Assembly (NCBI GenBank): GCA_021822165.1
Contig: JAKARM010000002.1
Span: 1 to 35,949 of the forward strand
From: Microcaldota archaeon
GTDB taxonomy: Archaea > Micrarchaeota > Micrarchaeia > Micrarchaeales > Micrarchaeaceae
Reading direction: 5' to 3'
Length of the DNA: 35,949 nt
A model generated the notes under the pieces. The model was not told the DNA's origin and searched no databases. It saw nothing but the letters and a program-made list of their open reading frames with translations. Below are positions 1 to 35,949 of this stretch, piece after piece. The first letter of the stretch is position 1. Each line of letters opens with the position of its first letter. A program made the translations under genes and the position numbers.

Positions 1-1209
1 GCGCTTGCGGCATTCCTTGCGCTCATGGTACCCCTTGCTGCTGGGCAGGCAGCGACGGCATCTTCGGTCAACCTGTCGAGCATGCATTGCATAATAACAG
101 GTTCGGACACAAGCATCGGCACATGCATAGGATATGCCTTTCCGATAGGATTCATAGGCATAATGATCTCTTTCGCAATAGTGGGGCTGGCGTTCATGGT
201 CGGCGAGGCCCTGGGCATGGACTCGCTGAAGGGGTGGTACAGGAGGGAGATGAACGAAACTGTGAAGTCGACGATACTGCTTGGCTCCATACTCTTCGTC
301 CTGCTGGTGCTGAGCTCGATCGCGGTCATAGCAACGGGGGGCACCGCGTCGGCGGCGGGCAGCGCAGGAAGCGGAATCGCATCGAACCTACAGGGGCTCT
401 ACTCCAGCGACATGGGAAGCTACCTCCATCCCGAGATGGTGGCGACCACAAAGGCGTTCAGCGACATGCTCTCCTTTTCCATGGGGCTCTACCTGCTCAA
501 GTCATTGACATTCACAGTATCCATACCCTATCAGATCTATTTTGTCGAGGTCGTGCTGGGCGCGACATTCGTTCCCTATTCCAGCAACGTGCTCGCGACC
601 ACATCGGCCCTCACCTATTCGTTCATATCGGACATGCTCAACCTTGTCGTCATACCGATGTCGGCGCTCTTCATAATGCTCTATGACCTGTTCCCGTACA
701 TGATGGAGTACGCGCTTGCGGTGCTCCTCCCCCTGGGGCTCATAATGCGGTCGATCCCCTTCATGAGGAACATAGGGGGGACGCTCATCGCGATAGCGAT
801 AGGGACCGCGATCGTATACCCCACGATAATCCTCCTCTTCAACCTGCCGGTCACCAACTATTTCACGGAAACACTCCAGCTCCCCACATTCAGCGCGTCA
901 GGAAGCACGCAGCTCGGCAGCTTCAGTTCGGCGGACAGCCTCTTCTCCATACTGGAGAATAATGTCAACATAGGCAGCTCGAAGCTCTCCCAGTTGTCCT
1001 ACGACGAACCCTTCTGGACCGGCTTCATAGGCAGCCTCGACAGCATATACCCATCAATAAACCTGATAACATACGAATTAATGAATCCACTCATACAATT
1101 CTTCCTCAACATATTCGACATAATAATCGTATTGATAATAACAGGCAACATTGCGCAGATGCTCGGAGGCTCGCTCACGCCGGGCCTAGGAAGGTTGAAG
1201 ATTGCATGA
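1..1209 (+). CDS. Polytopic membrane protein, paralog 1 of a six-gene array (5'-truncated by window edge)
   Basis: Frame stays open upstream of the first ATG at 25 (ALAAFLALMVPLAAGQA reads like a signal peptide), so the true start is probably outside the window. Multiple TM segments; motif LPLGLIMRSIPFMRNIGGTLIAIAIGTAIVYP. Confidence 0.85.
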   Translation, partial: ALAAFLALMVPLAAGQAATASSVNLSSMHCIITGSDTSIGTCIGYAFPIGFIGIMISFAIVGLAFMVGEALGMDSLKGWYRREMNETVKSTILLGSILFVLLVLSSIAVIATGGTASAAGSAGSGIASNLQGLYSSDMGSYLHPEMVATTKAFSDMLSFSMGLYLLKSLTFTVSIPYQIYFVEVVLGATFVPYSSNVLATTSALTYSFISDMLNLVVIPMSALFIMLYDLFPYMMEYALAVLLPLGLIMRSIPFMRNIGGTLIAIAIGTAIVYPTIILLFNLPVTNYFTETLQLPTFSASGSTQLGSFSSADSLFSILENNVNIGSSKLSQLSYDEPFWTGFIGSLDSIYPSINLITYELMNPLIQFFLNIFDIIIVLIITGNIAQMLGGSLTPGLGRLKIA

Positions 1210-1218
1210 GATGATCCG

Positions 1219-2400
1219 ATGGTAAACACATGCGCGATATTGGGCGGCTCGACCTACGTAAATAGCTGGGTCGGGATAAACGTCCTTATCGTCCTCATAG
1301 GGTTCGCCGCGGTATCGGCGGCTTACATGTTCAGCAAGCTGGGATCCGCAAGCCTCAGAACGCGCATGGCGGAATTGGCGAAGAGCGAGATAGCCCAGCT
1401 GATGGTGAGCCTGATCCTGATAGTCGTGCTCATCGCTTTTTCGAAAGCGGCGTGCGGGATATCCGCTTCCGTAAGCCAATCCCTGACAGGAACGCAGATG
1501 AACCCCTTCCAGTTCGCGGACAGCTATTTGGGGGAGCTTGCCTTCGTGAAGGGGCTTGGGCTCTTTTCGACAATCGCCTCTAAATCCCTGGAATACATAG
1601 TAGACAGCAACATATATGCGATATTGCCCAAGATCCTCGGCAACTTTCTTACGTCCACTGGGTTGACCTCCTGCGCGGCTGAGCCGGCAAGGCTAGTCAC
1701 CGTCAGTTTCAACATATTCAACTTCGGATGCGAGCCATTCGCGAACATGTTCATAATGTTCGAGATGCTCTCGTACCTCTACCTTGAGCTCTTCGCTCCA
1801 GTCATCATATCGTCCGTTGCCGTGCTGTTCGTGCAGTACCTATCGATACCCTTCATCCAGTACCTTGCCTTCGCCGTGGCGCTGCCTGTCGCCATAGCGC
1901 TGCGCGCCATACCATTCGGAGGGCCCGGGCTCAGGTCGGCATCGAATGCGATACTTGCGCTGGCGATAGCCGCATATATAATCTATCCCCTCACGATATC
2001 GTTCGACGCCTGGGCCATGAACTACATATTCAGCAGCAGCAACCCGATGTTCCCCTACCTCCATTCGACATACCTGCTGAACAACGCCCCTCCCCCGAGC
2101 TTCCTGCAGGAGATACCCAGCAACACGATAAGCTTCTTCGGGACGACTACAAACTCGGTAGAGTCCCTGGTCAAATCGATGTTCGACTCGACGAGCCTGA
2201 TTAACTTCATACCTTTCTTCAACGTACCCCATACGATAAGCGACACGGAGCTCATCGCCAACGAGATAGCGCAATACGTCTTCCAGGCGGTTTTCCTGCT
2301 TGCGCTGGATGTGGCGATAACCGTAGGGTTCGCCGCGAGCCTCGCAAAGGCGCTCAACAGCGGGATAGGGGGCGGGGCGGCGTTATGGTCAGGGTTATAG
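1219..2400 (+). CDS. Polytopic membrane protein, paralog 2
   Basis: 393 aa, hydrophobic; starts 10 nt after paralog 1 stop; divergent motif LPVAIALRAIPFGGPGLRSASNAILALAIAAYIIYP. Confidence 0.85.
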   Translation: MVNTCAILGGSTYVNSWVGINVLIVLIGFAAVSAAYMFSKLGSASLRTRMAELAKSEIAQLMVSLILIVVLIAFSKAACGISASVSQSLTGTQMNPFQFADSYLGELAFVKGLGLFSTIASKSLEYIVDSNIYAILPKILGNFLTSTGLTSCAAEPARLVTVSFNIFNFGCEPFANMFIMFEMLSYLYLELFAPVIISSVAVLFVQYLSIPFIQYLAFAVALPVAIALRAIPFGGPGLRSASNAILALAIAAYIIYPLTISFDAWAMNYIFSSSNPMFPYLHSTYLLNNAPPPSFLQEIPSNTISFFGTTTNSVESLVKSMFDSTSLINFIPFFNVPHTISDTELIANEIAQYVFQAVFLLALDVAITVGFAASLAKALNSGIGGGAALWSGL

Positions 2401-2401
2401 C

Positions 2402-3796
2402 ATGGTCGCAGATATCGGATTTCCGGCGTTGGCGCTTATCGGCTACCTGACAGCCGGGAAGTCCTTGCTCCCGCTCGTCTCCGTGGCGCTGCTCCTTGAC
2501 TCTGCCATAGTGGCGGTCTGGTATTTTGTAGGAAGCATGCTCAAGAACAGCGCCCTAAAGGCCGGGGCGATATCGGAATTCTACCAGCTGGGAGGGACCG
2601 TCGTGATAACGATAGCGATACTGTCGACCCTGGGGATAGCGGCGAATATGTTTTCCGGCGCGCTCAACAGCACCCACCTGATGAATTCGGGAACATTGAC
2701 GACCATGTGCGACGGGCTGATGAACCCCGGCGGGAACCCCAATAACCTGAACATACTGGGCCCCTCGTATTCGCTCCTTTCTGGAGGATCATCCACTTCA
2801 AGCACATCCTCGTTCCCGGGCCTCTGCAACATGCTCTCCCCGACGACGATGGGCGGGAAGATAGACTACCCCCTTGTCGCATCGTCCGTCATAATCGCGA
2901 ACCTCACGAACCAGACCGTCACGAACCTCAACGACTTTTTCTATGTAGATAACTTCATAATGTTCCTATCCACGTTCACGCCCTCCATATCCGCATGCCT
3001 GGGGGCGCTGGATACCTGCGCTGCGCAGGCAGGGGTATCGTTTACCCCGTACGCCGGGATAGATTCCATGAAGAGGAACTTCAAGAACATGGGTTCGATC
3101 CTGACCATGGCGACAGAATCGTTCATAGCCCAGCTGATACTGTCAAGCATGTTCCTGTACATATGGCCCTACCTGCTCTTCATAGGGCTTGTCCTCAGGG
3201 CGACATTCTTCACCAGGAAGATAGGAGGGCTCTTCATAGCGCTGGCCATAGGGGGGATCCTCTTTTTCCCGATAATGTTTTCCGCCGAATACCTCGCCTT
3301 GGGGAATGGCGTGCCGCTCACGCAGGCGCAGCTGAATGCATATGGGTACAACAGCGTCAACGCCCAGACGCTGCAGCTGCCTGCAGGCTGCACCGGGGGA
3401 ACCACATCGAAGCCAAGCTGCGGCAGCTACAACCTGAACTTCTATACGCTGCCGAGCTTCAAGGAGATAGCGATACAGAACCAGTGCTGGACCCCCCACT
3501 ACATACTTGACGAGGGGCTTGATGTTGGCGGGTGGCTTGTGGCGCCAATCGGATTCCTGGTAAACCTGGTAAACCACTTCCTGACAGGGGCGCCTGTAGG
3601 ATTGTTCCCGATCGTCTGTTCCACCACCAACCTAGCCGTCATGATAATGCAGATGTGGCAGGCGGTAGCCATAACAGGTATAATAACGTGGATCATACCA
3701 ATATTGAACATAATGATAGTTCTCTCTGGAGTAAGGGGGATATCGGGGTTGATGGGAGGGGATACAACGCTTGCAGGGCTTTCGAGGCTGATATGA
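2402..3796 (+). CDS. Polytopic membrane protein, paralog 3
   Basis: 464 aa; starts 2 nt after paralog 2 stop; motif LFIGLVLRATFFTRKIGGLFIALAIGGILFFP. Confidence 0.85.
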   Translation: MVADIGFPALALIGYLTAGKSLLPLVSVALLLDSAIVAVWYFVGSMLKNSALKAGAISEFYQLGGTVVITIAILSTLGIAANMFSGALNSTHLMNSGTLTTMCDGLMNPGGNPNNLNILGPSYSLLSGGSSTSSTSSFPGLCNMLSPTTMGGKIDYPLVASSVIIANLTNQTVTNLNDFFYVDNFIMFLSTFTPSISACLGALDTCAAQAGVSFTPYAGIDSMKRNFKNMGSILTMATESFIAQLILSSMFLYIWPYLLFIGLVLRATFFTRKIGGLFIALAIGGILFFPIMFSAEYLALGNGVPLTQAQLNAYGYNSVNAQTLQLPAGCTGGTTSKPSCGSYNLNFYTLPSFKEIAIQNQCWTPHYILDEGLDVGGWLVAPIGFLVNLVNHFLTGAPVGLFPIVCSTTNLAVMIMQMWQAVAITGIITWIIPILNIMIVLSGVRGISGLMGGDTTLAGLSRLI

Positions 3797-3802
3797 GGTG
3801 AT

Positions 3803-5029
3803 ATGATGAGGGTCGATATTGGTGCGCTGCTTCTCGCCGCTGTGGTAGTTGCGGCGGTGATGCCCAACGCCGCCTTCTCCCAATCGGTATCCGGAGGGGT
3901 GCCCCCCTCCACATACTGCGAGGGGCTGATAAACTCGGGGGCGGCGGCAAGCCAGTACCAGCTCAGCGGCATACTTCCCATAGCGGTACTCATCATGCTC
4001 GTGATGCTGATGGTCTCGGGGGTGGCATACGCCCTCGGGAGGGCCTTCATGATAGGCAGGCTGACGAACTTCGCCAAGACAGAGATAGGAGAGGTGATAA
4101 TAACAGGGCTCATTGTGGTGGTCTTCCTTGGGACCTTTGCCCTTTCCACGAGGGTTGCAGGCGCCCAGAATTTCCTGGCGATAGACAGGGGATACGCGAA
4201 CACCCCGGTCTTCGTAAAGGATTGTTCCTACCTCTCGGACACCTCTGTCACGCTCATGGACAACTATTTTATCTTTGCCGCAGCGCAGACCCTGCTCAAC
4301 CTGATCACAAACCTAAAACTCTCGGTGAAGCTTAATGCCGCCATAGGCTCCGCCGTAAGCGGATCTGGACCGTTAGGAGGAATAGCCGCCTACGGATTTA
4401 ACGTAACCCCCTTCAAGGGGCTGACCCTCGTGACAGGGGAATCCTCGTTCGGGCTGGGAGGGCTGTCTGGCGGAAACGGCATCATGGGGAACTTGCTTAC
4501 CATATCCTCTTCGATAGCGATGCTCCTCATAGGCATGACCGTCTTCCTCTCGTTCATATATGCCCTCTTCCCGATCTTCTTCTACATAGGGATAGTTCTC
4601 AGGACTTTCACGCTGACCAGGGCCGCCGGGGGTGCCTTCCTCGGCCTGTTCATAGGATTCTACATATTCCTGCCGTTGATGCTAAGCCTTACCCTGGGGG
4701 TCAATAGCGCATACTTAGACACATACACATCGTCCCAGTTCTGCAGCAGCACAGGGCTCGGATGCCCGAGCAGCAGCATCACGACATGGCTGGGCAACGC
4801 ATGGAATCTGATATCGTCGCCATTCCAGATACTGGGGTGCGGGCTCTCAAGCACGAGCTCCTGCCTCTACAGCGTGATGATACAGAAGACCATAGAGCCC
4901 GCGATGTACACGCTGGCGGGCGTTGTGCTCTCCCTCATATTCTCATTCGACTTCGGGAATGCAGTGGGAGACATGCTGGGAGCGCCGTCGCTCAGCACGA
5001 GGTCGGTATTGAAGAGATGGCATATATGA
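3803..5029 (+). CDS. Polytopic membrane protein, paralog 4, with N-terminal signal peptide
   Basis: 408 aa; signal-like N-terminus MMRVDIGALLLAAVVVAAVMPNAAFSQ; motif FYIGIVLRTFTLTRAAGGAFLGLFIGFYIFLP. Confidence 0.85.
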   Translation: MMRVDIGALLLAAVVVAAVMPNAAFSQSVSGGVPPSTYCEGLINSGAAASQYQLSGILPIAVLIMLVMLMVSGVAYALGRAFMIGRLTNFAKTEIGEVIITGLIVVVFLGTFALSTRVAGAQNFLAIDRGYANTPVFVKDCSYLSDTSVTLMDNYFIFAAAQTLLNLITNLKLSVKLNAAIGSAVSGSGPLGGIAAYGFNVTPFKGLTLVTGESSFGLGGLSGGNGIMGNLLTISSSIAMLLIGMTVFLSFIYALFPIFFYIGIVLRTFTLTRAAGGAFLGLFIGFYIFLPLMLSLTLGVNSAYLDTYTSSQFCSSTGLGCPSSSITTWLGNAWNLISSPFQILGCGLSSTSSCLYSVMIQKTIEPAMYTLAGVVLSLIFSFDFGNAVGDMLGAPSLSTRSVLKRWHI

Positions 5030-5033
5030 TTGC

Positions 5034-6164
5034 ATGGCCAGGAACATAAATCTCGCAGTTGCCCTTTTCGCGGCGTCGCTCCTAATGGCAGTGCCGGTCG
5101 CGGCTGCCGCCGCGCAGCCATCCGCATTCCCGAACATCGTCTCGCCGGCGGGATTCGAGGGGCTGGCCGCAGTCATGGTGCTCGCCGTAATCTCGGCATC
5201 GGCGATGGCATACGGACTCGGCAACATAATAAACAGGGCTTCGGTGAAGGAGTGGTCGAAATCGCAGATATACGAGGCCCTTCTCTCCCTGGCGCTGCTG
5301 GTGCTTTTCGCTGGATTCCTACACCTCTTCCTGATCAACCCCATCCACGCATTCAGCACGTTGAGGCTGGTGCCGAATTCGTGCTCCTCTTCTTCGGCAG
5401 CGCCGCCCACCAACATTTTTGAGCTGTCGGCATGCGACCTCTCGTCGTTCAACAACAACGCCTTCAACGCCTATGGCGGACTGTTCTGGCTGACATTCCT
5501 CTCAAGTTCAGTGCCGGGAGTAGAAATAAAGATAAGCCCATTCGGCATCTCCCCGTCAGCAAGCGGAGGGGTGCCCATCTCCGGGAGCGATTTCGGAGGG
5601 ATAACGTTAAGCACGGAAACCGACCTGGTCCCGACATCGGCAGACCAGTTCTTCAGCTTCGCCTTCTCCATACTGCTCTTCGCCATAGCGCTGAACCAGG
5701 TGCAGATGATACTGCTCTCGTCGTCGATGCTCTTCCTCTACCTCTTCATAACGATAGGGCTTGTGGCAAGGATATTCGGCTTCTCAAGGGGGTTCGGAGG
5801 GGTGATGATCGCGCTGGGGCTCGGGCTCGGCTTCGTCTACCCACTGCTTGTAAGCATCACATACGGATTCATAAACGTGCAGCTGCAGAGCTTCGGGGCA
5901 GGGCTGCCGTTCTTCGCCCAGGGGATAAATTCCTTCTCGATGGCGGTATACTTCATCAAGCTGCTCCTCGGATTCGTTGAGTCCCTCTTCACTTCCACCC
6001 TTTCCATCAACCCCAATGTGATGGGAATGGTGGGCGACCTTATAATAGGGCTTACGCTGATACCGATCATGAACTTCGTGATACTGGATACCTTCATAAT
6101 GGATTTCTCCGCCTCGATAGGGGAGAGGTTGAACTTCATGTCCCTGCTGACGGGATTCATATAG
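5034..6164 (+). CDS. Polytopic membrane protein, paralog 5, with N-terminal signal peptide
   Basis: 376 aa; signal-like N-terminus; motif ITIGLVARIFGFSRGFGGVMIALGLGLGFVYP. Confidence 0.85.
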   Translation: MARNINLAVALFAASLLMAVPVAAAAAQPSAFPNIVSPAGFEGLAAVMVLAVISASAMAYGLGNIINRASVKEWSKSQIYEALLSLALLVLFAGFLHLFLINPIHAFSTLRLVPNSCSSSSAAPPTNIFELSACDLSSFNNNAFNAYGGLFWLTFLSSSVPGVEIKISPFGISPSASGGVPISGSDFGGITLSTETDLVPTSADQFFSFAFSILLFAIALNQVQMILLSSSMLFLYLFITIGLVARIFGFSRGFGGVMIALGLGLGFVYPLLVSITYGFINVQLQSFGAGLPFFAQGINSFSMAVYFIKLLLGFVESLFTSTLSINPNVMGMVGDLIIGLTLIPIMNFVILDTFIMDFSASIGERLNFMSLLTGFI

Positions 6165-6172
6165 GTGCGATA

Positions 6173-7282
6173 ATGAAAATATTAAACATCTTGGCGGCCG
6201 TGATGCTGGCAGGGCTTATCCTGCCAACAGTGGTGTCGGCCCAGGCAAGCGGGTGCGGACTGCTTCCTAAAAGCCTCAGCGCCACCATATCGAACAATGC
6301 GCCATGGTACTGCCCGATAAACCAGCAGATATACAGCTATTGGGTCAAGTGGATGCCGCTCGTATCCGTGGTCGTCCTCCTTTCGTTCGCGATAGCCGGT
6401 ACGCTCATCATGGTAGGGATAGCGATAAAGAGCGAGAGGGTTAAGAACCTCGGGATAGGGGAGATGTACGAAGCTACGGCCAGCACGATAATAGTCGTTC
6501 TCTTCCTTTCGGTCTGCGCCATCATGTTCGGGCTTGGGCCTGCCGTCACCGTAGGCAACCTCAACCCCTATGCGACCTCGTTCCACCTGATAAGCGGTAC
6601 GATATACCAGGCAGAAGGGTTATACCAGTCCTTGGTAAGCGTCTATACCACAGACGCGTTCTGGGCGAGCGTGTCGCCTTCGTTTACAGCCGTCGGCCCG
6701 ATCACGAGGGTACTCGGATTCATAGCCAACATACAGCCGTTTACGACGATAATCAAGATACTGGTGCTCGCCGAGATCACCCCGATCGCGACATTCCTCA
6801 ACTCAGCGATAGCCATGCTTTATCTCGAATATTATACGATCCTCTTCTTCGCCATGGCTGCGATTCCAGTCTTCCTCATACCCGGGACGATATTCAGGGC
6901 GTTCGCTCCGACGAGGGGGATGGGGGGCATGATGATAGCCATATCAATGGGGTTCTTCCTTGTAATGCCCTCGCTCTTTGCCGTGGTCTACTATTTCACA
7001 TCGCCAACGCTCATGAACAACATGGCGATAGCGAATGCCCAGATAACGCGGTTCAGCCAGGGCACCGGCGCCGAGACGAATGCGCTTTCCGCATCCAGCC
7101 CGATAGTATCCCAGCTGCAGCAGATAAGCCCGAGCATAAGCAGCTTCTGGCTGCTCATACTGTTCTACCCGATTGCGATAGGGGGGATAACCTACGCATT
7201 CATAGTCACGATATCCGATTTCATAGGGGGAGCGACATACATGGGGTCGAGGATGAGGTCATTCGGAGGGCTTGGGATGTAG
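6173..7282 (+). CDS. Polytopic membrane protein, paralog 6, with N-terminal signal peptide
   Basis: 369 aa; MKILNILAAVMLAGLILPTVVSAQ signal; motif FLIPGTIFRAFAPTRGMGGMMIAISMGFFLVMP. Confidence 0.85.
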   Translation: MKILNILAAVMLAGLILPTVVSAQASGCGLLPKSLSATISNNAPWYCPINQQIYSYWVKWMPLVSVVVLLSFAIAGTLIMVGIAIKSERVKNLGIGEMYEATASTIIVVLFLSVCAIMFGLGPAVTVGNLNPYATSFHLISGTIYQAEGLYQSLVSVYTTDAFWASVSPSFTAVGPITRVLGFIANIQPFTTIIKILVLAEITPIATFLNSAIAMLYLEYYTILFFAMAAIPVFLIPGTIFRAFAPTRGMGGMMIAISMGFFLVMPSLFAVVYYFTSPTLMNNMAIANAQITRFSQGTGAETNALSASSPIVSQLQQISPSISSFWLLILFYPIAIGGITYAFIVTISDFIGGATYMGSRMRSFGGLGM

Positions 7283-7461
7283 AGAGGATGAGGGGGGAGA
7301 AGATTGTGCGCACAGGAGCGCCATTTTCTCCATGAAATCTTTCCGTGAAAATGTTGGATTTCACCGCCCTGCCCCCACGACCATTAGAGAACGGGAAATA
7401 GGTAGACCGGAAAGCACAGAAGGAAAAGACAGGGAAGCTGCATGCATTCCCGCTGCTGGAA

Positions 7462-7800
7462 TCAAATCTTGTCCTCGAGGTCGGGGTTGTACCTTGTCAC
7501 CCCGCCCTTCAGGGAGTAGCCATTGATCCCCCTTTTCTTGAGGCTGTCGGCCACTATCTTGGAGGTCCTGCCATGCCTGCATACGAATATCGGGCTTGCC
7601 GACGGAAGCATCGATTCCGGATTTTCAGAAAGCAAAAGCTCCTCTGGATGGAACATGTGTATGTATTCGCCGTCCACCTTGAGGGTCTCCGCAAGCAGTT
7701 TCTTGTCCGAATTGCCAAGCACCCAGACAAACCTCGACCCGCTCCCCTTCACCATCTCGATCGCTTCCTCAAGTTCTAGCTCTTTTACCTCGTCTGACAT
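7462..7800 (-). CDS. Rhodanese-like domain protein
   Basis: Start MSDEVKELELEEA chosen at 7800 because the longer ORF start (7926) runs through a tRNA gene. C-terminal IFVCRHGRTSKIVADSLKKRGINGYSLKGGV resembles the rhodanese active-site loop. Confidence 0.75.
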   Translation of the reverse strand: MSDEVKELELEEAIEMVKGSGSRFVWVLGNSDKKLLAETLKVDGEYIHMFHPEELLLSENPESMLPSASPIFVCRHGRTSKIVADSLKKRGINGYSLKGGVTRYNPDLEDKI

Positions 7801-7831
7801 CAAATCCCCATTAACGCAAATACTACAGATG

Positions 7832-7924
7832 TGGACTCCGCGGGATTTCCAAAAACATACGTTTTGTTTGAACCCGCAACCTCCTGCATGCCATGCAGGC
7901 GCGCTACCGTTGCGCCAGGAGCCC
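7832..7924 (-). tRNA. tRNA-Ala(GGC) with ~21-nt intron in the T-loop
   Basis: Acceptor GGGCTCC/GGAGTCC with G3:U70, D-arm GCGC/GCGC, anticodon arm CCTGC-ATGGCAT-GCAGG, T-stem GCGGG/CCCGC. T-loop TTCAAAT is restored only after removing 7847-7867. Mature length 72 nt. Confidence 0.9.
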
Positions 7925-7960
7925 ATTTTGAATACCTAAGCCTGATCGTTCGCCCCATGT

Positions 7961-8191
7961 TCATACCGGAGACACGAATAATATGTTGCCGCCCCTCAGG
8001 AGTATCGTCCCGAGCTTCGCCTTCAGCGTGTCGTCCTCCAGCGACTCCGCCTCTTCTACCACTATGTTCATGTGCGCATCGAAGGAAGAAAGCCTGCCCC
8101 GTATGCTCGTGCTGTTCTTGAGCCTTATCAGCACCTGCTTGCCCACTGCTTTGTTCAAAAGATCAAACGGCCTTTCTTGTGGCATTTTCAT
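7961..8191 (-). CDS. LSm / archaeal Sm-like protein
   Basis: 76 aa: RPFDLLNKAVGKQVLIRLKNSTSIRGRLSSFDAHMNIVVEEAE...LGTILLRGGNILFVSP matches Sm1/Sm2 motifs. Confidence 0.93.
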   Translation of the reverse strand: MKMPQERPFDLLNKAVGKQVLIRLKNSTSIRGRLSSFDAHMNIVVEEAESLEDDTLKAKLGTILLRGGNILFVSPV

Positions 8192-8220
8192 TCACCAAAT
8201 AAGCAACAACAATTATTCTG

Positions 8221-8238
8221 TTTTAATATATTTATACC
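8221..8238 (-). promoter_or_regulatory. TATA-type promoter for LSm gene
   Basis: Minus strand GGTATAAATATATTAAAA, about 30-45 nt upstream of the LSm start. Confidence 0.5.
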
Positions 8239-8252
8239 TTGCTATGCCCTGC

Positions 8253-9320
8253 CTACGCTTTCTTTATCTTTTTGAGGTCCTCCTTCCTGACTGAAAGCCT
8301 TACGGTGCCGGTGCCGACGGAAACCTGTTTGCCTATCAGTATGTTTTCCGCAACCCCCTTGAGCATGTCCCGCTCCCCGAAGACGCTGGCGTTGATGAAG
8401 TGCTTTACGGTCTCCTCGAATGCCGCCCTTGCCAGGACGGATTCCTTGCTGCCGGCGATCCCATGCCTGCCGACGCCCATGATTATCCCCTTGTGGGTCA
8501 TCGCGTCTGCGACGAGCGAGATGTGCCTGAAGCTTACGCCGGCCCCCTCGTTCGCCATCGTCATGTTGAGCTCGTTGGCGATGAGGTTCCTTGCGGCCTC
8601 TATCCCGTATACGTGCAGCATCTCGAATATGTTGTTGGTGTAGACGTGCCTCTTGTCAACCCCCTCTATCTTTATCACCTCTTCCAGCTCGCTGCCGCTG
8701 GTCTCTATGTAATAGCCTTTCTTGTCGGGAGTCTGCTGCACGATCGCCTTCTTTATGCCCTTTATCCCGAAAACAACGGCGGTGCGCACGTTCACGAAAG
8801 CGGTCCTTGCCTCCTTCATGTCGGCCCTCTTCTTGCCGGCCCCGATGGCTTTTATCTTGAGCGTGTTGTCCCCCTCTGTCGAGACCTCTATCCTCTCCAT
8901 CTTCGATATCCTGCTCACCACGCTCCTCTGCGTCACCTCGTAGGCTGCCATCTTCTCCTTGTCCAGGTAGAGCAGCATCACGCCCCCCTTGAGGTCCTCC
9001 GAAAATCCCTTGAGCAGGGAGCCTACCCTCACCTCCTCGATCTTGCGCCTTATCTCCCTGACCTTCTCGTAGTCACCAGCCACGCCCTTCTCGAGTTTTA
9101 TGTGCATGGACGGGGATTTCGGCTTCTTCTTCGCGTCGATTATCTCCTCTATCCTGGGAAGCCCGGTCACGACCACTGCCGATGCGATCCCTGCGGAGTG
9201 GAATGCCCTAAGCACCATCTGCGTCGACGGCTCGCCGAGCGATTCCGCGGCGAGCACGCCTACAGCCTCCCCCGGGGAGATATTTACATTTTTTGACTGG
9301 AGATCTAGTTTCTTTTCCAA
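8253..9320 (-). CDS. rpoA2: DNA-directed RNA polymerase subunit A''
   Basis: 355 aa: NISPGEAVGVLAAESLGEPSTQMVLRAFHSAG..., TGLPRIEEIIDAKKKP; downstream of A'. Confidence 0.97.
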   Translation of the reverse strand: MEKKLDLQSKNVNISPGEAVGVLAAESLGEPSTQMVLRAFHSAGIASAVVVTGLPRIEEIIDAKKKPKSPSMHIKLEKGVAGDYEKVREIRRKIEEVRVGSLLKGFSEDLKGGVMLLYLDKEKMAAYEVTQRSVVSRISKMERIEVSTEGDNTLKIKAIGAGKKRADMKEARTAFVNVRTAVVFGIKGIKKAIVQQTPDKKGYYIETSGSELEEVIKIEGVDKRHVYTNNIFEMLHVYGIEAARNLIANELNMTMANEGAGVSFRHISLVADAMTHKGIIMGVGRHGIAGSKESVLARAAFEETVKHFINASVFGERDMLKGVAENILIGKQVSVGTGTVRLSVRKEDLKKIKKA

Positions 9321-9329
9321 ATAAACACC

Positions 9330-11873
9330 TCATTCCAACTTCATCAGCTTCTCCTTGGACGGGTCTATCCCGTCCCCGCCATACATGACCTGTATGAGCG
9401 AGCCGCTCGCGTCCTTCGTCCCGAGGCTTTCGTCGACGTAGAAGTCCTGCATCGCATTGAGCAGGCGCCTGTACATGTATCCGCTCTTCGGGGTGACCAG
9501 CGCCTTGGATACCGCGGAGTCCCTGGACCCCATTGCATGCATGCAGTAGTCCATGACCGTCATGCCGCTCACGTAGTTCGATATGACGAACCCCTTAGCC
9601 CTCGGGTTCCTCTCCCCCCTCCTGAAGTAGGGGAGCAGCCTCCTGAAGTAGCCCCTCGAAGGCCTCTTGCCCCTCACGTCCTGCTGGCCGAGGAACATGC
9701 TCGTCTGCACGAAGTTCATGATGTTGCCTCGCGCGCCGACCCTCGCCATGAGGTAGGCGTTGTTCGTCCCGTCGAGCAGCTTGTTCAGCGCGCCGCTCGC
9801 CATCGTCCTTGCCTCCCTGAGCCTTACGCTGGTGAGCACCTCGAGGGTCTCCCTCTTGGTGTAGCCCAGCAGCGCCTCGAAATTGCCCTCCTTGTACTTG
9901 TGGAAGAGCTCCGCCGTCTTGCCCTCGACATTGCTTATAATCTCCCCCCTCTCCTTGTTCATCTCCGGGCTGTTGAAATAGTCCTTGACGCTGAGAGTGA
10001 CGCCGCTCATGTATGCGGCCCTGAGTGCAAGGGTGTTTATCTTTAGCAGGAGATCGGCGATGTAGTCGGGGCCGTACCTGTTGAAGAGCGAAAGGATCAT
10101 CCTCGCGCCGCCCTTGGCGCCGATGAGCCTCTCGTCTATGGTGCCCTCGACAAGCTCACCGTTCTTTATCTTGACGTTCCCGGACTGGAACTTCATCTCG
10201 AAATCGAAATCCTTGGGCAGCGCGCGGGAGAATATGAGCTTCCCGCTGTACATGCCGTCCTTGTCCGGATGCGGAAGCTCGTCAGAACCTATGCTTGAGA
10301 GCATTATGCAGGCCTCTTCCTTGTTGAAGCGCGCCCCGTCCCTCGTAAGCAGGAATATCCCTACCAGCTCATCTTCCCCTGAGGACATTATGGGCCTGCC
10401 GTCCTTCATGGAAAGGAGTATGTCCTTGGGCTGCATCAGGTACCTCGATTCCGCGCGGGCCTCGAGGGACTGCGGCACATGGAGGTTCATTTCGTCCCCG
10501 TCGAAGTCGGCGTTATAGGGAGTGGTGGCGGTGTTGTTCAGCCTCATCGTCTTGCCGGGCAGCACCTTCACCGTATGCGCCATGATCGAATGCTTGTGCA
10601 GCGAGGGCTGCCTGTTGAACAGCACGATGTCTCCGTCCACGAGCTGCCTCTCGATCACATGGCCCGGCTCCAGGGCATTCTTAAGCTCCTCCCTGGTGAT
10701 GTCGGTCACCCTCTTCCTCACCCCGTCCTTAGTCAGGACGTTTGTCACCATGGGGTATTCCGTGCTGTCAAGCATCTTCTTCATGGAATCGAGGTTCCAT
10801 ACTGTAACGTGCAACGGTATCGTGAGGTTCTCCGCAATCCTTCTCGGGACCCCAACATGGTTTATCGTGAGGCTGGCGTCCGCGGATATTACGGTCCTCG
10901 CGGAAAAGTTGACCCTCTTCCCGCTTAGATTGTACCTAAGCCTCCCCTCCTTCCCCTTTATCCTCTGCGCTATCGTCTTGAGGGGCCTGGAGCTCCTATG
11001 CCTCGCGACCGGGACGCCGGGCGTCTCGTTGTTGAAATAGGTGGTGACATGATACTGGAGCAGCTCCCACAGGTCGTCTATTATTATCTGCGGGGTGCCT
11101 GCATCTATGTCCTGCTCGAGCTTCTTGTTTATCCTGAGGATCTCGACGAGCTTGTGGGTCAGGTCGTCCTCGCTCCTTTCCCCCGTCTCCAGGGTTATGG
11201 AGGGCCTCACGTTCACGGGAGGCACAAGGATGGATGTGAGTATGAACCATTCAGGCCTGCTCACCGACGAATCTATCCCGAGCATGCCAAGGTCGTCGCC
11301 GCTTATCTTGGAGAGCCAGTCCCTTATCTCGTCGGGCTTGATCCTGTTGCCCTCCGCATAGAACATGGTCGGCCTCTCGAATTTTATCTTCTTCTGCTTC
11401 GCCCCGCAGTGCGGGCACTTGCTCATGCCCTTCATCTTCTTTATCAGGAAACCCTTCTGGCTGTCGTGCTCCGCGAGTGCCTGCCCTTCCTTGCTGTCGT
11501 CTTCCTCCACGAACTTCCTTATCTCCCCCCTGATCCTGTCGAGCTCTGCATCGTTGAGGAGGACCCTGTGGCAGTCGTTGCAGGTGTTCTGGAGGAGGAA
11601 ATATATGCTCTTCGCAAACTCCGGATGGACGACAGGCCTGACCATCTCTATGTGGCCGAAATGGCCGGGGCAGGTCTTGGACCTCCCCCCGCAGGTCTTG
11701 CACTTCAGGCCGGGGTCGACCACGCCCATCCTCTGGTCTATGAGCCCGCCGTCTATCGGGTACCCGTCGTCGTTGTAGGTATCCGGGACTATGAGCTTAG
11801 CCACGCTCATCCTCCGTATCATCTCAGGGCTTATTGTTGTAAATTGTATATAGTCTATCACTTCGGCCTGCAT
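9330..11873 (-). CDS. rpoA1: DNA-directed RNA polymerase subunit A'
   Basis: YNADFDGDEMNLHVPQS catalytic motif; CKTCGGRSKTCPGHFGHIEMVRPVVHP. Start set at MQAEVIDYIQF (11873), since the longer ORF overlaps rpoB1. Confidence 0.97.
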   Translation of the reverse strand: MQAEVIDYIQFTTISPEMIRRMSVAKLIVPDTYNDDGYPIDGGLIDQRMGVVDPGLKCKTCGGRSKTCPGHFGHIEMVRPVVHPEFAKSIYFLLQNTCNDCHRVLLNDAELDRIRGEIRKFVEEDDSKEGQALAEHDSQKGFLIKKMKGMSKCPHCGAKQKKIKFERPTMFYAEGNRIKPDEIRDWLSKISGDDLGMLGIDSSVSRPEWFILTSILVPPVNVRPSITLETGERSEDDLTHKLVEILRINKKLEQDIDAGTPQIIIDDLWELLQYHVTTYFNNETPGVPVARHRSSRPLKTIAQRIKGKEGRLRYNLSGKRVNFSARTVISADASLTINHVGVPRRIAENLTIPLHVTVWNLDSMKKMLDSTEYPMVTNVLTKDGVRKRVTDITREELKNALEPGHVIERQLVDGDIVLFNRQPSLHKHSIMAHTVKVLPGKTMRLNNTATTPYNADFDGDEMNLHVPQSLEARAESRYLMQPKDILLSMKDGRPIMSSGEDELVGIFLLTRDGARFNKEEACIMLSSIGSDELPHPDKDGMYSGKLIFSRALPKDFDFEMKFQSGNVKIKNGELVEGTIDERLIGAKGGARMILSLFNRYGPDYIADLLLKINTLALRAAYMSGVTLSVKDYFNSPEMNKERGEIISNVEGKTAELFHKYKEGNFEALLGYTKRETLEVLTSVRLREARTMASGALNKLLDGTNNAYLMARVGARGNIMNFVQTSMFLGQQDVRGKRPSRGYFRRLLPYFRRGERNPRAKGFVISNYVSGMTVMDYCMHAMGSRDSAVSKALVTPKSGYMYRRLLNAMQDFYVDESLGTKDASGSLIQVMYGGDGIDPSKEKLMKLE

Positions 11874-11878
11874 ATCGA

Positions 11879-13720
11879 TCACCCGTTCTTCAACTTCACC
11901 TTGCCAAGGATGTGCAGGGACTTGATCTCGAAAAGCAGCAGCTTGAAGGCATAGCTTATCTCGACCTTCTCCAGGTTGTGCCCCTCGCAGAGCGAGCACA
12001 TGGCCGCATTCTTGATGTAGTCATAGTACCCTATATCCCCGCAGGTCTTGCATATCCAGATGTCCACCTTGTCGCTCTGGTCAAGGAGCCTGTCCTTTAT
12101 GAGCAGGCTTGCGCCATGCCCTACCAGGGCGTCCCTTTCCATTTCCCCGAACCTTATGCCGCCCCTCCTGTTCTTGCCTTCGGTCGGCTGGTGGGTGAGT
12201 ATCTGCACAGGGCCCCTGCTCCTCACCTGCAGCTTGAGGCTGACCATGTGCATGAGCCTGTTGTAGTAGACTATGCCGTTGAATATCTTCGCGCCGAACC
12301 TCTTTCCTGTCCTGCCGTCATAAAGCTCCTCGTCCCCGAAGCTGTCGAAGCCGTACCTCTTGAGCACGTTCCCGTACTGCTCGACCCTCTCAGACCCTTC
12401 CTTGGAGAAGGGTGTCCCGTCGTACGTCCTCCCTTCCAGCGCGGCGGCCTTCGCCCCCAAGGTCTCGAGCATGTGGCCGAATGTCATTCTGCTCGGAAGG
12501 CTGTGCGGGTTCAGCAGGAGATCCGGGACTATGCCATCCTTTGTGAATGGCATGTCTTCCGGCGGGACGATGAGGGAAACGACCCCTTTCTGCCCGTGCC
12601 TGCTTGCGAACTTGTCCCCGACCTCGGGGATCTTGACGCTCCTTATCCTGACCTTGACGATCTTCGTCGCCTCCTTGGTCTCGCTGAGCATCACGTTGTC
12701 TATCGTGCCCTCTTCCCCGTACCTCAGGGTCACTGAATTGTCCCTGCTCTTCTCCTCCCCTATGCCGAACGCCGTCTGCTCCTCGAGGAACCTCGGAGGG
12801 GAAAGCTTCCCTACAAGCACGTCTCCCTCCTTCACCTCCATGTCGGCCTCGATTATGCCGTCGTCGCCAAGCTTCGCGTATGCGTGCTCGCCGAGATACC
12901 CCTCGGTGGTCGGCTGCGGCACCTTGAAATGGTCCTGCTGGCCGCCGGGATACCTGTTTTCCTCGTCGGAATAGGTGCGGAAGAAAGCGCTCCTTGCAAG
13001 CCCCCTGTCCACGGCCCCCCTGTTCAATATGATAGCGTCCTGCATGTTGTACCCGTAGTAGGTCGTGAGCGCCACAACGAAGTTCTGCCCGGCTGGGTGC
13101 TTCTTGAGGTTGAGGGTCCTGTATGACGCGCTGTTGACTATCGGATTCTGCGGATAGTACATGACGAATGCGCGCGCATCGTACCTGTTGTTGAAATTCG
13201 TGGCATAGAGCCCCTGCCCCTGCTTCATGAAGTTGGCGGAGATCGGATGCCTCCCTATGCTGTTGTGCTCCGGAAAGACGCTGGAATTCATCGTGAGCCC
13301 GAGCACCGATGCAGAATCGACGTCTATATGCGTCGTCTCCTTTGTGACGTTCTCCTCGTTTGATGCGGCTACGATGTCCTCCTCTTCTTCGGCGTCAAGG
13401 TACTCCACGACCCCGCGCCTGAGCAGGTAGTTGATGTCTATCTCCTTCCTATCGAGCTTCTCCCTGAGCTCCTCGGTGAACTTGCTGGCGCCGTTCTCTA
13501 TTATTATGTAGGGCTTCCTGACCCTCCCCCTGTCGGTATTTATGTGGACCTCCCCTATCTTCTCCACGTAGGCGACATTAACCTCTCCGGAAATGAGCCC
13601 TTTCCTCCTGTTCTGCCTCACCTCGTTGGAGAACGCCTTGCCGTCGGCCACAGTCCCTATGTACCTTCCGTTCAGGTACACCTTCGAACCATTTTTAGAT
13701 AAACTTTTTCCGGATACCAA
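11879..13720 (-). CDS. rpoB1: DNA-directed RNA polymerase subunit B' (C-terminal half of split B)
   Basis: 613 aa: YNMQDAIILNRGAVDRGLARSAFFRTY, KFASRHGQKGVVSLI, C-terminal zinc motif CKTCGDIGYYDYIKNAAMCSLC. Confidence 0.97.
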   Translation of the reverse strand: MVSGKSLSKNGSKVYLNGRYIGTVADGKAFSNEVRQNRRKGLISGEVNVAYVEKIGEVHINTDRGRVRKPYIIIENGASKFTEELREKLDRKEIDINYLLRRGVVEYLDAEEEEDIVAASNEENVTKETTHIDVDSASVLGLTMNSSVFPEHNSIGRHPISANFMKQGQGLYATNFNNRYDARAFVMYYPQNPIVNSASYRTLNLKKHPAGQNFVVALTTYYGYNMQDAIILNRGAVDRGLARSAFFRTYSDEENRYPGGQQDHFKVPQPTTEGYLGEHAYAKLGDDGIIEADMEVKEGDVLVGKLSPPRFLEEQTAFGIGEEKSRDNSVTLRYGEEGTIDNVMLSETKEATKIVKVRIRSVKIPEVGDKFASRHGQKGVVSLIVPPEDMPFTKDGIVPDLLLNPHSLPSRMTFGHMLETLGAKAAALEGRTYDGTPFSKEGSERVEQYGNVLKRYGFDSFGDEELYDGRTGKRFGAKIFNGIVYYNRLMHMVSLKLQVRSRGPVQILTHQPTEGKNRRGGIRFGEMERDALVGHGASLLIKDRLLDQSDKVDIWICKTCGDIGYYDYIKNAAMCSLCEGHNLEKVEISYAFKLLLFEIKSLHILGKVKLKNG

Positions 13721-13730
13721 TCAAACACCA

Positions 13731-15191
13731 TCAGATGAGCTTCAGCTCCTTCAACTTGTCCTCCACCATCGTCTCCTCGGTGCCTACAGTCACCTTGGAC
13801 ATTATCGCGAGATACCTGGTGAGCCCTACCTCCTGCCCTTCTGGGGTTTCGCTCGGGCATATCTTCCCTATATGGGTGCCATGCACATCGCGGGCCTTGA
13901 AATGCGCATGCTTCTTGGTAAGCGGCGACTTCACCCTCCTCAGGTGGGCGAGCGAGCTCAGGAAGTTCATCCTGTCGAGGACCTGCGAGACCCCGACATG
14001 CCCGCCCGGCCATGAGCCGGTGCCCATGGCGTATTTTATCTTTTCGGTAAGGGTGTCGGGATTTATGCTCGTCCGCACCGTGAGCCTCCTGCCCCTTGCG
14101 GTGGTCCTCTCTATGTGGTACTTGATGTCCTTGCTGAAGGCCTTGAATGCCTCGTTGAAAAGCTCCTCCACCAGATCCCCGGCAAGCCTCACCCTCTTGT
14201 TGGCGTAATGGTCCCTGTCGTCCTCCTTCGTATAGCCGTAGGCGACAAGGGATGCCCTGGCCGCCATGTGCAGCAGGAAACGGGCCTTGTTCATCCTGCT
14301 CTTCGCATCTATGCCGAGATGCGGCAATATATAAGTGTCAACCTGCACGCTGCCCCTCTTGTGCTGGTAGGCCTTGGGCTGCGCGGGCGCGGATATCTTC
14401 CCGAGCTCCTCCAGCCCCTCGTTCGGGGTCATCTCCACGGCCTTGCTCTCGGCTATGTTAAGCATGAAGTCGTTCTTGATGTCTTCGTTAGTGACGTTTT
14501 CGAGCACCTCCTTTTGCCCGAGCCCGAGCGCCCTCAAGACCAGTATCAGGTCTATCCCTTTCGTCGCGGTAGGGAAGAGAACCGTGAACATGCCGTAGTT
14601 GTCCCTTGTGACAGTGCACCTGCTCTTGAATGTAAGCGAGGTCGAAAGCACCCTGGCCACTATGCCGTCGTCCCTCTTGTTGCACATCACCCTGTTTGGG
14701 GCGAGGTCCTCTATGCCTATCAATGCACGCTCTATGCCCCTTATTATGAAATACCCCCCAGGATCGTCCGGGTCCTCTCCGGCGGCGCTGAGCTGCTCCC
14801 TGCTCATCCCCTTGGTGTAGCAGAGATCGCTCTTCACCATCACGGGAAGCTCCCCCACAAAGACCTCGCCCATCGCATCCTTCTTCTCTATGCCGCTTAT
14901 CATAGGGACATAAGTAAGATACATCGGTGCGGAGTATGTGAGATTCCTCGCAAGCGCCTCGTTGGGCATCACCTTCCTCACCGAGCTGTCTGCCTCTATC
15001 ATCCTTGGCATCTCGAACCTCACGCTTTCGAGCTTTATCGCAAAGTCGGAAACCTCGGGCTCTATCATCCTGTGCGTCTCGACGACCTTATGCACTCCGA
15101 GGTTTATGAATCTGTTATAGCTATCTATCTGCTGCTGCACCATCGATGTCGTGCCCAGATATGATTCTAGAAGTTCGTGATTCTTGCTCAT
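13731..15191 (-). CDS. rpoB2: DNA-directed RNA polymerase subunit B'' (N-terminal half of split B)
   Basis: LLESYLGTTSMVQQQIDSYNRFINLGVHKVV, GYFIIRGIERALIGIEDLAPNR, HVGVSQVLDRMNFLSSLAHLRRVKSPL. Likely start MSKNHELL at 15191. Confidence 0.97.
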   Translation of the reverse strand: MSKNHELLESYLGTTSMVQQQIDSYNRFINLGVHKVVETHRMIEPEVSDFAIKLESVRFEMPRMIEADSSVRKVMPNEALARNLTYSAPMYLTYVPMISGIEKKDAMGEVFVGELPVMVKSDLCYTKGMSREQLSAAGEDPDDPGGYFIIRGIERALIGIEDLAPNRVMCNKRDDGIVARVLSTSLTFKSRCTVTRDNYGMFTVLFPTATKGIDLILVLRALGLGQKEVLENVTNEDIKNDFMLNIAESKAVEMTPNEGLEELGKISAPAQPKAYQHKRGSVQVDTYILPHLGIDAKSRMNKARFLLHMAARASLVAYGYTKEDDRDHYANKRVRLAGDLVEELFNEAFKAFSKDIKYHIERTTARGRRLTVRTSINPDTLTEKIKYAMGTGSWPGGHVGVSQVLDRMNFLSSLAHLRRVKSPLTKKHAHFKARDVHGTHIGKICPSETPEGQEVGLTRYLAIMSKVTVGTEETMVEDKLKELKLI

Positions 15192-15217
15192 ACAAAACAC
15201 CGGAGGATGGACCTCCT

Positions 15218-15472
15218 TCAGGCAGTGTCGACTACGACCCTGTAATAAGTATACTTTACGTTAAGGTCCTTCCTGTGGATGGCGACCAGCTGGCCGGGAA
15301 GAGGCGACAGATCCATTATCTGGGGATCCGATTTCAATATCTTCGGGAACTTATTGAGTGGGGTTTTTAGCTTTTCTGATATCTTTCCGCTTTCGCTCTC
15401 GCTGAGGAGTTCGTGCTCTACCACAATTTCAAAATCAAAATCAGATCCAGCAACCAATTGCACACCAACCAA
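15218..15472 (-). CDS. rpoH: DNA-directed RNA polymerase subunit H (RPB5-like)
   Basis: LNKFPKILKSDPQIMDLSPLPGQLVAIHRKDLNVKYTYYRVVV; position at head of the RNAP cluster. Exact start uncertain. Confidence 0.88.
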   Translation of the reverse strand: MVGVQLVAGSDFDFEIVVEHELLSESESGKISEKLKTPLNKFPKILKSDPQIMDLSPLPGQLVAIHRKDLNVKYTYYRVVVDTA

Positions 15473-15593
15473 ATAGAGAGCGCACCCGCTATGAATGCTG
15501 CTATCTACCTATTTGAATAGAAATGACTAAATACCTTATCCACCACGCCTTTTATCTTTTGTTATGAAAAATAAAGGCAAGCACGTCGGCAGT

Positions 15594-16424
15594 CTATCCG
15601 GGTCTGCGCTCCGCGTAAATCATCCCGGTGGACATGTAGGGGTCTGATGCGAATTGGTTGAAGGCATGTTTTGGCTCGCTGTGCCTTACGGCAAAGCCTG
15701 CAGCGGCAAGCTTCTTCACGAGGCTCTCGTATCCGTAATGGTACTCTATCTGCATCCGGGAAAACTTCTGCAGGTCGGCGTTGCTGGCGCCCAGCAACAG
15801 GGGATATTCGCACCCTTCGCAATCAACCTTCAATACCGGGTCATACATGCCATAACTGCGGACGATATCCGCAAGCGAACGTATCCTTACGGTTACCCCT
15901 TTCTTGGAAGGGTGGAGGTCGCTTCCCCCTGCGTTTGCGAATTTAGGATCTATGGTTATCCTACCACGTTTCCCACACCCCACATTAAGCAGCGTGATGT
16001 TCTTTATTCCGTTCATTTTTATGTTCCTCTTCGCCTGGTTGTAGGAGTATGGATAGGGCTCGAATGAATAGACATGGCTAGCCCCGTTCACCGCAAAATA
16101 AATTGCCGTGTCGCCTATGTTCGCCCCCACATCAACAACGGTCCTGCCTTTTACGTCAAGCCACTTATATTGTTCGTTGAAAAATTGTTCATTTATCATG
16201 CCAATATTATTCGTTGACTGGCTCGGCGATCCGGAAGAAAAGGAGAGCTTTGTATGGTTATAGGTGAACATGAGAGGTATCGGCCCCTTTACAACCCTCA
16301 ACCTAAAGAGGATATAGGTCCACCAATTATCCAGAGGCGTAGAAAGTATAAGGATAATCACCCACCTCAACGCTTTCAATTTAGTAAACAAAAGATTATT
16401 TATTTTCCGAACCATACCATCCAC
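15594..16424 (-). CDS. FkbM-family SAM-dependent methyltransferase
   Basis: 276 aa: GRTVVDVGANIGDTAIYFAVNGASHVYSFEPYPYSYNQAKRNIKMNGIKNITLLNVGCG. Confidence 0.85.
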   Translation of the reverse strand: MDGMVRKINNLLFTKLKALRWVIILILSTPLDNWWTYILFRLRVVKGPIPLMFTYNHTKLSFSSGSPSQSTNNIGMINEQFFNEQYKWLDVKGRTVVDVGANIGDTAIYFAVNGASHVYSFEPYPYSYNQAKRNIKMNGIKNITLLNVGCGKRGRITIDPKFANAGGSDLHPSKKGVTVRIRSLADIVRSYGMYDPVLKVDCEGCEYPLLLGASNADLQKFSRMQIEYHYGYESLVKKLAAAGFAVRHSEPKHAFNQFASDPYMSTGMIYAERRPG

Positions 16425-16470
16425 CGCAGTGCCAACCAGCTTGGGCTGTCGCCATATTCATTCTTTAGGC

Positions 16471-16480
16471 AAATATAAAA
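16471..16480 (+). promoter_or_regulatory. TATA-like element upstream of the radical SAM gene leader
   Basis: GGCAAATATAAAAGG; further AT-rich TATA-like elements at about 16595-16604 (GTATATATATTT) and 16621-16627 (TTTAAAA). Confidence 0.4.
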
Positions 16481-16554
16481 GGGGTATGGGATGCATCCAC
16501 AGGTTGGGAGGTTCTGGTTTTGAGGTGCAGGCCGCATGATTTTCGGTGTTCGCA

Positions 16555-16573
16555 GGGTGTATTCCATACACCC
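16555..16573. repeat. Perfect inverted repeat GGGTGTAT-TCC-ATACACCC
   Basis: 8-bp arms, 3-nt spacer, read directly; intergenic upstream of the radical SAM gene. Confidence 0.85.
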
Positions 16574-16739
16574 CCTGGATTACACATTTTGAACGTATAT
16601 ATATTTTTGCCGCATCAACATTTAAAAGGGATTATTTAGCATATTAGGACAATAGGGATGCAGGATAGAGTGGCTGCATTACAGCCATCTTGAACGATAA
16701 TCGGCAGTTATTTCATAGTTATTGCGATTTGGTGTAATA

Positions 16740-18722
16740 ATGTCATGCAAGTGCGGCAACGACAATTGCGGAGGAGGGATGGGAGAAGATGGCTGCGGCG
16801 GCGGGCACGAAGTGGCCGGGGATCCGCAGCATGGCGCCATGCAGGCCGGCGGCTTCGATACAGGAGTAGTTACTGAAAGGACTACACCAACTACGAAATT
16901 GGAGATATTCGAAGCAGCAGGGAGCGCGGCAAGGGCTGGCGGGATCGCGATTACCGTAGAGAAGGAAGAGGAAGGCGGAATGGGTCCTGCGCTAGAACCC
17001 TACAGCAGGACTATCGACGAGATAGAGCGCATGCAGGTTATAGACAGGACCATGACCGTATGCCCTGAATGCAAACTGATAATAAACGGCACGATCTACA
17101 AGGACGGCAGCAACGTCATGATAAGGAAATACTGCCCGGAGCACAAGTGGACGGTGGAGAAGTACTGGGAGGACTACGACATGTACATGCAGATGAAGGG
17201 GTATAACTACTTCGGGAGGGGATTCGACAACCCGAACTACGTCACGGCAACGCATGGGGCGAACTGCCCATTCGACTGCGGGATGTGCGAAAGGCACAAG
17301 TCGCATACGGGATTGGCCAACGTGGTGGTCACGAACAGGTGCCACCTGAGCTGCTGGTACTGCTTCTTCTACGCAAAGGAGGGAGAGGCCATATACGAGC
17401 CGGAGGTGCACGAAATGCGGAGGATGTTCGACAACCTGAGGAACCAAAAACCGGTTTCTGCAAATGCGATACAGATAACAGGCGGGGAGCCGACGATGCA
17501 CCCGAAGATAGTCGAGATAGTGAAAGAGGCCAAGGAGGCGGGGTTCGACCAGATACAGCTCAACACCACAGGAATAACCCTCGGGCTGGACCCGGAGCTT
17601 GCGGTAAAGCTCAGGCACGCCGGCACAAGCGTACTTTACATGAGCTTTGACGGAGTCAGCAAGAGGGCGAACCCGAAGAACCACTGGGAGGTGCCGCTCA
17701 CATTTGAGGCGTGCAGGAAAGCAAAGCTCGGGATCGTGCTTGTCCCGACGGTCATAAGGACGGTGAACGAGCATGAGATGGGATCGATGATAAACTTTGC
17801 GCTGAACAACATGGACATAGTGAAGGCGGTGAACTTCCAGCCCGTGTCGATGGTCGGGAGGATGCAGCCGAAGCAGAGGGAGAAGCAGAGGATAACGATA
17901 CCTGGCGCAATAAAGCTCATAGAGGAGCAGACAAACGGGGTCGTCAGGAAGGAGCACTGGTTTTCGGTCCCCTATGTCGGGGGGATAAACAAGTTCATAG
18001 AGGCGCTGTCAGGGGAGTACAAGTACGACCTTTCAATACATTTCGCATGCGGGGCAGGGACATACCTCTTCCTGGACAAGAAGGATAAGATAGTGCCGAT
18101 AACGGAATTCCTCGACGCGAAGGGGATGCTGGAGCACCTGCAGGAGGCAGTGAACGAGATGGAAGGAAGGGGCAAGCTTGCCAGGAGGATCATAGCGATG
18201 AGGGCGCTTGTCGGGATAAACAAGTTCATAGACAAGGGAAAGCAGCCGGAAGGGGTAAACTTTGCAAAGATGTTCACCTCGATAGTCCTGAAGCACGACT
18301 TCGCCACGATGGGAAGGTTCCAGATGAAAACCCTCTTCCTCGGAATGATGCACTTCCAGGACGAGTATACGTACGATATAAAGAGAGTGGAGAAGTGCGA
18401 CATCCATTATGCGATGCCCGACGGCGAGGTGCTTCCGTTCTGCACCTTCAACGTCTTCCCGGAGGTGTACAGGGACAAGATACAGAAACAGTACAGCATC
18501 CCGTCCAAGGAATGGGAAGGAACGCACAGCGGATGGAAATATTCGAACGACAAGTACGTGAGGGACGTCAAGGCGCTCGAAAGCGGCGAACCGTACATGA
18601 AGACCTACGGCAAGATGGTGGATTATTTCGCCCTGCCCATAAACGGGGGCAGGCATGTAGCGGCGTTCGAGGAGGGCCTGGCAAAAACGAATCAGGGCAA
18701 GGAAAATGAGTGGGCGGAATAG
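16740..18722 (+). CDS. Radical SAM protein, MJ0619 / archaeal tetraether lipid synthase (Tes)-like
   Basis: CPECKLIINGTIYKDGSNVMIRKYCPEHKWTVEKYWEDYDMY, then CPFDCGMCERHKSHTGLANVVVTNRCHLSCWYCFFYAKE (CxxxCxxC cluster) and ITGGEPTMHP. ATG at 16740 preferred over the TTG at 16722. Confidence 0.85.
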   Translation: MSCKCGNDNCGGGMGEDGCGGGHEVAGDPQHGAMQAGGFDTGVVTERTTPTTKLEIFEAAGSAARAGGIAITVEKEEEGGMGPALEPYSRTIDEIERMQVIDRTMTVCPECKLIINGTIYKDGSNVMIRKYCPEHKWTVEKYWEDYDMYMQMKGYNYFGRGFDNPNYVTATHGANCPFDCGMCERHKSHTGLANVVVTNRCHLSCWYCFFYAKEGEAIYEPEVHEMRRMFDNLRNQKPVSANAIQITGGEPTMHPKIVEIVKEAKEAGFDQIQLNTTGITLGLDPELAVKLRHAGTSVLYMSFDGVSKRANPKNHWEVPLTFEACRKAKLGIVLVPTVIRTVNEHEMGSMINFALNNMDIVKAVNFQPVSMVGRMQPKQREKQRITIPGAIKLIEEQTNGVVRKEHWFSVPYVGGINKFIEALSGEYKYDLSIHFACGAGTYLFLDKKDKIVPITEFLDAKGMLEHLQEAVNEMEGRGKLARRIIAMRALVGINKFIDKGKQPEGVNFAKMFTSIVLKHDFATMGRFQMKTLFLGMMHFQDEYTYDIKRVEKCDIHYAMPDGEVLPFCTFNVFPEVYRDKIQKQYSIPSKEWEGTHSGWKYSNDKYVRDVKALESGEPYMKTYGKMVDYFALPINGGRHVAAFEEGLAKTNQGKENEWAE

Positions 18723-19370
18723 ATGGACAGAAGGCATGCGAAAGAGGCGGAAAATGCATATTCGAGGGGGCTGAAAGAGAGGACTGACGAAAGCGCTGGT
18801 TGGAAGGAATTCATAGAGATAGACGGGAAAAGGTTCAGGGTGCCGTACGGTATCATAAGGAAAGCCGAATTCCATAACCTGAAGCCGGAAGAGATGATAG
18901 ACCAGCAGAACGCCGCCAGGCTGCAATACAAGCTCATGCTCAACGATGCGGTCATAAAGGCGAGCGTGGATTTTATCAGGAAAAAGATAACTGTCATATA
19001 CAACCCCGTCGGGGCTGAAAACACGAGGGAGAAGACAAGCGTCGAGGCGCTTGAGGCTTTCCTGGCGGAGAACGGGATAAAGATAACTAAGGAGGGAACG
19101 AGCGACGAGGACTACGACTATTATAAAGAATTCTACCTGAAGGCGTTCAGTCCAGAAAGGATCCGCGAGCACGCCCCATACGGATGGAGCATGGGCGAGT
19201 GGAGGAAAGAGAGGGGAAAGTGGGAGAAGAAGCTTGCAGGCATGCGCAGCAGGAAATTGGGGAGATTCCACAAATGGCAGGAAGCTTACGCATCTGCGCA
19301 CAGCATCAAAAAAGAGGAGGATCCCCAGAAAAGGAAGAGGGGGATATTATTCGGCTTCCTGCTACCGTAA
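18723..19370 (+). CDS. Unknown protein coupled to the Tes-like gene; central segment resembles an HMA-type ferredoxin fold without CxxC
   Basis: 215 aa; ATG directly abuts the upstream TAG. KASVDFIRKKITVIYNPVGAEN...SVEALEAFLAENGIKI. Confidence 0.7.
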   Translation: MDRRHAKEAENAYSRGLKERTDESAGWKEFIEIDGKRFRVPYGIIRKAEFHNLKPEEMIDQQNAARLQYKLMLNDAVIKASVDFIRKKITVIYNPVGAENTREKTSVEALEAFLAENGIKITKEGTSDEDYDYYKEFYLKAFSPERIREHAPYGWSMGEWRKERGKWEKKLAGMRSRKLGRFHKWQEAYASAHSIKKEEDPQKRKRGILFGFLLP

Positions 19371-20081
19371 TGCTGCGTTCACGTACTTCCTTGCCTCGCT
19401 GAGGATGGCATCCAGCTCGCCCTGGGAAAAGGGCGAGAGGGAGGCATTGCCGTTTCCGATGGTCTCCACGCCTGTCCTGAAGTTCTGGAGGAAATACCTC
19501 TCTTCCCCGCGTATATACCGGCATAGCCTGCCTATGCTCTCTGGAGTATGTATCCCCTTGGCCACCGTTGTCCTGAATTCATGCTCGATTCCCGATTCCC
19601 GCACGAGCGCAATCGACTTCTTGACGTTATCGAACAGCTGTTTGGAGAGCATGCCGCCTGTCGCCAGGTTATAGTCGTCGAACTCCAGCGCATTCTTGAT
19701 GTCCATGCCTATGTAATCGACCAGCCCGGCGGAGAGGAGCGATTCGAGCATCAACGTGTTGCTGCCCTGGGTCTCTATACCGGCAAGAAGCCCCCGTTCC
19801 TTGACCTTCCTGAGGAAATCGGGGAGGTCGGCCTGCATCGTCGGCTCGCCCCCGGTGACAACGACTGCGTCTATCAGCCCCTTGTGCGAATCTAGATAGG
19901 AGAACACCGCGCTTGGTGGTATCCCTTCGGCGCCGCGGAAGCGTTCGGGAAGCACGAGATTGGGGACATAGCAGAATGGGCACCTGAAGTTGCACCCCAT
20001 CGTAAACACTATCGAAGATACCCGCCCCGGGTAATCCATAAGGCTAACCTTCTGGAAGCCGCCTATCCTCAAAACATGCAC
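19362..20081 (-). CDS. nrdG: Anaerobic ribonucleoside-triphosphate reductase activating protein (radical SAM)
   Basis: RIGGFQKVSLMDYPGRVSSIVFTMGCNFRCPFCYVPNLV, VVVTGGEPTMQADL. Probable GTG start at 20081, since the longer ORF overlaps the upstream gene. Confidence 0.9.
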   Translation of the reverse strand: MHVLRIGGFQKVSLMDYPGRVSSIVFTMGCNFRCPFCYVPNLVLPERFRGAEGIPPSAVFSYLDSHKGLIDAVVVTGGEPTMQADLPDFLRKVKERGLLAGIETQGSNTLMLESLLSAGLVDYIGMDIKNALEFDDYNLATGGMLSKQLFDNVKKSIALVRESGIEHEFRTTVAKGIHTPESIGRLCRYIRGEERYFLQNFRTGVETIGNGNASLSPFSQGELDAILSEARKYVNAALR

Positions 20082-20155
20082 CGGTGGAAATACCCCATAG
20101 TAAGCAGGGGAGGGGAAAGATAAAAAAGGAGGAGAGGAAAAGAGGGAGGAAGAGG

Positions 20156-22273
20156 TCAAGCTACGCTTATATTCGCGTTTATCAGCGACCTATCGAACAT
20201 CTTCCTCTGGCTGAACTCCTCGCGCTTCCCCGCATTCCATTGCTCCACAGGCCTCAGATAGCCGACGACCCTCGAATAGACCTCGCATTGGCTTGACTTC
20301 CCCTCCGCTTCGCACTTCGTGCAGGAGAAATGCTCGCCCGAAAGGTAGCCATGGGTCTGGCATACGCTGAAGGACGGGGTCAAGGTGAAGTAGGGCAGCT
20401 TGAACTGGCTCGTCACCTTCTTGACCACCGACATCACAGACTTGGCGGACGGCCTGCTCTCGCCCAGCCATATATGCACGACGGTGCCGCCGGTATACTT
20501 CGTCTGGAGGGGATCCTGGAGCCTTAGGGTCTCCCATATGTCGTCGGAATAGTTGACGGCGAAATGGGACGAGTTCGTATAATAGGGCTCGTGGCCCGCC
20601 TTGACCCTGTCGTTGTTCGCGACGATTATTTCGGGATACCTTTCCTTGTCGAGCTTTGCCATCCTGTATGCCGCCCCCTCGGCCGGAGTCGCCTCCAGGT
20701 TGAATATTTCCCCTGTCTCCTCCTGGAACTCCTGCATCCTGTCCCTTATGTGGTTGAGCACCCTGTCAGCAAAGGCAAGGCCATCCTTGGTGTCCAGCGA
20801 CTTGCCCATGAAGTTGAGGGCCGCCTCGTTCATGCCCAATATCCCCACGGTATTGAAATGGTTCTTCCAGTACTTCCCATACGCAGCCTTTATGTTGCGC
20901 AGGTAGAACTTCGAATAGGGATAGAGGCCCAGGTCCGTAAGGTCCTCAAGCCAGCGCCTTTTTATGACGAAAGAGCTCTTGGCGAGCTGGAGAAGCTTGT
21001 CGAGCCTCCCGAAGAACTCCCCTTCATTCTTGGAGAGGTACCCTATGCGCGGCAGGTTGATCGTCACGACCCCTATGCTCCCCGTGAGGGGGTTGGAGCC
21101 GAACAATCCGCCGCCCCTCTTGTTGAGCTCGCGCTTGTCGAGCCTGAGCCTGCAGCACATCGACCTCACGTCGTCGGGATTCATGTCAGAATTGACGAAA
21201 TTGGAGAAGTAGGGTATGCCGTACTTGGCAGAGGTCTCGAACACCTTCAGGTTGACGGGGTTGTCCCAGTCGAAATCCTTCGTTATGTTTATCGTAGGTA
21301 TAGGGAACGTGAAGACCCTCCCGAGACCGTCGCCCTCCACCATGACCTCGGCCAATGCGGTGTTGAAGAGATCCATCTCCTTCTGGAAGTCGCCATAGAC
21401 GTCGCTGGTGATCTGGCCGCCTATTATCACGGGCTCGTTGGCCATGAATTTGGGCACCTGGAGGTCGAGGGTTATGTTGGTGAACGGCGTCTGGAAGCCG
21501 ACCCTCGTAGGCACGTTCATGTTGAACATGAACTCCTGCAGCGCCTGCTTGACCGCCTTATAGTCCAGCCCGTCATGCCTTATGAAAGGGGCCAGATATG
21601 TGTCGAAGTTCGAGAATGCCTGCGCGCCGGCAGCCTCGCCCTGGAGCGTGTAGAGGAAATTCACCACCTGGCCCAGGGCTGCCCTGAAGTGCTTGGCAGG
21701 CTTGCTCGTTACCTTTCCCCTCACCCCGTTGAATCCGGACATCAGGAGGTCGTTCATGTCCCACCCAACGCAGTATGGACCGAGTATCGAGAGATTGTGC
21801 ACATGGAAGTCCCCGCTCTTGTGGGCCTCCTTTATCTCGGGCTCGTCCTTGTATATCTTGTGCAGCCAATACTCGGAGACGACCTGCGAAGAGAGGTATG
21901 AATTGAGCGACTGCAGGGAATAGGTCGTGTTGGAATTCTCCTTTATGAGCCATGTCCCCTTTGTAAGATAAGAATCGATCATCTCCCTTATGTTTGAATG
22001 CAACGCCCTATAGAGGATATAAGACTTGACCACATTGTACTGGCCGTTCTCCACCAGCACCTTTTCCACAAAGTCCCCTATCTGCTCCACTGAGGGCATC
22101 TCCCCCGCCTTCAGCCCGGATTCGATCGAGCTGACGACCATATCGGAAAGGCGTTCCGCCCCCTGCCTGTCCTTGCCCCCGGTAGCCAATGTAGCCCTCC
22201 AGATGGCATCCGTTATCTTGCTCTGGTCGAAATCGACGATCCTCCCATCCCTCTTTTTTATTTGCGATATCAT
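20156..22273 (-). CDS. nrdD: Anaerobic ribonucleoside-triphosphate reductase
   Basis: ATP-cone-like N-terminus MISQIKKRDGRIVDFDQSKITDAIWRA; C-terminal zinc and glycyl-radical region CTKCEAEGKSSQCEVYSRVVGYLRPVEQWNAGKREEF. Start at 22273 supported by GGTGGGAG upstream and the TATA position. Confidence 0.97.
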   Translation of the reverse strand: MISQIKKRDGRIVDFDQSKITDAIWRATLATGGKDRQGAERLSDMVVSSIESGLKAGEMPSVEQIGDFVEKVLVENGQYNVVKSYILYRALHSNIREMIDSYLTKGTWLIKENSNTTYSLQSLNSYLSSQVVSEYWLHKIYKDEPEIKEAHKSGDFHVHNLSILGPYCVGWDMNDLLMSGFNGVRGKVTSKPAKHFRAALGQVVNFLYTLQGEAAGAQAFSNFDTYLAPFIRHDGLDYKAVKQALQEFMFNMNVPTRVGFQTPFTNITLDLQVPKFMANEPVIIGGQITSDVYGDFQKEMDLFNTALAEVMVEGDGLGRVFTFPIPTINITKDFDWDNPVNLKVFETSAKYGIPYFSNFVNSDMNPDDVRSMCCRLRLDKRELNKRGGGLFGSNPLTGSIGVVTINLPRIGYLSKNEGEFFGRLDKLLQLAKSSFVIKRRWLEDLTDLGLYPYSKFYLRNIKAAYGKYWKNHFNTVGILGMNEAALNFMGKSLDTKDGLAFADRVLNHIRDRMQEFQEETGEIFNLEATPAEGAAYRMAKLDKERYPEIIVANNDRVKAGHEPYYTNSSHFAVNYSDDIWETLRLQDPLQTKYTGGTVVHIWLGESRPSAKSVMSVVKKVTSQFKLPYFTLTPSFSVCQTHGYLSGEHFSCTKCEAEGKSSQCEVYSRVVGYLRPVEQWNAGKREEFSQRKMFDRSLINANISVA

Positions 22274-22320
22274 GCTCCCACCAACCCTTGCACTACGTGC
22301 AGCAACCATTCCACTAAAAC

Positions 22321-22330
22321 CTTTAAATAG
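22321..22330 (-). promoter_or_regulatory. TATA box of nrdD
   Basis: Minus strand CTATTTAAAG; predicted initiation about 25 nt downstream falls before the ATG at 22273. Confidence 0.45.
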
Positions 22331-22487
22331 CTTCTTAATCTTCACTGTTTAGATTTGGGGAGGGTTAGGACTTCCGCTATTATTTTGTTGATGCTGGTAT
22401 ATCTTTTACATTCGGTAAACTGGACTGGACGGAAGTTTGACGCAGGCGGCTTTGTCGTAAAATCTGGCCAAAACCGGCCCAGGGAAG

Positions 22488-22496
22488 TTTTAAATA
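22488..22496 (+). promoter_or_regulatory. TATA box for a putative leaderless small zinc-finger gene
   Basis: TTTTAAATA centred about 26 nt before ATG 22518. Confidence 0.5.
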
Positions 22497-22517
22497 CCAA
22501 AAGGGCCAATTTGGAAG

Positions 22518-22745
22518 ATGGTGCGGATTTTGGAGAGGAGATGCATGTTCTGCAACAAAGCGCTTCAAAAGCATTACCTTGAGAAGAACAGCGCATTCAT
22601 AAAGAGAAAATTCTGCGGCAGGGTCTGCTCGGGAAAGGCAAGGAAGGGCAGCACCCACAGGAACTATTACAAGACATGCCCCATATGCGGCAGGAATACC
22701 GGATGCCATACGGGACATATGGAGCCGGCTACTTCACGGCAGTAA
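22518..22745 (+). CDS. Small putative zinc-ribbon protein
   Basis: 75 aa with paired Cys motifs CMFCN...FCGRVC and CPICGRNTGCHTGH; correctly spaced TATA box upstream. Confidence 0.6.
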   Translation: MVRILERRCMFCNKALQKHYLEKNSAFIKRKFCGRVCSGKARKGSTHRNYYKTCPICGRNTGCHTGHMEPATSRQ

Positions 22746-23415
22746 GGATAAAGGCTATCCCGGGGAAGAGGGTTTCCACAGCCACCTTCCTGAAACCGGC
22801 CAATGACGCTTTTTTGGCAGCCGCGCCGCTGTCGAACCCCCTCACGCTCTTGACAAGCCAGCCGTATGCCTCCCGGTCCACCGCCCCGCCCGCAATGCCG
22901 ACCGCCGAAAGATAGGCATTAAGCAGCGGCCTGGAGAGGCTGCCTTTCGGCAGCGCCATGTCCAGCGCGACAAGCTTGCCGTTTCTCCTCAATACCCGCT
23001 TTGCCTCGCCCATGAATAGGGAAATATCGTCGAAATTGCGGAGCGAGAACCCTGTAGATACCGAATCGAACGCGCCATCCGGATAATCGAGGGCCAGGGC
23101 GTCGCCGAGCGAGAAGGTTATCCCTTCCGCCCCGAGCCGCTTCACCTTCCGCCTGGCTATGGAAAGCATGCTCCTGTTCAGGTCCACCCCCCTCACGCTG
23201 ATTCGCCTCCCTCGCTTCAGCGAGGCATCCATTATCGCTATCGAGAGGTCGCCTGTCCCGGCAGCCACATCCAACACTTTCCCCCCGTTTATGGGCAGGG
23301 CGAGATAGGCGGCGCGCCTCCTCCACCATATGTCGAGGCCCATGCTGAAGAGATGGTTCAGGATGTCGTACTCCCGGGATATGCTGGTGAACATCCCATC
23401 TATGCGCTCGGACAT
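22729..23415 (-). CDS. UbiE/COQ5-family methyltransferase
   Basis: FTSISREYDILNHLFSMGLDIWWRRRAA, KVLDVAAGTGDLSIAI, DSVSTGFSLRNFDDISLFMGEAKRVLRRNGKLVALD. Confidence 0.92.
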   Translation of the reverse strand: MSERIDGMFTSISREYDILNHLFSMGLDIWWRRRAAYLALPINGGKVLDVAAGTGDLSIAIMDASLKRGRRISVRGVDLNRSMLSIARRKVKRLGAEGITFSLGDALALDYPDGAFDSVSTGFSLRNFDDISLFMGEAKRVLRRNGKLVALDMALPKGSLSRPLLNAYLSAVGIAGGAVDREAYGWLVKSVRGFDSGAAAKKASLAGFRKVAVETLFPGIAFILTAVK

Positions 23416-23419
23416 GGGA

Positions 23420-24046
23420 TCACGCTATTATGTGGAATACTGGGAGGATTAGCACTATGAGCTCTATCCATACCACATGTGTAACGGTGGACGCCGCTAT
23501 CCCCTTCCTGTATGCTATTGAACTGGCAGTGAACCCGACGAACATCGCGGCGGCGACGAGCACAGGGTTGAGGGTCGAGATATGCACCGCCGAATAGTAT
23601 AGCGCCGAGGCGAGCCACCCCTTCCCCTTGAACCTCCCGGGCTTCTTGTCCATATACCCCTGGAGCCCGCCCCTCCAGTAGAGCTCTTCGAATACCCCTA
23701 TCAGCGCAAGGAGCACCGCAGTCAGGGCAAAACCGTTCTGCGCATATATCTCGGAATAGACCTGGTAGACGTATCCGGCCATGCCGAGATGGATGGCGGC
23801 AAGATAGCCGATGAAGAAGATCGCATATAGCGCTGCTGCCCCGGCAAGCCCCCATAGAAACACCGAGGGAAGCCCGCCTCTAGACCAGCGGACATAGCGC
23901 CTGTAACGCACTAGGGTAAAGGCGCCGAGAATCAACGTGGATATCGACATCGCATAAATGAACTGGGATTTGAACACTATGAAGGTTGCCGGCCAGAGCG
24001 CAAGCGGGAGCAAAAGGTATAGGAGGTCCGTAGGGGTAGTCTTCAT
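23420..24046 (-). CDS. CPBP-family (CAAX/Abi) intramembrane metalloprotease
   Basis: Multi-TM with GVFEELYWRGGLQGYM (EExxxR) and ALYYSAVHI, VTHVVW histidine motifs. Confidence 0.85.
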   Translation of the reverse strand: MKTTPTDLLYLLLPLALWPATFIVFKSQFIYAMSISTLILGAFTLVRYRRYVRWSRGGLPSVFLWGLAGAAALYAIFFIGYLAAIHLGMAGYVYQVYSEIYAQNGFALTAVLLALIGVFEELYWRGGLQGYMDKKPGRFKGKGWLASALYYSAVHISTLNPVLVAAAMFVGFTASSIAYRKGIAASTVTHVVWIELIVLILPVFHIIA

Positions 24047-24942
24047 GCGATCGCCAAAGCCAGCAGATATGATGCCGAAAGAAGCACCAGGAACGCCGCG
24101 GTGCCGGAGGCGTGTGCCGCCATCCCCCTTACATATGAGGCTGGGCTCTTGTAGCTGCCGATCGCCCTGAAAACAGATGCCGAGAGGGGTATGGCCGCAA
24201 GGACGGCAAGGGAATATATCGGCAGGTACCCGAAGAGCGAACCTGCAGCTACGATTATATATGCCGCGGACTGCAGCAGCGCATAATAGGATGCTATCCT
24301 CTTGGGATCGTAGAGCATCACGGCCCCGCTCTTCCTGCCGTACTTTCTGTCCGTCTTCCTGTCAGGCACCTCGTTCACGAGCAATGCATTGCCGCACACC
24401 AGCCCGACCGGGATTATAGAAAAAAGGAGAGGGTATGGTATTGCCGCATATCCGCCGGAGACCATGAATGCGCCCGCGGATATGAGAGCGAAATTCACGG
24501 CTACCGTCAACTCCGCCATGAACGGGAGCTTCACCAGGTAGGCGGCATATAGCGGTATGGAGAGTGCGCCAACTATGAGCAACGGGAGTATGGCAGGGTT
24601 TTGTCGCAGTAAATAGAGGGATATGGCGCCGGCCAGAGCCATGGCGACGACAGACAGGAGGAGAATGTTCTTCGGATCCACAAGGCGTTTTTCCATCACC
24701 TTGCTCCCCCCGCTAAACCGGGTCTTGATGGTCTCCTTGTCTATCCCTATGTTATAATCGAAATAATCGTCCATCATGTTAGCGGACATCTGCGCAAGCA
24801 GCGCCCCTGCCACGACGAGAAAGGAAAGATAGGGATGCACCTTCCCATAGTATGCCGCTGCGGATATCCCGACAAGCGCGGAAAAGAGGGATATGGCAAG
24901 ATGCGGTTCGAATATTTCGGCGGCATACCATTTCAACTCCAT
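24043..24942 (-). CDS. UbiA-family prenyltransferase
   Basis: SANMMDDYFDYNIGIDKETIKTRFSGGSKV and NEVPDRKTDRKYGRKSGAV Asp-rich motifs; multi-TM. Start MELKWYAAEIFEPH at 24942. Confidence 0.9.
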   Translation of the reverse strand: MELKWYAAEIFEPHLAISLFSALVGISAAAYYGKVHPYLSFLVVAGALLAQMSANMMDDYFDYNIGIDKETIKTRFSGGSKVMEKRLVDPKNILLLSVVAMALAGAISLYLLRQNPAILPLLIVGALSIPLYAAYLVKLPFMAELTVAVNFALISAGAFMVSGGYAAIPYPLLFSIIPVGLVCGNALLVNEVPDRKTDRKYGRKSGAVMLYDPKRIASYYALLQSAAYIIVAAGSLFGYLPIYSLAVLAAIPLSASVFRAIGSYKSPASYVRGMAAHASGTAAFLVLLSASYLLALAIA

Positions 24943-24973
24943 GAAGGCACCAGATTTGATTATGGCATGGAAA

Positions 24974-24985
24974 ATTATATATATT
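24974..24985. promoter_or_regulatory. Shared AT-rich TATA element between divergent UbiA and K+ channel genes
   Basis: ATTATATATATT; spacing is compatible with initiation towards both 24942 (-) and 25043 (+). Confidence 0.4.
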
Positions 24986-25042
24986 CTTGAATTAAAGCAC
25001 CAACAGGACCAACCCCTTTTCTGGAGTTCATAGGAGTTACCC

Positions 25043-25792
25043 ATGAAGATAGGAATAGAGCACATAGCTTACGTGATAGCGATCGTCGCAGTCTTCACGT
25101 TCGGGGTGGTCGGCACATACCTGATAGGGAATGGGGGCGGCTTCAATATCAAGTCAATGTCGCCGCTGGCTGCGGCATATTTCACCATAGTCACGATGTC
25201 GACAGTCGGGTATGGTGACATATACCCGGTGTCAAGCATGGCACGCATATTCGTCATGGTGCTTATCGTGCTTGGATTGAGCATATTCCTTAGCGCAATT
25301 ACGATAATATCGAGTGGTTTTGTGAACAACAAAATAGAAAAACTGTCAAGCAGGATAACTTCGTTCGAGAAGGGAAGGCTGAAGGACCATATAGTCCTCA
25401 TAGGGATGGACGGAGTGAATGTCGCGATAGCGAAGGATCTCAAGAACAGGAACACGAAGTTCATCGTTGTCACTGCAGACAAGACCGTCTCCGACAGGTT
25501 GGAGGTGCAGGGATACAAAAGTTTCGTAGCGGACGCGACATCCGAAATAGATATGGCGCAGTTCGAACTGAAAAAGGCGAGATACATAGTGGTAGACCTC
25601 AAAGACAACTCTAGGACGGTGTATGCGCTCCTTGTAGTCAGGAGCCTGATAGAGGGCACAAAGGTCGTTGTCGTTGCGCAGAACAGGGAGACGGAAGAGC
25701 ACATAAGGAAACTTGGGCTGTTCAAGAACGAATCCATAATAAATCCCAATGACATAGCCGCTGCGAACATAATGAAGGGGGTGCCGAAATGA
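25043..25792 (+). CDS. Two-TM potassium channel with cytosolic TrkA-N/RCK domain
   Basis: Selectivity filter TVGYGD in YFTIVTMSTVGYGDIYP, then HIVLIGMDGVNVAIAKDLKNRNTKFIVVTADK Rossmann-type domain. Confidence 0.93.
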   Translation: MKIGIEHIAYVIAIVAVFTFGVVGTYLIGNGGGFNIKSMSPLAAAYFTIVTMSTVGYGDIYPVSSMARIFVMVLIVLGLSIFLSAITIISSGFVNNKIEKLSSRITSFEKGRLKDHIVLIGMDGVNVAIAKDLKNRNTKFIVVTADKTVSDRLEVQGYKSFVADATSEIDMAQFELKKARYIVVDLKDNSRTVYALLVVRSLIEGTKVVVVAQNRETEEHIRKLGLFKNESIINPNDIAAANIMKGVPK

Positions 25793-26151
25793 AAGGAGAG
25801 CATCAGGGAGGCAATATGGAACATGGAAGATTTACCAGGAAGATCGAGGATTTCACGTGCGAGAACTGCGAACTTGAGATAAAGGGCACCGGATATACCA
25901 ACCACTGCCCGCGATGCCTCTGGAGCAAGCATGTAGACATAAATCCCGGGGACAGGCGGGCAGAATGCGGAGGCATGATGAAGCCGGTGGCCACAGAATA
26001 CAAAAGCGGCATGTTCACGATAAGGCACCGGTGCGTCGAGTGCGGGATCGAGAAGAACAACAAGGCCGCCGAGGCTGACGACAGGGAACTGTTGATCGTG
26101 TTCATGTCGGGAAGGTCCGGCAGGGAGATTGGCGGCAACGCCGCGCGGTGA
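25789..26151 (+). CDS. RNHCP-domain protein
   Basis: RKIEDFTCENCELEIKGTGYTNHCPRCLWSKHVDINPGDRRAECGGMMKPVA...RHRCVECG; ATGA overlap with upstream stop. Confidence 0.85.
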   Translation: MKGEHQGGNMEHGRFTRKIEDFTCENCELEIKGTGYTNHCPRCLWSKHVDINPGDRRAECGGMMKPVATEYKSGMFTIRHRCVECGIEKNNKAAEADDRELLIVFMSGRSGREIGGNAAR

Positions 26152-27061
26152 GGATATAAAAATAACGGTCGCGGGGGGAACGGGATTCATAGGCAGCAAG
26201 ATCGTTAAGAAGCTTCTGGATTCGGGGAACCAAGTCGTAGTGCTTACAAGGAAAGCGCGAAAATCCGGCATAAAAAATCTGGAGTACCTGAAATGGGATG
26301 CGAAACCGAAGGGGTTGGACATCTCCAGCGCGATGGATGCCGACGTAGTGATCAACCTTGGAGGGGGGTCGCTGGTAAAGAGATGGACGAAGGAGGAAAA
26401 AAAGCGCATAGTTGAAAGCAGGATAGATTCAACAAGGGCGATAGTGGAAGCGATAGCGAAATCGGAGAGGAAGCCAAAGCTCCTGATAAATGCGTCGGCG
26501 ATAGGCTATTACGGGGACAGGGGGGAGAAAGAGATAGCCGAAACGGAAAACGCGGGAAAGGGATTTCTGGCAGGCGTATGCAAAAAATGGGAAAGGGAGG
26601 CGAACAAGGCAGGAAAGCAAACAAGGGTGTGCACGCTCAGGACAGGGACGGTCCTCGGCGATGGGGGGTTCTTGAAGATGCTCAGGATAATGCTTTCCTT
26701 CGGCATATCCCCGTATCCTAGCAAAAGCAGACAATGGATATCATGGATACATATAGACGACTTGGTGGAACTGATGATCTTCATCATAGGGGACAAAAGG
26801 GTTAATGGGGCCGTCAATGCAGTATCGCCGAATCCTGTAAGGAGCGGGGCATTCATAAGGGCGGTCGAAAAGGCCACGGGAAGCAGGCACCTGATAAGCA
26901 TGCCGGCAATAGTTAGCAAGATAGCTGCAGGCGAACTGGCAGAAGAGATATTGCTTTCCAGCCAGAGAGTGGTACCTGAAAAGGCAGCCAGACACGGATT
27001 CGGGTTCAGCTATGGAGATATAAACAGGGCAATGAAGGACATTGCCAATTCATGCCCCTGA
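26129..27061 (+). CDS. TIGR01777/YfcH-like NAD-dependent epimerase (SDR)
   Basis: KITVAGGTGFIGSKIVKKLLDSGNQVVVLTRK, LLINASAIGYYGDRGEKEIAE, RTGTVLGDGGFLKM. TTG start in the ORF track; true start uncertain. Confidence 0.85.
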   Translation: MAATPRGEDIKITVAGGTGFIGSKIVKKLLDSGNQVVVLTRKARKSGIKNLEYLKWDAKPKGLDISSAMDADVVINLGGGSLVKRWTKEEKKRIVESRIDSTRAIVEAIAKSERKPKLLINASAIGYYGDRGEKEIAETENAGKGFLAGVCKKWEREANKAGKQTRVCTLRTGTVLGDGGFLKMLRIMLSFGISPYPSKSRQWISWIHIDDLVELMIFIIGDKRVNGAVNAVSPNPVRSGAFIRAVEKATGSRHLISMPAIVSKIAAGELAEEILLSSQRVVPEKAARHGFGFSYGDINRAMKDIANSCP

Positions 27062-27138
27062 ACCCCTAAAGATCACCAATCTAGAAGATTTTTATATTTT
27101 CCCATTAATTAGTCCAAAGACTTGAATAAATATATTTT

Positions 27139-27158
27139 GCTCTACAAAAATGTAGAGC
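27139..27158. repeat. Inverted repeat GCTCTAC-AAAAAT-GTAGAGC in the promoter/leader of the Ntn-hydrolase cassette
   Basis: 7-bp perfect arms immediately downstream of TATA-like AAATATATTTT (about 27128-27138). Confidence 0.8.
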
Positions 27159-27185
27159 TATTTATGTTTTATAGGGGTGTGTCGA

Positions 27186-27902
27186 GTGACTATAGTGTGC
27201 GCAATAAAATGTAATAATGGGATAGTTATTGGCTCTGACGGACAGGCAAGCGTTAATACGACTGGAGGTGCCATAAGACATCAGATTCAAAAGATATATC
27301 AAATCGGGGAAAATTCAATTTTCCTAGCCAGTGGAACAATAGGTCTTATACAAAAAAGCATAGAAATAGTAAAAGCCCATTCCGATGAACTAGATTCTGG
27401 TTTTAATACAGAGGTATTGGAGGCCATAAAAAAAGGTATATTTCCAATAGTTAAGAGTGCAAGAGATACATATGTACAATATAATAACAAAACAGAAGGG
27501 GTGCCAACAGTTGATATGCTCTTGTGTGGATTGAACAAGAATAAAGAATTAAGAATGTGGCATGTGGGAGCAGACACGCATGACGAATTCATAGATGTAG
27601 TAGGATGCTATTGCAGCGGAAACGGAGAAACTTTTGGATACTCTCTATTAAAAAGCCTCATGCAGTCTTCATCGAACATAACTTCTGGTAAACTCATAAT
27701 TTACAGGACTTTAAGGGACACAATAAATTCGCTTGCTGTAGGCGTAGGAGGACCAATAGATATCTGGTATATTCAGGATACCGGAACAATACACAAATTA
27801 TCGAACAAGGAAATTGAGGATCTTTCCAGATTGTACAAGAAATGGAAGGAGATAGAGGCAAATTTCTTATCTGGCAAATTAGTTGATTCGGTAATTAAGT
27901 AA
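27186..27902 (+). CDS. Proteasome-beta/HslV-like Ntn hydrolase
   Basis: From GTG 27186 the product is M-TIVCAIKCNNGIVIGSDGQAS...QKIYQI. Thr1 and Asp17 register matches HslV/proteasome beta; a lysine at 35 is the probable Lys33 equivalent. GGGGTG ribosome-binding-like site upstream. Confidence 0.75.
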   Translation: MTIVCAIKCNNGIVIGSDGQASVNTTGGAIRHQIQKIYQIGENSIFLASGTIGLIQKSIEIVKAHSDELDSGFNTEVLEAIKKGIFPIVKSARDTYVQYNNKTEGVPTVDMLLCGLNKNKELRMWHVGADTHDEFIDVVGCYCSGNGETFGYSLLKSLMQSSSNITSGKLIIYRTLRDTINSLAVGVGGPIDIWYIQDTGTIHKLSNKEIEDLSRLYKKWKEIEANFLSGKLVDSVIK

Positions 27903-28579
27903 TGGATGAGAAGATGAACAAACGTAAAGATAAATTGTTATCTGGTAATAGGGTTGCAGACGTTGACATTAAAAAAACAAAACCAACCAACAACACAGAG
28001 GTTAAAACCATACAGCATGAAAATGTAAAGACCCTGACAGAGATAAAACAGGAATTAGTCAAAGCAGCAAAAATTAATCCATGCCCGGCATGCAAACACG
28101 ATACACAACAACTTGCAAAATTTATTTCGGCTAAATTAGATTCTATAAGAAATGATTCTTTGATAGACAAAAATGCAGTCAAATATCTTAAAGAACTCGA
28201 CTATATAAATGAACTTACAAATATAGCGATCGGTTTTTCCAAATTTATAAAGCCATTCACAAGAATTAGTAAGGTTCCTGAAGTATACGAAAAGGTTTTG
28301 CACGACGATAGGGAAGCAAACAAAAAAGTAAAAGAGTATTTATTGAAAGCTAGTGGATTAGCCAAAGAGTTAAAAGGTACTGACAAGCACTTCATGATTG
28401 TATCGGATATATTAAAAGCATTTACAAGAGCAACAGAATTCAAGTTAAGCGTTGACCCATATGCTTTTTATCTATTTGACAGAACACTCAAGTTGGGTTT
28501 TAAAACACATATTCTAAGCACCACAAGCAAGGCAATTGTCGGGATAAAAGGAATATTAAACCCATCAAAGTATTGGTAA
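27902..28579 (+). CDS. Unknown protein coupled to the Ntn hydrolase; helical, one CPAC motif
   Basis: 225 aa; TAATG stop/start overlap with upstream gene; INPCPACKHDTQQLAKFISAKLDSIRN. No family recognised. Confidence 0.75.
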   Translation: MDEKMNKRKDKLLSGNRVADVDIKKTKPTNNTEVKTIQHENVKTLTEIKQELVKAAKINPCPACKHDTQQLAKFISAKLDSIRNDSLIDKNAVKYLKELDYINELTNIAIGFSKFIKPFTRISKVPEVYEKVLHDDREANKKVKEYLLKASGLAKELKGTDKHFMIVSDILKAFTRATEFKLSVDPYAFYLFDRTLKLGFKTHILSTTSKAIVGIKGILNPSKYW

Positions 28580-28752
28580 TAAATTATGGGAAAAGTTCAA
28601 TGTTCACCCGCTAAACCTTATGATATAAAACCCCGGTTACATTTTATTTTGGCAATAAATATACAGACCCACTATAGAAATCGGAGAACATATAATCTGC
28701 GTTATAAAAAAGCTGGTTTGACGAAACGGGTTAGAGAAGAAGGTTAGAGACA

Positions 28753-28771
28753 TCGCTACTCAAAGTGGCGA
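28753..28771. repeat. Hairpin TCGCTACT-CAA-AGTGGCGA
   Basis: 8-bp stem with one G:U, 3-nt loop; preceded by GGTTAGAGA direct repeats at 28729-28737 and 28742-28750. Confidence 0.6.
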
Positions 28772-28806
28772 GGTTAAGTGAGTTATATATAACCCCTGTC
28801 AAATAT

Positions 28807-28880
28807 CGCCCTCGCCGGGATTTGAACCCGGACCATAGGCTCCGCAAGCCCATGTTCTATCCAAGTTATACTACGAGGGC
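28807..28880 (-). tRNA. tRNA-Arg(GCG)
   Basis: Acceptor GCCCTCG/CGAGGGC, anticodon arm TGGGC-TTGCGGA-GCCTA, T-arm CCGGG-TTCAAAT-CCCGG; TATA-like element about 28892-28900 upstream. Confidence 0.9.
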
Positions 28881-28961
28881 AGAATGACATACCATATATC
28901 CCGTTATGGATTATTTATTTGTTTCCATGGCTCCGTTTACAAGGGCGATAGCCCCACAGCA

Positions 28962-29039
28962 CGCCACGGGGACTTATTGCAGTATTTTGCAATGGGATTT
29001 AGTAGTTACAACCCCGGATTGACGATCATCCCCGTGGCG
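28962..29039 (-). ncRNA. Candidate structured RNA
   Basis: Perfect 11-bp closing inverted repeat CGCCACGGGGA (28962-28972) / TCCCCGTGGCG (29029-29039) enclosing hairpin ATTGCA-GTATTT-TGCAAT. Minus strand TTATTATACAT lies about 20-25 nt upstream of 29039. Strand is tentative. Confidence 0.35.
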
Positions 29040-29170
29040 AAATTGCGCCATGTATAATAACCTTTTCCAATAAGATAATATGCGTTGAAGAACGGCACGG
29101 GAATTGCCGGCAAAGCTGCCGGAGATGGCCCTGGGTGCTTGTTCTGATTACATATGGTATTGGTGGTTTT

Positions 29171-29512
29171 ATGATGCCGAATATAGACCCGCGGACACTG
29201 AAAAACATGATGGCCAAGATGGGCATGCAATCGGAAGAGATAAACGCCCAAAGGGTTACCATCGAATGCGCAGACAGGGACATTGTTATAAGCAGCCCGA
29301 CAATCACAAAGATAGTGATGCAGGGTGCGACGAGCTACCAGATATCCGGTGACGTGTCGGAAAGCCCGAAGGATTCAAAGATAGAGATAACCGATACTGA
29401 TATAAAATTTGTCGAGGAAAAGACTGGAATCCACGACATCGAAGCGATAAAAGATGCGATAAACAAAGCTGACGGAAGCATAGCGGACGCAATAATAGCG
29501 CTATCGGGATGA
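29171..29512 (+). CDS. nac: Nascent polypeptide-associated complex protein (alpha-NAC)
   Basis: MMPNIDPRTLKNMMAKMGMQSEEINAQRVTIECADRDIVISSPTITKIVMQGATSYQISG plus C-terminal UBA-like domain. Confidence 0.93.
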   Translation: MMPNIDPRTLKNMMAKMGMQSEEINAQRVTIECADRDIVISSPTITKIVMQGATSYQISGDVSESPKDSKIEITDTDIKFVEEKTGIHDIEAIKDAINKADGSIADAIIALSG

Positions 29513-29526
29513 TTCCTGCATCCGCC

Positions 29527-29835
29527 CTATTTTTTAGGAACTGTATAAGATTGCGCGAATGGGATGCCGCCTATTGTCCTGACATTGGCTTCGTCGACGA
29601 TGCCGTTCCTTATGGCGAGCGACACGGACTCTTCCCCTATGGCGTTCACGGAGTATACCTTTTCTCCCAAAAGATCGACAGCTGCAGGATCGATGAGCTC
29701 CCCTACATAAAAACTTGAATAGTCCCTTATGTTCACCACGATATCCCCATCTTCCAGCACCCGGCCTATGAGGTCCTGGTCGCACATAGCTATTATCGCC
29801 CCGTTGTCGGTCTCGTGGAGCTTGAGGTATATCAT
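29527..29835 (-). CDS. DUF424-family protein
   Basis: MIYLKLHETDNGAIIAMCDQDLIGRVLEDGDIVVNIRDYSSFYVGELID...VRTIGGIPFAQSY. Confidence 0.8.
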   Translation of the reverse strand: MIYLKLHETDNGAIIAMCDQDLIGRVLEDGDIVVNIRDYSSFYVGELIDPAAVDLLGEKVYSVNAIGEESVSLAIRNGIVDEANVRTIGGIPFAQSYTVPKK

Positions 29836-29839
29836 ACCC

Positions 29840-31408
29840 TCACCCGTACTTGTAGAAGAGCACCGTAGTCATGCCGTACATAGCGCCGTACCAGAGCAGC
29901 CATATGCCCCCTGCGATGTTGCTCTGGTATATCGCGAACGAACCGAGGGCGAACAGCCCGAATGCAAATGCAAGTTCGGTTCTTGTGCTCCCTATCGCGG
30001 CCGCAAGGTTGTTCTTGATCACCTCGCCGCTCTTGCTCCAGTAGGGCTTGGGATCCTTGTGCAATATTGCTGAGAGGGCGGCCTTTGTCCGTATGAATGC
30101 CAGGGAGAAATTTAGCGCGAAGAGCATCAGCCCTTTCTTAAACGACTTGAAATAGACCTTTGTCATGAATATTGGGATAACTAGCGAGAGCACGAGGGAG
30201 AGCATGCCCAGGAGGCGCAGATAGGTGGAGGCGCTGCCTATATTCGCCAGGTCGCCCAGCGTTAGGTGCGTGAATGGGAATGCAAAAAAGACAAGGAGGA
30301 CGGATGCAAGGGTAAAAAGTATGAGCACGGCGGAAAGATAATTAAGCCCGAGGCCGTGTGTCAGGTAGTCCATGCTGGATATCCTGGGAAGGCTCTTCTT
30401 GCTCTTGCCGTTTTGCAGGAAATACCAAAGGAACTGGGTGCCGCCGTAATTATAGCGCCATTGCTGCTTCGCCAGGGCGGAAAACGTTACGATGGGCATG
30501 CCCTTCGCATATATCTTCGGCACATATACCCCTTTGTACTGGTGGAGGTCCGACTCAAAGCTGAAAAACGTGTCCTCGGTCACGTATTCCGGAAAACCTC
30601 CGACAGCGTCCAGCATGCTCCTCCTTATTATGCCGCAGGAACCGGCGAATATCGCGGTGTTGTTCAGCAGCCTTGCCTGCTGCACGAACTTGAAAAAGAA
30701 GGCATCGAAGAGGTTGGCGGACTCCGAAAAGAAACCGCCGTAGAATGGCTTCTTTTCGGTCTGCACGTACGAAAGGTTCTTGTCCGACTCGAAATAGGGC
30801 AGGAGCTCCTTGAGGAACCCTTTGTTAATCAGGTATTCATCATAATCGAAAAGGGCTATGAACTCCCCCTTGGCGTGCTTGAGCATGTTGTTGAAGGCGC
30901 CCCCCTTGAATCCCTCCCTGTTATCCCTGTGCAGGTAGTTTATGCCGTTCTTTTTGCAGAACCTTTCCAAATCGGACCTTATGTCCGCTTTTGTGGAATC
31001 GTCGAGCAGGTAGTAACTGAGCCTGTTCCGTGGATAGTCGATCTGGAGGAGCCTGGAGAGGTTCTTTTTCACTATCGAGGGATTCTCGTTGAAAACAGGC
31101 ACCGCTATGGTGACGGTGGGATGGCGGGATAGCGGTTTCAGTTTCTTCTGTATCTCAGATATGTAGTCGTTGCAGGAATGCGACCTGTAGTAGGTGTATG
31201 CCGTGAAGATCGAGAAAAATCCAGATACAAAGGAGAGAAGGAGGAAGAATATGCCTATGGCGTACATGGGCAGCGAACCGGCGCGGTGAATGAGGTAGAG
31301 GGAAAAGGCGATGCCTGTAATTCCTATGATGACAAAGAGGGCGGTGAAGGAGAATAATGTTATCCGTTTTGATATAGGGGTTTTCGAAGTTGGGTCCATA
31401 AACATCAT
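29840..31408 (-). CDS. Membrane-bound family 2 glycosyltransferase (cellulose synthase-like)
   Basis: VTIAVPVFNENPSIVKKNLSRLLQIDYP, GEFIALFDYDEYL, GGFPEYVTEDTFFSFESD, KQQWRYNYGGTQF (QxxRW-like); flanking TM segments. Confidence 0.88.
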   Translation of the reverse strand: MMFMDPTSKTPISKRITLFSFTALFVIIGITGIAFSLYLIHRAGSLPMYAIGIFFLLLSFVSGFFSIFTAYTYYRSHSCNDYISEIQKKLKPLSRHPTVTIAVPVFNENPSIVKKNLSRLLQIDYPRNRLSYYLLDDSTKADIRSDLERFCKKNGINYLHRDNREGFKGGAFNNMLKHAKGEFIALFDYDEYLINKGFLKELLPYFESDKNLSYVQTEKKPFYGGFFSESANLFDAFFFKFVQQARLLNNTAIFAGSCGIIRRSMLDAVGGFPEYVTEDTFFSFESDLHQYKGVYVPKIYAKGMPIVTFSALAKQQWRYNYGGTQFLWYFLQNGKSKKSLPRISSMDYLTHGLGLNYLSAVLILFTLASVLLVFFAFPFTHLTLGDLANIGSASTYLRLLGMLSLVLSLVIPIFMTKVYFKSFKKGLMLFALNFSLAFIRTKAALSAILHKDPKPYWSKSGEVIKNNLAAAIGSTRTELAFAFGLFALGSFAIYQSNIAGGIWLLWYGAMYGMTTVLFYKYG

Positions 31409-31574
31409 TGTCCGTTAGCCGTTAAAGGAGATATATGATTTAATATTTCACCCCTTATGTTTAAATATATTCTTCACCCAAGTCTTAAAGGGTTTGTTGA
31501 AAGTTTTATTGGGGCAAACCTGCATCAGATAGCACATCTAACCATCGTCCTGAAAAACTGTGGAGCTCATAAAT

Positions 31575-31673
31575 GCCGGGATGGCGGAAACTGGTAACGC
31601 GCCAGTACTAAATTGGCGAAACTCGAGATCTGGTTTCCGAAAGGAAGTTTGGGTTCAAATCCCAATCCCGGCG
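31575..31673 (+). tRNA. tRNA-Ser(CGA) with 15-nt intron inside the anticodon stem (30/31)
   Basis: Acceptor GCCGGGA/TCCCGGC, G73, D-stem GCG/CGC, long variable arm TTCC-GAAA-GGAA, T-arm TTGGG-TTCAAAT-CCCAA. Removing 31606-31620 restores CCAGA-CTCGAGA-TCTGG. Mature length 84 nt. Confidence 0.85.
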
Positions 31674-31788
31674 CTTCTGTCCTTATGCCAATCACCTTAT
31701 CAATACCATACAGCGCTAGCCAAACCAATCTACAGCGGCGCCAAAAAGAAAGCACATGTCGGCACTAAAAAGGTAAAAGGATAACAGG

Positions 31789-31813
31789 GCCGCACCGCAT
31801 TATGCGGCACGGC
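31789..31813 (-). terminator. Hairpin GCCG-CA-CCGCA-TTA-TGCGG-CA-CGGC between convergent tRNA-Ser and the DUF4382-like gene
   Basis: Imperfect 25-nt hairpin; the minus strand downstream is T-rich (ATCCTTTTACCTTTTT), suggesting termination of the minus gene. Confidence 0.5.
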
Positions 31814-31823
31814 AGACAAGACT

Positions 31824-33395
31824 TCAACCAACGGCCACTGTGCTGGTCGTCGCTGATGCGCCGTCCTCTCCCTGTACGACCACCTTATACCCGCCATGAA
31901 GGGACATCCTTATGTGCCCGTTCCCGAGCACTATCGGCCCAGAGAAAGTCAGGGTTACGGATGCACCCGGCTGCAGGAGATACCCCTTGCTTTCCGCCAC
32001 CATATCCTGTTCTGAGAAGGGCAGGATCAATGTTGAATTGCTCCCGACTATGAAGTTCAGGACCCTGAACTGGGACGCCTGCAACCCGACATTGAGAAGG
32101 TCTCCCATCCTGTGGCTCTCGTTTGCGCTGATGTTCGCTGTGGAGTTGAAGTCTTCCACCATTATGCCGGTGTGGAGATTTCCGATATCCACCTCGTGGT
32201 TGCTGCCCACCGTCATGTTCATGTTGTCAACATGGAAGATATGTGCATGTTCTACCTCTCTGATGACAGAGGCGGGGCTGGTCGACTCCCCAAATGGATT
32301 CTTTCCAGCACCTGCTACCATGTTAGACCCTATGGATGTGTTAGCTCTGGTGATGTTGCCTGATACGGATACCGAAACATTCTTCGAGGAGACAGTGGAG
32401 TTGATGCTGAACGAAGTCACGTTCCCCATCAGGGATATGCTCCGTTGCGCTGTAGCTGCTACTGCATTTGACCCTGCCGTGCCGTTTACGGCAACGTCGG
32501 ATCCGCTGACGGCGTTGGAGGGTATTGAGCTGTTTTCACTCGCGTTTGATCCGACTATGCCTTTGCCGGATTCTGGTCCTGGGAAGTTCTCGCCAGCCCC
32601 TATCACGAGGGGAGATATCATGATGCTTGCATTCCCGAAAAGAACCACATGCCTAAGGACCACGCTCGTATTGGCGTTGTTCTTGACAGTGACCGACAGC
32701 GTGGTGGAATTGTTAGAAGACGTTATCTGCGCAGAGGTTATGGATATGTTCGCCGCAGCCGCCTCGAGACCAGCCTTTTCGGAAGGGGTCACCGACGACC
32801 TGGCGCCAAGCGCCGCAGTTGCATTGGCTCCAGGGACGATGATCGCCTTAACGGATGGGACCAATACGAATATCGTTGAATTCTGCGTGTATATGGCCGC
32901 CACCACAGGGGACATGTCCATCAGCACGCTTGTTGATGCATTTATCCTGCCCGCCTTCACCGTTGCCGTTATCTGGCTGCTCGGGACCGTGACGTTGTAT
33001 GTCGTGCCATTCACAACCATGGTCGCATCAGCAACGTTGAACCTAACCGCATTTATAGAGGCATTGGCCGGCATTGTTGCCGTGCCTATTATCTGGCTTG
33101 TATTGATTAATGACATGAGGTTTATGGAACCTGTTCCTGTCGCATTTATCCAACCGGAGGAATTTGTGCTGCCAGCCAGATGCGCCTGGACAGAGGAATA
33201 TGATATTACCAGGGAGGTGGTTCCGACAGGCACCCTTGGCGGGTCGGTAAGGCTGAATGAGAGAAGGTTGCTCTTCGGTTGGATCGTGCTGCTAGTACCG
33301 GTACTGGCAGGGTGGTTAAAAAAGAGCGCCAACAGGGCCACTATGACAACGGCAATTACCACTCCGGCTGCCACATTCTTAATATTAGTCGACAT
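31824..33395 (-). CDS. Membrane-anchored Asn/Ser/Thr-rich surface protein with DUF4382-like N-terminal domain
   Basis: N-terminal TM anchor; SFSLTDPPRVPVGTTSLVISYSSVQAHLAG...GWINATGTGSINLMSLINTSQIIG...ATMVVNGTTYNVTVPSSQITATV; many NxS/T sequons. Confidence 0.75.
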   Translation of the reverse strand: MSTNIKNVAAGVVIAVVIVALLALFFNHPASTGTSSTIQPKSNLLSFSLTDPPRVPVGTTSLVISYSSVQAHLAGSTNSSGWINATGTGSINLMSLINTSQIIGTATMPANASINAVRFNVADATMVVNGTTYNVTVPSSQITATVKAGRINASTSVLMDMSPVVAAIYTQNSTIFVLVPSVKAIIVPGANATAALGARSSVTPSEKAGLEAAAANISITSAQITSSNNSTTLSVTVKNNANTSVVLRHVVLFGNASIMISPLVIGAGENFPGPESGKGIVGSNASENSSIPSNAVSGSDVAVNGTAGSNAVAATAQRSISLMGNVTSFSINSTVSSKNVSVSVSGNITRANTSIGSNMVAGAGKNPFGESTSPASVIREVEHAHIFHVDNMNMTVGSNHEVDIGNLHTGIMVEDFNSTANISANESHRMGDLLNVGLQASQFRVLNFIVGSNSTLILPFSEQDMVAESKGYLLQPGASVTLTFSGPIVLGNGHIRMSLHGGYKVVVQGEDGASATTSTVAVG

Positions 33396-33601
33396 GCATC
33401 TACACCATTAACATTATTCTTGACGCAGGAATACCTGCTTCCGGGAAATTGCTGCAATGATACATCGCCATTGCCCGTTTTCCGGACTCCATGGCCTTTT
33501 TGCCAAGGGTAACCTAAAGCGCCTGGTTTATATTATTTGCAAGTGTTTAAATTACTTTCCTTGGGGGAGGTAAAGACGGCCGAAGTTGCGGTTTGCGGGG
33601 A

Positions 33602-34279
33602 TTAGACGTTCATCTGCGAAACCTGATAGACGAGAACCTCTCTCGCCTGCGTCAGGTTGAACGTCTCGTTGTGCAGCATCATCTCGATGACGTATGGCCC
33701 ATCCTGGGCAAGCATCACGTCGCCGGTATAGGTAGCCGTAGTTATGTTTGCATAGACATACCTGGCGTTCCCGAGGACTCTCCCATATATTCCGTGCGGA
33801 GGCGGCAGGCTGGACTCGAGCCTTACTATGAAATACTCCGATGCGTACGTAGAGTTGGGATATGCCACCCACTCCACAAACAGGTAGCCTTTTGCGTTCG
33901 CCAGATATTCCGATTCCGTCCCGTTTATATAAACCTGGCCGTTGTAGATCCCGTCTACAATCCGGCGGCCGGTGAAAACCTGGCGGTAGGCATGCCACCC
34001 TGTGCCGAGGACGTCATCCATCTGGCCGGCCGTTATAGAACTGCTGTTCATATAAGGAGCCAGGGTATTGGAACCTTTCGTCGAGTTGGTGACGTTGGTG
34101 GCAAGGACTACCGTATTCGCGGGAGGAGTGGATATCGCATTTTTAGAAACGGCATTTGTAGTGTTGGAGATGGAAGAGGCTTTTGACGCGCTGCCTCTCG
34201 TGAATATGAAGACCCCGATTATAACAAGTATCACGACGCCCGCTATCACTATTAAATTGGTATTTTCCACTTTGACCAT
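33602..34279 (-). CDS. Membrane-anchored putative surface protein, unknown function
   Basis: 225 aa; N-terminal TM NLIVIAGVVILVIIGVFIF; multiple NxS/T sequons. Confidence 0.7.
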   Translation of the reverse strand: MVKVENTNLIVIAGVVILVIIGVFIFTRGSASKASSISNTTNAVSKNAISTPPANTVVLATNVTNSTKGSNTLAPYMNSSSITAGQMDDVLGTGWHAYRQVFTGRRIVDGIYNGQVYINGTESEYLANAKGYLFVEWVAYPNSTYASEYFIVRLESSLPPPHGIYGRVLGNARYVYANITTATYTGDVMLAQDGPYVIEMMLHNETFNLTQAREVLVYQVSQMNV

Positions 34280-34456
34280 CCGCTGCTATGATGTTTGCTC
34301 GCGCAAACAATTATAAGCATGAGCAACATCTTCAATTGCGACAGCGCTTCAGCCGCCGAAACGCATTTGCTTCCTGCGGTAGGGGCAGGGCAGATCCAGC
34401 AGGCAAGCTGCCCGCGCTGAAGAGTGTGGGCTCCCTTATCGGAATCAGGTAATGGC

Positions 34457-35884
34457 ATGAGATGCAGGATAGGCAACAGGACAATCGCATACACCACGAT
34501 GCTCGTCGTCGCCTCCATACTGTTCCTCATCATGGCGTACAATGCCAGCGGGGTCTACTGGGACTTCGTATCGCACATATTGGAAGCGAAGTCGCTGCTG
34601 AACCCGGCATTCTATTCCGCGGCGTCCATACCGATGAAATTGAACACCGCCTTTGGAAAAAACCTCTATTTCGAGCCTTTCAGGGCGCCCCTCTCCTCCC
34701 TCGCGATGGTGCCATTCTTATGGCTTGGAAAATTGTTCATACCGGCGTACCTGGCGTTCCTCGTATTCTTCCTGGGCTTTGCGCTGGTGGTTTTGTCGGG
34801 GAAATCCGGCATCGACCCCCTCTTGCTCGGCTTCCTGTTCTTTACCCCTTACGTCCTTTTCTACCTCACGCTGCTCAATGGCACGGAAATATTCACCATG
34901 GCACTAATCCTCATAGCAGTGGGATATGTAATTGAAAGACGCAGCAGGGCGGGTTTCTTCATGGCCCTCGCATGCCTCGCGAAATATACGACCCTTGCCT
35001 TCCTGCCGTTGCTGCTGCTGTCCGGAGACAGGAGGAAGATCGCTGAGAGCTACGCCATTTTCGGGCTGACCACGCTCCCATGGCTGGCGTTCAACTGGAT
35101 CGCGTTCGGAAACCCCTTCTACAGCTATCTCTCCTCGGCCGGAACATTCGGGATAAGCAACGCGGGAATCGGCATCGCCTCGATCCTGCCGTCCGTGGCC
35201 ACAGCCATCCCAGTCATAGCGATATGGCTCGTCCCGGCGTTGGCAGTCATCGCGTTGGCATCGCACATGGTTGGAGCCGAAAAGAAGGCTGCGCCACATG
35301 CGGCAAGAGTGGAGCATGCGGGGCAGGGGCGGAGGGTAGCCATGCTGGTGTTTGCGCTGGGCGCTGCGGGCTGGCTTGCGCTCTCGTACAGGGACTCTCT
35401 TCTCAACATGCAAAGATTCGGATATCTTATATATATAGGGGTGGCGCTGCTAATGGCGCTCGGGGGAAGCGAGGTGATCCAGAGAGTGAAGAACAGGCAT
35501 GCGGGCGCCGGGAAAATTTATGCGGCGTTGCTCCTCTCCTCGCTGCTGATGGTGGGCGCGGCATATGTTCTCCTTGTTAGGTATAACGTAATAAATGAAT
35601 ACGGGACGACCAACCCAGAGGTAATAAATGCAGTAATGGCGCTGCAGCAGAATGGGCTCTCGGGATGCGGGATAGTATCCAACGGATGGGTATACCTGCG
35701 CTTCTACGGGATTGAGGCCTACTCCCCATACCTTTACAACAGCACCATATCGAAATTCCCGATATTGGCATTCAAAACCGGGATAGGGGTTTCGCCATCG
35801 GAGATAAAGGCGGTAAGGCTTGCGGAAAATATTAGTTATGGGGACTTCTACGTGGAAATCCCAGAGGGATCGATATGCGGATAG
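34457..35884 (+). CDS. Polytopic membrane glycosyltransferase (GT39/ArnT/PMT-like)
   Basis: N-terminal ASGVYWDFVSHILEAKSLL with acidic residue in first loop; many TM segments; start MRCRIGNRTIAY. Confidence 0.7.
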   Translation: MRCRIGNRTIAYTTMLVVASILFLIMAYNASGVYWDFVSHILEAKSLLNPAFYSAASIPMKLNTAFGKNLYFEPFRAPLSSLAMVPFLWLGKLFIPAYLAFLVFFLGFALVVLSGKSGIDPLLLGFLFFTPYVLFYLTLLNGTEIFTMALILIAVGYVIERRSRAGFFMALACLAKYTTLAFLPLLLLSGDRRKIAESYAIFGLTTLPWLAFNWIAFGNPFYSYLSSAGTFGISNAGIGIASILPSVATAIPVIAIWLVPALAVIALASHMVGAEKKAAPHAARVEHAGQGRRVAMLVFALGAAGWLALSYRDSLLNMQRFGYLIYIGVALLMALGGSEVIQRVKNRHAGAGKIYAALLLSSLLMVGAAYVLLVRYNVINEYGTTNPEVINAVMALQQNGLSGCGIVSNGWVYLRFYGIEAYSPYLYNSTISKFPILAFKTGIGVSPSEIKAVRLAENISYGDFYVEIPEGSICG

Positions 35885-35913
35885 CCGGTCCCGGCACTAT
35901 GCAATAACCGGCT
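35883..35913 (+). terminator. Weak candidate hairpin AGCCGGT...ACCGGCT after the glycosyltransferase stop
   Basis: 7-bp perfect arms with 17-nt loop directly at the stop codon. Confidence 0.25.
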
Positions 35914-35949
35914 TTGCGCGGCAGGACAATGAGGGTGTGGTGCTTACAA

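Follow-up and report, generated by a model that had tools for sequence, protein, structure and literature searches.

VirB6 is among the least understood channel parts of the T4SS. Its solved examples are homopentamers (PMC9259494, PMC12857230), and in the R388 system the VirB6 pentamer forms a base on which VirB4 is believed to power the assembly of the VirB2 pilin (PMC9259494). The Ced and Ted systems of Thermoproteota (CedA/CedE, TedA; PMC9905601, PMC11868833) are minimal archaeal T4SS derivatives with a VirB2-like pilin, a VirB6-like CedA of 6-7 TM segments and a VirB4/HerA-like ATPase, and in them the VirB4 N-terminal region is divided between CedB and CedD. The rvh T4SS of Rickettsiales, a host-dependent lineage, has tandem, ancestral and highly diverged VirB6 paralogs that adjoin VirB3/VirB4; there are five in Rickettsia, about 80% divergent, and four in Anaplasmataceae (PMC2653234). 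Patescibacteria, which are reduced, host-dependent epibionts, have widespread chromosomal T4SS, mostly without a relaxase and with VirB2-like pilins (PMC12102498). The VirB6/CedA-like kind of protein is already known, as is the tandem multiplication of VirB6 in Rickettsiales (PMC2653234).

The locus described here, from Micrarchaeota, resembles each of these systems in part. It contains six genes, numbered as slots 1 to 6 in their order. Like R388 VirB6 (PDB 7O3V; PMC9259494), which is the top fold match of slot 6, their products are polytopic and are encoded with a VirB2 pilin and a VirB4 ATPase. R388 has one VirB6 gene whose product forms a homopentamer with VirB5, whereas Micrarchaeota have six diverged genes, no recognised VirB5, VirB8-10 or VirB11, and a VirB4 that appears to be split into separate proteins. 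The division of the VirB4 N-terminal region is common to Ced/Ted and Micrarchaeota; a pilin of the Ced/Ted type is present, and the best NCBIfam matches of the ATPase are CedD and CedB. In contrast, Ced/Ted systems have one CedA (plus CedE in Saccharolobus) where Micrarchaeota have six genes, the N-terminal-domain proteins of Micrarchaeota carry no ATPase, and the system belongs to Micrarchaeota and not to Thermoproteota. The rvh machine belongs to diderm bacteria, includes VirB8-11 and VirD4 and has 4-5 paralogs rather than six; its paralogs are not shown to keep fixed positions and to have been copied together as an array, and its likeness to Micrarchaeota is an analogy of layout only. The Patescibacteria systems are bacterial and related to the MPF-FATA class, and a six-VirB6 array is not described among them.

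The window, by which we mean the whole stretch of 35,949 nt that was analysed, opens at base 1 of its contig (G000:C7) in an assembly of 0.78 Mb and 37 contigs, so the beginning of slot 1 is cut off and the upstream side is missing. Positions 1-7282 hold six consecutive, co-directional ORFs for polytopic paralogs on the plus strand, with intergenic gaps of 9, 1, 6, 4 and 8 nt. Gene starts are simple ORF calls. HMMs built for each slot from relatives, with the window proteins left out, place the six in order as slots 1-6 (E 5e-98 to 1e-139):

1..1209, plus strand: slot 1, VirB6-like polytopic membrane protein, 5'-truncated; 402 codons with an open 5' end; slot-1 HMM E 3.3e-107
1219..2400, plus strand: slot 2, VirB6-like protein with the most divergent TR..GG motif; 393 aa; slot-2 HMM E 9.7e-120
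2402..3796, plus strand: slot 3, VirB6-like protein; 464 aa; slot-3 HMM E 1.1e-132
3803..5029, plus strand: slot 4, VirB6-like protein; 408 aa; slot-4 HMM E 5.4e-98
5034..6164, plus strand: slot 5, VirB6-like protein; 376 aa; slot-5 HMM E 3.6e-105
6173..7282, plus strand: slot 6, VirB6-like protein whose AlphaFold2 model matches R388 TrwI/VirB6 first; 369 aa; slot-6 HMM E 1.1e-139

Direct pairwise identity between ORF 1 and the other array proteins of the window is only 18-27%, and four columns are invariant across the six (G68, R250, R256 and P274 in ORF 1 numbering). A profile made from the other five slots nevertheless finds each omitted window protein with E 1.4e-17 to 2.2e-35, against a best E of 0.046 for controls consisting of shuffled copies and other window proteins. 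By this sequence comparison the six are paralogs beyond chance. Each has 6-8 hydrophobic segments in a simple Kyte-Doolittle scan, above the five helices that we took as the minimum for a polytopic protein. The motif R....TR..GG is found in five of the six slots, with T replaced by S in slot 5 and by M in slot 1; slot 2 reads LRAIPFGGPGLRSASNAIL at this position. A preliminary description of this DNA had proposed six consecutive paralogous ORFs lying 1-9 nt apart, and the ORF coordinates and leave-one-out scores bear this out. The lengths of 369-464 aa that it gave were recovered, with the qualification that ORF 1 has no true start, and the late motif that it attributed to all six holds for five, slot 2 being the exception.

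Two other groups of genes in the window were read alongside the array. An RNA polymerase operon at 8253-15472 on the minus strand is convergent with it, and both large subunits are split, as read from the translations:

13731-15200, minus strand: RNA polymerase B''
11879-13720, minus strand: RNA polymerase B'
9330-11999, minus strand: RNA polymerase A'
8253-9320, minus strand: RNA polymerase A''

At 27177-28579 on the plus strand the gene of a proteasome-family Ntn hydrolase (PF00227, 7e-10) overlaps by 1 nt the gene after it, which encodes a protein of 225 aa without a Pfam match; the two may form a pair.

The relationship of the array to VirB6 was examined at the level of fold. AlphaFold2 gave an all-helical model for slot 6 (pLDDT 86.7), and in a blind search of 350,542 PDB chains the first-ranked match of this model was 7o3v_G, TrwI/VirB6 of the R388 T4SS (prob 0.99, E 0.04, TMq 0.33, TMt 0.41; slot 6 only). 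This model-based match is weak: taken by itself the E-value does not reach significance, and the TMq value is low. It becomes convincing because the gene linkage and the independent results for protein 277b and the ATPase, given below, add to it. Pfam TrbL (PF04610) matched neither the six proteins nor the six-frame translated genome, scanning the six against Pfam and NCBIfam gave trivial sub-threshold matches only, and nothing meaningful came from hmmsearch when either the VirB6 or the 277 profile was run against PDB sequences. Alignment by hhalign to single R388 proteins, templates that lack power because they are single sequences, aligned the ATPase weakly and left TrwI and the TrwK N-terminus undetected.

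Twenty neighbourhoods from relatives, together with 80 named loci, give a near-invariant gene order: pilin-TM243-s1..s6-277a-277b-ATPase-p105-p138-CC243-P780. Median gaps between slots in the relatives are -4 to 4 nt. The ATPase is about 505 aa, p105 is 105 aa, p138 (a Zn-ribbon plus TM) is 138 aa, CC243 (a coiled coil with a winged-helix-like end) is 243 aa and P780 is about 780 aa. In the genome of the window 277a, 277b, the ATPase, 105, 138, CC243 and P780 lie on another contig (C1), apart from the array, so this operon is divided, as it is in G057 (L030); in several other families, too, the array and the ATPase are not adjacent. A TnpB-like ORF (IS200/IS605 type, by eye) lies between p138 and CC243 in the window's own genome (L045:6951-8156, G000:C1), and six loci (L103, L111, L112, L114, L117, L121) have slot 6 and 277a separated by an extra gene of about 680-810 aa, at about 5.8-8.2 kb.

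The ATPase belongs with HerA/VirB4 by its Pfam matches (DUF87 1.3e-20, AAA_10 1.7e-13, TraG 1.5e-10). Its NCBIfam matches (CedD 3.6e-20, CedB 8.3e-18, VirB4_CagE 2.1e-12) all fall below the curated equivalog cut-offs, and we therefore regard it as a relative and not an ortholog of CedD/CedB. Residues 59-326 align with the solved VirB4 4ag5 (1.8e-8). Walker A is present in 100 of 100 members of the ATPase family and absent from 277a (95 members) and 277b (98 members). In the model of 277b (pLDDT 79) a helical hairpin at the N terminus is joined to an alpha/beta domain; R388 IMC/VirB4 chains take the first four places among its PDB matches (prob 0.95-1.00), and the first rank in the blind fold search with the 277-aa protein was TrwK/VirB4 of R388 (prob 1.00, E 0.015). 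Protein 277b aligns to positions 24-276 of the 894 in the VirB4_plasma model (E 2.2e-4), and the separate ATPase aligns to positions 512-830. The simplest reading is that VirB4 has been split into an N-terminal half, present as the two paralogs 277a and 277b, and a separate motor half; the hairpin of 277a/277b may be VirB3-like. As to a coupling protein (VirD4/TraG-like), a further HerA/TrwB-like ATPase of 610 aa (TrwB_AAD_bind 4.4e-7) is encoded on C36 of the same genome, unlinked to the array.

The pilin gene lies upstream of the array in relatives and is off-contig in the genome of the window. Among 15 orthologs, eight match TrbC/VirB2 (best 9.7e-8) and four match T4SS_pilin (9.3e-7), and their alignment shows two hydrophobic helices together with a basic loop and a beginning that resembles a signal peptide. 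The preliminary description had suggested a possible VirB6/TrbL/CedA-like array and pointed to fold comparison and to linkage with secretion ATPases as the means of checking this. Both came out in its favour: TrwI/VirB6 heads the fold search, and in relatives the VirB4/CedB/CedD-like ATPase follows the array and the VirB2/TrbC-like pilin precedes it. The VirB6/CedA-like reading of the array is therefore supported.

The genome of the window has a second, compact locus on C24, in which the genes of a pilin and an ATPase accompany a single VirB6-like gene and a single 277-like gene. This one-VirB6 version is also found in families f1, f2, f15 and f24 (L147, L129, L131, L144), and it is the only version seen in some genomes (G012, G228). 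The G012 genome (C11, L147) is of the same family as the window and 94% complete; it has kept the single-VirB6 locus and has no six-gene array, so the array can apparently be lost. Downstream of the compact C24 locus there is a second, larger HerA_C-like ATPase (L014:11772-14339, 3.6e-6).

The closest public loci to the array are from Micrarchaeota; one of the sequences concerned is the complete chromosome of Ca. Micrarchaeum sp. A_DKE, which is in cultivation. A profile derived from the window finds matches in 56 of 61 family genomes (29/29 of those of good quality) and, with at most eight scored candidates per genome, in 208 of 225 genomes across the phylum (90/97 good ones). Exactly six VirB6-like ORFs are present in 46 of the 47 arrays bounded by TM243 and 277a, and the remaining one shows eight ORFs because two of its six genes are split. 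The same number was counted in each of the 13 arrays scored in other Micrarchaeota families.

Within the family tree each slot forms its own clade with 100% support. In a wider tree (102 sequences from 17 arrays in nine families) slot position requires 7 changes, where the minimum is 5, as against 94 for array identity; slots 1, 2 and 5 are single clades with moderate support (77-91), and position 3 scores better when held together. These values indicate a single origin of the array, followed later by its copying as a unit. Families f3, f4, f5, f10 and f20 have two arrays of six, and in f3, f4, f5 and f10 the second arrays group together within positions, as expected from the copying of complete arrays. 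Every slot is under purifying selection (dN/dS 0.03-0.16 in two close genome pairs). The earlier suggestion that the six are non-redundant and are not recent duplicates agrees with the slot clades, with the conservation of position across the phylum and with these dN/dS values. Directly after one array in f5 (L134:2224-6519), f10 (L137:14673-19595) and f4 (L145:12992-16900) there is a protein of 1300-1640 aa without any Pfam match, a candidate surface or cargo partner. One genome, G128 (97% complete; L136, L137), has two six-VirB6 arrays and one detected VirB4-like ATPase, which suggests that two channel sets share one motor.

We consider it very likely, taking this jointly with the assembly proposed below, that Micrarchaeota have a chromosomal machine of the T4SS type and that the six genes encode its VirB6/CedA-like subunits, none of them interchangeable with another. 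The parts of the machine would be the VirB2-like pilin, the six VirB6-like subunits, a split VirB4 and accessory proteins, the split VirB4 consisting of Walker-A-less 277a/277b, with their predicted N-terminal TM hairpin and VirB4-N-terminal-like domain, and of the separate VirB4/CedB-like ATPase. From the fixed number and order of the slots and the constraint on each of them we infer a base of six different subunits, and the fixed set of six paralogs is probably a hetero-oligomeric translocon. The six slots would come together at the membrane as a single hetero-oligomeric ring that serves as a base; there the ATPase may build the pilin into a short pilus, and it may drive macromolecules between cells, most likely at contact with a host or with kin. 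The more specific picture is a tentative one, to which we give somewhat less than an even chance: a hetero-hexameric base with six fixed positions and no five-fold homomeric symmetry, which arose once in the ancestor of most families, was copied whole and coexists with a homo-oligomeric sister machine built on a single VirB6.

The six could instead be interchangeable VirB6 isoforms, each forming its own homo-oligomeric channel with a shared pilin and ATPase and serving, for example, different substrates, hosts or conditions. The solved R388 assembly is a homopentamer (PMC9259494), the single-VirB6 locus in the same genome must homo-oligomerise if it is functional, and the two arrays and one detected ATPase of G128 imply that channel parts can outnumber motors. 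With free isoforms one would, however, expect both number and order to vary, and the arrays keep to six (with the one exception due to split ORFs) in a strict order of overlapping or near-overlapping genes, so that we regard interchangeability as unlikely. An arrangement in which five slots form a VirB6-type pentamer and one is a specialised accessory, perhaps VirB5/VirB8-like or pilin-docking, would suit the R388 pentamer, which matches a five-start pilus (PMC9259494), and slot 2 would be the obvious accessory, being furthest from the conserved motif and having the lowest leave-one-out score; yet the general topology and the leave-one-out profile are common to all six, and the conservation of slot 2 (dN/dS 0.06-0.09) resembles that of the other five, which makes this division of labour improbable. 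That the array is an unrelated transporter or lipid-handling complex, tandemly duplicated and beside T4SS-like genes by chance, is most improbable: the six lack Pfam or meaningful NCBIfam matches and the fold E-value is weak, but TrwI/VirB6 came first in a blind search, and compact loci in four families (L014, L129, L131, L144, L147) place a single homologue between pilin and VirB4-like genes, where VirB6/CedA would be expected.

The candidate cargoes of the machine are DNA, in uptake or exchange of the Ced type, or proteins delivered or exchanged at host contact. A search confined to the PF03432 family of relaxases, with one positive control genome, found none in 21 genomes, which makes ordinary conjugation unlikely. 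A virus-borne origin is without support, since no relative of the ATPase was found on viral contigs. Together these two results argue for a domesticated machine, used either for Ced-like DNA exchange (PMC9905601, PMC11868833) or as a host-contact device of the kind discussed for Patescibacteria (PMC12102498). Micrarchaeota are tiny and probably host-dependent archaea. Cryo-ET of A_DKE has revealed filaments between host and Micrarchaeon that its authors attributed to the host (PMC8975820); the VirB2-like pilin may be an alternative source.

Our search of openly accessible papers found none describing a six-VirB6 system in Micrarchaeota. What is new is that most families of the phylum have an invariant set of six and that this set has been duplicated as a whole array, together with the coexistence of a one-gene sister machine and the doubling of the motor-less VirB4 N-terminal proteins. 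The presence of a six-gene array beside a one-gene version in the same genome offers a natural comparison of homo-oligomeric and hetero-oligomeric translocons, and because the operon is present in Ca. Micrarchaeum A_DKE (L070), which is cultivated, the machine can be examined in a living co-culture. DPANN archaea thereby gain a concrete candidate device for the exchange of macromolecules with their hosts, in parallel with the T4SS of Patescibacteria.
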